DNA from: Acinetobacter sp. XS-4
GTDB taxonomy: Bacteria; Pseudomonadota; Gammaproteobacteria; Pseudomonadales; Moraxellaceae
Length of the DNA: 64,000 nt
Assembly: GCF_023920705.1 (NCBI RefSeq)
Contig: NZ_CP094657.1
Span: 868,001 to 932,000 of the forward strand
Reading direction: 5' to 3'
Each line of letters begins with the position of its first letter. Position 1 is the first letter of the stretch. The notes under the pieces were generated by a model. It was not told the DNA's origin, did not search any database, and worked only from the letters and a program-made list of their open reading frames with translations. Shown here piece after piece: positions 1 to 64,000 of the stretch. The translations under genes were made by a program, and so were the position numbers.

Positions 1-1227
1 TCTGACTTTGTAGAAATGTTCGTGGGTGTGGGTGCGTCCCGTGTCCGTGATATGTTTGAGCAAGCGAAGCGTCATGCGCCATGTATCATCTTTATTGATG
101 AGATTGATGCAGTTGGTCGTCACCGTGGTTCAGGTACAGGTGGTGGTCATGATGAGCGTGAACAAACCTTAAACCAGATGCTTGTGGAAATGGATGGTTT
201 TGAAGGCAATGAAGGCGTAATCGTTATTGCTGCAACTAACCGTTCTGATGTGCTTGATAAAGCATTATTGCGTCCAGGTCGTTTTGACCGTCAAGTAATG
301 GTTGGTTTACCGGATATTCGTGGTCGTGAACAAATTCTGAATGTACATTTGAAAAAATTACCTTCAGTTACAGGTGTGGACATGAAAGTGTTAGCACGTG
401 GTACACCAGGTTTCTCTGGCGCGCAGTTGGCAAACCTTGTTAACGAAGCTGCATTATTTGCCGCACGTCGTAATAAGAATACTGTCGATATGCATGACTT
501 TGAAGATGCAAAAGACAAAATCTACATGGGGCCAGAACGTAAGTCGATGGTTCTACGTGAAGAAGAGCGTCGTGCAACTGCTTATCATGAAGCTGGTCAT
601 GCCATTGTTGCAGAGATTTTGCCGGGTACAGATCCTGTTCATAAAGTAACGATCATGCCACGTGGTTGGGCTTTAGGTGTAACTTGGCAGTTACCTGAGC
701 AAGACCAGATTAGCCATTATAAAGACAAGATGCTAAATGAAATTGCGATTTTGTTTGGTGGTCGTATTGCTGAGGAAGTATTTATTCAACAGCAATCTAC
801 TGGTGCTTCAAATGACTTTGAGCGAGCTACTAAAATGGCGCGTGCAATGGTTACTAAGTACGGTATGTCTGACAAAATGGGTGTAATGGTTTACGAAGAC
901 GAAAACCAAAATGGTTTCTTTGGAAATGTAGGTAGTCGTACGATTTCTGAAGCAACTCAACAAATGGTTGATGAAGAAGTACGCCGTATTCTTGATGAGC
1001 AATATAAAGTTGCGCGTAATATCTTAGAAGGTAATAAAGATATTGCACACGCAATGGTAAAGGCTTTGATGGAATGGGAAACCGTTGATCGTGATCAAAT
1101 TCGTGACATTATGGAAGGTCGTGAACCACAACCACCTAAGGTCTATGTTGCTGAAAATCCAGTGGCTGCATTTGAACCACCAAAAGATGGTCCATCTACA
1201 CCACCACCATTACCAGCAATGAACTAA
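1..1227 (+). CDS. ftsH: ATP-dependent zinc metalloprotease FtsH, 3' part
   Basis: Membrane-anchored AAA+ protease that degrades misfolded membrane proteins and short-lived regulators. Only the last 408 residues are inside the window, and the reading frame is open from base 1, so the N-terminal membrane segments and Walker A lie upstream. Visible features are the end of the pore region ([13 protein letters not shown]), Walker B ([11 protein letters not shown]), the second region of homology ending RPGRFDRQV, and the zinc-binding HEAGH encoded from base 586. The C-terminus ends in a proline-rich tail. The gene is followed by a strong hairpin terminator and then by folP, the usual gammaproteobacterial order. 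The first ATG in the window (base 16) is internal and not the start. Confidence 0.97.
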
Positions 1228-1239
1228 ATTATTTAAGCA

Positions 1240-1269
1240 AAAGAGCCACAGTCATGTGGCTCTTTTTTT
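1240..1269 (+). terminator. Rho-independent terminator after ftsH
   Basis: A 9-bp perfect stem (AAGAGCCAC / GTGGCTCTT) with a 6-base loop is followed by a T run. It separates ftsH from folP, so folP should have its own promoter in about 90 bp. Confidence 0.85.
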
Positions 1270-1362
1270 ATGCATGTATTTCAGACAAAGCCGAAAAGAA
1301 ATCAGCAGTATATCGAGCAGAGACTTGTTAAAATATTGCCGAATATTAAATTGGAGCTTGTC

Positions 1363-2214
1363 ATGCAGCTAATGCCTTTACCTCAGCAAATTCTACAATG
1401 TGGACAGCTTCAGTTGGATTTATCACAGCCTCACGTTATGGGTATTTTAAATGTCACGCCGGACTCTTTTAGTGATGGTGGGAGGCATAATCAGTTAGAT
1501 CAAGCTGTGGCGTATGCATTTAATATGATCGAACAAGGCGCCACAATTATAGATATCGGAGGGGAGTCCACTCGGCCGGGCGCATCTGAAGTAAGCGTAG
1601 AAGAAGAAATTCGAAGAGTTGTACCTGTAGTTGAAGCTTTAGCTAAACATGGTGTGATTCTATCGATTGATACGAGTCAGCCAGATGTTATCCGTGCAGC
1701 GAAAGAAGTGGGTGCCCATATTTGGAATGATGTACGTGCTCTTACTCGACCAAATGCTTTAAAAACTGCAGTAGAGTTAGATATACCTGTAGTGATCATG
1801 CATATGCGTGGTGAGCCCACTACAATGAATCAGCTAGATCAATATGCGGATGTAACGTTGAATGTAATACAAGAGCTTCAGCAGCGCGTGGAAGAGGCTT
1901 TAACAGCCGGTGTAAAAAAACAGAATATTATTATTGATCCGGGGTTTGGTTTTGCAAAAAATGCACAGCAAAATTTGAAACTTTTAAATGAGTTTTGGAA
2001 GCTTCATGAAATGGGTTATCCAATTTTATCGGGTCTTTCTCGTAAGCGTTTTATTGGAGAAGCTTTAATGGGCGTAGCTGCAGATCAGCGTACGGTGGGA
2101 AGTGTTACTGGTCATTTGCTAAGTATTCAGCAAGGAGCATCCATTGTTCGTGCACATGATGTAAAAGCTATGCATGAGGCAATTCTTGTTTGGAAAGCGA
2201 TGAGACAAGCTTAA
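1363..2214 (+). CDS. folP: Dihydropteroate synthase
   Basis: Joins p-aminobenzoate to 6-hydroxymethyl-dihydropterin pyrophosphate to make dihydropteroate in folate synthesis; it is the sulfonamide target. The family signature MGILNVTPDSFSDGG lies near residue 27. Other conserved blocks are GGESTRPGA, DVSIDTSQPDV-like (SIDTSQPDV), IWNDVRAL, VIMHMRGEP, DPGFGF and the C-terminal SGLSRKRFIG. An upstream in-frame ATG at 1270 lies in the T run of the ftsH terminator. I place the start at 1363, where GGAG sits 6 bases upstream, giving 283 residues, the normal family length. Folate gene folD is about 3.3 kb downstream but is not in the same operon. Confidence 0.95.
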   Translation: MQLMPLPQQILQCGQLQLDLSQPHVMGILNVTPDSFSDGGRHNQLDQAVAYAFNMIEQGATIIDIGGESTRPGASEVSVEEEIRRVVPVVEALAKHGVILSIDTSQPDVIRAAKEVGAHIWNDVRALTRPNALKTAVELDIPVVIMHMRGEPTTMNQLDQYADVTLNVIQELQQRVEEALTAGVKKQNIIIDPGFGFAKNAQQNLKLLNEFWKLHEMGYPILSGLSRKRFIGEALMGVAADQRTVGSVTGHLLSIQQGASIVRAHDVKAMHEAILVWKAMRQA

Positions 2215-2346
2215 AAAATAGGCTTTTATAGTCAGGCCATGATTGATTAATTTTATGGCTTAGATGATTGAGTTAGGGAAAATTGTCGTTATTTTTTTGA
2301 AAATATGTTATAAGCGGCAGGTTTCTGCTGCTGTGTAAACTTTTGT

Positions 2347-2661
2347 ATGTTCGAAGACTTACTTCTCCCAATGTTTGATGATGAGTATTATCCAGATATT
2401 TTAGTCGCTGAACTCAAGCAGTTAATTGAACAATTTGCAAAAAAAGTTCAAAAGTCTGCTTTGGCTGATCAGGATATCTATCGATATGCTCATCAAACTG
2501 TTATTGAAATTAATGAAATGAAACCACAATTTGAAGATCTGGATTCTTCACTAGATGATAGTGCGGCTGATTATATTGCTGAGGCAATGATGATGGTAGC
2601 GCAAGGTGCGGGATATTTAGATCTTGAGATGGAAGAGTTGGTGATGAATCGAGAGTGGTGA
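2347..2661 (+). CDS. Small acidic hypothetical protein (possibly DUF5713)
   Basis: A 104-residue acidic, mostly helical protein without signal peptide or membrane segment, so probably cytosolic. It has many Asp/Glu residues, an aromatic DDEYYPDIL block near the start and a Met-rich AEAMMMVAQGAGYL stretch near the end. It resembles what I recall of the DUF5713 family, but I cannot confirm this and assign no function. No clear Shine-Dalgarno precedes ATG 2347; a small hairpin at 2314-2331 lies just upstream. Its stop codon directly abuts the stop of the convergent gene on the other strand. Confidence 0.7.
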   Translation: MFEDLLLPMFDDEYYPDILVAELKQLIEQFAKKVQKSALADQDIYRYAHQTVIEINEMKPQFEDLDSSLDDSAADYIAEAMMMVAQGAGYLDLEMEELVMNREW

Positions 2662-3012
2662 TTACTCTCGATTCTCAATATTTTCAAATGCATCTAATAA
2701 ATGACAAGATGCCTTTAAATGAATTTCATCTATTCCTTTAATTTTTAACACTAAAACACCATTCTCTTTATATTCCGCATCTGCTAATAAACTGATCCAA
2801 TAAGTTTCTCGTTTTTGTTCTAATGCCTTGAATTTATCTATTATGTGTTTAGGTGCATTAATTAAATAATCATCTTTGGTGATAGAGCAGCGCGAAAAGT
2901 GCCAGTTGCTATCTTTAAAAGAAATAGTGCCAGAAAAAAGATCTGTAGCGTAAACCTTGGATATAGAAAGGATGCTACACAGAAGTAATAATATTCTTAT
3001 CATAAAATTCAT
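2662..3012 (-). CDS. Small secreted hypothetical protein
   Basis: A 116-residue protein starting with a hydrophobic stretch (IRILLLLCSILSISKVYA) that fits a Sec signal peptide with cleavage after YA. The mature part is about 95 residues and has two cysteines (in FSRCSI and KASCHL) that could form a disulfide in the periplasm. The family is not recognised. The start could also be the ATG at 3003; neither has a good ribosome binding site. It is tail-to-tail with the preceding gene with no bases between them, and lies downstream of the tRNA-Leu terminator on the same strand. Confidence 0.6.
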   Translation of the reverse strand: MNFMIRILLLLCSILSISKVYATDLFSGTISFKDSNWHFSRCSITKDDYLINAPKHIIDKFKALEQKRETYWISLLADAEYKENGVLVLKIKGIDEIHLKASCHLLDAFENIENRE

Positions 3013-3025
3013 TTTTAATTAGGCA

Positions 3026-3047
3026 TAAAAAAACCAGCTTACGCTGG
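3026..3047 (-). terminator. Terminator of first tRNA-Leu
   Basis: Read on the minus strand, a CCAGC/GCTGG stem with a 4-base loop is followed by seven T. Nearly the same sequence follows the second tRNA-Leu copy. Confidence 0.75.
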
Positions 3048-3080
3048 ATTCTTTGTAACACCAAATTCAATATTTGAAAA

Positions 3081-3166
3081 TGGTGCCCGGGGCCGGACTC
3101 GAACCGGCACGCTTTGTGGGCGGGGGATTTTAAATCCCCTGTGTCTACCTATTTCACCACCCGGGC
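3081..3166 (-). tRNA. tRNA-Leu (TAA anticodon)
   Basis: 86 bases including an encoded CCA. The GCCCGGG/CCCGGGC acceptor stem, the long variable arm of a class II tRNA, the GTTCGAGTC T-loop and an anticodon loop with TAA are all visible. It is identical in sequence to the copy at 5223-5308. Confidence 0.95.
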
Positions 3167-3361
3167 ATGTGCGCAATAATAGATGACAAGAAGCAGATTG
3201 GCAAGAGAAAATCAGATAGTTTGCTTTATTTTCAATCAGTTCGTACATCTATTTAAAGATAAGGTCTATTTAAGTCATAATTTCTTCATTAAATTGATAT
3301 CAGTTGTTCATCTTGTGTACTTAAGTTTAAAACACTCATTGCTTGAAACTTAGGTAGTTGT

Positions 3362-5119
3362 ATGTCAGAGAAAATTTCACGCCGAGAATTAATTCAAAAA
3401 AGTCTATTCGGTTTTGGGGCGCTGTCTTTGCCAGTAGCTTTTACTGGTTGTAATGATGGCTCAGATGATGAAAGTACGGAAGCACAAGTAGATTTTTTAC
3501 ATGGGGTTGCGAGTGGTGACCCTTTGCAGGATAAGGTAATTTTATGGACGCGTTTAACACCAGTAGATATTAGTGCGCGCCTTAAGGTGACTTGGGAAAT
3601 TGCTACTGATGATCAGTTTAAACAGAATTTAAAGACTGGCGTGGTTCAAACGACTAAGACAGATGATTTCACCGTGAAAGTAGATGCAACAGGTTTACAG
3701 GCGGATACCATTTATTATTATCGTTTCCATTTTGGTAATAAAACTTCATCTGTTGGTCAAACTAAAACTTTACCTGTGAGTACCAAAAAGGTCAGCTTTG
3801 CAGTATGTTCTTGTTCTAACTATCCTGCGGGTTATTTTTACGTTTATCGTGAAATAGCAAAACAGAATGTGGATGTAGTCATTCATTTGGGAGATTACAT
3901 TTATGAATATGGGGATGGTGTTTATCCTACAAAAGAAGATACAGTGCGTGCTTTAGATGCTGATAATAACAAAGAGATTATTAAATTAGATGATTATCGC
4001 AAGCGTTATGCGCTGTATCGTCAAGATAAAGACTTACAGGCAGCTCATCAGCGCCATTCTTTTATTGTGATTTGGGATGACCATGAGTTAGCAAATGATA
4101 CTTGGCGTGATGGGGCAGAAAACCATCAAGATAATGAAGGATCTTTTTCTGATCGTAAGTTAGCAGCACTACAAGCTTATTTTGAATGGATGCCAATTCG
4201 CCCTATTTCTAGCACAGATCATCTAAATATTTATCGTCAGTTTAATTTTGGCTCGCTTGTGCATCTAACAATGCTAGATACCCGCATTATTGCGCGAGAT
4301 AAGCAGCTTGAATATAAAGACTATATGACAGCTTCTGGTTTAGATGCGCAAAAATTTCGGGCTGATTTAATGGATTCAAAGCGTACTTTAATGGGACACA
4401 CGCAAAGAGATTGGTTGGTTGATAAATTAAAGCAATCTACAGCAACATGGAATGTAATTGGTCAGCAAGTCCTAATGAGTAAGATGTGGATTCCTGCTGA
4501 GTTGTTGTTAGCTTTGGGGCAAATTACTTCGGGTGGTGCTTCTGCTGACACGCTAGCTAAAATGAATGTGCAAATTAAAGAATTAGTCGCTTTAAAGCTG
4601 CGTTTAGAGCAGGGTGATCCAACTTTAACTATTCAAGACAAAGCGCGAGTCACAACCTTGGTGCCATATAACCTCGATGCTTGGGATGGTTACGATGCTG
4701 AGCGAGAGTTTGTGTATGATAAATTGACAGAGTTTAATAAGAAAATTATTGTTTTGGCTGGTGATACCCATAATGCATGGACATCTTACTTACATAGCCA
4801 AAAAGGGGGATATGTCGGTGTTGAATTGGCGACAAGTTCAGTTTCTTCACCGGGTCTTGAAAAATACTTAAGTATTCCTTTGGCTCAGTTGCAACAGTTT
4901 GAATTTGCCTTTACTACGCTTATCGATGAGTTGACGTATTGTAATTTAAATCAGCGGGGTTATCTGGTGGTTACACTCGGTGATACCCAAGTGCAATCGG
5001 ATTGGATTTTTGTAGATTCAATTAAAAATACTGAATATGAAATAGATTCAAGTCGAAGCTTTCAATTGGTGTTGGATAAGAATTTAACACCTGAAAAAGA
5101 TAAGCAAAAAACTGCTTAA
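3362..5119 (+). CDS. phoD: PhoD-like alkaline phosphatase/phosphodiesterase
   Basis: Exported calcium/iron-type phosphatase or phosphodiesterase that releases phosphate from organic esters. The 585-residue protein starts with a twin-arginine motif (SRRELIQKS), a hydrophobic stretch and a lipobox-like AFTGC, so it may be a Tat-exported lipoprotein. A PhoD N-terminal beta domain is followed by the metallophosphatase domain, with metal-site blocks IHLGDYIYEYGDG near residue 174, IWDDHELANDTW near 237 and LAGDTHNAW near 465. It stands alone between two identical tRNA-Leu genes, with its own promoter region at 3250-3361 and a hairpin after the stop. The symbol is by family; substrate preference is not shown by sequence. 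Confidence 0.88.
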   Translation: MSEKISRRELIQKSLFGFGALSLPVAFTGCNDGSDDESTEAQVDFLHGVASGDPLQDKVILWTRLTPVDISARLKVTWEIATDDQFKQNLKTGVVQTTKTDDFTVKVDATGLQADTIYYYRFHFGNKTSSVGQTKTLPVSTKKVSFAVCSCSNYPAGYFYVYREIAKQNVDVVIHLGDYIYEYGDGVYPTKEDTVRALDADNNKEIIKLDDYRKRYALYRQDKDLQAAHQRHSFIVIWDDHELANDTWRDGAENHQDNEGSFSDRKLAALQAYFEWMPIRPISSTDHLNIYRQFNFGSLVHLTMLDTRIIARDKQLEYKDYMTASGLDAQKFRADLMDSKRTLMGHTQRDWLVDKLKQSTATWNVIGQQVLMSKMWIPAELLLALGQITSGGASADTLAKMNVQIKELVALKLRLEQGDPTLTIQDKARVTTLVPYNLDAWDGYDAEREFVYDKLTEFNKKIIVLAGDTHNAWTSYLHSQKGGYVGVELATSSVSSPGLEKYLSIPLAQLQQFEFAFTTLIDELTYCNLNQRGYLVVTLGDTQVQSDWIFVDSIKNTEYEIDSSRSFQLVLDKNLTPEKDKQKTA

Positions 5120-5166
5120 ATAGATCGAGTGGAGAGGGGTGCTAATAAGCATCCTTTTTTATAGGT

Positions 5167-5196
5167 ATAAAAAAACCAGCTTACGCTGGATTTTTT
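5167..5196. terminator. Bidirectional terminator between phoD and second tRNA-Leu
   Basis: A CCAGC/GCTGG stem has an A run on the left and a T run on the right, so it can end phoD (plus) and the tRNA-Leu/tRNA-Cys transcript (minus). Confidence 0.75.
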
Positions 5197-5222
5197 ATTG
5201 CACCATTTTCTGTACTAGAAAA

Positions 5223-5308
5223 TGGTGCCCGGGGCCGGACTCGAACCGGCACGCTTTGTGGGCGGGGGATTTTAAATCCCCTGTGTCTACCTATTTCACC
5301 ACCCGGGC
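5223..5308 (-). tRNA. tRNA-Leu (TAA anticodon), second copy
   Basis: 86 bases with encoded CCA, identical to the copy at 3081-3166 and followed on the minus strand by a near-identical terminator. It is probably co-transcribed with the tRNA-Cys just upstream. Confidence 0.95.
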
Positions 5309-5319
5309 TTTACCAAATT

Positions 5320-5393
5320 TGGAGGCGGAGGTCGGAATCGAACCGGCGTCCACGGAGTTGCAGTCCGCTGCATGACCACTCTGCCACCCCGCC
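5320..5393 (-). tRNA. tRNA-Cys (GCA anticodon)
   Basis: 74 bases including TCCA. The GGCGGGG/CTCCGCC acceptor stem, the anticodon loop with GCA and the GTTCGATTC T-loop are visible. It lies 11 bases upstream of tRNA-Leu in the same orientation. Confidence 0.95.
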
Positions 5394-5545
5394 TACATTT
5401 GGTGATGCACATATTAGCAACCTTTAGAAAAAAAACAATACTGTTTTTAGTGAAGATGAACATAAAAGCAACATCTAGAATAAATTTGCCTAAATAATCA
5501 TGTATTATTGGCACATTAAATTCATGTCTACCTTGGAGATGTGCT

Positions 5546-6394
5546 GTGGCATTGGTTTTAGACGGTCGTGCATTAGCAAAGCAAATTGAAGAAAATTTGT
5601 CAGTACGTGTTGAAGCTTTAAAAGCTAAAACAGGTCGTACCCCAATTTTAGCGACTATTTTGGTTGGGGATGATGGCGCATCTGCAACTTATGTACGCAT
5701 GAAAGGAAATGCTTGCCGTCGAGTAGGCATGGATTCTTTAAAAATTGAGTTATCACAAGAAACGACAACAGAACAATTATTAGCTGAAATCGAAAAGCTA
5801 AATGCTAATCCAGATGTTCACGGTATTCTTTTACAACATCCAGTTCCTGCACAAATTGATGAGCGTGCATGTTTCGATGCAATCTCATTAGCTAAAGATG
5901 TTGATGGTGTAACTTGTCTTGGTTTTGGCCGTATGGCTATGGGCGAAGCTGCATATGGTTCAGCAACTCCTGCGGGCATTATGACCATTTTAAAAGAAAA
6001 CAATATCGAAATTGCTGGCAAACATGCGGTTGTGGTTGGTCGTTCAGCAATTTTAGGTAAACCAATGGCAATGATGCTATTGCAAGCGAATGCAACAGTT
6101 ACGATTTGCCATTCACGCACACAAAACTTACCTGAGCTTGTGAAACAAGCCGATATTATTGTTGGTGCTGTAGGTAAAGCTGAACTCATCCAAAAAGACT
6201 GGATTAAACAAGGTGCAGTAGTTGTTGATGCTGGTTTCCATCCACGTGATGGCGGTGGTGTAGGCGACATCCAGCTACAAGGTATTGAAGAAATTGCTTC
6301 TGCTTACACGCCAGTACCGGGCGGTGTAGGTCCAATGACAATTACAACTTTGATTCGTCAAACTGTAGAAGCTGCTGAAAAAGCTTTAGGTTAA
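5546..6394 (+). CDS. folD: Bifunctional methylenetetrahydrofolate dehydrogenase/cyclohydrolase
   Basis: Interconverts 5,10-methylene-, methenyl- and 10-formyl-tetrahydrofolate with NADP, feeding purine, methionine and formylmethionyl-tRNA synthesis in the cytosol. The 282-residue length is typical. Conserved blocks are the active-site [36 protein letters not shown], the nucleotide site [16 protein letters not shown] and the C-terminal [10 protein letters not shown]. Translation starts at GTG 5546, with GGAG 7 bases upstream. It reads away from the tRNA cluster and is followed by a 233-bp gene-free stretch. Confidence 0.97.
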
Positions 6395-6627
6395 TTTAAT
6401 TTATTCACAACGGCGTCCTACCGTTTAACGCAAATGTTAGGAGTTCGTATGTTACTTTTCTTTCGGGAAAAGTAACCAAAACCATTTGTCATTCGCAAAA
6501 CTCGTCAGCTACTGGATAGCTATAGATGGGTCGCAGAAACATTTTAGTCTAATGTAGTGCTGCCTCGAACAATTGCGGATGACGTTAGCGCGTATCAAAT
6601 AGTAATTATAAATTGTTGAGCTTATTT
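6395..6627. repeat. Gene-free stretch with a perfect GTTACTTTTC hairpin
   Basis: Between folD and the methyltransferase gene there is no credible coding region. At 6451-6476 a perfect 10-bp inverted repeat (GTTACTTTTC / GAAAAGTAAC) surrounds a 6-base loop. No T run follows, so this is not an ordinary terminator. It looks like a dispersed intergenic element or its remnant; copies elsewhere cannot be checked here. Confidence 0.5.
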
Positions 6628-7296
6628 ATGAGCTGCACCTTTCAACTTACCAAAGCCCCTGAACATTTACTTCAAGCCTTGCATGAAGTCATTCCTCATT
6701 GTGAGTTGATGGTACAACAGTTACCAGAAACGCTTATTTCTTTATGGTTGATTCCACCAGTTTTCCCAACTGATCGCTTAGACGATGAAGTTATTCGCAG
6801 AATCTGGAATGACACGCCATATTGGATTTTTTGCTGGGCATCTGGTTTAGCAATGGCGCAGTGGTTACTTGCAGAGCCACATCATGTTAAAGATAAAGTT
6901 GTTCTTGATTTTGGCGCAGGTTCGGGCGTAGTCGCAATTGCAGCTAAAATGGCTGGTGCTAAAAGAGTAATTTGTTGTGATATTGATCAAGTTAGTCTTG
7001 CGGCCTGCCGTGAAAATGCTTTGTTGAATGATGTTGAGCTGGAATATCTGGACGATTTATATAAAGCAGAGCAAGTTGATGTTTTATTGGCTGCTGATGT
7101 GTTGTATGACCAGTGCAATCGTTTCTTTTTAGATGAATTCTTGAAATTTGCGCCAGAGGTTTGGGTCGCAGATAGCCGTGTTAAAAACTTTAGCCATCCC
7201 AAATATCAAAAAATTGATGAGAGAAGTGCATCAACATGGCCAGATCTTGATGAAGCTAAAGAATTTAGAAATGTAAGTTTTTATAAGACGCTGTAA
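6628..7296 (+). CDS. Class I SAM-dependent methyltransferase (ETFB-lysine type)
   Basis: A 222-residue cytosolic protein with a Rossmann-fold methyltransferase core: motif I VVLDFGAGSGVVAIAA, an acidic motif II (VICCDID) and motif IV-like LLAADVLYD. The upstream region has the conserved PYWIFCWASG that places it near the ETFB lysine methyltransferase/nicotinamide N-methyltransferase-like group; substrate is probably a protein lysine but is inferred from family only. Reading frame is open from a TTG at 6613, but I prefer ATG 6628. The stop codon lies in the loop edge of a 12-bp hairpin that serves as terminator. Confidence 0.85.
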   Translation: MSCTFQLTKAPEHLLQALHEVIPHCELMVQQLPETLISLWLIPPVFPTDRLDDEVIRRIWNDTPYWIFCWASGLAMAQWLLAEPHHVKDKVVLDFGAGSGVVAIAAKMAGAKRVICCDIDQVSLAACRENALLNDVELEYLDDLYKAEQVDVLLAADVLYDQCNRFFLDEFLKFAPEVWVADSRVKNFSHPKYQKIDERSASTWPDLDEAKEFRNVSFYKTL

Positions 7297-7312
7297 AAGA
7301 ACAGCGTCTTAT
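7283..7312. terminator. Bidirectional hairpin that contains a stop codon
   Basis: A perfect 12-bp stem (ATAAGACGCTGT / ACAGCGTCTTAT) has a 6-base loop and T-rich or A-rich flanks. The methyltransferase stop codon overlaps the last base of the left arm. It separates two convergent genes. Confidence 0.75.
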
Positions 7313-7317
7313 TTATA

Positions 7318-7740
7318 TTATGAGCAAGTATAACGAACTACTTTTAGCGTACTAGGGCGTGCTTCAAGCGCTTGGCGAGTTGCATAGTCTTCGCCATTAT
7401 TTAAGCTTGGCGTATTCGATAAGCCAAATGAGGCACGAGTTTCACCCAATTGAACACCATAATGTTCTTGTTGAGCTGGGTTTGAAATCTCATTAATGCT
7501 TAGAACTGATAATTTATAAACTTTTTGAGCACCCAATACATTTTGACAGGCACGTTGCAATTTACGTTCATCTAACTGCTGATTGGTGCGGCTAGCCAAT
7601 GTGTAAGCTAAAGTTGCCGAAGTTTTTGTTTGGTTTTCAATCTGATAGCCAGTTGAACCATTGTATTGTCGAGGGGTAGTCTGACAAGCGGTTAAAATAA
7701 ACATGCTGCTTAATGCCAAACATAAAATACTTCTATTCAT
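7318..7740 (-). CDS. Putative lipoprotein of unknown function
   Basis: A 140-residue protein with a lipoprotein signal: charged start (MNRS), hydrophobic stretch and lipobox ILTAC at about residues 15-19, so Cys should be lipid-modified. The mature part is polar, has two further cysteines (RACQN and the C-terminal YTCS) and no family I recognise. Reading frame is open from an ATG at 7749, but AAGG lies 9 bases before ATG 7740 and directly touches 7749, so I choose 7740. It is convergent with the methyltransferase gene. Confidence 0.7.
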   Translation of the reverse strand: MNRSILCLALSSMFILTACQTTPRQYNGSTGYQIENQTKTSATLAYTLASRTNQQLDERKLQRACQNVLGAQKVYKLSVLSINEISNPAQQEHYGVQLGETRASFGLSNTPSLNNGEDYATRQALEARPSTLKVVRYTCS

Positions 7741-7857
7741 CAGTATCATCCTTATATTCTTATCTCTAGTATCTCATAAAACACAGCGATTGTTGGGGCT
7801 TAATCGCACGATTTAAGCTAACATCGGCTAGCGATATTAGCTCTTGTTAGTAAAATA

Positions 7858-9177
7858 TTAATGTTCTTTAATTTTTGAATGATGCTTAGTATCTTTCATA
7901 AAAATATAAATAATAAGTGAAATGAAGATCATAATACTCACATAAATAAAGTACCAAGATTCATGTCCAGCTTCTTTAAAACTTAAAGCAAAAAACTCTG
8001 CTGTACCACCAAACAATGTATTGGCAATCGCGTAGGGTAAAGCTACCCCTAAAGCCCGAATATGCGCAGGAAAGAGCTCTGCTTTAACCACAGCATTAAT
8101 TGATGTATAACCGGTTACCATCACTAGACCTGCCAAGCACAACCAGAAAGCAGTCCAATAGTTATGTGTGGTTGCAAGCGCATTAAATAAAATGTAAGTA
8201 AATAAAACCCCAGTTACACCAAAGGCAATCATAAGTGGTTTACGTCCAATTCGGTCTGATAAAGCACCGGCTACAGGTTGTAAGCACATAAAAATAAATA
8301 GCGCTAAAGTAGTAATTTGAGTGGCTTCGGGTTTTGTAAATCCGGAAGTGTTCACTAAATATTTTTGTAGGTAAGTGGTATAGGTATAGAAAGCTAAAGT
8401 TCCGCCAGCTGTTAAAAATAATACTGTAAAAGCTTCTTTAGGATAGTGCTTGAATAAAGCAAACATGCCTGATTCTGGTTGGTCTTTTTCAGCTTGAGCA
8501 TTTTTAAAAGATTGTGTTTCTAATAAGCCACGACGAATACGAAACACAACAATGGCAAGTAAAGCGCCAATAAAGAATGGAATGCGCCATCCCCAATCAT
8601 GCAACTGTTGTTCGGTTAATACCATTTGTAATATTAAAAGAACACATAGGGCTGTCAGTTGTCCTGCAATTAAAGTTACATATTGAAAGCTTGAGAAAAA
8701 ACCACGTCGATTTTTTTCAGCCATTTCACTTAAATAAGTGGCGCTGGCACCATATTCACCGCCTACACTCAAGCCTTGAATTAAACGAGCGACAACTAAT
8801 AAAAGAGGGGCAAATACACCAATACTTTCATAACTTGGTGTCACAGCAATAAGAAGTGAACCTACACACATCAAAGTAACGGAAAGTGTAAGGCCAGCTT
8901 TACGTCCTTTGCGGTCTGAATAGATTCCCATAATCCATGCACCGATTGGGCGCATTAAAAAACCTACAGCAAAAATTGCAGCCGCTTGAAGCAGTTGAGC
9001 TGTTTGACTTCCTTTTGGAAAAAATGCATGAGCAAAATAGAGCGTAAATGCGGCATATACGTACCAGTCGTACCATTCGACAAGGTTACCCGCGGAACCG
9101 CCCAAAATTGATTTTAGCCGGGTTTTTGTATCTAAATTAGAGTGCGGAGTTGTTGCGGTAGAAGGTTGATCAACCAT
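7858..9177 (-). CDS. MHS-family MFS transporter, KgtP/ProP-like organic acid permease
   Basis: A 439-residue inner-membrane symporter with 12 predicted membrane segments. It carries the metabolite:H+ symporter hallmarks GNLVEWYDWYVYAAF near residue 30, FLMRPIGAWIMGIYSDRKGRK (MFS motif A) and RLIQGLSVGGEYGASATYLSEMA. These fit the alpha-ketoglutarate permease-like branch, so substrate is probably a dicarboxylate, but the sequence cannot fix it. GGAG stands 6 bases before ATG 9177; the ATG at 9189 overlaps that site and is rejected. The gene is divergent from glpK across about 385 bp. Confidence 0.88.
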   Translation of the reverse strand: MVDQPSTATTPHSNLDTKTRLKSILGGSAGNLVEWYDWYVYAAFTLYFAHAFFPKGSQTAQLLQAAAIFAVGFLMRPIGAWIMGIYSDRKGRKAGLTLSVTLMCVGSLLIAVTPSYESIGVFAPLLLVVARLIQGLSVGGEYGASATYLSEMAEKNRRGFFSSFQYVTLIAGQLTALCVLLILQMVLTEQQLHDWGWRIPFFIGALLAIVVFRIRRGLLETQSFKNAQAEKDQPESGMFALFKHYPKEAFTVLFLTAGGTLAFYTYTTYLQKYLVNTSGFTKPEATQITTLALFIFMCLQPVAGALSDRIGRKPLMIAFGVTGVLFTYILFNALATTHNYWTAFWLCLAGLVMVTGYTSINAVVKAELFPAHIRALGVALPYAIANTLFGGTAEFFALSFKEAGHESWYFIYVSIMIFISLIIYIFMKDTKHHSKIKEH

Positions 9178-11071
<1,894 letters not shown>

Positions 11072-11221
11072 TTTGTTCTTAAATTAATTAAATTGTAGAG
11101 TAATCAATGAGGAGCTTGCCTAGTAGGTATTTAAAATTGATTATTCTGCTTTTTTGATTGTTGTTTCATCCATTTGATGTTTTAATTTTTAATAAGATAA
11201 ACAATAAAAAGAAAATGAGAA

Positions 11222-12739
11222 ATGACAGTACAAGCGAATGATTATTCAAAAATATATGACATTGCCGTGATTGGTGGTGGTATTAATGGCGTCGGTATTG
11301 CTAATGATGCAGCAGGCCGTGGCTTATCGGTATTTTTATGTGAAAAAGACGATTTAGCTAGCCATACCTCATCTGCGAGCAGTAAATTAATTCACGGTGG
11401 TTTGCGCTATTTAGAACATAAAGAATTTCGATTGGTTAGAGAAGCTTTGGCAGAGCGTGAAGTCTTGTTGGCTAAAGCTCCACATATTATTAAGCCAATG
11501 CGTTTTATTATGCCTCATCGACCACATTTGCGTCCTGCATGGTTAATTCGGGCAGGCCTATTTTTTTATGATCATTTAGGAAAACGAGAAAAATTATTAG
11601 GGTCAAATCTTATTTATTTCAAAGAAGATAGCCCCCTAAAACCTGCTATAACGCGTGGCTTTGAATATTCTGACTGTACTGTAGATGATGCACGTCTTGT
11701 TGTGTTAAATGCACTACAAGCCAAAGAGAATGGTGCCCAAGTTGTAACACGGACAAGATGTATTAAGGCTTATAGACAACAAGAACTATGGCATTTGGAA
11801 CTACAAAGCGGGGCTGAGTTTTATCAAATACGTGCAAAAGCCTTAGTGAATGCAGCAGGCCCTTGGGTTGAAGAAATTATTAGTGAAAACCTACAATTAA
11901 AATCGCCATATCAAATTCGCCTGATTCAAGGAAGTCATATTGTTGTGCCTAAACTCTATGATTGCCATAAAGCTTTTATCATGCAAAATGAAGACCGACG
12001 GATCGTGTTTGCCATTCCTTATTTAGAAAAATACACATTAATTGGTACGACAGATCAGGAATATTTAGATGACCCACAAAAGGTAGAGATTACCGATGTA
12101 GAAATTGATTACCTTTTAACAGTGACAAATTCACATTTTAAAAAGCAGCTTACTCGTGCAGATATCGTCAGTCAGTTTTCTGGAGTCCGAGCGTTATGTG
12201 ATGATGAGTCAGATAATCCTTCGGCAGTTACACGTGACTATACTGTGGCACTGCAAGTGGAAGACAAAACAACTCCCTTGCTGTCCGTATTTGGTGGAAA
12301 AATTACAACCTATCGGAAATTAGCGGAATCTGCCCTAGAGGAACTTAGTCCGTTTTTTACAGATATGGGAGAGGAGTGGACTGCAAATGAAGTATTACCT
12401 GGAGCTGAGAATTGGACCACACTTGAAGATTTAGTTCTAAAGATTCAAAACCAAGTGGAAGGAGTAACCGAGCAACTTGCTACGCGCTGGGCAAATGCCT
12501 ATGGCTCTAGAATTTGGAATATTTTGCATGAACGAAAAGCTCTTGAGCCGTTAGGACAAGATTTTGGTCATGGTTTATTTGAATCTGAAGTTCAGTATTT
12601 ATGTGAGAATGAATGGGCAAGTACGGCAGAAGATATATTGTGGCGTAGAACTAAGTTAGGTTTGGCATTTGATGAAAAACAAGTAAAAAATTTGGAAAGC
12701 TATTTGGCTGGACGCCGACAAAAAGATGATGCTGCATAA
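11222..12739 (+). CDS. glpD: Aerobic glycerol-3-phosphate dehydrogenase
   Basis: Membrane-associated FAD enzyme that oxidises sn-glycerol 3-phosphate to dihydroxyacetone phosphate and passes electrons to the quinone pool. The 505-residue length is typical. The FAD-binding motif VIGGGINGVGIANDAAGRG begins near residue 16, followed by the family block SSASSKLIHGGLRYLE. Further conserved parts are NAAGPWVEEI, the substrate-pocket IGTTDQEY and VFGGKITTYRKLAE. It completes the pathway started by the upstream glpK. A hairpin at 12741-12770 separates it from convergent pckG. Confidence 0.97.
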   Translation: MTVQANDYSKIYDIAVIGGGINGVGIANDAAGRGLSVFLCEKDDLASHTSSASSKLIHGGLRYLEHKEFRLVREALAEREVLLAKAPHIIKPMRFIMPHRPHLRPAWLIRAGLFFYDHLGKREKLLGSNLIYFKEDSPLKPAITRGFEYSDCTVDDARLVVLNALQAKENGAQVVTRTRCIKAYRQQELWHLELQSGAEFYQIRAKALVNAAGPWVEEIISENLQLKSPYQIRLIQGSHIVVPKLYDCHKAFIMQNEDRRIVFAIPYLEKYTLIGTTDQEYLDDPQKVEITDVEIDYLLTVTNSHFKKQLTRADIVSQFSGVRALCDDESDNPSAVTRDYTVALQVEDKTTPLLSVFGGKITTYRKLAESALEELSPFFTDMGEEWTANEVLPGAENWTTLEDLVLKIQNQVEGVTEQLATRWANAYGSRIWNILHERKALEPLGQDFGHGLFESEVQYLCENEWASTAEDILWRRTKLGLAFDEKQVKNLESYLAGRRQKDDAA

Positions 12740-12740
12740 T

Positions 12741-12770
12741 AAAAAAGGCCGCACATGGCGACCTTTTTTA
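12741..12770. terminator. Terminator between glpD and pckG
   Basis: An A-run, GGCCGC, short loop, GCGACC and T-run hairpin. One pair is C-A mismatched when read on the plus strand but G-U when read on the minus strand, so it suits pckG slightly better and probably serves both. Confidence 0.7.
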
Positions 12771-12780
12771 TATTTAGCAA

Positions 12781-14613
12781 TTAGAAGCCAGTTTTTACAG
12801 CTTCGAGTAAAGCTGTTTGACGTTCTTTTAATGCTTTTGGTAAGCGTTCACCAAGTTTATTGAATAACTCAGTGTGGCTTTCAATTTCAGTAACCCACTG
12901 ATCTTTATTTTGAGCTGTGATAAGGTCAAATTCTTCTCTAGAGAAATCAGTACCTTCCCAGTTCAAGTCATCGTAAGTTGGAACTAGACCAATTGGTGTT
13001 TCAACAGCATTTGCACGACTTTCACAACGGTCAATAATCCACTCAAGAACACGCATGTTTTGACCGAAACCAGGCCATACGAAGTTGCCTTCAGCATCAC
13101 GACGGAACCAGTTTACGTTGAAGATTTTTGGTAATTTATTACCAGCAGCTTCAGCTTTTGTACTTACTTCTTGACCAAGGCTTAACCAGTGGTCGAAGTA
13201 GTCAGCCATGTTGTAGCCAGCAAATGGAAGCATCGCGAATGGGTCACGACGAACGATACCTTGTTGACCAACAGCAGCAGCAGTAGTTTCAGAACCCATA
13301 GTTGCAGCTTTGTAAACGCCATCAACCCAATCAAAAGCTTCAGAAACTAAAGGAACCGTATCTGCACGGCGACCACCGAAGATAAATGCAGAAATTGGAA
13401 CACCTGCTGGATTTTCCCAGTCAGCATCGATAGAAGGGCATTGACCAGCAGCAACAGTGAAGCGCGCATTTGGATGAGCAGCTTTTTCACCATTTACGTG
13501 AGGTTGACCTTTCCAGTTAGTTAAGTTAGTCGGAATTTCTTTAGAAAGACCTTCCCACCATACTTGACCGTCGTTAGTTACCGCAACGTTTGTATAGATA
13601 ACATCTTTGTGAAGAGTTGCCATACAGTTAGGGTTAGTTTTGGTATTTGTACCAGGCGCAACACCAAAGAAGCCAGCTTCTGGATTGATTGCGTATAGAC
13701 GACCATCTTCACCTGGTTTGATCCAAGCAATATCGTCACCTACAGTCTCAATTTTCCAGCCTTCATAGCCTGCTGGTGGAATTAACATTGCGAAGTTTGT
13801 TTTACCACATGCAGACGGGAATGCTGCAGCGATATAGTGTTTTTCACCTTGTGGGTTAGTCACACCAAGAATAAGCATATGTTCAGCTAACCAACCTTGT
13901 TCGCGACCCATAACAGAAGCGATACGAAGTGCTAAACATTTTTTACCAAGTAATGCGTTACCGCCATAACCAGAACCGTAAGACCAGATTTCACGAGTTT
14001 CTGGGTAATGAACGATGTATTTTTCAGGGTTACAAGGCCATGCAACGTCTTTTTGCCCTTCAGCAAGTGGAGCACCTACGGTATGAATACAAGGAATAAA
14101 TTCGCCGTCTGTACCTAACACGTCATAAACTGCTTTACCCATACGCGCCATTTTGCGCATGCTAACAGCAACGTAAGGAGAGTCAGTTAACTCAATACCG
14201 ATATGAGCAATATGGCTTCCAAGTGGACCCATAGAGAAAGGTACAACGTACATTGTACGACCTTCCATTGATCCCTCGAACAAACCATTTAACTTTTCAC
14301 GCATAACAGCTGGTTCTTCCCAGTTGTTTGTCGCACCAGCATCTTCTTTCTTTTGAGAGCAAATGTAAGTACGATCTTCAACACGCGCAACATCAGATGG
14401 ATCAGAATTTGCAAGATAAGAACCAGGATGTTTTTCTTGGTTTAATTTCTGCATGGTGCCGTTAGCGATCATCAAGTCGATTAGACGTTGATACTCTTCT
14501 TCGCTTCCGTCACACCATTCGATTTTTGCTGGTTTGGTTAAGTTTGCAATTTCTTCAACCCATGCGATAAGCTTAGGATGACGAACGAATTCTGGTGCGT
14601 TCACTGTGGTCAT
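12781..14613 (-). CDS. pckG: Phosphoenolpyruvate carboxykinase (GTP)
   Basis: Converts oxaloacetate and GTP to phosphoenolpyruvate, CO2 and GDP, the entry to gluconeogenesis during growth on organic acids. The 610-residue length and sequence match the GTP-dependent class. Visible blocks are [20 protein letters not shown], the kinase P-loop [12 protein letters not shown] with its reactive Cys, and [11 protein letters not shown]. It stands alone, divergent from the lipid kinase gene across a 389-bp AT-rich region, and shares a terminator region with glpD. Three GTACAA repeats just upstream of its start could be regulatory. Confidence 0.97.
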
Positions 14614-15002
14614 GGTGAGGCCTATTCAAAATATGTACAACGTACAAGTCATTCATTGAGGTACAATGAAAGATCAAATAAAAAAGTGGCTGTATTAAAG
14701 CACAAATTCATAAAAAAAATAAGACTAAAGAATAAGAAATAGATATTTTGATTTTTTATTTTTTTTAATTTAAATCATATGTTTATTGTTTTTTGATGTA
14801 TTTTATTCTTTACATTTTTATGTTGTATGTGTGTTATTTATATTATTTATTTTTTTTAAAATCAATAACTTGATGTTTAAATTTTTCTTGAGAATTATTA
14901 TTGATTAAACAAATGATCATCATTCGAAATTTACATAAAGAGACTTTTATTAGGCGATTTTCTATACAAAATACAAGGTGAATCCTCTTTAAGATAATAA
15001 AA
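14614..15002. other. AT-rich divergent intergenic region upstream of pckG
   Basis: 389 bp with long A and T tracts and no credible gene. GTACAA occurs three times close to the pckG start (14635, 14642 and 14661). A-tract-rich DNA here may be curved. Promoters for both divergent genes must lie here, but no element is clear enough to call. Confidence 0.45.
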
Positions 15003-15941
15003 ATGCGGACTTTAAAACCTCTCTCCATCATCTATAACCAGAAATCGGGTTTTCATGCTTCGAAACATGAAGATATGTATGAACAATTAATGACTGTACT
15101 CACCGAATTTGGTTTTGAAATACAAGTTTTTGAATTAGCGGAAGATGTTTCATTTGATGATTTAATGAATCAAGTGATTCATCGGCATAGTCAAAACGCA
15201 AATTTAGGCGTTGTTGTGGCAGCGGGTGGGGATGGAACGCTAAATGCGGTAGCGTCAAAACTTCGACATACCAATATTCCTATGGGAATTTTACCTTTGG
15301 GGACTTTTAATTACGTCGCTAAAGTTTTAGATATTCCTTTAGATTTGTTAGAGGCGGCTGAAGTCATCGCTACAGGTACACCACGTTCTGTACATATTGC
15401 GACTATTAACGATCATATTTATTTGAATAATGCGAGCCTAGGCCTTTATCCATTATTTATAAAAAAACGTGAGCTCTACAATAAATATTTAGGACGTTTA
15501 CCTTTACATGCCTATACCTCGGCTTTGGATGTTTTATTAAGAGAAAATAAATCAATGAAGCTTTCAGTCACGGTTGATGGAAAAAAATATCCAGTCAAAA
15601 CACCTCTAATTTTCTTTGGTAATAATCAACTGCAACTATGTGATATGAAATTAAGAATTGCTGAATGTGCTGCACAGGGGAGAGTTGCTGGAGTGGTCAT
15701 TACAAAAAGTGATAGGCTTAGTTTATTACATATGCTTTGGCAATGGATTCAGGGCAAAGTTGAAGAGACAAAAGATGTTTATAGTTTTTGTGCTGATCAT
15801 GTCATCGTTGATTGTGCAAAAAAATCGAAACTTACAGTAGCTTTAGATGGTGAAATATTAGAGATAAAAACACCATTAAATTTCACTGTAGAAAAAAATG
15901 CTTTAAATATTATGGTGCCAAATGTTATTACATCTGTCTGA
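15003..15941 (+). CDS. Diacylglycerol/lipid kinase family protein (YegS/BmrU type)
   Basis: A 312-residue cytosolic or membrane-peripheral lipid kinase. The N-terminal catalytic domain has the family ATP-site VVVAAGGDGTLNAVASKL near residue 74 and the following GTFNYVAKVLDIP. The C-terminal beta-sandwich contains VALDGEIL. Members phosphorylate diacylglycerol, phosphatidylglycerol or sphingoid lipids; substrate here is unknown. It is distinct from the integral DgkA at 28613-28987. Its last 20 bases overlap the start of the metallophosphoesterase gene, which implies translational coupling. Confidence 0.85.
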   Translation: MRTLKPLSIIYNQKSGFHASKHEDMYEQLMTVLTEFGFEIQVFELAEDVSFDDLMNQVIHRHSQNANLGVVVAAGGDGTLNAVASKLRHTNIPMGILPLGTFNYVAKVLDIPLDLLEAAEVIATGTPRSVHIATINDHIYLNNASLGLYPLFIKKRELYNKYLGRLPLHAYTSALDVLLRENKSMKLSVTVDGKKYPVKTPLIFFGNNQLQLCDMKLRIAECAAQGRVAGVVITKSDRLSLLHMLWQWIQGKVEETKDVYSFCADHVIVDCAKKSKLTVALDGEILEIKTPLNFTVEKNALNIMVPNVITSV

Positions 15942-16680
15942 TTTGCATTTTGGAACAGAAATCGAAGCCTGTTTAGATGCGATTCGGCTTTTTTGTACCG
16001 AACAAAGACCTGAAGTTATTGTAGTGAGTGGGGATATTACTCAGCGAGCCAGATATAAACAGTTTTATAATTGTCGTCAATTTTTAGATAGTCTTAATAT
16101 TCCTTATCTTATTGTGCCAGGTAATCACGATATTCCTTTGTATCATGTCTGGAACCGTTTTTTTTCTCCATTTACCCGCTATCAATATTTCTTTGGTCAG
16201 CTTGAACCGACTTTAGAAACTGAACATTTTTATATCGTTGGCGTAAATAGTATACGCCGCCGTTATCATACTCGTGGACATATTTCTATTGAGCAAATTC
16301 AAACGACATATGAGCGCTTAAAACAAGGGCCAGAGAATAAAATCAAATTAGTGGTTTTTCATCAGCCTTTTTATACTCCACCTGATGACGAACATGGTAT
16401 TAAAGATTGTCCTGTATTGGGGAAAATGGCTCTTGAGAAATGGAGTAGAACAGGGCTATTTGGTATGTTACATGGGCATCTACATAAAACGGCTATATAT
16501 GATTTGACGCAGATTTATCAATTAGAAATAGATCATCCTATTTATGATATTCATGCAGGAACAGCGACATCTAGCCGTTTGCATTATCATGTTCCAAATA
16601 GTTTTAATGTCATTTCAAATGAAGGGAAAATTGATCATTATTGGTTTAATTACGATTTGAAGATTTTTCAATTAATTTAA
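15922..16680 (+). CDS. Calcineurin-like metallophosphoesterase
   Basis: A 252-residue protein with all five metal-site blocks of the family in order: LSDLHFG (residue 5 on), VVSGDITQRA, PGNHDIP, VVFHQPFY and LHGHLHK. There is no signal peptide, so it is probably cytosolic. The nearest well-known groups are cAMP phosphodiesterase-like and UDP-diacylglucosamine hydrolase-like enzymes, but the substrate cannot be told. The start overlaps the lipid kinase gene by 20 bases, so the two are co-translated and may act on the same phospholipid or phosphate metabolite. Confidence 0.85.
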   Translation: MLLHLSDLHFGTEIEACLDAIRLFCTEQRPEVIVVSGDITQRARYKQFYNCRQFLDSLNIPYLIVPGNHDIPLYHVWNRFFSPFTRYQYFFGQLEPTLETEHFYIVGVNSIRRRYHTRGHISIEQIQTTYERLKQGPENKIKLVVFHQPFYTPPDDEHGIKDCPVLGKMALEKWSRTGLFGMLHGHLHKTAIYDLTQIYQLEIDHPIYDIHAGTATSSRLHYHVPNSFNVISNEGKIDHYWFNYDLKIFQLI

Positions 16681-16982
16681 TTTATAAAAATTATATAAGA
16701 CATTTAACTTAAGAGTAGATTGATAAAATTTTATCCATTACAATGCCTAAGCTTTAAATTCTATATATGGGGAATAGGAAAACATTTTAAATGTTTTATC
16801 GTTTTAAAAATAATATGAATGAATACATAAAAATTTTAACTATATAAAAAGCCGTGTTTTTAACTAGCTATAATAAGGGTTTTAGTATTTTATGAAATTT
16901 AATAATATTTTATAAAATGAGTATCTATTTACTTAATATTTTAGAAAAACTTAATAATTATTTAAAATTTCATGGTGGAAAA
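16681..16982. other. AT-rich promoter region of the giant adhesin
   Basis: 302 bp, strongly AT-rich, with no gene. It must hold the adhesin promoter. An in-frame ATG at 16917 lacks a ribosome binding site. Confidence 0.4.
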
Positions 16983-19900
16983 ATGGTACAAGTATCATTA
17001 ATGGCAAATAATGCTTCAAAAAATAATATAGTTGATATTGATGTAGGCCAGAAAAAAAATATTATAGTAGATCCTAAAGAAATCGCAAAGCTTGATATAA
17101 GTCCAGAAAAAATTGCCTCAATAACAAGAGAGGGAAATAATGCAATTATTCATCTAAAAGATGGAACTGAAATTATTTTAGAAAACTATTTTATTAGCGA
17201 AAATCCGCAAATTCTTTTAAATGAAGGGCAAAGTTATTGGACTGCCAGTTTAGGTGAAGATGCTACCGGACAGACTACTGTTAATTATTTAGAAGTAAAA
17301 GATGCATCAAAGTTTATAGACTCTTCATCTTCTGTACCTCTCTGGTCTGGAATAGTCAGTGCTTTAGCTGGTGCAGGAACAATTGCTTTATTGTCACGGA
17401 AAGATCCTAAAGATACGACACCTCCTGAGCCAGGTAATTTGATTCTCAAAAATCTTTTAGATTCTGGGGCATCAACAACAGACCAGATCACTCAAGATAA
17501 AAACTTTAATTTAAAGGTTGAAGGTCAGGAAAGTGGCAGCCGAGTAACGTATTTAGTTTCTACTGATGATGGTAAGACATGGCAAGAAACAACAGTAGCT
17601 CAAAAAGATTTAGCTGATGGTGTTTATCAATATAAAGCTGTAGTAACAGACCGAGCTGGAAACGCTTCGGAAACTGCTATACAAAAAGTCGTTGTGGATA
17701 CCACAGCACCAAAAGCAGGTGAACTCACTTTATCTGATTTGAGTGATACAGGTGTTTCAGCGACTGATCAGATTACGCAAGATAAAACGTTTGATTTAAA
17801 GATTAGTGGACAAGAAGAGAATAGCCACATCACTTACTGGATATCGAAAGATGATGGTAAGACGTGGCAGGAAACAACAGTAACTCAAAAAGATTTAGCG
17901 GATGGAAGTTATCTTTACAAAGTTGTATTAACAGACGTTGCAGGTAATACCTCAGAAACTGCTATACAAAAAGTCGTTGTGGATACTACAGCACCAAAAG
18001 CAGGTGAACTGACTTTATCTGATTTGAGCGATACAGGCGTCTCAGCAACTGATCAGATTACGCAAGATAAAACGTTTGATTTAAAGATTAGTGGACAAGA
18101 AGAGAATAGCCACATCACTTACTGGATATCGAAAGATGAAGGAAAGACTTGGCAAGAAACAACAGTAAATCAAAAAGATTTAGCTGATGGTGTTTATCAA
18201 TACAAAGCTGTAGTGACAGACCTTGCAGGTAACACATCAGAAACTGCTATACAAAAGGTAGTTGTGGATAATTCTTTAAATGTTGAAGCAATTGCAGTAA
18301 CTGTAAAGCCGATTACCGAAGACAATACAATAAGTCTAGTTGAAAAAAATCAAGTTATTTCAATAAGACTTGAAGTAGATAATCTACCAACAGATTTAAA
18401 TAGTTCACTGACTTTAGTAAATACGACATTAAACAATGCTGTTTATAATTTTCAATTTGATGAAGTGACCCAAGAATGGGTTGCTGAAATTCCAGCAGAG
18501 TTTCTGTGGTCAGAAGAGTCACAAACCAATATATCAATTGATATTAGTCTTACTGATCAAGCTGGTAATACAGCAATTATTAAACAGACCCAAAATTATA
18601 ATGTAGATCATACTCCAAATTCACCAATCCTAGATTCACTAACTTTCAACAATATAGATGGAGCTATCATTTCAGGTAGTGCATATAAAGGAAGCAAGGT
18701 CGATATCTACAATAAAAATGGTGATTGGCTTGCAACTACAATAGTCAATGAAGAGGGTAAATTTACTTTACAAGACCTTTCTATTAGTACTAATCAAGAA
18801 GTTTATGCTGTCGCTACTTATAATGGATACAGCAGCGAAAACTCATCAATTGGACTAGTTACTGAAGTTCCAGCTCTTAGTATTTTACGAATTAGTCCAG
18901 AAGGTGTGATCACTGGTTATGCGACTGAAGGTAGTCATTTTATTGTAAAAGATCAGAATGGAAATATTCTACAAGAGTTTAACTCCATTGCATTTGAGGG
19001 CTCAGGTATTACGCCTTTTAGTGTAATGGCATTAGGTGAAGTCAGACCATTTACTTTGTCTCTCGACCAACCTTTGGAGGAAGGCACTCAAATTATTATT
19101 TCTACAGATAAAGATAATATTTCAGGCCATCCACAATATATTACCGCAGACTATACGCCCGCAGTATTTTTAGAAACTCCACAATTTGATATCAGTGGTG
19201 AAACTTTATCAGTACATATTAATGAGCCGAACAGCTTTATTCGTGCATTTTCTGGAGAGGGCAATTTAATTGCTAACGGTGTTACAGATGAGCAAGGTAT
19301 TGCAAGTTTACATGTGTTCCAGTTTTTAAAAGAAGGCGAATCGGTTACCGTACAAGTAGTGGATAAAAATCAAAATACGAGTGAAACACTAATTGAAGTT
19401 CCAAACTTTGCTTATATTCCACATGTTGAACGTATTACACAAGAAGGCTTAATTTCTGGGGTTGCTGAAGATAATAGTACGGTAATTGTGCGTGATGCTG
19501 AGGGCAATGAATTAGGAAAAGTTACATTAGGTGATGACAATAGTGGGAGTGACTTTAGTCATTTTAGCTTGAGTGTAAACCGTCCTTTAATTGATGGAGA
19601 GCAAATTTCTGTTCAAATTATTGATAATAAAGGTCTAATGAGCCCTGAACAGAAGATTATTGTAGATCTGACTCCTCCACCTGTTCCAACAGATTTAAAT
19701 TTCAATGATGCTGGTGATTTAGTTTATGGTCATGCAGAACCTTTCTCTGAAATTTTGGTTAAAGATGGACAAGGAAACATTCTTAATAAATGGTTTTGGA
19801 ATAACTGGACCGACGAGAGTGGAAGCTTCTCGATAGAATTAGGTATGTTTTTAACCAATGCTGAGACAGTGTATGTCACGGCTACAGATGTAAATGGGAA

Positions 19901-22900
19901 TGTAAGTTTAGCTGCTCAGATACAGGCACCTAACTATGCTTTTGCCCCATATGTAGATAGCTTTACTTCAGATGGAGTGATAAGTGGACAAGCTGAAAAT
20001 AATAGTACTCTCATTGTTAAAGATGTCAAAGGTGAAGTCGTAGCTGAAATTAAAGTCGGTGAAGATAATGGCTGGAATGGATCAAGTTATTTTAAACTCC
20101 AACTTGATCGCCCTCTTGTTGATGGTGAGCAGTTGTTCTTATCAATTAAGGATGCTCGTGGACAAGTAAGCACTGATACAGTAATTACCGCTGATACTGT
20201 TGCTCCTACACTAGCCAGCAATTTAGTTTTCTCAGAAGATGGTTCATATCTTACGGGTGTAGCAGAACTGAATACTACGATTCAGGTTTTTGATCATAAT
20301 GGTCAGCTGGTGAATATATGGAATAACAGCATAAATTCTGACGGTACATTTACTATTTTCTTAGGTAGTAATAATTTACATGGAGAGGCATTCACGGTCA
20401 CTGTTAAAGACCAAGCCGGAAATGTGAGTGAAGCTGTTTCAATTAAAGCTCCATTTGATGATATTGCGCCAAATCCAATTAAAAATATTTTACTTGATGC
20501 AAACGGTCAAAACTTTACAGCACAAGCAGAAGCAAATAGTCAGATCGAAGTTTTTGATTCATTGGGTAATCAGACAGGTTGGGGCTCTACAGATAGTGCT
20601 GGTAATGTCTCAGGCTTTTTCAATCAAATCTATTTACATGGTGAGGAACTCACTTTTGTGGTTATAGATCGAGCAGGTAACCGCAGTGTCGAATTTAAGC
20701 AAAATGCTTTAATTGATACCATTGCACCAAACCCGATTGAAAATATCATCTTCAACGAAGATGGCCAAAGCTTTACAGCTCAGGCAGAAGCGGGAAGCTC
20801 TATTGATGTCTTAGATCAGGATGGAAATAAGATTACTACTAGTTATACCGATAGCTTAGGTAATGTATTTGGTTATTTCCCGCAAGTTTACTTACATGGT
20901 GAGGAACTTACTTTTATCGTGATAGATCGAGCGGGTAACCGTAGTGCAGAGATCAAGCAGAGTGTTTTGAATGACGATGTCGCACCAAATCCGATTGAAA
21001 ATATTGTATTAGATATTAATGGTCAGAACTTTACCGCTCAGGCAGAAGCAAATAGCCAAATTGAAATTAAAAATGCCAATGGTGATGTCATAGGTTATGG
21101 GTCAGCAGATAGTACAGGCAATGTTTTTGGTCACTTGTATCAGGTCTATTTACATGGCGAAGAGCTTACTTTTGTTGTCGTTGACCGAGCGGGTAACCGT
21201 AGTACAGAAGTTAAGCAGAATGCTTTAACTGATGATATTGCACCAAATCTGATTGAAAATATTGTATTCGACTCAAACGGTCAAAACTTTACGGCGCAAG
21301 CAGAAGCAAACACTCAAATTGAAGTCAAAAATGCTGTGGGTGAGGTCGTAGGTTCTGGTTATGTAGATGGTGCTGGTAATGTGTCAGGTTATTTATATCA
21401 AGTCTATTTACATGGTGAGGAACTCACTTTTGTTGTCGTTGACCGAGCTGGTAACCGTAGTACAGAGATCAAGCAAAATGCTTTAACTGATGATATTGCA
21501 CCAAATCCGATTGAAAATATTGTACTTGATGAGAACGGACAGAACTTTACAGCTCAGGCAGAAGCAAACACTCAAATTGAAGTCAAAAATGCTGCTGGTG
21601 AAGTCATAGGATCTGGTTCAACCGATAGCATGGGTAATGCTTCTGGTTACTTATATCAGGTTCATTTACATGGAGAAGAACTCACTTTTGTTGTAGTTGA
21701 CAAAGCGGGGAACCATAGTACAGAGGTCAAGCAGAATGCCTTGATTGATGATATCGCACCAAATCCGATTGAAAACATCATTTTCAATGAAAATGGTCAA
21801 AACTTTACAGCGCAAGCAGAAGCAAATAGCAAAGTTGAAGTTAAAAATGCTGTAGGTGAGGTTGTAGGTACTGGTTATGTAGATAGTGCTGGTAACGTCT
21901 CGGGTTACTTGAATCAAGTTTATTTAAAAGGTGAGGAACTTACTTTTGTTGTGATTGATCAAGCCGGCAATCGCAGTGTTGAAGTAAAACAAACAGCCTT
22001 TCTTGATAATACTGCACCGGAAAATGCGACTAATTTAATATTTAGTGAAGATGGTTCATATCTAACTGGTATGGCTGAGCCAAATGCTACGATTCAAATA
22101 TTTGATCAGAATGGTCAATTGGTAAATCAGTGGAATAATAATGTTAATTGGGATGGAACATTTAACATTTCTTTAGATAGTAACTACTTGCATGGCGAAG
22201 AGTTTAAAGTGGTTGTAGCAGATCGAGCAGGTAATATGAGTGGTGGGGTTACTGTAAAAGCACCGCTCGATGATATTGCTCCCATGGCTGCAAGTAATCT
22301 CGCGTTCAGTGAAGATGGTTCCTCCCTTTCTGGTGTAGCTGAGTTAAATACCATTATCCAGATTTTTGACCAAAATGGTCAGCAAGTGAATACCTGGAAT
22401 CAGAGTGTAAACGCTGATGGTACATTCAACATTTCTCTAGGTAATTACAATTTACATGGTGAAGAATTTACAGTCATTGTTAAAGACCGAGCTGGAAATG
22501 TGAGTGAAGCTGTTTCGGTAAAGGCTCCACTTGATAATGTTGCTCCAAACCAAATTAAAAATATTGTATTTGATGCGAATGGTCAAAATTTTATAGCACA
22601 GGCAGAAGCAAATACTCAGGTCGAAGTTAAAAATGCTGCAGGTGAGATTATCGGGTCTGGTTCAACCGATAGCACTGGTAATGTGACGGGTTACTTCTAT
22701 CAAGTCTATTTACATGGAGAAGAATTAACTTTCGTTGTCATAGATAGAGTGGGTAATCGCAGTGTCGAACTTAAGTTAAATGCTTTGGTGGATACCATTA
22801 CGCCAGATCCAATTGAAAATATTATCTTTAATGAAAATGGTCAAAGCTTTACGGCACAAGCAGAAGCAAATAGTTTTATTGGTGTCAAAAATGCTGCGGG

Positions 22901-25900
22901 TGAGTTTGTCGGTTATGGTTATGTAGATAGCACTGGTAATGTGACAGGCTATTTCAATCAGGTTTATTTAAAAGGTGAGGAACTCACTTTTATCGTTATA
23001 GATAAAGCAGGTAATCAAAGTGTTGAATTTAAGCAAAATGCTTTGATTGATGATATTGCACCAAATCCGATTGAAAACATCGTCTTAAATGAAAATGGTC
23101 AAAACTTTACAGCGCAAGCGGAAGCAGATAGTCGAATCGAAGTTAAAAATGCTGTTGGTGAGGTTGTAGGATCTGGTTCAACCGATGGCATGGGTAATGT
23201 TTCTGGTTACTTGTATCAGGTCTATTTACATGGCGAAGAGCTCACTTTTGTTGTCGTTGACCGAGCGGGGAACCGTAGTACAGAGGTCAAGCAGAATGCT
23301 TTGATTGATGATATCGCACCAAACTCAATTGAAAATATTGTGCTCGACTCACACGGTCAAAACTTTACGGCGCAAGCAGAAGTAAATACTCGGATTGAAG
23401 TCAAAAATGCTGCGGGTGAGGTGATAGGTTCTGGTTATGTAGATGGTGCGGGTAATGTGTCAGGTTATTTTAATCAAGTCTATTTACATGGAGAGGAATT
23501 AACTTTCATCGTTGTAGATATAGCAGGTAACCGAAGTATTGAGGTTAAACAAAATGCTTTAATTGATGATGTCTCACCGCCAGTTGCTTCAAATATTACT
23601 TTAACCTCAGATGGATTGCTTTTTGGTGAAGCTGAACCAAACTCAACTGTTGAAATTATTGATCAATATGGTGCAATTATCACAATAGCTAATGTTGGAT
23701 ATGATGGACGCTTTTATCAATTGATCAACCTGAGCCAATATCAAACACAAAATTTGAGTATTGTTGTCAAAGATATTGCTGGCAACCGAAGTGAAGTTGC
23801 TCATGAATTAGTACCTATATTTTCGAATTCACCAATTGCTGCGACAGAGCTAAAATTGGATGTAAATGGCCATATTCTTACAGGTAAGGCGACAGCAGGA
23901 ATGACGATTGTTGTCACATCTACTGATGGTCAGATCATTAATGGAGAATGGAGCAGTATAGTTAATGAAGATGGTAGTTTTGCTATTAAGTTAAATAGCT
24001 ATTATCTACATGGACAGACGTTACTAATTCGAGTTTATGACCAGAATACATATCAATACAGCCCAATCACTGAACTTATTGCGCCATTAGACAATATTGC
24101 TCCAGTGATTAATGAGGTAGCGATTAGTAACGACGGTCATGAGATAACTGGACATGCTGATTCAAAAGTAATTATTAAAGTAATAGATGCGGATGGAGAT
24201 TTACGAGCAGAATTTCAAATGGAGGAAGCTGGATATTTCAATGTTGGTATGTATCCACCTGTATTACGTGGAGAGCAATTATTTATCACGGCAACGGATT
24301 TAGCTAAAAATATAAGTACGCCATTTAATTTTACTTTTACTGCAGATACTAATGCACCACCATCAGCAGATCATGTTGTTTTATCTGAAAATGGTTTCTT
24401 CATTGAGGGAACTGCTACACCAAATAGTGAGATGCATATTTTTGATGTGTATAGTAATTATATTGGCGGTGGTTCTGTAGATGAAACTGGATATTTTAAT
24501 ATCCAGTTATACTCACCTCAGGTGAATGGACAAACTTTACGTGTTGTTGTGGAACATAATGGGTATCAAAGCGTTTATACAGAAATTAAGGCACCGATAG
24601 ACATCGTTGCGCCAAATGCAGCAACACAACTTGTATTGGAAGAAGGAAATATACTTTCTGGGGAGGCTGAAGCATATTCAACTGTTAATATTTTCGATGC
24701 TAATAATAATTTAGTTGGTCAGACTACTGTGGGAAGTAGTGGTACTTTCTGGGTGCAATTATGGTCACAATATTGGCATGGTGAAACATTGACAGTAAAA
24801 GTAGTTGATGCCAATCAAAATATAAGTGTGGGCTCAACGATTGTTGCTACGAATGATACAACAGTACCGAATGTAGCCACACAACTTGCCATAAATGGAT
24901 TGGGAGAGCTCACGGGACATGCAGAAAGTAGAGCTATCCTTGAAGTTATATATCATTTTGCTGATCAAGAATCTTCTGTAACTTCTGTAATAAGTACGAC
25001 AGTTATGGTTGATGGAACTTTCTCTGTTTATATGTATGAGAATGCAACGTCATTTGATCTTACTGTTATTGATCGTGCTGGAAATCGTAGTGAAACTATC
25101 AGCAAAGCGATTAGTGATTTACATACGATCACTGTTGATCAGTTTAAAGGTGATTCTGCTGATAATACTTATATAGTTGATCATATAATTGATTTTGTTA
25201 AAGAATATATTGTTGAGCCGTATGCAATATATAAAGATGTCTGGATTGATAATAGCTATACATATCCAGAATGGGTCACTGAAGGTCATTACGAACAGAT
25301 ATGGTTTGTTGATGGTTATTATGATTCCCAATTGGTCACAAGTGGTTATTCAACTGTACAAAATGTTTATCAAAATCAGAATGGTATAACTTATATTGAT
25401 AATGGCATGGCAGATAGCGATTATAGTCGATATGAACAACAATATTATGATTTTGCGAATGGACAATGGCAAGAAGGTTATGAATTGACCTATATACGTT
25501 CAGAAGAAGGCTGGGTTGATACTAGTCATTATGAAGACGTTTATGTTGATCTGAGTCGTTATGAAGATGTTTGGGTAGATACTAGCCACTATCAAGATGT
25601 TTTCGTAGAAAGCGGTTACTGGGAAAGTCAACTTATTGAATCTGGCTATCGAGATGTTGATTTTGGTGGACACGATAAAATAATTAGCTCTGTGAGTTAT
25701 AGTCTGGTTGGATATTCTGATTGGTCGACAGGTCTAGAAAGTGGTCGTTATGTTGAAGACTTGGAGTTGGTTGGTTCTGCTCATCTAAATGCAACAGGCA
25801 ATGCTTTAGATAATCTTTTAACAGGTAACTCTGGTAATAACGTTTTGAATGGGCGTGAAGGTAACGATACCTATATGACGAATGAAGGTACTGATTCCAT

Positions 25901-26216
25901 ACTGTTCCAATTGCTAAATAGCCAAGATGCAACTGGCGGAAATGGACATGATACGGTGTTAGATTTTACTTTGGGTGATGTAAGAACCAATACTCAAGCA
26001 GATAAAATTGATTTAAGTGAACTATTAATTGACTATTCTAAAGATGTGAGCACATTAGCTAAATTTATTACTGTAGAGCAAGATGCTGGAAACACGACTA
26101 TTAGTCTTGACCGAGATGGTGAAGGTACAATGTTTAGTAGTATTTCATTGATTACTTTAAATCAGGTAAATACAACATTAGATGAATTGTTGAATAACCA
26201 GCAACTCTTTGTTTAA
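16983..26216 (+). CDS. Giant Bap-like adhesin with Ig-like repeats (BLP1-type), type I secreted
   Basis: About 3,077 residues. The N-terminus (about residues 1-130) is a BapA prefix-like domain ending in a hydrophobic Gly/Ala segment ([16 protein letters not shown]). Three near-identical 95-residue Ig-like units follow (17412-18266), then a diverged Ig region, then thirteen 86/88-residue units (20199-23570), and more diverged units. Near residues 2741-2895 is a Tyr/Trp-rich block. The end has [15 protein letters not shown] and a C-terminal type I secretion target domain. This is the layout of Acinetobacter Bap-like proteins, which support surface attachment and biofilm; BLP1 is my best match from memory. 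GGTGGA precedes ATG 16983, while the longer frame from 16917 lacks a site. No secretion genes are adjacent. Confidence 0.88.
17412..18266 (+). repeat. Three tandem 285-bp Ig-domain repeats
   Basis: Units begin at 17412, 17697 and 17982, each exactly 285 bp (95 codons). Each encodes an Ig-like domain with TWQETTV and QKDLADG blocks. Units 2 and 3 are nearly identical at DNA level, which implies recent duplication or gene conversion. Confidence 0.9.
20199..23570 (+). repeat. Thirteen tandem Ig-domain repeats of two types (258 and 264 bp)
   Basis: Unit starts are 20199, 20463, 20721, 20979, 21237, 21495, 21753, 22011, 22275, 22539, 22797, 23055 and 23313. Three 264-bp type A units (20199, 22011, 22275; FSEDGS and DQNGQ motifs) and ten 258-bp type B units ([10 protein letters not shown] motif) occur in the order A-B6-A2-B4. 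All units keep the reading frame. Confidence 0.92.
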
Positions 26217-26233
26217 CATTGATATTTATCTTT

Positions 26234-26265
26234 ATAAAAGAGGCTATGAAAATAGCCTCTTTTAT
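26234..26265 (+). terminator. Terminator after the adhesin gene
   Basis: A perfect 14-bp stem (ATAAAAGAGGCTAT / ATAGCCTCTTTTAT) with a GAAA tetraloop, followed by T-rich sequence. Confidence 0.85.
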
Positions 26266-26342
26266 TTTGTGCTTTAATTTTAATAAAAACTCTTCACAAC
26301 CTGTTAAAAAATGACCAAAAAAGATAAGTTTTTTTTCATTTT

Positions 26343-26372
26343 CCCCTTGAAGCCTTTTTTTTCATCCCCACA
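26343..26372 (+). promoter_or_regulatory. Sigma-32-like heat-shock promoter of groESL
   Basis: CCCTTGAA is followed after 14 bases by CCCCACA, close to the RpoH consensus (CTTGAA, 13-15 bases, CCCCAT). It lies about 85 bp upstream of groES. No CIRCE inverted repeat is visible. Confidence 0.65.
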
Positions 26373-26456
26373 AAAGTGACATCTAAATATTTTGTTATTG
26401 CTCTGGATTAAAGCAATAACGATTAATCAAAAAGACTTAGTCTGATGGAGTTAATT

Positions 26457-26747
26457 ATGAGCAACATTCGTCCATTACATGATCGCGTTGTAATTCGTCG
26501 CGTAGAAGAAGAAACCAAAACTGCTGGCGGTATTTTACTTCCAGGTTCTGCTGCTGAAAAACCATCTCAAGGTGAAGTAATTGCAGTAGGTAATGGTCAA
26601 ATCACTGAGAATGGCGTACGTGCTTTGGATGTTAAAGTTGGTGACAAAGTATTGTTTGGTACTTATGCAGGTACAACAGTGAAAGTAAGTGGTGAAGAAC
26701 TCTTAATCATGAAAGAGTCAGATATTTTAGCTGTGTTGGAAGGCTAA
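26457..26747 (+). CDS. groES: Co-chaperonin GroES
   Basis: The 96-residue lid of the GroEL folding chamber. Conserved parts are [12 protein letters not shown], the mobile loop [16 protein letters not shown] that contacts GroEL, and the C-terminal [14 protein letters not shown]. In-frame ATG 26445 exists, but GGAG at 26447-26450 overlaps it and lies 6 bases before ATG 26457, so 26457 is the start. It forms an operon with groEL 58 bp downstream, probably under heat-shock control. Confidence 0.97.
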
Positions 26748-26787
26748 TCAATCCATAACTCAATTCATTATCAGATTCAGTATTTAA

Positions 26788-28440
<1,653 letters not shown>

Positions 28441-28461
28441 TAACACATCAACGCTTAAACT

Positions 28462-28495
28462 AAAAAAATCCCTGCTTATGCAGGGATTTTTTTAT
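28462..28495 (+). terminator. Terminator of groESL
   Basis: AAATCCCTG / CAGGGATTT stem with a CTTATG loop, an A run before and T run after. Confidence 0.85.
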
Positions 28496-28539
28496 TTCTA
28501 CGTGATTTTAAGAAATAGTTAAGTTCAATCACTTATATT

Positions 28540-28614
28540 AAAAAACAGGAACAGCAGCTAGAAGTTCCTCTTTGTTACAGCCATGCTTATTTACTTATAA
28601 GCATGGTTTTTTTT
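28540..28614 (+). ncRNA. Candidate small RNA or second terminator between groEL and dgkA
   Basis: Downstream of the groEL terminator are two more hairpins on the plus strand: AGGAAC/GTTCCT (28547-28569) and a 10-bp CCATGCTTAT/ATAAGCATGG (28581-28606) followed by eight T. The T run reaches into the dgkA stop codon, and no gene lies between the two terminators. This could be a short RNA with its own promoter near 28500-28540, or only a backup terminator. Confidence 0.35.
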
Positions 28615-28987
28615 ATCCTAATAAAATGAACAACCATGTAATGGCAATGATAGAAAGTGCAACAAATTGAGCCGCACTTCCCATATCTTTAGCATTTTTA
28701 GAAAGCTGATGTTTTTCAAGAGAAACTCGATCAACGACTGCTTCAATAGCCGAATTGAACAGTTCAACGATCATTGTAAATAAACATACGATAATAAGTA
28801 AGACATGTTCACTGCGGGTTACATCAAGAAAAAGACTGACAGGAATTAAAATAAGATTAATCAAAACAATTTGACGGAAAGCTGCTTCATTTTTATATGC
28901 TGCTTTAAATCCGGAAATCGAGTAGCCCGTTGCATTTAATATACGCTTAAGGCCTGTTTTGCCCTTATAAGGAGAATAGCTATTCAT
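28613..28987 (-). CDS. dgkA: Diacylglycerol kinase (DgkA, integral membrane)
   Basis: A 124-residue inner-membrane enzyme that phosphorylates diacylglycerol to phosphatidic acid, recycling lipid left from osmoregulated glycan or LPS modification. Three hydrophobic segments are visible. The family signature with the catalytic Glu is present: ELFNSAIEAVVDRVS, followed by KNAKDMGSAAQFVA. The N-terminal GLKRILNATGYSISGFKAAYKNEAAFRQ matches the amphipathic start of the family. It is monocistronic and convergent with groEL. Confidence 0.93.
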   Translation of the reverse strand: MNSYSPYKGKTGLKRILNATGYSISGFKAAYKNEAAFRQIVLINLILIPVSLFLDVTRSEHVLLIIVCLFTMIVELFNSAIEAVVDRVSLEKHQLSKNAKDMGSAAQFVALSIIAITWLFILLG

Positions 28988-29093
28988 TTACTTATATTTC
29001 TGACACATTTCATGCATTATATAATTTGGGCCTTAAAAAATTATTAAATCTTTTTTAAAGATTTTGACTTTATAACTGAATAGAGAAGAAGAG

Positions 29094-30056
29094 ATGAAAA
29101 AATTATGTGTAGCTTTGGGTCTTGCATTTTGTAGCATGCATGCTGCGTATGCCGAGCAAACTCCTACCCAGCAAGTACCTGGATACTATAAGCATCAATT
29201 TGGCAAATATCGTGTGACTTCTTTACTTGACGGCACAATTTATCTAAATCCTAATTTGTTTAAAAATTTAAATCAGACTCAGAAAACTAAAATATTAACT
29301 AAATATGCTGCTGTGAATGAGAAGGGGATTCAGACTTCGGTTAATGCATTTTTAGTAGATGATGGTAAAAGTTTAACGCTTGTCGATAGTGGTGCAGCAA
29401 GTTGTTTTGGCCCACAACTTGGTTCGATTGCAAAAAATATTGAATTGGCAGGTTATCAACTTGCTAATGTAAAAACGGTATTGCTCACACATTTACATCC
29501 AGACCATGTATGCGGAATTGCTCAAAATGGGAAAGCTGTATTTCCAAATGCAACCGTTTATGCACATGAACGTGAAGCTGATTATTGGTTAAATCCAGCT
29601 TCTGAAAAAACAGTGCCAGCAGATAAAAAGCAAAACTATTTAGGTACTGTGAAAAACATAAAAACTGCTCTTGCTCCATATCAAGCAAAAAAAGCATTCA
29701 AGACATTTAAAGATGGCGATGTTATTCAAGGTTTTGAAGTGATCGATACGCGCGGTCACACACCTGGCCATCATAGCTTTCGCTTAAAGAGTAATGATCA
29801 GCAAATTATTTTTGTTGGAGACATTGTTCACTCACATTCTTTGCAGTTTGATGCTCCAAAAACTGGTGTGGATTTTGATGTGAATTCTGAGCAGGCGATT
29901 AATACCCGTTTGAAAATGTTCGCTGAAATTTCAAATAAACAGCAATGGGTCGCGGCACCACATTTACCATTCCCAGGCATTGGTCATGTTTATAAAGTAA
30001 ACGCTGAGCAATATCAGTGGATTCCTCTCTATTTTGATAATGTCGTAGAGAAATAA
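29094..30056 (+). CDS. Periplasmic metallo-beta-lactamase-fold hydrolase
   Basis: A 320-residue protein with a clear Sec signal (MKKLCVALGLAFCSMHAAYA, cut after residue 20). The MBL zinc motif THLHPDHVCG is at residues 132-141, with downstream ligands in DTRGHTPGHHSF, the FVGDIVH aspartate and a C-terminal APHLPFPG histidine. It is closer to the lactonase/general MBL-fold hydrolases than to true class B beta-lactamases. Substrate is unknown; an antibiotic or lactone role should not be assumed. It has its own upstream region and ends at a terminator shared with convergent glpQ. Confidence 0.85.
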   Translation: MKKLCVALGLAFCSMHAAYAEQTPTQQVPGYYKHQFGKYRVTSLLDGTIYLNPNLFKNLNQTQKTKILTKYAAVNEKGIQTSVNAFLVDDGKSLTLVDSGAASCFGPQLGSIAKNIELAGYQLANVKTVLLTHLHPDHVCGIAQNGKAVFPNATVYAHEREADYWLNPASEKTVPADKKQNYLGTVKNIKTALAPYQAKKAFKTFKDGDVIQGFEVIDTRGHTPGHHSFRLKSNDQQIIFVGDIVHSHSLQFDAPKTGVDFDVNSEQAINTRLKMFAEISNKQQWVAAPHLPFPGIGHVYKVNAEQYQWIPLYFDNVVEK

Positions 30057-30090
30057 AAAAACAGGGCATTTATTGCCCTGTTTTTTATTA
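30055..30090. terminator. Bidirectional terminator between MBL hydrolase and glpQ
   Basis: An ACAGGGCA/TGCCCTGT stem with A run on the left and T run on the right. Confidence 0.85.
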
Positions 30091-30100
30091 AAAACTTTAA

Positions 30101-31243
30101 TTATTTTGCGGATTTTTCATAATTAATAACGGCTTCACGGCCAAGTGCTGGGTCATCTGTAAAGACCCCATCAACACCTGCTTTGAAATAGGCTTCAAAC
30201 TCTTTTAAAGCACCAGTTGGGCAGCGTTCAGCTGGTTTATCTTGACTACATTTTAAAGGCGTTGGTAAGAAATTATTTTCTGGACGGAAAGTATAAGGAT
30301 GTACTTTTAAACCTACTGCATGAGCATCAGAAATAAACGAAGTCGTTTGAACCGAGCCATTGTCATTAAAGTTTAGAATATACCCTTTACTTGGTCCTAC
30401 ACCGTTTGCATATTTAGCTACGTCTTTTAAGCTTTGTGCTGTGGCTAAATCTGCATAAGTTTTAGTTTCACCAGATTCAATGAAGTCGGCTGGTTGAGAG
30501 GTTTTAGCATCATATAATTGAATGATTTGTGCGTGTTTAATGGTTTTATGAAGGTCGAGCTGATCTTTCAAATATTTTAAATTACTTACTTCAAAAGACT
30601 GTAGATAGACAGGTGCAATATCACGTGTATATTCATATTTGGCTAGTGTTTTAAGAAGGGTATCTTCCATTGCCAGATTATGATTTTTAAAGTAAGTCGG
30701 ATGTTTGGTTTCAATATATAAACCAATAATTTTTCCTGTTTTTTTATAATTTGCTTCAGCCAGCTCAATCACTTGTTCTAGAGTTGGAACAGGGTAAAGG
30801 TCATTATAAGCTGTGTTTGCAGGTCGGAACTCTGGAATACGTTCACGCGCTTTAAGTTGCTGTAATTCACTTAAAGTGAAGTCTTCTGTAAACCAACCTG
30901 TTAAGTCTTTACCATCAATATTTTTTGTTTTTTTACGGTCTGCAAATTGAGTTAAAGTACTTACGTTAGTTGTTCCGCCAATCTCATTTTCATGACGAGT
31001 AACCAATACACCGTCTTGTGTAGACACTAAATCTGGTTCAATAAAATCTGCACCATCATCAATGGCTTTTTGATATGAAGCTAAAGTGTGTTCAGGACGT
31101 AAAGCGCTAGCGCCACGGTGCCCAATCACTAAAATTTTAGGTAGTTGATATTCTGGTGTAGTTGGTGTGTTTTCAGTTTTATCATCGTCATTACAACCAA
31201 CCAAGCTAATTAAACTTAAGCATAAAATTGCTCTTTTAAACAT
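30101..31243 (-). CDS. glpQ: Glycerophosphodiester phosphodiesterase, lipoprotein
   Basis: Hydrolyses deacylated phospholipids (glycerophosphodiesters) to glycerol 3-phosphate and alcohol in the envelope. Residues 1-17 form a lipoprotein signal with lipobox LVGC. The GDPD domain has VIGHRGASALRPEHTLASYQ with the catalytic His and Arg, DFIEPDLVSTQDGVLVTRHE with metal ligands, and the C-terminal GVDGVFTDDPALG. The frame opens at ATG 31255, but GAG lies 7 bases before ATG 31243, so I prefer the latter (380 residues). The product feeds the GlpD step encoded at 11222-12739. It is divergent from the RND permease gene. Confidence 0.9.
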   Translation of the reverse strand: MFKRAILCLSLISLVGCNDDDKTENTPTTPEYQLPKILVIGHRGASALRPEHTLASYQKAIDDGADFIEPDLVSTQDGVLVTRHENEIGGTTNVSTLTQFADRKKTKNIDGKDLTGWFTEDFTLSELQQLKARERIPEFRPANTAYNDLYPVPTLEQVIELAEANYKKTGKIIGLYIETKHPTYFKNHNLAMEDTLLKTLAKYEYTRDIAPVYLQSFEVSNLKYLKDQLDLHKTIKHAQIIQLYDAKTSQPADFIESGETKTYADLATAQSLKDVAKYANGVGPSKGYILNFNDNGSVQTTSFISDAHAVGLKVHPYTFRPENNFLPTPLKCSQDKPAERCPTGALKEFEAYFKAGVDGVFTDDPALGREAVINYEKSAK

Positions 31244-31506
31244 AATTCTACTCATATTGTTTTAGTTGAAACGGCTCTAGTCTGTTCATTGAACTTGACG
31301 TGATCATGAAGAATTCATGAATTTTCAGTGACACTTGTTAAAGCCTTCTTTATGGCTTTGTAGGAAATAGCCATTCTTGCTTTGTTTTTGTCCTAATTGC
31401 ATTTATTGTGTTAATTCTACTTGTCTTTTATATGTCGCTCGTTGATGATCAAGAGGCCAAATTTGGCATTGCCATCTGTTAATTGACGACTTAATTCTGA
31501 GCAGCC

Positions 31507-34500
31507 ATGCTATCTAAATTTTTTATTCAGCGCCCTATTTTTGCCAGTGTACTAGCAATTATTGTTATGGCATTTGGTATCTTCTCGGTGCTCAATTTGC
31601 CCGTAGAACGCTACCCCGATATTGCACCACCAAAAATTACAGTATCGGCAAGTTATAGTGGGGCAGATGCACAAACGGTTGAGCAAAGTGTTACTCAGAT
31701 TTTAGAACAGCAAATACAAGGTATCGATCACTTACTTTATTTTAGCTCGACCAGTGATTCGTCGGGACGTAGTCGGATTACGATTAGTTTTGATAATGGA
31801 ACAAATCCAGATACGGCACAGGTGCAAGTACAAAATAGCATTAGTGGCGTCATAAGACGTTTACCAGATGAAGTACAACGCCAAGGGGTGACGGTAAGTA
31901 AGTCTCTGGGCGATACTTTTATGGTGGTAGGTTTATATGACTCGACTGGTAAAGCGGGGAATATTGAGCTATCAGACTATTTAACGACACATGTGGTAGA
32001 TAACCTGAATCGTATTGAAGGGGTGGGTGAGTCCGATGTTTTTGGTTCGCAATATGCAATGCGAATCTGGTTAAACCCTGATAAATTAAAACAATATAAT
32101 TTAATGCCAAGTGATGTTGCCAGTGCAATCACCGCTCAAAATACCCAAGTGGCTGCGGGTGCAATTGGCGATTTACCTGTTATTGATGGGCAATATTTAA
32201 ATACTAAAGTTACAGCTGGTTCTCGACTAAAAACAGTCGAAGATTTTAAAAATATTGTAGTGAAATCAAATCAAACAGCGAGTTATGTTTATTTAAAAGA
32301 TATTGCTAGAGTTGAGTTGGGTGCAGAAAACTATCAGTCTTTTAACACCATTAATGGTTATCCTGCCGCAGGTTTAGGTATTTCACTATCTTCGGGTGCA
32401 AATGCCATTCAGACCTCTAAACTCATCCATCAAACTCTAGATCAGCTTACAACTAAACTACCTGCGGGTTATAAAATTGTTTATCCACGTGATAACACGC
32501 CGTTTGTTCAAGAGTCGATTAAGGAAGTCGTAAAGACGCTTATTGAAGCGATTATTTTAGTTATTCTGGTAATGTTTCTGTTCTTGCAAAGCTGGCGCGC
32601 GACACTCATTCCGAGTATTACCGTTCCGGTTGTTATTTTAGGAACTTTTGCTGTTTTATACGTGCTTGGTTTTAGCATTAACACCTTAACCTTATTTGCA
32701 CTGGTACTCGCCATTGGCTTGTTAGTGGATGATGCAATTGTAGTCGTGGAAAACGTTGAACGGCTCATGCATGAACAGCACTTAACACCCAAAGAAGCAG
32801 CTATTGAGTCAATGGGCGAAATTAGTGGTGCTTTAATTGGGATTACCTTGGTATTAACTGCTGTTTTTATTCCAATGTCTTTTTTAGGTGGCTCAATTGG
32901 TGTGATTTACCGCCAGTTTTCCATTACCTTAGTTGCCGCTATGGCGTTATCGCTCATTGTTGCATTAGTTCTAACACCTGCATTGTGTGCCTTAATTTTA
33001 AAGCCTAATCCTCAGCCTATGCGTTGGGCGGTTTGGTTTAACCAAAAGATTGATCAACTTAAAAATCAATATATCAAGATCGTTCAAACAAGCATTCGTT
33101 ACAGCAAGTCAGTTGTTGTGATTTTTGTGGCTTTGATTGCTGTTTTTGCACTGTTTTATAGTGGTTTAAAAAGTGGATTTATTCCTAAAGAAGATCAAGG
33201 CATTTTAAGCGTTCAAATTAAGCTTGTTGATAGTGCCCCAATTTCTCAAAGTCAGAAAATTGGTGAACAAGTTCGTCAATATTTCTTAAATCAAGAAGAT
33301 AAAAATGTTGATTTAGTTTTAATCCGCTATGGTCGAAACAATTCGGGTACAGGGCAGAACTTGGCGCAAGGGTTTATTGCTTTAAAACCGTGGGATGTCC
33401 GTACTGGAAAAGAAAACTCAGCGGATGCTATACAAAAGCGTGCAATGAAATATTTTAGTCAATTAAATAATGCCCAAATTAATGTGACTTTGCCACCTTC
33501 GGTAAATGGTTTAGGTCAAACCGATGGTATGGATTTATGGATTCAAGATTTAAATGGGCAAGGACAAGATTTTCTAGATAGCACTTTCCTTCAGTTGCAA
33601 ACTCAAAGTAAAAACTACTCAAGTTTTGAAAACTTTGATAAGCAATCAACCAATAGTAAAGCAAATCTCAATATCAAAATTGATCAGAAACAAGCATTAG
33701 CAAATGGTTTAGAACTCCCTGCAATTAACAATACACTGTCTAGTGCGTGGGGTGGAACATATGTAAATGACTTTATTGACCGTGGCCGTATTAAGCGCGT
33801 CATGATACAAGGTGATGCTGAGTTCAGATCTAAACCTGAAGATCTATATAACTGGTCTGTGCGTAATAACCAAAATGAAATGGTACCTTTTAGTTCATTT
33901 GCTAACTTTAGCTGGGGCGGTGCTCCTGAAATCGTAAAACGCTATATGGGTTATAGTGCCTTGCAGTTACAGGCAGATGTTGCGAGTGGCAGCAGTTCAG
34001 GTCAGGCAATGAAAGATGTTGAACAACTTGTAAATCAGCAAAAAGATGTCGGTTTAGCTTGGACAGGTTTATCTTTTGAAGAACAGAAGTCGACAAATCA
34101 GGCTGTCTGGTTATATTTAATTTCGGCAGGCTTTATTTTCTTATGTTTAGCAGCTTTATATGAAAGCTTGAGCATTCCAGCCGCTGTGATGACCTCTATT
34201 CCGCTAGGTGTTGGAGGAAGTGTTATTTTCTCTTATATTTTTGGACTACCAAATGATGTGTATTTCCAAATTGCACTGTTAACCACGATTGGTTTGTCAT
34301 GTAAAAACGCAATTTTAATTGTTGAGTTTGCAGCCTTGGCTCAAGAAAAGGGTAAGAATGCCATTCAGGCGGCTTTAGAGGGCGCTAGCTTGCGTCTAAG
34401 ACCGATTTTAATGACATCTTTAGCATTTGGTGCAGGTGTGATTCCTCTTGTATTTGCTCAAGGTGCTGGGGCTGTGAGCCGTCAAGAAATCGGTATTAGT

Positions 34501-34602
34501 ATTTTAGGTGGAGTGATGTTTGGTACGGTGCTGGTTTTATTCTTTATTCCAGTTATGTATGTGTTATTGCGTTCACTATTTAGATCGAAAGCATCTAGTT
34601 AA
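31507..34602 (+). CDS. RND-family multidrug efflux permease (AcrB/AdeB type)
   Basis: A 1,031-residue inner-membrane proton-driven exporter of the hydrophobe/amphiphile efflux-1 group. Typical features are the start FFIQRPIFASVLAIIVM, NLPVERYPDIAPP, two large periplasmic loops, the transmembrane Asp pair at residues 408-409 (LLVDDAIVVVENVERL), and CKNAILIVEFA late in the protein. No membrane fusion gene or outer-membrane channel gene lies next to it, so it must borrow partners encoded elsewhere. From its position near groEL I suspect it corresponds to the A. baumannii pump called AbeD, but this is recall and unchecked. A short gap separates it from the DUF4112 gene. Confidence 0.9.
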   Translation: MLSKFFIQRPIFASVLAIIVMAFGIFSVLNLPVERYPDIAPPKITVSASYSGADAQTVEQSVTQILEQQIQGIDHLLYFSSTSDSSGRSRITISFDNGTNPDTAQVQVQNSISGVIRRLPDEVQRQGVTVSKSLGDTFMVVGLYDSTGKAGNIELSDYLTTHVVDNLNRIEGVGESDVFGSQYAMRIWLNPDKLKQYNLMPSDVASAITAQNTQVAAGAIGDLPVIDGQYLNTKVTAGSRLKTVEDFKNIVVKSNQTASYVYLKDIARVELGAENYQSFNTINGYPAAGLGISLSSGANAIQTSKLIHQTLDQLTTKLPAGYKIVYPRDNTPFVQESIKEVVKTLIEAIILVILVMFLFLQSWRATLIPSITVPVVILGTFAVLYVLGFSINTLTLFALVLAIGLLVDDAIVVVENVERLMHEQHLTPKEAAIESMGEISGALIGITLVLTAVFIPMSFLGGSIGVIYRQFSITLVAAMALSLIVALVLTPALCALILKPNPQPMRWAVWFNQKIDQLKNQYIKIVQTSIRYSKSVVVIFVALIAVFALFYSGLKSGFIPKEDQGILSVQIKLVDSAPISQSQKIGEQVRQYFLNQEDKNVDLVLIRYGRNNSGTGQNLAQGFIALKPWDVRTGKENSADAIQKRAMKYFSQLNNAQINVTLPPSVNGLGQTDGMDLWIQDLNGQGQDFLDSTFLQLQTQSKNYSSFENFDKQSTNSKANLNIKIDQKQALANGLELPAINNTLSSAWGGTYVNDFIDRGRIKRVMIQGDAEFRSKPEDLYNWSVRNNQNEMVPFSSFANFSWGGAPEIVKRYMGYSALQLQADVASGSSSGQAMKDVEQLVNQQKDVGLAWTGLSFEEQKSTNQAVWLYLISAGFIFLCLAALYESLSIPAAVMTSIPLGVGGSVIFSYIFGLPNDVYFQIALLTTIGLSCKNAILIVEFAALAQEKGKNAIQAALEGASLRLRPILMTSLAFGAGVIPLVFAQGAGAVSRQEIGISILGGVMFGTVLVLFFIPVMYVLLRSLFRSKASS

Positions 34603-34674
34603 AAGTAAACAATTTAAAAAAAGGCATTAAATCAAGTATATTAAGTTTAACTTCTCTTCATATATTTGATTTAG

Positions 34675-35250
34675 ATGCCTCAAGAAAAAAAATTAACAGA
34701 GCAGCAGGTCATCGCACTAGAACGAGACCTTGCCAAGTTTGCCACCATGATGGACAGCGCAGTGCGTATTCCTTTTACAAAGCAGGGCATTGGAGCCGAT
34801 GCTGCACTGAGCACGATTCCAATTGCTGGTGATGTAGCTGGTTTTGTACTGACGTGTTATGCGATTTATAAGGCTAAACAGATTGGTGTGCCTCAACATA
34901 AGTTAACTCCAGTTATCAAACTGGCAGTTGTAGATGCTGTAGTAGGTTTTGTTCCAGTGGCAGGGACTCTTTTCGATATTTTTATACGTCCTAGTAGAAA
35001 AGCATTAGATGTGGTTCATACGCACATACGTGAAGAATATGCGATTCAAAGTGATATTCATGTTGTTCATCCATATTTGCATGAAAAGCTCGAAAAGAAG
35101 CAGCAGCACTCAGCCTTCTGGCGTAATCCTGTGGTGAGTTGGTTATGGTTGCATATACCCGATTTATTAGGCGCGTTTGTACTACTTTTAATTGGCTTCG
35201 CTGTTTGGTGGGGGGCAAGTTATCTTTGGGGTCTCTATCAAACCATGTAA
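34675..35250 (+). CDS. DUF4112 domain membrane protein
   Basis: A 191-residue protein with an N-terminal cytosolic helix, a conserved central block typical of DUF4112 (GADAALSTIPIAGDVAGFVL and VDAVVGFVPVAGTLFDIF), and one strong C-terminal membrane helix (LLGAFVLLLIGFAVWWGASYL). The function of the family is unknown. It lies 72 bp after the RND permease on the same strand without an obvious terminator between, so it may be co-transcribed. Confidence 0.82.
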   Translation: MPQEKKLTEQQVIALERDLAKFATMMDSAVRIPFTKQGIGADAALSTIPIAGDVAGFVLTCYAIYKAKQIGVPQHKLTPVIKLAVVDAVVGFVPVAGTLFDIFIRPSRKALDVVHTHIREEYAIQSDIHVVHPYLHEKLEKKQQHSAFWRNPVVSWLWLHIPDLLGAFVLLLIGFAVWWGASYLWGLYQTM

Positions 35251-35254
35251 TAAA

Positions 35255-35282
35255 AATAAAGCCTCCAGTTGGAGGCTTTATT
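35255..35282. terminator. Bidirectional terminator between DUF4112 gene and htpX
   Basis: A perfect 12-bp stem (AATAAAGCCTCC / GGAGGCTTTATT) with an AGTT loop, A-rich before and T-rich after. Confidence 0.85.
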
Positions 35283-35299
35283 TCTTCACGTTAAACGTT

Positions 35300-36205
35300 T
35301 TATGGGCAATCTAATTGATGTAAAGCTGCCACACGTTGTTCAATTGTTGGGTGGGTTTGGAACAAAGCAGCTAAGCTAAAGCCTTGCTCTTTACCTTCCG
35401 CAATCGCGAAAGCTTTCATTTCTTTTGGCATTTGATCTGGCATTTCTGTCTCAGCTTGTAGACGTAATAATGCAGAAATCATTGCTTGTTTACCTGCTAA
35501 ACGTGCACCTGCTTCATCAGCACGGTATTCACGATAACGAGAGAACCACATCACAATCGCAGAAGCGAGAATACCAAAGACGATATCTAATACCATGGTA
35601 ATGAGGAAGTAACCCATACCAGGGGCTTGATCATCTTGACGACCAAAAACATTACGGTCGATAAAATCACCGACTACACGAGCAAAGAACATAACAAAGG
35701 CGTTCACGACACCTTGGATGAGTGCTAGGGTAACCATATCACCGTTCGCAACGTGACCAATCTCATGCGCAAGCACAGCACGTAGCTCATCTTTATTCAT
35801 ACGCTCAAGTAGACCAGATGAAACGGCAACTAAGGCATCATTCTTATTCCAGCCTGTTGCAAAGGCATTGGATTGATATGATGGAAAAATACCAACCTCT
35901 GGCATGTTAATACCAGAACGTTGAGAAAGTTCAGCGACTGTTTGCAATAACCAGCTTTCAGCTTGGTTACGGGGAGCATTCGGGTCGATCAGTTCTGTAC
36001 CGGTCGTTTTCTTAGCCATCCATTTTGACATGAATAACGAGATTAAAGATCCCACCATACCAAACACAAAACAGATCACTAAAAGGTTGCCTAGATTCAA
36101 GCCACCCGCGCCATGGTAACTACCGACACCGAAGAGTGACAAAATAATGCCAGCTACAACCAGTACCGCGAGGTTGGTAAGCAAAAACAAACCAATCCGC
36201 ATCAT
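35300..36205 (-). CDS. htpX: Membrane protease HtpX
   Basis: A zinc metalloprotease of the inner membrane (M48 family) that helps FtsH remove damaged membrane proteins. The 301-residue length is typical. Two N-terminal membrane segments are followed by the cytosolic catalytic part with HEIGH at residues 147-151, two more membrane segments, and a conserved [11 protein letters not shown] that gives the third zinc ligand. Expression is often stress-linked in relatives; no heat-shock promoter is clear here. It is monocistronic and convergent with the DUF4112 gene. Confidence 0.95.
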
Positions 36206-36451
36206 TGAGAAAATCCTCTTATAAATAAAATGTTATCTGATTTACAAATTCTAAATCATGCAGCTAATATGCGGGGCTTAGGGGAAAAATTCAAGAAAAA
36301 AATAAGGAATTGATACATTCTTTCATTTAGCAGAATGTACCTAAATTTAAAGAATAATTGGCTAAATTCGCCTAAATGGTAAGGATCAGGTAATAGATCA
36401 TTACAATTTAAAGGACAAAAAATTGACGGAATAAACCGTTAGTAAACATTC

Positions 36452-37321
36452 TTATTCTATTCGAATATGTGCAATTGCAGTGGCATTGTTTGTGACATAA
36501 GTACCTGTAGGCGCATCAGTAAATGTGCCATTTGATAAAGTCACAATTTGACGAGAAGTAGAATATTTAGGGGCTGGTGTTGCTATTTGAGCTGTTGTGT
36601 TTTCCACTAAATTAGAAGATTGAGAAGTGACTTGTGCTGAAGTATTAGAACTATTGGAAAAAGATGAAAAACCTGAACCAGATGAATATAAGTTTTGATA
36701 TCGGCTCGTTACACGGCGCACGTAATCTTGTGTTTCACGAAAAGGTGGGATACCGCCGTATTTATCAACGTTTCCTTCACCAGCATTATAAGCAGCAAGT
36801 GCCATTTGTGTATTGCCACGAAAGCGCTTGAGTAACCAGCTTAAATATTTTGCACCTGCAAAAATATTTTGCTGAGCATCAAAGGCATTGGTGACGTTAA
36901 ATCGACGTGCAGTCGCAGGCATAAGTTGCATAAGACCTTGCGCTCCGACTGGAGAGCGGGCATTGACATTAAACCCTGACTCGGTATGCATGACAGCCTT
37001 AATCAAGCCTTCAGATACACCATGCTGTAGAGCCGCTTGTTTAATAATATGATCAAAAGCATTTTTATTCTTATTATAGCTTGGCAGAACAGAAGCTTCT
37101 GATGCTCCCCAGTTCGTATAACTATGGATATTACTGTCAGGGTAGTAAGTCACTTTTACTTTTTTTAGTGATTGATCATAACTTTTTCGGTTAGTCAGCA
37201 ATGTACTACCATTTTTATCTTGGTAGACATACATTTGGCCTGCTGAACTCGACGTTATGCCGACTGAAAAAGTGGTCATCCCCAGTAAACAAGAAAAAAG
37301 TAATTGAACCGATTTTTTCAT
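36452..37321 (-). CDS. Soluble lytic transglycosylase-like protein (SLT domain)
   Basis: Cleaves peptidoglycan glycan strands with formation of anhydro-muramic ends. The 289-residue protein has a signal peptide (about residues 1-27), a short N-terminal YVYQDKNGSTLLTNR block of the DUF4124/penetration-protein type, and a Slt domain with the catalytic Glu at 114 in HTESGFNVNA followed by PVGAQGLMQLMPATA and AYNAGEGNVDKYGG. The C-terminal 75 residues are Ser/Asn-rich and low complexity. It is the only gene between the htpX upstream region and the large gap before ttcA. Confidence 0.88.
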   Translation of the reverse strand: MKKSVQLLFSCLLGMTTFSVGITSSSAGQMYVYQDKNGSTLLTNRKSYDQSLKKVKVTYYPDSNIHSYTNWGASEASVLPSYNKNKNAFDHIIKQAALQHGVSEGLIKAVMHTESGFNVNARSPVGAQGLMQLMPATARRFNVTNAFDAQQNIFAGAKYLSWLLKRFRGNTQMALAAYNAGEGNVDKYGGIPPFRETQDYVRRVTSRYQNLYSSGSGFSSFSNSSNTSAQVTSQSSNLVENTTAQIATPAPKYSTSRQIVTLSNGTFTDAPTGTYVTNNATAIAHIRIE

Positions 37322-37825
37322 TTTATGTTATTCACAATTTTAAGATATTCAAAACTTGTCGAAGAGTTTATCAAAAAATATTACAGAAAGAACTTTTGTG
37401 TAATTTTTTTTATTTCGACTCTTTCAAAAAATCAAGCTGTTTTGTTCGAATGCTCATCAAAAAAAATTAAAAATTATTTTTAAAATGATTCTATTGACTT
37501 GAATAACATGTTGATATTCAAGGGTAAAAAACATTGGTTAAAAAATGATCAATTTAAATAAAACCCTTAACAGAAGGTCTAAACAGTTTGTCAAGTACGA
37601 AGAAATCCACAATTTTATCCACAGGTTTTGTGGAAAACTGTGGAAAAGTCCAAAAAGTAAGCACTTTGCACGAATTTTGAACGCTTCAGTCAAAATAGAG
37701 CATGAATTTTGCATCATGCATGAGCAATGTGACGGCTTCAAGAATTGAAACTATTCTTTTGATGCGATTCTCTTCCGAATCATATAAAATTGCGCGGTAT
37801 TTTTATTTATGGGTATATCTCGTCT
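37322..37825. other. Gene-free divergent region with palindrome and DnaA-box cluster
   Basis: 504 bp between a transglycosylase gene and ttcA. It contains an inverted repeat at 37498-37522 (CTTGAAT / ATTCAAG around AACATGTT) and several DnaA-box-like 9-mers at 37604-37651. Two 67-codon open frames on opposite strands cover the same bases and look like chance. Confidence 0.55.
37604..37651. promoter_or_regulatory. Cluster of DnaA-box-like sequences upstream of ttcA
   Basis: Within about 48 bp there are a perfect TTATCCACA (37615-37623), a near match AAATCCACA just before it, and two reverse-orientation TTTTCCACA-type sites (read on plus as TGTGGAAAA). These match or nearly match the DnaA consensus TTATNCACA. 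No origin genes are nearby. Confidence 0.5.
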
Positions 37826-38731
37826 ATGTACGCGCCAGTTGAGTCCAATCAGGGATTTAATTTTAAGCCTGAACTTCCAACAAGCTCGGCCTATTACCGT
37901 TTGCTCAAGAAGCTTCGCCGTCAAGTTGGACATGCTATTCGTGACTTCAAGATGATTGAAGAAGGCGATAAGGTCATGGTGTGTGTGTCTGGTGGTAAAG
38001 ACAGTTATACCTTGCTCGATATCATGTTGCAGTTTAAACGTATTGCACCAATCAATTTTGATGTTGTTGCGGTTAACCTTGACCAAAAGCAACCGGGCTT
38101 TCCTGAAGATGTCTTACCTCGTTATATGGAAGAAAATAACATTCCATATTACATTTTAGAAAAAGACACCTATACCATTACTAAACGTTTAACACCGGAA
38201 GGTAAAACCTACTGTGCAGTATGTTCACGTTTACGCCGTGGTTCTTTATATGGCTTTGCACAAGAAATTGGGGCGACTAAAGTTGCTTTAGGGCATCACC
38301 GCGATGACATTCTTGCAACGTTCTTCTTAAATCTGTTTCATGGCGGAAGTTTAAAGGCGATGCCTCCAAAGCTTTTGTCTTCAGACAAGAAGAATATTCT
38401 GATTCGCCCATTGGCATATGTTGAAGAAAAAGACATCATCAAATATGCAGAATTACGTCAGTTCCCAATCATTCCATGTAACCTGTGTGGTTCGCAGGAA
38501 AACTTACAGCGTGCCATGCTCAATGAAATGCTACGTGATTGGGATAAGCAATATCCGAAACGTTTACACAGCATTTTCGGTGCGTTACAAAACGTATCGC
38601 CGTCTCAGTTAGCGGACCGTGAATTATTCGATTTCGAAGCTTTAGATTCTCAGCGCGAGTTAGATTTTAAAGATCCAGAAGAGCTTAAAAACCGTTTAGA
38701 TGTCGTGAACTTAAGCTTTGCTGCTGAATAA
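37826..38731 (+). CDS. ttcA: tRNA 2-thiocytidine(32) synthetase TtcA
   Basis: Adds sulfur to cytidine 32 of certain tRNAs using ATP and an iron-sulfur cluster. The 301-residue protein has the PP-loop [14 protein letters not shown] near residue 55, the conserved [11 protein letters not shown], the first CxxC in [17 protein letters not shown], and the second CxxC in [13 protein letters not shown]. The frame extends to a TTG at 37790, but I choose ATG 37826, which gives the usual family start. It is a single gene followed by a hairpin at 38754-38780. Confidence 0.94.
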
Positions 38732-38753
38732 ACGCTAGGCATTAGAGAATATT

Positions 38754-38783
38754 AAAGGCACTTTATAAACAAGTGCCTTTAAT
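38754..38783 (+). terminator. Probable terminator of ttcA
   Basis: A perfect 10-bp stem (AAAGGCACTT / AAGTGCCTTT) with a 7-base loop. The following T run is short and interrupted. Confidence 0.6.
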
Positions 38784-38937
38784 GTATCAAAATACTAAAA
38801 AATGAATGTTCCGTACAAAAAGTCATAGCCCTAAATTTAAATTACATGCTATAACAACGCTCAAGCAGAATTGCTTCACATGATGTTGTCTGGATAGACA
38901 ACTAGAGAAATTGAACAAATAAATTTGAGGAAGAATC

Positions 38938-39321
38938 ATGCCTGCATTTTTAACTGAAGATTGGTTTGCTACTGTCGAAAAATTAACTGCTGAAGCAGGG
39001 GATCTTAATTTGCCACCCGCTCTTGCGAATTTGGCAATTAATTTAGTAGTTACAGATGCTTCTGGAAATACCGAATTAGCTTTAGATGGGGGTAAAATCC
39101 AAAAAGGTTTGTCTTCAAATGCCAAAACAACTTTAAATATGGATGCTGAAACTTTACGTAAAGTATTCTTAGAGTTTGATATGGCTGCTGCTATGCAGGC
39201 ATTCATGACTGGTAAAATTAAAGTTCAAGGCGATATGTCTCAATTAATGGCTTTACAAACAGCTAAGCCAAGCCAAGAACAAAAAGATTTATTTAAGAAA
39301 GTATTAGAGCATACAGCTTAA
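38938..39321 (+). CDS. SCP2 sterol-binding domain protein
   Basis: A 127-residue soluble protein covering a single SCP2 lipid-transfer fold. Characteristic parts are the central VTDASGNTELALDGGKI, the SNAKTTLNMDAETLRKVF block and MTGKIKVQGDMSQLMAL near the C-terminus. Bacterial members are thought to bind fatty acyl or other hydrophobic ligands; no precise role can be given. GAGGAAG sits before ATG 38938. It is monocistronic, with a terminator after it. Confidence 0.88.
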   Translation: MPAFLTEDWFATVEKLTAEAGDLNLPPALANLAINLVVTDASGNTELALDGGKIQKGLSSNAKTTLNMDAETLRKVFLEFDMAAAMQAFMTGKIKVQGDMSQLMALQTAKPSQEQKDLFKKVLEHTA

Positions 39322-39339
39322 ATCTAAAAGAATTCATAT

Positions 39340-39371
39340 AAAAAGCTTACCCCGAGAGGTAAGCTTTTTAT
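39340..39371. terminator. Terminator after SCP2 gene
   Basis: An AAAAGCTTACC / GGTAAGCTTTT stem with a CCGAGA loop, probably used by both convergent genes. Confidence 0.85.
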
Positions 39372-39412
39372 TTATACAAACAAAGAGTTTATCAACTTCG
39401 AAACAATAAAAA

Positions 39413-40522
39413 TTAGATATTGATTCGTGTTTGTGCCGTTTTGATATGTTCAAGATAAGCACGAATACGAGTGACATATTGAACTGCTTGCTTATATCGA
39501 CCATTACGCGTTTTATTACTTTGCAAATAATCGTAGAGATTAACCCATTGGTTCGGATCTTTCCCTTGTGCTTGCAAGCGCTTCTGAATCTGGTTTACCG
39601 CACCTGGACCCATATTATAGGCCACCAGGGCATACCAGTTTCGATCAGGGAAAGGAATATCATCATATTCACTTAACATCTGGTCGTAATACTTCGCGCC
39701 ACCTTGAATGCTTTGAGCTGGATCACTACGATTGCTGACACCCATTGCTCGAGCAGTGCTATTGGTCAGCATCATTAAGCCACGAACACCTGTGGGAGAA
39801 ACAGATTCGGGCTTTAAATATGATTCTTGATAACCAATTGCGGCAAGTAAATGCCAGTCGAGATCATATTTAGCTGCGCTTTGTTTAAAGCTCGCTTTAT
39901 AAATCGGTAAACGCGTCGTTAAGTCACGTTGAATGGTTGACCAAGCTTCTGGTTTCACCACATTACGATTGTAAAAAGAAGCAAGTTGCTGAGTCACACC
40001 ATTTTGCTTACTTTGGCATACAAAGCCACTAGCGGTCTGGGTGAGGGGGTCATCAGCTTGTTTAAACACCCAGCTTAACTCCGGATTTAAACCATTTTTT
40101 TGCAAATCTACTGTGTCACCACAACTTGCAGAAAAAGACATCAAACCGTTGTTCTCGATGGTACTTAAACCAGCGGTTGTCATCGCAAAGTTTGCTTTAC
40201 CTTGCTGAACCCACCTAAGTGCAGTGGCATTGTCTGCCACGATTTTAAAGTCCAACTTTACATTAAGGGTTTGTGCATAGTTACGGGCTAAGTCGTAACC
40301 AAAACCATGTAAAAACTGATCTTCTTTGAAAACGGTTGTCGGGCTTTCTACCGCAACAACAGTTAGCGTGTTTGTATTTACTACAGTATTGTACTGTAGG
40401 GTTTTTCCTGCATTAATACTAAATGGAAAAAGCATAGTACTGAGTGCAAGTGCTTTTAACGGGAGAGAAGAAAATAAAGAGTTAAGGCAAAGCCTCGACC
40501 CTGAACTTGAATTACTGTGCAT
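39413..40522 (-). CDS. MltF-like membrane-bound lytic transglycosylase
   Basis: A 369-residue envelope protein that cuts peptidoglycan. A signal region spans about residues 14-38, then comes a solute-binding-protein-like domain (VVAVESPTTVFKEDQFLHGFGYDLARNYAQ region), then a Slt domain with the catalytic Glu in GYQESYLKPESVSPTGVRGL and LVAYNMGPGAVNQIQ. This two-domain order is that of MltF (YfhD). GGAG lies 5 bases before the ATG at 40522. It is shorter than E. coli MltF, which has a longer N-terminal part, so I leave the symbol blank. It is convergent with the SCP2 gene. Confidence 0.85.
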   Translation of the reverse strand: MHSNSSSGSRLCLNSLFSSLPLKALALSTMLFPFSINAGKTLQYNTVVNTNTLTVVAVESPTTVFKEDQFLHGFGYDLARNYAQTLNVKLDFKIVADNATALRWVQQGKANFAMTTAGLSTIENNGLMSFSASCGDTVDLQKNGLNPELSWVFKQADDPLTQTASGFVCQSKQNGVTQQLASFYNRNVVKPEAWSTIQRDLTTRLPIYKASFKQSAAKYDLDWHLLAAIGYQESYLKPESVSPTGVRGLMMLTNSTARAMGVSNRSDPAQSIQGGAKYYDQMLSEYDDIPFPDRNWYALVAYNMGPGAVNQIQKRLQAQGKDPNQWVNLYDYLQSNKTRNGRYKQAVQYVTRIRAYLEHIKTAQTRINI

Positions 40523-40894
40523 GTTGTCTCCGCTACAGGTAATTTATGCCCAAAAAGTCAGACAATAAGCTGCCATAACTTCTAAAAGTTGATAAATTCA
40601 ATAAGGGGTGGGCAGTCATGACGTCATTCAAAATGACATGAAATGAAAAAAACAAACTGTGTAGAAAATCTACATAGTTTTCTAGAAGGTTAAAAATTGC
40701 TCAACATTTAATCTGCGCGCATCATAGTATTGAAAAAAAGTATTGTCAAATTTCGTACAATTAAATATTCGATATATCATCATAAACACATGAATTTCTT
40801 AAGGAAGAAAATTTATACACTTCTGATATGAGAAAATAGGGTATAAAATGCTACATCTTGTAAGCGATATGTTGTTGAACAGTGGTTTTTAATC
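40523..40894. other. Divergent region between MltF-like gene and greB
   Basis: 372 bp without a gene. Two palindromes stand out: ATGACGTCAT at 40618-40627 and TGTAGA-AAA-TCTACA at 40660-40674. A TATAAAAT box at about 40842-40849 may be the greB -10 element. Confidence 0.45.
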
Positions 40895-41389
40895 ATGAAA
40901 TCTAACTTAATCACTCGGTCAGGGCATGACAAATTAGTTGCTGAATTAAAACAACTTTGGCATGAAGAACGACCAGAAATCACAAAGAAAGTGAATTGGG
41001 CTGCAAGCTTAGGTGACCGCAGTGAAAATGCGGATTATCAATACAATAAGCAGCTACTTAGAAAAATTGATCGACGAGTACGTTATTTAGGAAAACGTTT
41101 AGAAGAATTAAAAATTATTGATTACGCACCTGAGCAAGATGGCAAGGTTTACTTCGGAGCTTGGGTAGAGATTGAAAACGAAGAAGGCGAGCAAAAAACT
41201 TTACGTATTGTAGGGATTGATGAAATTTATGATCATCACCCGCAGCATATCTCAATTGAATCACCCATGGCTCGTGCACTGCTCGGCAAAGAAGTTGATG
41301 ATGAGATTGAAGTACATACGCCATCTGGGAAAAAGCTTTGGTATATCAATACAATTCGCTATGAAAAGAATGAAAACCCAGAAAACTAA
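40895..41389 (+). CDS. greB: Transcription elongation factor GreB
   Basis: Rescues backtracked RNA polymerase by stimulating cleavage of the nascent RNA. The 164-residue protein has the N-terminal coiled-coil with the acidic tip LGDRSENADYQYNKQLLRKID and a C-terminal FKBP-like domain with VGIDEIYDHHPQHISIESPMARALLG. RKIDRRVRYLGKRLE and the overall wording match GreB rather than GreA. The tRNA-Ser gene follows about 90 bp downstream on the same strand. Confidence 0.92.
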   Translation: MKSNLITRSGHDKLVAELKQLWHEERPEITKKVNWAASLGDRSENADYQYNKQLLRKIDRRVRYLGKRLEELKIIDYAPEQDGKVYFGAWVEIENEEGEQKTLRIVGIDEIYDHHPQHISIESPMARALLGKEVDDEIEVHTPSGKKLWYINTIRYEKNENPEN

Positions 41390-41478
41390 ATTAATTTGTA
41401 TTTATTTTGAGCGTTTGAATTAAAAGTTAAATAAAAGGTTTGCCAACTTGAGTTTTTATTTATATTATAGCGCTCGTT

Positions 41479-41568
41479 GGAAGCGTGGCAGAGCGGTTTA
41501 ATGCACCGGTCTTGAAAACCGACGAGGGTGTGAGTCCTCCGTGAGTTCGAATCTCACCGCTTCCGCCA
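41479..41568 (+). tRNA. tRNA-Ser (TGA anticodon)
   Basis: 90 bases including encoded CCA. A GGAAGCG/CGCTTCC acceptor stem, a long variable arm, the GTTCGAATC T-loop and a TGA anticodon in a CTTGAAA loop are visible. Confidence 0.95.
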
Positions 41569-41575
41569 AATTCTT

Positions 41576-41611
41576 AAAAAGCCCTTGTTAATGACGAGGG
41601 CTTTTTTTTTA
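41576..41611 (+). terminator. Terminator of tRNA-Ser
   Basis: AAAAAGCCCT / AGGGCTTTTT stem with a T run directly after the tRNA 3' end. Confidence 0.85.
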
Positions 41612-41908
41612 TGCCTGTTTTTTTATTTTCTCTGCTTATATTAATTTTGAATAACGGTATTTAAATTTTATAAAAATATGTGCTTATATTTTTCCTTATT
41701 GTTGTCCTAGTTTGATTTATAAGTAATAAAAATTGATTGTTCTTCCAATTTAATAACTCACTCTCCACTCTTAAAATAAAAACTTTAATCTTCATTTAAG
41801 TTCAACTCTTTAATTTATTACATAGCAATTGATTTCTTTAATAGGTCAGAAAAACTCAAACATGACTTTATTTCAGCTAAATCAAAAAATTAAAGTGAGT
41901 TATAAAAA

Positions 41909-44900
41909 ATGAACCAATTCGTAACAAGCTCGAAAAATATTATTCGTGGTAAATTTCACCCCGAATTTTTGCAAGATGAAGTACTCGCCGATATTTTTAT
42001 TCAAACTGCTCAAAATCTCTCAGATAAAACAGCTTTAATTGAAGCAAATAAAACGCTGAGTTATGGAGAGTTATATCAGCAAGCTTTAGTAATGGCGCAA
42101 CAACTGACTTTAAATGGGGTGAAAGCAGGGAATATTGTTGGGTTATGGCTGCCGAGGGGTATTGAACTTCTAAAAGCCCAACTGGCGATTTGTTTGAGCG
42201 GGGCGGCGTGGCTTCCTTTTGATATGGATACACCTGCTGACCGTATTGCGGTTTGTCTTGAAGATGCTGAAGCTGTAGGTATGATTACTACAGATGAATG
42301 GTATGAACATTTAGCGGAAGTGCCGCAAACCAAATGGACAAATACTGAGTTACAACGACCAGTTACTCAAGAGGTAAGCTTACCGAAAACCACACCAGAT
42401 CAACCTGCTTATATTATCTATACTTCAGGCTCAACTGGAAAGCCGAAGGGTATTGTGATTACCCAGAAAAATATTTGTCACTTTTTGCGTAGTGAAAATA
42501 ATATTTTGGATATTCAAGAGCAAGATAAGGTCTATCAAGGCTTTTCTGTCGCTTTTGATATGTCGTTTGAAGAAATTTGGCTTTCTTATTTGGTTGGTGC
42601 AACTTTGTGGATTGCACCTAAGTCGCTTGTCAGTGACCCTGAACGTTTATGCCAAACGCTAAAGCAGGAACAAATTACTGTTTTACACGCAGTTCCAACA
42701 TTACTGGCTTTATTCCCTGAAGATGTACCTAACTTAAGAATTATCAACTTAGGTGGGGAAATGTGTCCAGACTCACTTGTTGATCGTTGGGCATTACCTC
42801 ATCATCAAATGTTTAATACCTATGGTCCAACTGAAACGACGGTTACTGCAAGCCTTGAGTCATTAGAACGTGGTAAACCTGTCACGATTGGGAAACCATT
42901 ACCAAACTACGGTATGTTGGTCATTAACGCAGAACGAGAATTATTAGCTCAAGGTGAAACAGGTGAACTCTGTATTTTTGGTCCAAGTGTGGCACCCGGC
43001 TATTTAGGCAGACCTGATTTAACGGCTGATAAGTTTATTGAAAACCCGTGGGCAATGAGTGCGGATGAAGAGTTGCTTTACCGTACTGGGGATTTGGCAA
43101 AAATTGATGAACTGGGTCAAGTACACTGCTTAGGCCGTGCTGATGATCAGGTGAAAATTCGTGGTTTCCGTGTTGAACTCGGGGAAATTGAAGCTGCGCT
43201 TTGTGATATTGATGGTATTGGTACCGCAGCGGTAATTTTGCGTCCAGAAGACGGAATTGATCAGCTGATTGCTTTTATTGCAGCTGAGCTTGATGCCAAA
43301 CAACCGATAGAAATTAAACAACTTCGTCATACTCTAGCTCAACGTTTACCGCCTTATATGGTGCCGAATCGTTTTGAGATTATTGAAGAAGTGCCGCGTT
43401 TATTATCTGGAAAAATTGACCGTAAAGCGTTAAAAGCAAGACCGCTCACCAGTGTGATTGACCGCAGTGAATCTGATCAGCCACAAAATCCAGCCGAAGA
43501 AATTTTATTTGAAATTTTGAACCGTCTGTTTCCTAACATGCCTATTAAATTAGATTCAGATTTTTTTGATGATTTAGGTGGGCATTCGCTTTTAGCAGCA
43601 GTTTTAATTTCAAACCTGCGTGAGCATCAAGAATATAGCCATCTTACAATTCAAAGCTTATATCAAGCGAGAAGAGTGGGGGCAATTGCGGCTTTAATGT
43701 TGGAACAGCCAGAGCCAACATTATTTGATAGCCAGATTGGGCAAGACAACCCGCGTAATCAAACTTATAAATGGTTATGTGGTATTGCACAGCTTGCGAC
43801 TATTCCTGTTTTAATTTCGATTAATATTTTGCAGTGGTTGGCACCATTTTTTACCTATCACTATTTTACAGGTGGAACCCGAGATAGCATTCCATATGCA
43901 ATCGCGTTGTCTCTATTGGTTTATATCAGCGTTATTATTACCAGTTTTGTCGTTTCAATTGCCGTCAAACGATTATTAATGTTGGGCGTTGGCGCAGGAC
44001 GTTATCCACTTTGGGGAATGACTTATTTCCGTTGGTGGTTAGCAGACCGTATTAGCAATATTTCACCAGTTTATTTATTGTCAGGTTCAACTTTACTTAA
44101 CCTCTATTTAAAAGCACTGGGCGCAAAAATTGGACATGATGTCACCATTAGTTCAGTTCATATTCGCATGCCATCTTTATTAACTGTTGAAGATGGTGTG
44201 AGTATTGGCTCTCAAGTGAATTTAGAAAATGCCAAAGTCGAACATGGACATTTGGTGTTGGGTTCAATCTACCTTAAAGAAGATAGTTATGTAGGTTCGT
44301 ATGCTGTATTAGAAGAAAATACAGTGTTAGAAAAACAAGCTCATGTAAATGCCTTAACTTCAATTGAATATGACACAGTTGTACCGGCCGGAGAAATTTG
44401 GGATGGTACGCCAGCTAAAAAAATAGGGCATGTAGATGAGCACGCTAAAATGCCAGAACGTCCTAAATTATCGTTCATTCGTAAAATTGCTGAATATGGA
44501 TATTATGGGGTTAGTGCGTTAATCATTGCTTGTCTGTTCTTTATTCCAATTTTCCCAAGTTTCCTTTTGGTCGATTGGTTAGATGTAAACGTATTTAATA
44601 TTAATCCGAATAACCACCTGCAAATCGCACTTTATTATTTTGCTTTAGCGATTCCAGCTAGTGCAATGATGATGATGATTACTGCTGTTATTTCTTCAGC
44701 AATACGCAAAATTGTATTGCCTCGTCTTGAGACAGGAACCTACGCTGTTCATGGCAGCACCTATTATCGTAAATGGTTTGCATCTCAAATTTTAGAAACA
44801 AGCTTACAAACATTGCATGGCCTGTTTGCTACGATTTATGCGCCTACATGGTTCCGAATGTTAGGGGCGAAAGTAGGTAAAAATACCGAAATTTCTACCG

Positions 44901-45907
44901 CAAATGGTGTTATTCCTGAAATGCTGACTTTGGGCGAAGAAAGCTTTATTGCCGATGCTGTAATGTTGGGTGATGAAGAGATCAAAGGCGGTTGGATGAC
45001 TTTAAAATCGACCAAAATTGGTAACCGTAGCTTTGTCGGAAACAGTGCTTATATTGCTGATGGAACTGTTTTACCAGATAACGTTTTAATTGGCGTACAG
45101 TCAAAAACACCAGATAACCTTGAAATGTATGATGGTCAAACTTGGTTTGGTTCGCCGCCATTATTATTGCCTGCACGTGAAGCTGCCGAAAAATATCCTG
45201 ACCACTTAACATTTAAACCAAGCTTCAAGCGCCGTTTCATGCGTGGTTTTATTGAAGGCCTTCGTGTTGTATTACCAGCCGCACTCGCAATTGGCGTAGG
45301 TTATATGATTGTGCTTGAAGTTATCGATGTTATTAATAAATACAATATCCCAACTGGTTTATTGGCTTTAACGCTTGCTGGTTTACTCTATGGTGTAGGC
45401 TGTTTCATTATTGTTGCATTGATGAAGTGGACTTTAATTGGACGTTATCAACCGCGTTCAGCGCCAATGTGGACCATGTTTGTGTGGTTAAGTGAAGGGA
45501 TTACCAGCTTATATGAATCGGTTGCCATTCCAAACTTCTTAAATTACTTAAGAGGAACGCCAATGTTGCCATTCTTCTTGCGTATTTTGGGTGTTCAAAT
45601 TGGTAAAGATGTTTATATGGATACGGCTGATATCACTGAGTTTGACTGTGTAAGCATTGGTGACCGTGCAGAGTTTAATAGCTTCTCAGGTCCACAAACC
45701 CACTTGTTTGAAGATCGTATTATGAAAATTGGACAAGTGAATATTGGAAATGATGTAGTCGTAAATTCACGTAGTATTATTTTATATAACGCTAATGTTA
45801 GCCACCATGCAGTGTTAGGGCCATTAACATTGGTTATGAAAGGTGAAAATATTCCTGCTAAATCTGCGTGGATTGGCTCACCAGCTGTGCCTTGGGTTCA
45901 TAAATAA
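41909..45907 (+). CDS. Pls-like single-module NRPS: adenylation, carrier and membrane acyltransferase-like domains
   Basis: A 1,332-residue membrane protein. Residues about 25-515 form an amino-acid adenylation domain with A3 (IIYTSGSTGKPKGI), A5 (NTYGPTETT), A7 (LYRTGDL), A8 (DDQVKIRGFRVELGEIE) and A10 (SGKIDRKAL). A carrier domain follows with phosphopantetheine Ser560 in DDLGGHSLLAA. There is no condensation or thioesterase domain. The C-terminal ~700 residues hold paired membrane helices separating three left-handed beta-helix (hexapeptide-like) domains, as in the epsilon-poly-lysine synthetase Pls family. It should activate one amino acid and transfer or polymerise it; the substrate is unknown. 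It stands alone with a terminator after it. Confidence 0.88.
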   Translation: MNQFVTSSKNIIRGKFHPEFLQDEVLADIFIQTAQNLSDKTALIEANKTLSYGELYQQALVMAQQLTLNGVKAGNIVGLWLPRGIELLKAQLAICLSGAAWLPFDMDTPADRIAVCLEDAEAVGMITTDEWYEHLAEVPQTKWTNTELQRPVTQEVSLPKTTPDQPAYIIYTSGSTGKPKGIVITQKNICHFLRSENNILDIQEQDKVYQGFSVAFDMSFEEIWLSYLVGATLWIAPKSLVSDPERLCQTLKQEQITVLHAVPTLLALFPEDVPNLRIINLGGEMCPDSLVDRWALPHHQMFNTYGPTETTVTASLESLERGKPVTIGKPLPNYGMLVINAERELLAQGETGELCIFGPSVAPGYLGRPDLTADKFIENPWAMSADEELLYRTGDLAKIDELGQVHCLGRADDQVKIRGFRVELGEIEAALCDIDGIGTAAVILRPEDGIDQLIAFIAAELDAKQPIEIKQLRHTLAQRLPPYMVPNRFEIIEEVPRLLSGKIDRKALKARPLTSVIDRSESDQPQNPAEEILFEILNRLFPNMPIKLDSDFFDDLGGHSLLAAVLISNLREHQEYSHLTIQSLYQARRVGAIAALMLEQPEPTLFDSQIGQDNPRNQTYKWLCGIAQLATIPVLISINILQWLAPFFTYHYFTGGTRDSIPYAIALSLLVYISVIITSFVVSIAVKRLLMLGVGAGRYPLWGMTYFRWWLADRISNISPVYLLSGSTLLNLYLKALGAKIGHDVTISSVHIRMPSLLTVEDGVSIGSQVNLENAKVEHGHLVLGSIYLKEDSYVGSYAVLEENTVLEKQAHVNALTSIEYDTVVPAGEIWDGTPAKKIGHVDEHAKMPERPKLSFIRKIAEYGYYGVSALIIACLFFIPIFPSFLLVDWLDVNVFNINPNNHLQIALYYFALAIPASAMMMMITAVISSAIRKIVLPRLETGTYAVHGSTYYRKWFASQILETSLQTLHGLFATIYAPTWFRMLGAKVGKNTEISTANGVIPEMLTLGEESFIADAVMLGDEEIKGGWMTLKSTKIGNRSFVGNSAYIADGTVLPDNVLIGVQSKTPDNLEMYDGQTWFGSPPLLLPAREAAEKYPDHLTFKPSFKRRFMRGFIEGLRVVLPAALAIGVGYMIVLEVIDVINKYNIPTGLLALTLAGLLYGVGCFIIVALMKWTLIGRYQPRSAPMWTMFVWLSEGITSLYESVAIPNFLNYLRGTPMLPFFLRILGVQIGKDVYMDTADITEFDCVSIGDRAEFNSFSGPQTHLFEDRIMKIGQVNIGNDVVVNSRSIILYNANVSHHAVLGPLTLVMKGENIPAKSAWIGSPAVPWVHK

Positions 45908-45934
45908 TTGAAACTGAGTTTAACTAATTAATTT

Positions 45935-45966
45935 AAAAGCCTTTGTGAAAACAGGGGCTTTTTTAT
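45935..45966 (+). terminator. Terminator after the Pls-like gene
   Basis: AAGCCTTTGT pairs with ACAGGGGCTT (two G-U pairs) around a GAAA tetraloop, followed by a T run. Confidence 0.8.
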
Positions 45967-46229
45967 GCGTAGGACATAAATTATGTTCATAGTTAGCTTA
46001 AATATTGCTAACAAATCCTGAAAATTTCATATAAATCAAACAAGTATATATTTTAATCAAAACTGTTTTATTTATATAATATGTTTTTTATTATCAGTGC
46101 CTTACCAAGAGCACGTCTATATATCAAAATCGAACAAGTTATTTGTAGAATATTCACTTATTGATATATGATGATCCAATATTTAGAAACTGATTCAAAA
46201 CATAATTCTATTGTTCAGAGAGCAAGATC

Positions 46230-46371
46230 AAGGAAGAAATAAGGCTGAATTCAGGCTTCTAAACCCTTATATATCTGGAAATTACTTCCAGCCAAATATT
46301 GCATTTCGACCCAATGGTTGGGAATGCCTCGCTCTTTGTAGAGTAGGCATTTCCTATTTTAGGATGTATCT
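46230..46371 (+). promoter_or_regulatory. Highly structured leader before the MetQ-like gene, candidate riboswitch
   Basis: Four inverted repeats follow one another: ATAAGG/CCTTAT (46239-46270, enclosing the palindrome CTGAATTCAG), CTGGAA/TTCCAG (46275-46291), CCCAA/TTGGG (46310-46322) and GGAATGCCT/AGGCATTTCC (46321-46354) with an inner CTCT/AGAG. The last two share GG at 46321-46322, so they compete. The Shine-Dalgarno AGGATG and the ATG follow directly. It does not show SAM-I or SAM-II sequence motifs that I recognise. Confidence 0.5.
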
Positions 46372-47250
46372 ATGAAAAAATTATTTAGTGTTCTGTTCAG
46401 CGCATCTGTACTCACACTGACTGCATGTAATAAACAACCTGCACAAACTGAAAATTCAGCACCAGCTAAAGACAAAACTGAGTCAGTACGTACAATTAAA
46501 CTTGTTTCAACAGGTTCAGACACTGACGTATGGAAATATGTTGCAACGCTTCCTGAAACTAAAGAAGCGGGCATTAAACTCGAAGTGACTAACTTGACTG
46601 ACTACGTTGTGTTGAACACATCTGTAGCAAGTGGTGAACAAGACGTAAATGCGTTCCAGTCATTTAACTATTTAGCAGCTTACAATGCTTCAAATACTGC
46701 AAAAGTTGCTGCTGTTGCGACAACTTACTTGGAACCAATGGGTCTTTATGCAAATACAGCTAAAACTGTTGATGAGTTTCCACAAGGCGCTACAATCGCA
46801 ATTCCAAACGATACTGCTAACGAAGCACGTGCATTAACATTATTGCAGTCTGCTAAACTCATTAAACTTAAACCGAACTTTGACCCTGTAAAAGGGACAA
46901 CCAATGATATTGCTGAAAACCCTAAAAATTTGAAATTGAAACCAATTCAAATGACGACAGCAGTTCGTGTTAAAAACGATGTTGATGCAATTGTATTAGG
47001 TAATACATTGGCACTTGAAGGTGGTTTAAACGTACTGAAAGATTCTATCTTCCGTGAACCTGTTGACCAGTCTACAAAGCTTTATGTGAACTTATTGGGT
47101 GTGGCTGAAGCGAATAAAAATGACCCGATTTATACGAAGTTAGGTGAACTTTACCACTTACCTAAAGTACAAAAGTTTGTGAGCGAAAAATTTGCAGGTA
47201 CAAAAGTTGAAGTTAACAAACCTGTTTCTGAGTTTACTGACATCAAATAA
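46372..47250 (+). CDS. metQ: MetQ/NlpA-family substrate-binding lipoprotein
   Basis: Binding protein for a methionine-type ABC importer. The 292-residue protein has a lipoprotein signal with lipobox LTAC (Cys near residue 19), a short polar linker and the NlpA domain: TGSDTDVWKYV, ASGEQDVNAFQSFNYLAAYN, AVATTYLEPMGLYA, GATIAIPNDTANEARALTLLQ. No MetN ATPase or MetI permease gene is adjacent, so it is an orphan or partners with a transporter encoded elsewhere. The metQ symbol is by family; the ligand could be methionine or a related compound. A long structured leader precedes it and a strong terminator follows. Confidence 0.85.
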   Translation: MKKLFSVLFSASVLTLTACNKQPAQTENSAPAKDKTESVRTIKLVSTGSDTDVWKYVATLPETKEAGIKLEVTNLTDYVVLNTSVASGEQDVNAFQSFNYLAAYNASNTAKVAAVATTYLEPMGLYANTAKTVDEFPQGATIAIPNDTANEARALTLLQSAKLIKLKPNFDPVKGTTNDIAENPKNLKLKPIQMTTAVRVKNDVDAIVLGNTLALEGGLNVLKDSIFREPVDQSTKLYVNLLGVAEANKNDPIYTKLGELYHLPKVQKFVSEKFAGTKVEVNKPVSEFTDIK

Positions 47251-47275
47251 GGAATTTTTAATTTAAAATTATTTT

Positions 47276-47312
47276 AAAGCTAAGCCTCGGTAATCGGGGC
47301 TTAGCTTTTTTA
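47276..47312 (+). terminator. Terminator of the MetQ-like gene
   Basis: AAAGCTAAGCC pairs with GGCTTAGCTTT with a short inner stem and a T run. Confidence 0.85.
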
Positions 47313-47570
47313 TTTAGCCAGTTTTTATTTAAATTATCTTTTAGCTCTCAGAGCTCTTATTTAAAGATCAGTAGAGGGAAATAAGACTTCGAAAATGAAA
47401 TATCTAAAAGTGGAAATTGAAGTCTAGTAAATAAAATATAAGCTAAAAATTTGTAAACTTATACTGGAAATTATTCTAATTAATTGGCATTATTTATTTT
47501 TTTTAAAGATACAAAAAATTACTTTATTTAACACAGTAAATTTTAAAAGTGCGTTAGGGAATATTTTGAA
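47313..47570. other. AT-rich upstream region of the RADAR operon
   Basis: About 260 bp between the metQ terminator and rdrA with no gene. AT content rises here compared with the metQ side. This must hold the rdrAB promoter and probably the left edge of the acquired segment; I see no integrase site or direct repeat that would fix the edge. Confidence 0.4.
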
Positions 47571-50516
47571 ATGATTGAGCGTTTACATCAAGAAATTATA
47601 ATAGATTTATCTAATAGTAATGGTGATCATATTCAGTTAGGTAAAAAGGATCTCATCCACTATCAAGCTTATGAAAAAGTTGAAAAAATAGTTGGGGAAC
47701 ATCTTAAGGAAATTGAAAAATATCCATCTACAAATACTTCAAATCTTTCTATATTTATTGATGGTACTCGTGGAGCCGGAAAAAGTACATTTTTAAAAAA
47801 TATAGTTAAAGAGTTGATCACTATAAATCAATATAAATTAGAAAAGTTAATTTATATTGACCCTAGTAAAATTGAGTTGAATGAGCATATTTTTCTGACT
47901 TTGATAGCTCAATTAAACCAAACAGTAATAAAAAGTAGAAGGCATATGCATATTCATCATTCTGATGAGATGGATGCTGAATATGAATTATGGCGTAAAA
48001 AATTAAAAAAAATAGCTGGGGGATTAAGATTACTCAATAGTGGTAAGAATCCTTATGACTTAATTGATGATGATGTTTTTTTGGATTGGGGCTTAGATCG
48101 TGCAGATGATGCAATGCAGTTGCATTCATCTTTTGAAGATTTGATCAAGCATGCTTGTACGATTCTTAATAAAAAGGCCTTAATTATATTAATAGATGAT
48201 GCTGATACTCATTTTAAAAAAGGCGAACAAGTCTTAGAAATGGTAAGACGTTATTTAAATATTCCTCAAATTATTGTAATGATGGCTGGAGATTTAAAAC
48301 TTTATTCAAATGTAGTGAGAGGATTATATTTGGGTAATATGAGTGAAAATTTATATAAATATGATCAAAATCGTACTAGAGAACGAAGTAATTTATTAGA
48401 TCATATGGAAGATCAATATTTAAAAAAAATATTTCCTATACAAAATAGAATTTCACTTAATCCTTTAAATAAGCTTGTTAAAGAGGCAGACTACAAAGTT
48501 AGCTTTTCTAGTTCTGAGAATACAGAAGTTAATAATGTAACTATAAATATAGAGGATTCTATTGATAAGTTAATCCAATTTGGTTTTCATGTTGAGGGTT
48601 CTTCTAATATTCAAACTTATCGTGATTTTTTACTACAACAGCCTTTGCGTTCGGTTCTACAATTATTGCAATCAAGTTCAGAAATTTATTCTAAAGAAAT
48701 TAATCATGAGAATTTATTTAAATTTACTCCACAAGTTGCACAGAGCTTTAGAGATACTTTCTTAAGCAGTCTCTATGCTGCAAAAGTAGAGGTAGAGAAG
48801 TTAAATAATGGTGATGAAAATACTTTAATTGAAAGTGTATTCGATACAGTTACCCAAGATGGTCGACAAGATACGGGATGTTATCTTAGGCCTCAGGCTA
48901 TTGAAGATAACTTACGAAATTCATTTGTAGCATTAGCCGCTAGTGTTGCTGAATTTACACAGGGTAAGGCTTCATCTGCGATTAATTATATGTTGCAATG
49001 TTCTGGAAGCGTTAGTTTATTTTATTATATAAAGGATGAGTTAAAAAGATACCATTCAGATGAGTCTTTACAATTATTACAATTTAAACGTTATTGTGGT
49101 ATTGGCCAACATGAAGATGCATTAAATTGGGCATGGCATGCAACTGCAGTTTTAATGTCAAAAAAATCTTCTAGTTCTATAAAGGCAGGTATTATTAAAC
49201 TTAGGACTACAAAGGATAGTAGAAATTTTACAGCATATGAATTCATAAAAAGAAATAGAGAAATATCACTGCCTTTTAATTTAGGTTTAATCGAGGTGGT
49301 AGGGCATAATAAACAATTATATTTTTCAATTTTTAATATCTTAGGGGTAATTTTTAGATTACTTAAAATTGGTGAAAATTTTATTGAAGTTTCAAAAATT
49401 CCTTCTGAAATTAATGATGATATTGATATAATAGAGATAGCACCAGAACTGTGGGAGAATGTAAATAATTGTTTGAGAAAGTTAGAGGTTACTTTAGGTA
49501 TTTCAGCACCAAATTGGTCTGATTTCTCAAATGATATGTCTTCTGAACTAGAAGATAAAGAAATTGAAGATAGTGATAAAGAATATATTGAAAAATGGGT
49601 TTCTGCTATATGTAAATGGCTAATTATTTCTCATAAAGATTTAGTTAATATACAGCCATCTTCTATATTTCTTGGTAAAGTTTGGATACGATTATATTTT
49701 AGTTTAGTTGGGGTGGCAAATAGTAAAGAAAATTGGCATGATCTAGGAAAGATTATTTCTTTATATACTCATTGTTTGATTAATGCTTTTTTGGTTGAGG
49801 AAGAGGATCATCACTTTAAGGTTCTTAATTTAAATAAAGAAAAATTTTTAACAAAAAAAACAAATAGACAAAACCCTAAAAATTCTCTTAAACCACTTAA
49901 TGAGAAGTTAAAAGAATTAAAAAATAATAATTTTGATGGTTTTCCATTAACAAAAATGATTGCTAACTGCCCTGTTATTCAAGGATTAATAACTAATAAT
50001 AATGATACTTATATTAATGAGACTACATTTGTTTCTATGTTGCCTAATACTATTGGTAAGGTGATGATTTCTGGAATTGATATAGGTAGTGAAGAAGAGG
50101 TTGTATTAAAAATGTTAAATGAAAATAAAAATCGTTTACTAGATAATCGTGAACGCCTTTATCATCAAAGACAAGTGAGAAAATCTAAATTGAATATGGC
50201 TAAAAATCTATTAGAGGAAAATAGAGAAAAAATAATTGTAAATAATAATGATTTAAAAAATTTAAAAAATATTCTTATTCAATTAGATTTTAATTCAGAT
50301 CTTAATTCAGATCTTAATAAAAATAAAATAATAGAAGAAATTGAAAATAAAGAGCATGAATTAAGTGAGCTTGAGAAAAATAGAGTAATTATTGAAAAAG
50401 ATATTGAACTGGAGAATGAAATACTAGGGAGTATAAATTCAACAATTAGAGAGCTAACATCTGAAATTCGTAAAATTAACGTTCAAATTCGTGAACTAAA
50501 AGAAAAGGGGAACTAA
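47571..50516 (+). CDS. rdrA: RADAR antiphage system ATPase RdrA
   Basis: A 981-residue P-loop NTPase. Walker A GTRGAGKST is at residues 65-73 within SIFIDGTRGAGKSTFLKN; Walker B ALIILIDDAD is near 203-212, followed by a sensor-like IIVMMAGD. The middle is alpha-helical, and the last ~130 residues are a charged coiled coil. In RADAR, RdrA forms rings that join RdrB into a large complex that edits adenosine in nucleotides or RNA during phage infection. Assignment rests on this ATPase being one base upstream of an RdrB-like deaminase and on length. The gene is much richer in A and T than its chromosomal neighbours, a sign of transfer. A 12-base tandem repeat near 50290 encodes NSDLNSDL. Confidence 0.85.
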   Translation: MIERLHQEIIIDLSNSNGDHIQLGKKDLIHYQAYEKVEKIVGEHLKEIEKYPSTNTSNLSIFIDGTRGAGKSTFLKNIVKELITINQYKLEKLIYIDPSKIELNEHIFLTLIAQLNQTVIKSRRHMHIHHSDEMDAEYELWRKKLKKIAGGLRLLNSGKNPYDLIDDDVFLDWGLDRADDAMQLHSSFEDLIKHACTILNKKALIILIDDADTHFKKGEQVLEMVRRYLNIPQIIVMMAGDLKLYSNVVRGLYLGNMSENLYKYDQNRTRERSNLLDHMEDQYLKKIFPIQNRISLNPLNKLVKEADYKVSFSSSENTEVNNVTINIEDSIDKLIQFGFHVEGSSNIQTYRDFLLQQPLRSVLQLLQSSSEIYSKEINHENLFKFTPQVAQSFRDTFLSSLYAAKVEVEKLNNGDENTLIESVFDTVTQDGRQDTGCYLRPQAIEDNLRNSFVALAASVAEFTQGKASSAINYMLQCSGSVSLFYYIKDELKRYHSDESLQLLQFKRYCGIGQHEDALNWAWHATAVLMSKKSSSSIKAGIIKLRTTKDSRNFTAYEFIKRNREISLPFNLGLIEVVGHNKQLYFSIFNILGVIFRLLKIGENFIEVSKIPSEINDDIDIIEIAPELWENVNNCLRKLEVTLGISAPNWSDFSNDMSSELEDKEIEDSDKEYIEKWVSAICKWLIISHKDLVNIQPSSIFLGKVWIRLYFSLVGVANSKENWHDLGKIISLYTHCLINAFLVEEEDHHFKVLNLNKEKFLTKKTNRQNPKNSLKPLNEKLKELKNNNFDGFPLTKMIANCPVIQGLITNNNDTYINETTFVSMLPNTIGKVMISGIDIGSEEEVVLKMLNENKNRLLDNRERLYHQRQVRKSKLNMAKNLLEENREKIIVNNNDLKNLKNILIQLDFNSDLNSDLNKNKIIEEIENKEHELSELEKNRVIIEKDIELENEILGSINSTIRELTSEIRKINVQIRELKEKGN

Positions 50517-50517
50517 C

Positions 50518-53034
50518 ATGATTCACAAGTGTCCCCAACCTAATACAATTTTGTCACCTTTTTTACTTGCTAATTCGCATTTACTTAAGAAGTTAGAGGG
50601 GATACCTTTCGTAAGTGAAATTAATGAAAAAGATCTCGAAGAGACAATTTATTTAGCTTATCAGCCTTGGCGTGCTTCTTATCCAGACCATGTATTTAGA
50701 TCACATTGGTCTTTGGTAAAACAAGAAAAAAATTCTAGTGGTAAAGGTTGGATATATAGCTCTTTAAAGCTGTTATCTGACCAATACATATATTTTCGTG
50801 GTGATAAAATACATGTTGAACTCTCATTATTTGGTGATTGGCAGAATTTATTAAGTCGTGTTTCGGCTCTACCAATTCGTATTGCTGCCTATTCAATACC
50901 TTCGGTTAAAAATCGCATGAGGCAAGTACCATTACCTAACAATAAGGGGGTCTTTACACCTATTTATCCTTATGAACCAGTAGTAGACTCTTATATTTCA
51001 GATGAAGGATTACATGAAACTCATTTACATTTAAATGGTACTACAAGTGCAGAATGGTGTTGGTTAAGAGCATTATATAATCCGAAAAAAGAATTAAATG
51101 AATTTTGTGATCAATATAAAGAAAATCATTTAGTGAGAGAGCTTTGTCATTCAATTAATCCTGATTTAAATCCTAGCTCTTTAAATCAGTGGTTAAAAAT
51201 AGCCAGATTGTTACGTTGTTGGTTAATAGCAATTGCTGATGGACGTGCTAAATTCTTTTCAGAAAATATAAAAAAAAATTTAGATCCTACTTATAAAAAT
51301 ATTTCTTTACCGCATGATATATCTAGTTTGCTATTGTTAGATCATGATTTTCCATTTTTCGATAGTTCACCTCCTTTATTCGGAAATATAAATTCTTTGA
51401 TTGAACAAGAAGTTCAATGGTTATATGAAATTATTAAGCAACTTAGTGATAAACCTTCTAAATTAACAGATAGATTACTTCATTTGTATTTATTAATTCA
51501 AAATCAGTATTTACAATTAGTTGTACAACGTGAAGATATGTATGGATTTGATCAGTTTCAAAAATATACTTTTACTGACTTAAGGGAAGCATCTGAAAAA
51601 AAATATCTTTATCGTTTCCTGCAATTGAGTGGAACAAATCCACAGAGAAGTAATATAAATTGGCTTGAAGGACGTTTTGCCCCTAAGAATGAATTAAGAA
51701 AGAATGAAAAAATACTAAGTAGCATATTAAAAGGCTATCTTTTTTATCTTTCATCAAATATTGAAAGTGACTATCAGCACTGGGAACTTTCACAGATACT
51801 TGAAAAACTTAACGATCAAGTCACACTGGCATGTTCTATAGGTTCTAGAAAATATTTTAAATTAGCTTTAGTTATACATTTTATTAAAGAAGAATGTAAA
51901 TATGAAATTGGAAAACAAGATTATCGACATAAAAAGTTAAGGTTAAAGCTAAAAAACCAATGTGATATTTTACAAAAAACTTTAGAACGCTGGCCTCAGC
52001 TCTCTCAATGGATTCGTGGCATTGACGCTGCTTCAAATGAATTACATGCTCCACCAGAAATATTTGCACCGTTCTATAGAGCGGCTAAGCAATATGGAAT
52101 ATTACATAGAAGTTATCATGTAGGTGAAGATTTTCCTCATTTAATTAGTGGTATTCGACAGATTATTGATGTTATGGACTTACTTGATTTTCAGGTAGGA
52201 GATCGTATAGGTCATGGCACGGCTGTAGGTATGGATCCTGAGATATGGATAAATAGTATGCCTTCACAAATTGTCATCCAACGTGGGGAATGGCTTCTTG
52301 ATTTGCTGGTAATCTGGGATATTTTAAAATCAAAACCTGAGTGCTATGAAGCAACACAAAAGATAACCAGAGACATCAATATTCTTATTAGTGATATATT
52401 TCAGCATGATATGGAGATCAAGCCTGAAACACTATTAAGGCAAATGCAATATCGTGGATTACTTCCTGAATATGTATTTAATGCTATTGATGATAAAGAT
52501 GAATGGTGTTGGCAAACATCAACATTTAATGATGTTTGGAGACAAGAAGCATACCTTGTTGCAAAAGTTTTGAAAAAAAATAAGTTAGATATTTTAGCCA
52601 AATGGTGGCGTGACCCTAATGTAATTATGAAGAGTAAAGAACATATTAATATTGATTCAAATTATTTGGATATAGAAACATTAATCTTATTACAGCAGTC
52701 CACACTGCGTAGGCTTGCAGAAGCACGTATTGTAATAGAAACGCTACCTACGAGTAACGTTCGCATCAGTCAATACCAACATTATAGAGATCATCACGCA
52801 TTACGTTGGATGAGAGTTGAAGGCTTTCAAAAGCCAAATGATCCTACAATTGCTATTTCTTTGGGTTCTGATGATCCAGGTATATTTGCTAATGATATAG
52901 TTAGTGATTTTTATCACTTATATGCGGTATTGGTAGAGAAAGGGTTGAGTGATAGTGAAGCCATTCAAAAACTTCGAGATGTTAACGAACGTGGCAAATT
53001 ATATCGATTTCATGATCCAGAATTGTTTGGATAG
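50518..53034 (+). CDS. rdrB: RADAR antiphage system adenosine deaminase RdrB
   Basis: An 838-residue protein with a divergent adenosine-deaminase metal site spread over its length. The HxH pair is at 169-171 (HETHLHLNG), HVGED at 534-538 gives a zinc His and the catalytic Glu, GDRIGHG near 561-567 gives the next His, and GSDDPGIF with Asp785/Asp786 completes the site; TLPTSNV also matches the ADA family. Large inserts make it far longer than ordinary deaminases, as expected for RdrB. It should convert adenosine (in RNA or as ATP) to inosine on phage attack, with RdrA. Start follows the rdrA stop by one base, with AGGGG inside the end of rdrA, so translation is coupled. Confidence 0.88.
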   Translation: MIHKCPQPNTILSPFLLANSHLLKKLEGIPFVSEINEKDLEETIYLAYQPWRASYPDHVFRSHWSLVKQEKNSSGKGWIYSSLKLLSDQYIYFRGDKIHVELSLFGDWQNLLSRVSALPIRIAAYSIPSVKNRMRQVPLPNNKGVFTPIYPYEPVVDSYISDEGLHETHLHLNGTTSAEWCWLRALYNPKKELNEFCDQYKENHLVRELCHSINPDLNPSSLNQWLKIARLLRCWLIAIADGRAKFFSENIKKNLDPTYKNISLPHDISSLLLLDHDFPFFDSSPPLFGNINSLIEQEVQWLYEIIKQLSDKPSKLTDRLLHLYLLIQNQYLQLVVQREDMYGFDQFQKYTFTDLREASEKKYLYRFLQLSGTNPQRSNINWLEGRFAPKNELRKNEKILSSILKGYLFYLSSNIESDYQHWELSQILEKLNDQVTLACSIGSRKYFKLALVIHFIKEECKYEIGKQDYRHKKLRLKLKNQCDILQKTLERWPQLSQWIRGIDAASNELHAPPEIFAPFYRAAKQYGILHRSYHVGEDFPHLISGIRQIIDVMDLLDFQVGDRIGHGTAVGMDPEIWINSMPSQIVIQRGEWLLDLLVIWDILKSKPECYEATQKITRDINILISDIFQHDMEIKPETLLRQMQYRGLLPEYVFNAIDDKDEWCWQTSTFNDVWRQEAYLVAKVLKKNKLDILAKWWRDPNVIMKSKEHINIDSNYLDIETLILLQQSTLRRLAEARIVIETLPTSNVRISQYQHYRDHHALRWMRVEGFQKPNDPTIAISLGSDDPGIFANDIVSDFYHLYAVLVEKGLSDSEAIQKLRDVNERGKLYRFHDPELFG

Positions 53035-53399
53035 TATGAGCTGTAATCATGTTTATAAAAAATATATTTAAATATGTGAGATGAGATCTGACATATAAAT
53101 TGTATAGTTGTTTTTGTTGTTTTATATAGAGCAGTATCTACACTTTGACAAGTTTGAAATTGCTACTTTAGATATTCCAACACCTCCTTCAAATTATTAT
53201 CATTTCTATATGTTGGTAGGATAGGTTTTATGTAACTAAGCCGCTTTACTCATTTTAATAGTGTCTTAATTAAGCACTGATCTATTCTGAATAACCGAAA
53301 TTAATCCCTTTATAAACCCCCATTTAACAATAATCATCTCATTATTTATCCTTACTTTTTAATGATCTAATTTAAAACAAATGTCATTTTGTGTGCTTG

Positions 53400-53660
53400 A
53401 CTGCAAAAGGGTAGAGCACTATTCTTTGCCTGCTGGCCTACATTGCCAGACGGTTTTAGCAGACCGTACTCAAGTACATTGAAAAAACTCGTTTTTTTTA
53501 ATGTAGACCCGTTCGTCTCCCTTTTGTTGCGGTAGGACGGAAGGGGGACACCTTCGGGTGTGCTGGGTCTTGAGCCAGTCTGCTAACCCCCTTTCGTTCT
53601 GCCACCATAATTCTATAAATGTCTGGCAGAACTCCCAATAAAAAGGAGTTGGCTTTGCAC
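53400..53660. ncRNA. Dense nested inverted repeats: candidate structured RNA of a phage-like element
   Basis: Local hairpins: CTGGC/GCCAG (53433-53449), TACATT/AATGTA (53475-53505) extended by A-run/T-run pairing, ACACC-TTCG-GGTGT (53548-53561), GTTCTGCCA/TGGCAGAAC (53596-53632) and ACTCC/GGAGT (53631-53649). A long-range two-part helix TTAGCAGAC...CTCAAG (53456-53474) with CTTGAG...GTCTGCTAA (53569-53586) encloses two of them. The strand of transcription is uncertain. The layout recalls phage immunity RNAs of the C4 kind, but this is a weak memory match. Confidence 0.45.
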
Positions 53661-53662
53661 AT
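53498..53662 (-). CDS. Small phage-like hypothetical ORF, doubtful
   Basis: A 54-residue basic frame on the minus strand from ATG 53662 (open to a TTG at 53689), ending VSPFRPTATKGRRTGLH. Its Arg/Lys-rich end resembles small proteins I associate with phage or satellite ash-type regions, but I cannot verify that. It covers the inverted-repeat block, so the frame may be a by-product of a structured RNA rather than a gene. No good ribosome binding site is seen. Confidence 0.3.
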   Translation of the reverse strand: MCKANSFLLGVLPDIYRIMVAERKGVSRLAQDPAHPKVSPFRPTATKGRRTGLH

Positions 53663-53894
53663 TCTTAATTTCTTGGCAGCCTTTGCCAAAGTCTATATCG
53701 ACACAACTTAAACTTTTAAAGCAGTTTGATGGCCATTGGGCTTTTCAGGCTTTAATTCGTCACGACCAAAAAACTTGATCAACAATAAAACTTGAGATGT
53801 GCCACGCACAGTCTTTATGGGCTTTGCTATGCCTTTTTTTCTCCCAAAAAAGTATCTCGTTTATCTACAACAAGAATTTTATAACGGTAAAACT

Positions 53895-54449
53895 ATGCGA
53901 CATTCAGATCTTCCATTTCGTGCTTTAAGCGTGCTTCATACCTCTCGATATCTTTTTAATAAATATGGCTTTCATAAAGTCGGGGTAGACCGAATTATTG
54001 AATTGTCAAAAACGTCCAAAGCGACTTTTTATAATTATTTTCACTCGAAAGAACGTCTTATTGAAATGAGCTTAACTTTTCAAAAAGATGGACTTAAACA
54101 TGGGGTGATTTCGATTATCAATGTTCAAAAAGAATTAACGCTAATTGAAAAGCTCCGCAAAATTTACTTTTTACATACCGATTTAGACGGACTCTACCAT
54201 TTGCCTTTCAAAGCCATTCTTGAGATTTCAAAAACACATCCAAAGGCATATCAAGTGGTCGTTGAATATCGAAACTGGTTTATTAATGAAATCTATAATT
54301 TACTTTTAACAACCAATGCCAATGCCGCAAAACAAGATGCGTATATGTTCTTGTTTGTGATTGATGGGGCGATGGTTCAACTTTTAGACCCCAACAAACC
54401 AGATGAAAGGGAGAGATTACTAGATTATTTTCTGATCCAATTTAAATAG
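53895..54449 (+). CDS. TetR/AcrR-family transcriptional regulator
   Basis: A 184-residue dimeric repressor-type protein. The N-terminal helix-turn-helix reads SRYLFNKYGFHKVGVDRIIELSKTSKATFYNYFHSKERLIEMSL, shown here by its parts GFHKVGVDRII and SKATFYNYFHSK. The C-terminal ligand domain is helical. The frame is open back to a GTG at 53799, but ATG 53895 gives the usual short lead before the HTH. Its targets are unknown; the neighbouring nitroreductase and SDR genes are on the other strand and are plausible candidates. Confidence 0.82.
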   Translation: MRHSDLPFRALSVLHTSRYLFNKYGFHKVGVDRIIELSKTSKATFYNYFHSKERLIEMSLTFQKDGLKHGVISIINVQKELTLIEKLRKIYFLHTDLDGLYHLPFKAILEISKTHPKAYQVVVEYRNWFINEIYNLLLTTNANAAKQDAYMFLFVIDGAMVQLLDPNKPDERERLLDYFLIQFK

Positions 54450-54549
54450 AAGCTAAAGTCAGCTTTAAAATGAGTGCCAAATTAAAGGCTTCCAACGATT
54501 CATATTGAAAAAATAGAATTGCATGGAAGCCTAAAATCTGACTAAAAAC

Positions 54550-55155
54550 TTAGAATGTATTTTGAATAATGACGTCATCGTAAGGAAGTTTGCCCACACG
54601 TGGGTAAGGCTGAGAGGCTGACTTACCAACTGCAATCATTAAACACACCACATGATCTTCGGGTAAGTTAATGAGTTTCGCCATCGCATCAAAGTCAAAA
54701 CCATCCATAGGGCAACTGTCTAAACCATGCTCTTGAGCAAGAAGCATCAAAGTTTGAGCAAAAATTCCCGCACTACGCATCACTTCGTCACGTTGGGTTT
54801 GTGGGCGGTCACGGTAATATTGATCAATTGCACCGACCATAATATTTTGCACTTCTGGAGTCGCGCCATCCCACACGCGTTTAGCATCGGCTTCCCACGA
54901 GCTTACTTTTGCACATAACACAATGAGTAATGATGCCTCGGTAACTTGTGGCTGGTCCCATGCAATCGTGCGAATCTTTTGTCTAAGTTCAGCGTCTTCA
55001 ATCACAACAGGGCGCCAGTGTTGCAAGTTAAAAGCACTTGGTGCATTTGCTAAAACTTCTTGTAATAACTGTTTTTTGTTATCTTCAGAGATTTGAAAAG
55101 CAGGGTCAAAGCGTTTAACTGCACGGCGGTTACGGATGGCATCAATAACATTCAT
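54550..55155 (-). CDS. Nitroreductase family protein
   Basis: A 201-residue flavin (FMN) oxidoreductase of the cytosol that reduces nitro groups, quinones or similar compounds with NAD(P)H. Family blocks are the start IRNRRAVKRFDP with the FMN-phosphate-binding arginines, APSAFNLQHWRPVVIED, and the C-terminal GLDSCPMDGFD followed by VVCLMIAVGK. It shares orientation with the SDR gene 33 bp upstream of it, so the two probably form an operon. Confidence 0.88.
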   Translation of the reverse strand: MNVIDAIRNRRAVKRFDPAFQISEDNKKQLLQEVLANAPSAFNLQHWRPVVIEDAELRQKIRTIAWDQPQVTEASLLIVLCAKVSSWEADAKRVWDGATPEVQNIMVGAIDQYYRDRPQTQRDEVMRSAGIFAQTLMLLAQEHGLDSCPMDGFDFDAMAKLINLPEDHVVCLMIAVGKSASQPYPRVGKLPYDDVIIQNTF

Positions 55156-55188
55156 AAGATTTTCCTACTTGAGAATTGGGTAGCAGTA

Positions 55189-55974
55189 TTAGTTAGTTTT
55201 ATAACGTTGGGCTACTTCAGCCGAAGAAAAGTTTGGTAGTAATGTGATACGTGATTTTTCAAAATTATTCCATTGATTTTCGTCTTTCAGCACAGGAATT
55301 GTGATCGTTTCTTTATGGTCAAAACCAATCAGCGCCGCATCGACCAAATCATTGACATCCATTAATGGTGGAAGTTGGCTTAAGTCGATGCCTGAGCGTT
55401 CCCAAATTTCGGTTTTGGTTGCAGATGGCAATACGGCTTGAACATGCACGCCATGATCTTTTAACTCTAAATTTAAGCCTTGGCTAAAAAATTGGATGAA
55501 AGATTTACTTGCGCCATAAATGGTCGAACCAAATTCAGGAGCTAATCCAAGCACAGATCCTAAATTAATAATAGCGCCTTTACCTTTGCGTATTAAGGGT
55601 TGTGAAATTGCATGAGATAACCGAACCACCGCAGTCATATTTAAAGTCAGAAGTTTTTCAATCTCATTACGATCTTGAGTCAAAAAGTTTCCATTAAGTG
55701 CAATCCCAGCGTTATTGACCAAGATTTCAATATCAGCATCGTTTTTGAGTACATCTTCAATTTTACTGATGTCTTGGTCTTTTGATAGATCGGCTTGAAT
55801 GAATTCAACCTGTACACCGTATTTTTCTTGAAGGTCTTTTGAGATTTTATCTAAGCGGTTGGTGTTTCGTGCAACCAAGATTAAGTTATGGCCACGTTGA
55901 GCAAATCGGTCTGCATAGACAGAACCAATTCCTGACGAAGCTCCTGTAATAAGTACTTTTGATTGAGCTGACAT
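55189..55974 (-). CDS. Short-chain dehydrogenase/reductase
   Basis: A 261-residue NAD(P)-dependent oxidoreductase. The cofactor motif LITGASSGIGSVYA starts near residue 9, ILVNNAGIALNG is the structural motif, and the active-site Ser and YGASK with catalytic Tyr/Lys follow (NLGSVLGLAPEFGSTIYGASK region). Substrate is unknown. The frame is open to an ATG at 56028, but GGAG stands 7 bases before ATG 55974. It is divergent from a TetR gene that probably represses it, and followed by the nitroreductase gene. Confidence 0.88.
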   Translation of the reverse strand: MSAQSKVLITGASSGIGSVYADRFAQRGHNLILVARNTNRLDKISKDLQEKYGVQVEFIQADLSKDQDISKIEDVLKNDADIEILVNNAGIALNGNFLTQDRNEIEKLLTLNMTAVVRLSHAISQPLIRKGKGAIINLGSVLGLAPEFGSTIYGASKSFIQFFSQGLNLELKDHGVHVQAVLPSATKTEIWERSGIDLSQLPPLMDVNDLVDAALIGFDHKETITIPVLKDENQWNNFEKSRITLLPNFSSAEVAQRYKTN

Positions 55975-56042
55975 GTGATGTCTCCACGCTTTGATTTTTA
56001 GATGATGACTATAATCTAAAATATGCAAGTTTTGATGTCAAC

Positions 56043-56063
56043 CATAATCAATGTATAATTATG
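56043..56063. promoter_or_regulatory. Possible TetR operator between SDR and TetR genes
   Basis: CATAAT and ATTATG form an inverted repeat with a 9-base spacer in the 123-bp divergent region, a usual place for a TetR-family operator. Confidence 0.35.
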
Positions 56064-56097
56064 AACAGTAGGGTGAATAAAAAGTGAGTAGGCCACC

Positions 56098-56664
56098 ATG
56101 AAAGTCAGTAAAACTCAGGTAAAAGAAAACCGAGAAAAAATTGTTGAAAAGGCGACTCAACTCTTTCGTAACAAAGGCTATGACGGAGTTGGCATTGCCG
56201 AGTTAATGTCTAGCGCGGGCTTTACTCACGGCGGCTTTTATAAACATTTCACTTCGAAGACCGACCTTGTCTCAATTACTGTCAAACATGGACTTGAGCA
56301 GGTTTTAAAAAGAATAGAAGGTTTAAACTTAACTCAATTTATTCAGCTTTATGTGTCCCGCACTCATCGAGACAACCGAGATTTGGGGTGTACCTTAACA
56401 GCGTTATCTTGTGATGCTGCAAGACAGCCAGACGAAGTAAAAGTTGAATTTGAAGAGGGCGTTGAGCAACTTATTCAGTTCATTATGAACGAACGAGCAA
56501 AACAGGTTTCTTTGGAAGCGCCAGAGTTGAGAAAGCAAGCTATTAATATTCTTGCTCAATCTGTAGGGGCAATTGCCTTGTCTCGCGCATGCCCAGACCA
56601 ATCAAACCTTAGCGATGAAATATTGGAAAGCTGTAAAGAAAGCCTTTTAAAGTTAGCCGATTAA
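56098..56664 (+). CDS. TetR/AcrR-family transcriptional regulator
   Basis: A 188-residue regulator with an N-terminal HTH (KATQLFRNKGYDGVGIAELM and THGGFYKHFTSKTDL) and a C-terminal domain containing GCTLTALSCDAARQPDEVK, typical of the TetR_C subgroup found next to oxidoreductases. The gene is divergent from the SDR-nitroreductase pair and most likely represses it and itself. Its last four bases overlap the end of the convergent glycerate kinase gene. Confidence 0.88.
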   Translation: MKVSKTQVKENREKIVEKATQLFRNKGYDGVGIAELMSSAGFTHGGFYKHFTSKTDLVSITVKHGLEQVLKRIEGLNLTQFIQLYVSRTHRDNRDLGCTLTALSCDAARQPDEVKVEFEEGVEQLIQFIMNERAKQVSLEAPELRKQAINILAQSVGAIALSRACPDQSNLSDEILESCKESLLKLAD

Positions 56665-57818
56665 ACTTTTTTATCTCTCAAACTGGTTTGGCTAAATTGA
56701 ATTAACCTCGCAATATCGACTGTTCTTTCATAAATAAGTTCTGCTGCATGTTCGCAGGCTTGTTCTAATGTGATGGGACCATTAGTTAGCGAAAAAGCAG
56801 CCGTAACGCCGTGTTCATAAAGCGCTTGGTAGCCTTCGCCTAATGTTCCTGCAACAACAATGACAGGAACATTGTGTGTTTTGGCAATTTGACTCACCCC
56901 AAAAACTGTTTTGCCACTTAAGGTTTGTTGGTCAAATTTACCTTCGCCTGTAATGACCCAGTCCGCCTTAGAAATTTTATGGGCAAGCTGATTGAGTTCA
57001 GCCACAACTTCAACTCCAGCTTTAAACTCCGCATTTAAATAACTTTTGGCTGCAAAACCTAAACCTCCCGCAGCACCAGAACCTGCTTCATCTCGTTTGT
57101 CGAAATCTAAAAGCTCAGCAGAGACATTGGCAAAATGGGCAAGAGCTTGGTCAAGTAACTCTATCTGAGCAGGTGAGGCACCCTTTTGTGGACCAAAAAT
57201 ATGAGATGCACCGTTTGGGCCACAAAGTGGATTGGTCACATCGGCAGCCAGTAAAAAACGAGTTTGCTGAATACGTGGGTCGAAATGTGTTAAATCAATT
57301 TTTGATAGGTTTTTAAGCGCGAGGCCACCTGCGGGTAAAACGTTGTGGTTAGCGTCGAGCAAAACTGCGCCCAAAGCACTGAGTAGTCCTGTGCCGCCAT
57401 CATTGGTTGCACTACCACCCACAGTTAAAATAATGTTTTTTGCACCTGCGTCTAAAGCATCTAAAATGAGCTGGCCTGTGCCAAAAGTTGTGCTCTGGCA
57501 GGCATCACGCTCAGACGGTGGAACTAACTGTATGCCGCTCGCTTGAGCCATTTCAATGATGGCTATTTTTTGTTTTTCTAACCATCCCCATTTTGCTTGA
57601 ACAGACTGACCTAATGGCCCTATTACGGTTTTTTCACGCCATTCACCTTCACAGACCTCTAACACAGCTTCTATGGTTCCTTCGCCACCGTCTGCCATTG
57701 GACATAACTGTGTTTCAGCATCTGGAAAAACCTCTTGCCATCCTTTGGCAATGGCTTGAGCGACGCCCAAAGCCGATAGGCTGTCTTTAAAAGAGTCTGG
57801 CGCAATCACAACCTTCAT
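56661..57818 (-). CDS. Glycerate kinase (GarK/GlxK family)
   Basis: Phosphorylates D-glycerate to 2-phosphoglycerate with ATP, linking glyoxylate, glucarate or serine breakdown to glycolysis. The 385-residue protein has the family start MKVVIAPDSFKDSLSA, CPMADGGEGTIEA, VGGSATNDGGTGLLSALGA, GSGAAGGLGFA and WVITGEGKFDQQTLSGK. The frame extends to 57845, but ATG 57818 is the conserved start. No hydroxypyruvate reductase or aldolase gene is adjacent. It is convergent with the TetR gene, overlapping it by four bases. Confidence 0.92.
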   Translation of the reverse strand: MKVVIAPDSFKDSLSALGVAQAIAKGWQEVFPDAETQLCPMADGGEGTIEAVLEVCEGEWREKTVIGPLGQSVQAKWGWLEKQKIAIIEMAQASGIQLVPPSERDACQSTTFGTGQLILDALDAGAKNIILTVGGSATNDGGTGLLSALGAVLLDANHNVLPAGGLALKNLSKIDLTHFDPRIQQTRFLLAADVTNPLCGPNGASHIFGPQKGASPAQIELLDQALAHFANVSAELLDFDKRDEAGSGAAGGLGFAAKSYLNAEFKAGVEVVAELNQLAHKISKADWVITGEGKFDQQTLSGKTVFGVSQIAKTHNVPVIVVAGTLGEGYQALYEHGVTAAFSLTNGPITLEQACEHAAELIYERTVDIARLIQFSQTSLRDKKV

Positions 57819-58216
57819 AAGTTCTCTAAATCTGTTTTTTTTCAATTAATTTATACTGCTTAAACTCATAAAAACCTACTTAAAATGACGTAAATTTCAG
57901 CTCATTACATCATTTCTATTTTTAAAAAATATAAAGTGAATTATGTTTTTATCTGTAAAAAACAGGTCATCATGTTTTTAAGATATTGTTATTATTTAAG
58001 TTAAATCATTTTTTGGTTTTGGCTGAATGATTGTAATTATAAAAAATATGGCACATATTATAACTAGCGTTGAGGCTGCCTCTAAATATCATGAGTAAGA
58101 TAAAAGTGGATTTTTACTTATTAAGATAAACAGCAAATAGTGTAGATATAACCATAATTAAGTTGTGAATTTATTGCACCTATAGAATGTGTAAAAAGAA
58201 ATAAGAGGATGACAAA
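57819..58216. other. AT-rich divergent region before the molybdoenzyme gene
   Basis: About 400 bp, AT-rich, no credible gene. It must contain promoters for the glycerate kinase gene and for the FdhF/YdeP-type gene. I see no clear operator. Confidence 0.4.
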
Positions 58217-60625
58217 GTGGATAATTCAGAAGAACAAAAGCATATTCAGGAAAATAACGGCTTTGCACGAATTGAACCCTATACTCATCCTGCGGGCGGA
58301 TGGGGAGCTCTACTCAGCGTTGCTCGAAACTTAAAGCGGCAAGATATTTTAAAAAAAGGTTCAATTACCTTACTCAATATTAACCAGCCTACAGGGTTCG
58401 ACTGTCCCGGTTGTGCATGGCCAGAAAAGAAAAATGCCCACGCGTTTAACTTCTGTGAAAACGGCGCAAAAGCGGTTGCATTTGAAGCAACCAGTAAAAC
58501 AGTGACTCCCGAATATTTTGCAGGCCACACATTAAGTTGGTTATCAGAACAAAGTGATTTCTTTCTAGAAGACTTAGGTCGCTTAACCGACCCAGTCCGC
58601 TACGATGCTGAAACAGATAAATATGTCGCAATTTCATGGGATGAAGCATTTCAGATTATTGCTAAGCATTTACATGCATTAGATCACCCAGACCAAGCTG
58701 CATTTTATACTTCAGGCCGTGCGAGTAACGAAGCGGCATTTTTATATCAATTGTTTGTGCGAAGTTTTGGAACAAATAACTTTCCAGACTGTTCGAACAT
58801 GTGCCATGAAACCACAAGCGTTGGGTTACTTGATTCGATTGGTTTAGGAAAGGGCACAGTCACCCTAGAAGACTTTGATTTAGCCGATGCAATTTTCAGT
58901 TTTGGGCATAACCCCGGAACCAATCACCCGCGTATGTTAGGTACTTTACGTGAAGTGTCTAAGCGGGGCGGTAATATTATTGCGATTAACCCCATTAAAG
59001 AGCGAGGCTTAGAGCGTTTCCAAGACCCACAAGCACCACTTGAAATGATGACCAACGGCAGTACCCCAATTAGTCGTTATTATTTCCAGCCTAAAATTGG
59101 TGGTGACTATGCACTCATGTTAGGAATTTTAAAGCACTTAAATGAGTGGGATAAAAAGGCGCTTACTTCAGGTAAACCAAGTGTTTTTGACCGAAATTTT
59201 ATTGCGGTTAATACCATCGGTTTCGACGAGATGATTGCCGAAGTTGAAAAAACTGAGTGGAAAGATATTTATAAACACTCGGGCCTATCATCTGAACATT
59301 TAGAAAAACTCGCTAAACTCTTTTTAGAGTCTGAGCGCTCAATTTTCTGTTGGGGAATGGGAATTACCCAACATCGCCACGGAACATCCAACGTACACAT
59401 GTTGGCAAATTTATTGTTGGCTCGTGGGCAAATTGGCAGACCTGGTGCAGGTCTATGTCCAGTTCGTGGACACAGTAATGTGCAAGGTGACCGAACTATG
59501 GGCATTAATGAGTTACCTAGCCCTAAATTACTCGACAACATTGACCGAGTGTTTGGAATTAAATCCCCTAGAAAAAATGGGCATGGTGTAGTCGAAACCA
59601 TTAAAGCGATGTATGAAAATGAAGTAAAAGTCTTTATTGGTTTAGGTGGCAACTTTGCAGTTGCGACACCAGATACGCCGTATACCCAAGAAGCGCTTAG
59701 AAAGTGTAATTTAACCGTTCATGTTGCAACCAAGTTAAACCGTAGTCATTTGGTTTGTGGTAAAGAGGCACTCATTTTGCCTTGTTTGGGCCGTACCGAA
59801 ATTGATGAGCAGCTGCATGGTCCACAAGCCATTTCAGTCGAAGATTCGATGAGTAATATTCATTTGTCGGCTGGGCGTAATACCCCAATTTCTGAAAATA
59901 TTTTATCTGAACCTGACATCGTGGCAAGAATGGCTGAAGCGGTGTTGCCAGATAGTAAGATCAAATGGAAATGGTACATTGAAAGTTATGATCGTATTCG
60001 TGACTCAATTGCTGAGGTCTTTGATGAGTTCCATGATTTTAATTTACGTGTCTATAATCCGGGTGGATTCCATCTAGAACATCCAGCTAATCAGCACATT
60101 TGGAACACAAAAAGTGGTAAAGCACAGTTTATGATTACACCACTGAGTGAAGTCTATGGCGATAAAGAAAATCAATATGCTGCCGCTTATACCGAGAGCA
60201 AAGTTTATACCTTAATGACCACTCGCTCTCATGACCAATACAACACTACGCTATATGGTCTTGACGACCGTTACCGTGGGGTATTTGGACAGCGCCGTGT
60301 GTTGTTTATGAACCAAGCTGATATTGATGAAGCTGGCTTTGAAGCAAATCAGTGGGTTGATATTGAAAGTGTTTTCTCAGATGGCGTGAAACGTATTGTG
60401 CATAGTTTCCGCATTGTGCCGTACAACATTCCACGTGGCAGTTTAGCTGCGTACTATCCAGAGACCAATCCTTTGGTGGCCTTAAGCAGTCATGATAAAT
60501 ACGCCAAGATTCCAGCTTCAAAAAGTGTTCCTGTGATTTTGCATGCTGGTGATGCACCTGCACACTTTAATTTGGCAACAGCAGTTGACCCTGAAGATGC
60601 CGATAAGAAAGTAAGCAGCCTTTAA
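58217..60625 (+). CDS. FdhF/YdeP-family molybdopterin oxidoreductase
   Basis: An 802-residue molybdenum bis-MGD enzyme of the formate dehydrogenase-like YdeP group. Near residue 60 is GFDCPGCAWPE, the group's reduced cysteine motif. The central part has YTSGRASNEAAFLYQLFVR, MCHETTSVGL, FGHNPGTNHPRML and GLCPVRGHSNVQGDR, and the C-terminal cofactor domain has TTRSHDQYNT. No signal peptide is seen, so it is probably cytosolic. Substrate is not known; YdeP in E. coli is linked to acid resistance. GTG 58217 is the start, with GAGG about 8 bases upstream. fdhD follows 78 bp later on the same strand. Confidence 0.9.
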   Translation: MDNSEEQKHIQENNGFARIEPYTHPAGGWGALLSVARNLKRQDILKKGSITLLNINQPTGFDCPGCAWPEKKNAHAFNFCENGAKAVAFEATSKTVTPEYFAGHTLSWLSEQSDFFLEDLGRLTDPVRYDAETDKYVAISWDEAFQIIAKHLHALDHPDQAAFYTSGRASNEAAFLYQLFVRSFGTNNFPDCSNMCHETTSVGLLDSIGLGKGTVTLEDFDLADAIFSFGHNPGTNHPRMLGTLREVSKRGGNIIAINPIKERGLERFQDPQAPLEMMTNGSTPISRYYFQPKIGGDYALMLGILKHLNEWDKKALTSGKPSVFDRNFIAVNTIGFDEMIAEVEKTEWKDIYKHSGLSSEHLEKLAKLFLESERSIFCWGMGITQHRHGTSNVHMLANLLLARGQIGRPGAGLCPVRGHSNVQGDRTMGINELPSPKLLDNIDRVFGIKSPRKNGHGVVETIKAMYENEVKVFIGLGGNFAVATPDTPYTQEALRKCNLTVHVATKLNRSHLVCGKEALILPCLGRTEIDEQLHGPQAISVEDSMSNIHLSAGRNTPISENILSEPDIVARMAEAVLPDSKIKWKWYIESYDRIRDSIAEVFDEFHDFNLRVYNPGGFHLEHPANQHIWNTKSGKAQFMITPLSEVYGDKENQYAAAYTESKVYTLMTTRSHDQYNTTLYGLDDRYRGVFGQRRVLFMNQADIDEAGFEANQWVDIESVFSDGVKRIVHSFRIVPYNIPRGSLAAYYPETNPLVALSSHDKYAKIPASKSVPVILHAGDAPAHFNLATAVDPEDADKKVSSL

Positions 60626-60703
60626 ATTAACAGTGATATAAAAAATGTAATTCAAACAAATGGCGCTCTAAACAAGCGCCATTTCAAGATAAAGGAAATT
60701 ATT

Positions 60704-61489
60704 TTGACACCACATTCTTATGGGGTTGAAACATTACAAGTAAAGCGGTTTAAGAAAACCGAATCTGAAAGTGTTTTAGATAATATTGTTCAAGAACATC
60801 CGATTGCTTTGGTATATAACGGCATTTCTCATGCAGTGATGATGGCAACGCCTACCGATATTAATGTGTTTGCTAAAGGTTTTAGTCTGTCCGAAGGAAT
60901 TTTAACGAGCTTAAAAGAGTTGTATGCCATTGAGGTTCATGAAAGTGAACTGGGAATTGAAGTGAATATGACCATTTCATCTAGAGCATTTGCTGCGTTA
61001 AAAGAAAGGCGACGTATGTTGGTGGGTCGTACAGGCTGTGGTTTGTGTGGTATTGAAAGTTTGGAGCAGCTTCAGCTCGATATTCCTAAAATTACGATCG
61101 GGCCTTCCAAAGAATGGCTTGAACAAATTCCAATCGCGATTTCTCATTTAAAAGATCAACAGAAAATTACTGCCTTAACGGGTGGCGCTCATGCCGCTGC
61201 TTGGGTGGTTCAAGGCAAAATCATGGCTTTGTTTGAAGATGTTGGCCGTCATAATGCTTTAGATAAATTGTTAGGTTATTTAGCTCAAGAAAACTACGAC
61301 ACCAGTTCAGGTTTTGTTGTTATGACCAGTCGTGCAAGCTACGAATTAATCCGTAAATGTGCTCAGCTTAATATTGGTTTATTGGCTTCAATTTCTGCTC
61401 CAACCAGTATGGCCATTCGGCTCGCAAAAATATCTGGCCTAACTTTAGCAAGCTTTTGTCGTGGAGATGATTTCGTTTTATATACATAA
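60704..61489 (+). CDS. fdhD: Formate dehydrogenase accessory sulfurtransferase FdhD
   Basis: Transfers sulfur from a cysteine desulfurase to the molybdenum cofactor so that formate dehydrogenase-type enzymes become active. The 261-residue protein has LSEGILTS, the swivelling CxxC motif in GRTGCGLCGIES near residue 110, GGAHAAAWV, FEDVGRHNALDK and TSRASYELI. The start is TTG 60704, with AAGGA upstream. It sits directly after an FdhF/YdeP-type gene, its likely client. No other formate dehydrogenase subunits are in the window. Confidence 0.93.
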   Translation: MTPHSYGVETLQVKRFKKTESESVLDNIVQEHPIALVYNGISHAVMMATPTDINVFAKGFSLSEGILTSLKELYAIEVHESELGIEVNMTISSRAFAALKERRRMLVGRTGCGLCGIESLEQLQLDIPKITIGPSKEWLEQIPIAISHLKDQQKITALTGGAHAAAWVVQGKIMALFEDVGRHNALDKLLGYLAQENYDTSSGFVVMTSRASYELIRKCAQLNIGLLASISAPTSMAIRLAKISGLTLASFCRGDDFVLYT

Positions 61490-61639
61490 AGGTCATGCAT
61501 TTAAATATTGATAAGAGCAGTTCAAATGCTAAGAATGATCAAACATAATGGAAATATACATTTCTATTTTGCCTAATTTTAAGTTAAGTACGAACTTTAT
61601 ACTTTATGATCAGACTTATATCGTTCAGAGTATGTCCCA

Positions 61640-62032
61640 GTGGCTTGGTTACAGTCCTTAAAAGATTGGGCAAAACGTCTAAAAAAACAAATTATTATGC
61701 TTTGGTTTGCATCGAAGCATCCTCAAATGCCGATATTGCCTAAAATTTTGGCAGTGATTGCTGTTGCCTATGCTTTTAGTCCGATCGATTTAATTCCAGA
61801 TTTTATTCCTATTTTAGGTTTTGTCGATGACGCTTTAATTTTGCCCATTCTTATTTGGTTAGCTGTTCGCTTTACGCCTAAACAAGTCATTTTAGATGCA
61901 GAACAACAAGCTGATGAATGGCTAGAGCAGCAGGAGCGACGACCTCAAAATTATTTGGTCGCTGTATTGATTATTTTAGTTTGGATAACGCTAGCGGTAA
62001 TGGCCTATTTCTATTTTGGCGGCGGTTTATAA
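61640..62032 (+). CDS. DUF1232 (YkvA-type) small membrane protein
   Basis: A 130-residue protein with the DUF1232 signature AYAFSPIDLIPDFIPILGFVDDALIL in the first half (shown in parts: SPIDLIPDFIP and GFVDDA), flanked by an amphipathic start and a C-terminal membrane helix (YLVAVLIILVWITLAVMAYFYF region). The role of the family is unknown. GTG 61640 is the only suitable start for this frame. It lies about 100 bp upstream of pdxB on the same strand. Confidence 0.8.
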   Translation: MAWLQSLKDWAKRLKKQIIMLWFASKHPQMPILPKILAVIAVAYAFSPIDLIPDFIPILGFVDDALILPILIWLAVRFTPKQVILDAEQQADEWLEQQERRPQNYLVAVLIILVWITLAVMAYFYFGGGL

Positions 62033-62138
62033 GCCTTAAAAGTACAAGATATAGAATCGTGAATTTAAAGGCATTAACATTGTGCTTTGCTACAACTCAA
62101 AGGATAATAACGTTTTTATAAGCTATGAGTTGCAGATA

Positions 62139-63206
62139 ATGAAAATCGTCGCAGATGAAAATTTGGCATTTACCGATTACTTTTTTTCAGAGTTTGGCGA
62201 TATTCAACACCATGCAGGACGCACCTTAACACATGCAGATGTAAAAGATGCAGAAGCATTATTGGTTCGCTCAGTCACTGCGGTGAATGCAAGCTTAATC
62301 GAAAATACAGCATTAAAATATGTGGGTAGTGCCACAATCGGAACCGATCATTTAGATATTCCTGCTTTAGAGAAACAAGGAATTACATGGGCAAATGCGG
62401 CAGGTTGTAATGCGCAGGCAGTTGCTGAATATGTCATTACTGCTTTACTTCATTTAGATATGAACCTTTTAGAACAACAAGAAAAATTTACCCTAGGAAT
62501 AGTGGGGCTTGGAAACGTCGGTACGCGTTTGGCACATATGGCCCAGTTGTTGGGCTGGAGTGTGATTGGTTTTGACCCATATGTGCAGTTAGATTCAATT
62601 AAAAATGTGAGTTTAGAAACTCTTTTGAAACAAGCCAATGCAATTTCAATTCATGTGCCTTTAACCAAAAATGCTGAACATGCGACGTATCATCTTTTTG
62701 ATGAGCAAGCGTTTGCTGCACTTCAACCGAACACAATTTTAATTAATAGTGCGCGTGGTCCAGTCGTGAAAGAAGCTGCTTTAATTGAAGATATTCAGCG
62801 TACCCAGCGTAAAGTTGTGCTCGATGTATTTGAGCATGAGCCAGTGATATCTGAAGAGCTTATCGATATGTTAGCGTTGGCAACACCGCATATTGCAGGT
62901 TATAGCCTTGAAGGGAAGGCTCGTGGCACCCAAATGATTTATGAAGCGTTCTGCCAAAAGTTTGGATTCGATATAAATAAACGTTTCGAGACCCAATTGC
63001 CTGCATGTGACGACTATTTTTCAGGAAATGATTTAAAAGCGGTGTTAAAGCAAAAATTAGCTCAAATTTATGATATTGCTCAAGATGATGTCAACATCCG
63101 TGCTTGCATTAAAGAGGGCAAAGTTGAGCAAAAAGCATTTGATTTATTACGTAAGAATTATCCGCTGCGCCGTGAATGGGCAGCACATGGAGGGCCGCAG
63201 GCATGA
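62139..63206 (+). CDS. pdxB: Erythronate-4-phosphate dehydrogenase
   Basis: NAD-dependent oxidation of 4-phosphoerythronate, the second step of pyridoxal phosphate synthesis. The 355-residue protein has the family start MKIVADENLAF, then NAAGCNAQAVAEYV, the Rossmann motif GIVGLGNVGTRLAHMA, the catalytic Arg in LINSARGPVV, and VFEHEP and TPHIAGYS with the catalytic His. The C-terminal domain is specific to PdxB. The frame is open to 62082, but ATG 62139 is the conserved start. Its stop overlaps the epmA start as ATGA. Confidence 0.95.
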   Translation: MKIVADENLAFTDYFFSEFGDIQHHAGRTLTHADVKDAEALLVRSVTAVNASLIENTALKYVGSATIGTDHLDIPALEKQGITWANAAGCNAQAVAEYVITALLHLDMNLLEQQEKFTLGIVGLGNVGTRLAHMAQLLGWSVIGFDPYVQLDSIKNVSLETLLKQANAISIHVPLTKNAEHATYHLFDEQAFAALQPNTILINSARGPVVKEAALIEDIQRTQRKVVLDVFEHEPVISEELIDMLALATPHIAGYSLEGKARGTQMIYEAFCQKFGFDINKRFETQLPACDDYFSGNDLKAVLKQKLAQIYDIAQDDVNIRACIKEGKVEQKAFDLLRKNYPLRREWAAHGGPQA

Positions 63207-64000
63207 ATTTAAGTTATCAACCTACTTGTTCAATTGATGCCTTAAAAGCACGTGCCAAGCTCTATAACCAGATTCGTCAATTTTTTGCTGAACGTGATGT
63301 CATGGAAGTGGAAACACCGATTGTTTCGCAAGCAGGTGTCACCGATGTGCATTTAGCTTCTGTTCAGGCTTTACGTCATATTAATGGCAAATTGCAGACT
63401 CAATATTTACAGACTTCGCCTGAGTTTGCCATGAAGCGTTTGCTGGCGAGTGGCAGTGGGCCGATTTACCAGATTTGTAAGGTTTTTCGAGACGATGAAC
63501 ACGGGCGTAAACACAATAGTGAATTTACCATGCTTGAATGGTACCGTCCCGCTTTTGATCTAAAAGCTTTAATGCATGAAACCGCCGATTTATTGCAAAG
63601 CTGTTTGCAGCATCGCTTTGGTGAAGTTCGTCCGTTTATTTTAAGTTATAAACATGCTTTTCAAGATCGTCTTGATATTAACCCATTACAAGCAACGTTG
63701 AAGCAACTCAAAGATACGGCAAATCGCGTGGGATTAAACCTTGATTTGGGTGATGACCGTTTAGCTTATATCGATTTGTTATTTTCGCATTTTGTTGAAC
63801 CAAGTTTAGGGTTTGATGCACCTGTCTTTTTAACTGACTTTCCACCAGAAATGGCATCTTTGGCAAAAGTAAAAGTAGATGAAGATGGGGAAGAGATTGC
63901 AGCACGTTTTGAGGTTTATATTGAGGGTTTAGAGCTGGCAAATGCTTACGATGAATTACTTGATGCAGACGTATTACGCTCACGCTTTGAAGCAGACAAT
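63203..64000 (+). CDS. epmA: EF-P lysine lysyltransferase EpmA, 5' part
   Basis: A lysyl-tRNA synthetase-like enzyme that attaches beta-lysine to elongation factor P. The first 266 residues are in the window and the frame is open at base 64000. Class II synthetase blocks are visible: VETPIVSQAGVTD, the motif 2 region YQICKVFRDDEHGRKHNSEF with MLEWYRP, and ARFEVYIEGLELANAYDEL. There is no anticodon-binding domain before them, which separates it from LysS. ATG 63203 overlaps the pdxB stop (ATGA), so translation is coupled. The lysine is that of the EpmA/GenX family. Confidence 0.93.
   Translation, partial: MNLSYQPTCSIDALKARAKLYNQIRQFFAERDVMEVETPIVSQAGVTDVHLASVQALRHINGKLQTQYLQTSPEFAMKRLLASGSGPIYQICKVFRDDEHGRKHNSEFTMLEWYRPAFDLKALMHETADLLQSCLQHRFGEVRPFILSYKHAFQDRLDINPLQATLKQLKDTANRVGLNLDLGDDRLAYIDLLFSHFVEPSLGFDAPVFLTDFPPEMASLAKVKVDEDGEEIAARFEVYIEGLELANAYDELLDADVLRSRFEADN

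Follow-up and report, generated by a model that had tools for sequence, protein, structure and literature searches.

The neighbouring genes rdrA and rdrB of Acinetobacter sp. XS-4 form a complete, intact and divergent RADAR operon, of the known two-gene anti-phage kind. They were found in a stretch of 64,000 nucleotides, hereafter the window, and the prediction from which we started, that the operon is chromosomal, is borne out by the location of the window inside a single 4.17 Mb contig. That the locus is RADAR by descent, taken on its own, is close to certain, as profile matches in PADLOC, phmmer comparisons, predicted folds and the co-occurrence of the two genes at the same loci all agree on this identity. 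The parts of the operon, in window coordinates, are:

47571..50516, + strand: rdrA, AAA+ ATPase of RADAR, 981 aa (from sequence, profiles, residues and fold)
50196..50513, + strand: RdrA residues 876-981, C-terminal coiled-coil-like extension, unaligned in the relatives compared
50504..50511, + strand: AAAGGGGA, candidate Shine-Dalgarno-like stretch just 5' of the rdrB ATG and within the end of rdrA, from reading the sequence
50518..53034, + strand: rdrB, enlarged adenosine deaminase of RADAR, 838 aa (from sequence, profiles, residues and fold)

Both open reading frames lie where they had been predicted, on the same strand, with one base between the stop codon of the first and the ATG of the second, a spacing that corresponds to the tandem rdrA-rdrB arrangement of RADAR. 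Neither frame contains an internal stop; with the nucleotide frequencies of this segment, a frame open by chance over 981 codons at any one position has a probability of about 1e-39, and one of 838 codons about 4e-34, and homologues of both proteins are present in many genomes. Promoter-like sites upstream of rdrA do not exceed chance expectation. We also considered and rejected a further, accessory RADAR gene, as the interval between rdrB and the TetR gene to its right contains no start of a plus-strand frame longer than 40 aa, the sole frame there being one of 63 aa on the minus strand; nor was any third gene beside RdrA and RdrB conspicuous by eye among the mechanically called frames of 24 relatives.

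A profile search, one of the checks proposed together with the original prediction, returned RdrA (2.5e-22) and RdrB (2.9e-18) as the best PADLOC matches of the two proteins. Weaker matches in the same collection were mad8 (4.5e-5) for the 981-aa protein and, for the 838-aa protein, CARF_ADA (8.2e-6, covering the deaminase part only) and two type IV Cas5 models (0.003 and 0.0088). By phmmer, RdrA matches the solved RdrA chains 8hr7_A and 8fnt_B over residues 60-833 with E 6e-78, the next match being at 0.17, and RdrB matches the solved RdrB chains 8fnw_A and 8fnv_A over residues 14-833 with E 6e-163, against 0.07-0.25 for solved ordinary adenosine deaminases. In Pfam, A_deaminase scores above its cut-off on the 838-aa protein (1e-10, 41.6 bits against 27) and nSTAND_NTPase5 below its cut-off on the 981-aa protein (2.7e-7), while the NCBIfam adenosine deaminase model matches the 838-aa protein at 9.8e-13, below cut-off. 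Such deaminase matches are to be expected, because RdrB itself contains a deaminase core.

The dedicated NCBIfam models also recognise the two proteins below their curated cut-offs: NF041743 (RdrA) with E 2.2e-40 and 138.8 bits against 600, and NF041744 (RdrB) with E 4.9e-33 and 114.7 bits against 800. None of ten RADAR proteins from five relatives passes these cut-offs either, including both proteins of two loci, L098 and L101. The RdrBs of these loci align to the solved E. coli RdrB with 1634 bits (L098) and 1775 bits (L101), yet the RdrA and RdrB proteins of the two loci reach just 111-134 bits on the two models. Because such close kin of the solved protein miss the cut-offs too, the shortfall here is no counter-evidence; the cut-offs do not cover the branch to which the window RADAR belongs, and annotation by NF041743 and NF041744 would under-call RADAR.

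The other proposed check, a comparison of predicted with solved structures, gave solved RdrA and RdrB chains as the top Foldseek matches of the respective models, each an AlphaFold2 prediction of a single chain. For RdrB (31 alignment rows, mean pLDDT 88.9), the first eight matches are RADAR RdrB chains with E between 9e-51 and 1e-48, and the next is a deaminase at 8e-5; against 8fnv and 8hr7 the TM-score is 0.89-0.90 by target and 0.82-0.85 by query over about 840 columns. The 838 aa and this predicted fold accord with an RdrB-type deaminase of about 90 kDa carrying three large insertions. For RdrA (35 rows, mean pLDDT 78.3), the first 19 matches are RdrA chains of the PDB entries 8hr7, 8hr8, 8hra, 8hrb, 8fnt and 8fnw, with a best E of 2.5e-41 and a TM-score of 0.74-0.79 by target and 0.62-0.68 by query, and the predicted fold aligns with these 19 chains over 846-902 columns, consistent with the large alpha-helical C-terminal lobe of RADAR-type RdrA.

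The motifs named in the original prediction are all in place, GTRGAGKST and ALIILIDDAD in the 981-aa protein and HLH (169-171), HVGE (534-537), GDRIGHG and GSDDP in the 838-aa protein, and they correspond to the functional positions of the E. coli system, for which structures exist of RdrA (8fnt), RdrB (8fnv) and their complex (8fnw), as well as 8hr7-8hrc. In RdrB we assign H169, H171, H534 and H566 as zinc ligands and E537 as the catalytic residue, together with D785; the first five are the counterparts of H152, H154, H498, H530 and E501 of E. coli RdrB and are invariant in all 86 aligned RdrBs (84 different sequences, counting the window and leaving out three short ones). In RdrA, Walker A is GTRGAGKST at 65-73, Walker B is DD at 209-210, sensor 1 is D241 and sensor 2 is R360. 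E. coli residues G81/K82/T83, D221/D222, D253 and R377 align with G70/K71/S72, D209/D210, D241 and R360, so that the only change among these ATPase positions is T83 to Ser; with the window included and six short or cut sequences dropped, R67, G68, G70, K71, D209, D210 and R360 are invariant in 80 of 80 RdrAs and D241 is kept in 78. The contact surfaces are less alike. The crown residues by which E. coli RdrA docks on RdrB, K150/E151/R162, are Y138/E139/G150 here, one of three being kept at an interface that may co-vary, and the three-fold interface of E. coli RdrB, E595/E596/E597, corresponds to D631/M632/E633 by hand count, in columns that are poorly aligned across the family.

To place the operon among its relatives, we used an alignment of four RdrB sequences to scan GTDB species genomes; this yielded 98 relatives, of which 80 were kept; five viral contigs and three plasmid loci (the pRLN3 record being present twice) brought the set to 88 RADAR loci. 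An RdrA homologue shares the locus with RdrB in 85 of these, some loci being cut at contig ends, and in the three others (L082, L115 and L138) RdrB sits at a contig edge. The RdrB tree groups the window with three Methylococcales loci (SH-aLRT 96), and the RdrA tree, built from 32 of the 80 RdrAs, groups it with the Methylococcales locus that has a complete RdrA (L089, 99/95). For both trees the program cautioned about long terminal branches and uneven sequence composition, and as each of these cautions names the window in the case of the RdrA tree, its place there is less sure. These nearest relatives are L089, a metagenome-assembled genome, L081 from Methylovulum psychrotolerans and L082 from Methyloglobulus morosus, with RdrBs 48-51% identical to that of the window and an RdrA identity of 37%. 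They differ from the window in that the RdrA of L089 has 837 aa and ends 63 residues after a Cys-Pro pair, against 180 in the window, that two frames match RdrA in L081, the better of 459 aa ending about 1.5 kb before an open rdrB, and that L082 is cut by a contig edge. The E. coli operon has the same gene order, protein sizes, catalytic and ATPase residues and both predicted folds, whereas the identity in structural alignments is 34-36% for RdrB and 24-26% for RdrA, its RdrB belongs to a separate clade, the docking and three-fold-interface residues are partly changed in the window, and the window RdrA has an additional coiled-coil-like tail. RdrA of Streptococcus suis RADAR (8fnu) is recognised by fold (Foldseek E 2.5e-11, next after the 19 chains above), although this is a much weaker match with a TM-score of 0.37-0.43. 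Cad1 (CARF-ADA), a CRISPR-associated deaminase that acts on ATP, shares the deaminase core, but its best Foldseek E is 1.2e-2, its partner is a different one, and Pfam finds no CARF domain in the window RdrB.

Within the genus the operon is rare. Single-protein and alignment searches placed RdrB in one of 175 same-genus genomes (one genome per species), namely the source genome itself; the NCBIfam RdrA model gave one further weak partial match among the genus genomes (34 positions, E 6.9e-4), and a single-protein scan of genome contigs gave no match. A class-wide search of 369 genomes with RdrB alone returned two weak partial matches besides the source genome, a search of low reach, because the alignment scan found 98 relatives. 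In PMC9994260, RADAR is reported from 270 of about 38,000 genomes, and Table S1 of that paper covers 75 genera, which may include Acinetobacter; we found no report of RADAR in Acinetobacter in the titles or abstract openings of the open-licence papers that our literature searches returned, and the word 'RADAR' is absent from the main text of PMC12421847. The two genes have a GC content of 0.28 and 0.32, against 0.374 for the window. Together with the single occurrence in 175 genomes and the sharp borders described below, this makes horizontal gain of the operon the most likely reading. Phages and plasmids were tried as its origin and rejected, as neither the 50,697 phage records nor the 72,556 plasmid records contain a close match; no RdrB protein match was found in phages, while distant homologues occur on plasmid records (RdrB on seven, RdrA on five) and on the five viral contigs. 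As separate observations, four of the RADAR operons (L161-L164) are on IMG/VR contigs classed as viral, possibly prophage-borne, and on pRLN3 of Rhizobium leguminosarum (L077, 9354-14131) RADAR is followed by genes annotated as adenylosuccinate synthetase and metallophosphoesterase, which may be relevant to inosine nucleotides or a matter of chance.

The borders of the acquired segment become visible in comparison with same-genus genomes, and involve the following features:

46372..47250, + strand: NlpA/MetQ-family lipoprotein gene, left neighbour, kept in relatives, outside RADAR
47276..47308, + strand: intrinsic-terminator-like hairpin after the nlpA-type gene, left border of the slot
about 47318..53305, no strand: variable cargo segment holding the operon, its edges being where homology stops and resumes in same-genus relatives
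53525..53609, + strand: C4 antisense RNA (RF01695), leader of the right-border TetR unit, outside RADAR
53799..54449, + strand: multicopy TetR-type regulator, right neighbour, outside RADAR

We compared the fourteen same-genus genomes that, after the source genome, best match the nlpA-type gene. All fourteen cease to be homologous to the window at 47310-47336, just past the terminator, and in the thirteen that have the right unit homology resumes at 53305-53309 (none was seen in the stretch taken for L071). Between these edges the relatives hold different DNA, 139 to 10,911 bp long, so that all thirteen with both edges found carry other cargo or almost none, and tblastn found neither RdrA nor RdrB in the fourteen stretches. 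The slot of one relative contains a second copy of part of the nlpA 3' end (L065, 10556-10790, 94%), and the slots of two others contain one of a 57-bp terminator stretch (L068, 9757-9813, 86%; L075, 10513-10569, 93%), repeats that hint at an exchange of cargo by recombination. The slots of twelve relatives contain 45 open reading frames of at least 100 aa, and the thirteenth none. We scanned 34 of these, the other eleven having been dropped by eye as mostly further copies of included ones; PADLOC matched eleven families at E up to 0.001, each with one member and with a best value of 9.4e-8, so that there is no clear case for calling the slot a defence island. Pfam matches among the 34 included, with one member each, Imm30, APH, a ParB-like nuclease, a metallo-beta-lactamase fold and a TauE-type exporter.

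The right border unit, a C4 antisense RNA and a TetR-type gene spanning 53306-54449, is repeated elsewhere. The source genome contains 26 C4 RNAs above cut-off, the TetR protein has 17 matches there (among 17 scored of 45 candidates), and six of thirteen other TetR-unit stretches from this genome share its left edge (query 264-277). In the plasmid collection, 11 of the 11 records that match the right flank are from Acinetobacter, the best four being A. baumannii at about 86% identity, so that the source is probably related to A. baumannii without belonging to that species. In four A. baumannii records the right edge is retained, but the stretches compared contain neither an nlpA-type match nor RADAR. 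TetR-type regulators and an sRNA control a colony-phenotype switch in A. baumannii, as described in PMC9802203, and the right-border copy possibly belongs to the kin of these switch regulators. Elsewhere in the window (3081-5393), two tRNA-Leu(taa) genes lie about 2.1 kb apart, the second adjoining tRNA-Cys.

Besides the slot, the end of RdrA is an unusual feature of the operon. After the conserved Cys-Pro pair (800-801) the window protein continues for 180 residues, the third-longest tail among 80 RdrAs (median 98; two are longer), and its last 106 or so residues have no counterpart in three RdrAs compared. Long helices are predicted at 913-947 and 955-980, with block pLDDT of 76-87 in their cores and below 60 around them, and on a simple home-made score the heptad pattern is the strongest among the tails tested (0.75, the next being 0.60). 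We read this tail as a putative coiled-coil extension, perhaps an added element for oligomerisation or sensing. Its codon positions retain an unequal GC content (0.41, 0.15 and 0.12), and an origin by loss of a stop codon was judged less likely, because rdrB still begins one base downstream. The C-terminal lobe of RdrA is proposed in PMC9994260 as the phage sensor; the tail lies just past this lobe, which makes tailed and tail-less RdrAs directly comparable. Another long tail occurs in the 1161-aa RdrA of Shewanella pneumatophori (L120), ending in a repeated ELTKAE-like stretch. One could also speculate, as a rather unlikely extension, that this is a RADAR variant whose own C-terminal coiled-coil arm changes infection sensing or ring stacking relative to the E. 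coli and S. suis systems, housed in a general Acinetobacter cargo slot that exchanges passenger genes by recombination at dispersed C4-RNA/TetR units, a family that might include phenotype-switch regulators.

If the homologous E. coli system is taken as a guide, RdrA would assemble into a heptameric AAA+ funnel docked on a hollow dodecamer of RdrB; upon sensing of phage infection, RdrB would deaminate ATP and dATP to ITP and dITP, and the nucleotide pool, poisoned by these products, would no longer support phage growth. Assembly, (d)ATP deamination and phage defence in Acinetobacter are thus carried over from the published E. coli work, in which robust deamination of ATP and dATP was observed (PMC9994260). 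We consider it probable that the operon is an intact, horizontally acquired two-gene RADAR and that it would act by this E. coli-like mechanism.

According to PMC9994260, the original report on RADAR, from Citrobacter, proposed RNA editing as its mechanism, and there are PDB entries that bear titles of RdrA rings in an RNA-loading state. It is nevertheless improbable that the operon, while RADAR by descent, acts mainly through adenosine editing in RNA and not on free nucleotides: PMC9994260 describes for the E. coli system no strong editing signature and no deamination of RNA in vitro, against the strong activity on ATP and dATP, and the window RdrB has the active site and predicted fold of E. 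coli RdrB. Less probable still is that the locus derives from RADAR and no longer works in defence, with open genes whose products have ceased to assemble. Compared with E. coli, the crown differs at two of its three residues and the RdrB interface likewise at two of three, one of the interface changes being a conservative Glu to Asp, the RdrA end branch is long (2.01), and the operon occurs in a single genome of the genus; mutation of RdrA K150/E151/R162 or RdrB E595/E596/E597 impaired E. coli RADAR (PMC9994260). However, the frames are intact, the catalytic and Walker residues are retained, and interfaces are able to co-vary between lineages, RADAR proteins being generally divergent outside their active sites (PMC9994260). 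The partly changed docking and interface residues may reflect either such co-variation or an altered assembly. Finally, an unrelated STAND/AAA ATPase beside an ordinary or CARF-type deaminase, as the matches to A_deaminase, nSTAND_NTPase5, the NCBIfam adenosine deaminase, mad8 and CARF_ADA might suggest, has a negligible probability, being refuted by the phmmer and Foldseek matches to RdrA and RdrB, with a Foldseek E some 45 orders of magnitude better for RdrB chains than for any other deaminase, and, for a CARF-deaminase, by the weak Foldseek match and the absence of a Pfam CARF domain from the 838-aa protein.

With this operon the genus gains a complete, divergent RADAR, which none of its 174 other species genomes sampled shows, and it marks the slot behind the nlpA-type gene as a place in Acinetobacter chromosomes in which to seek rare accessory genes.
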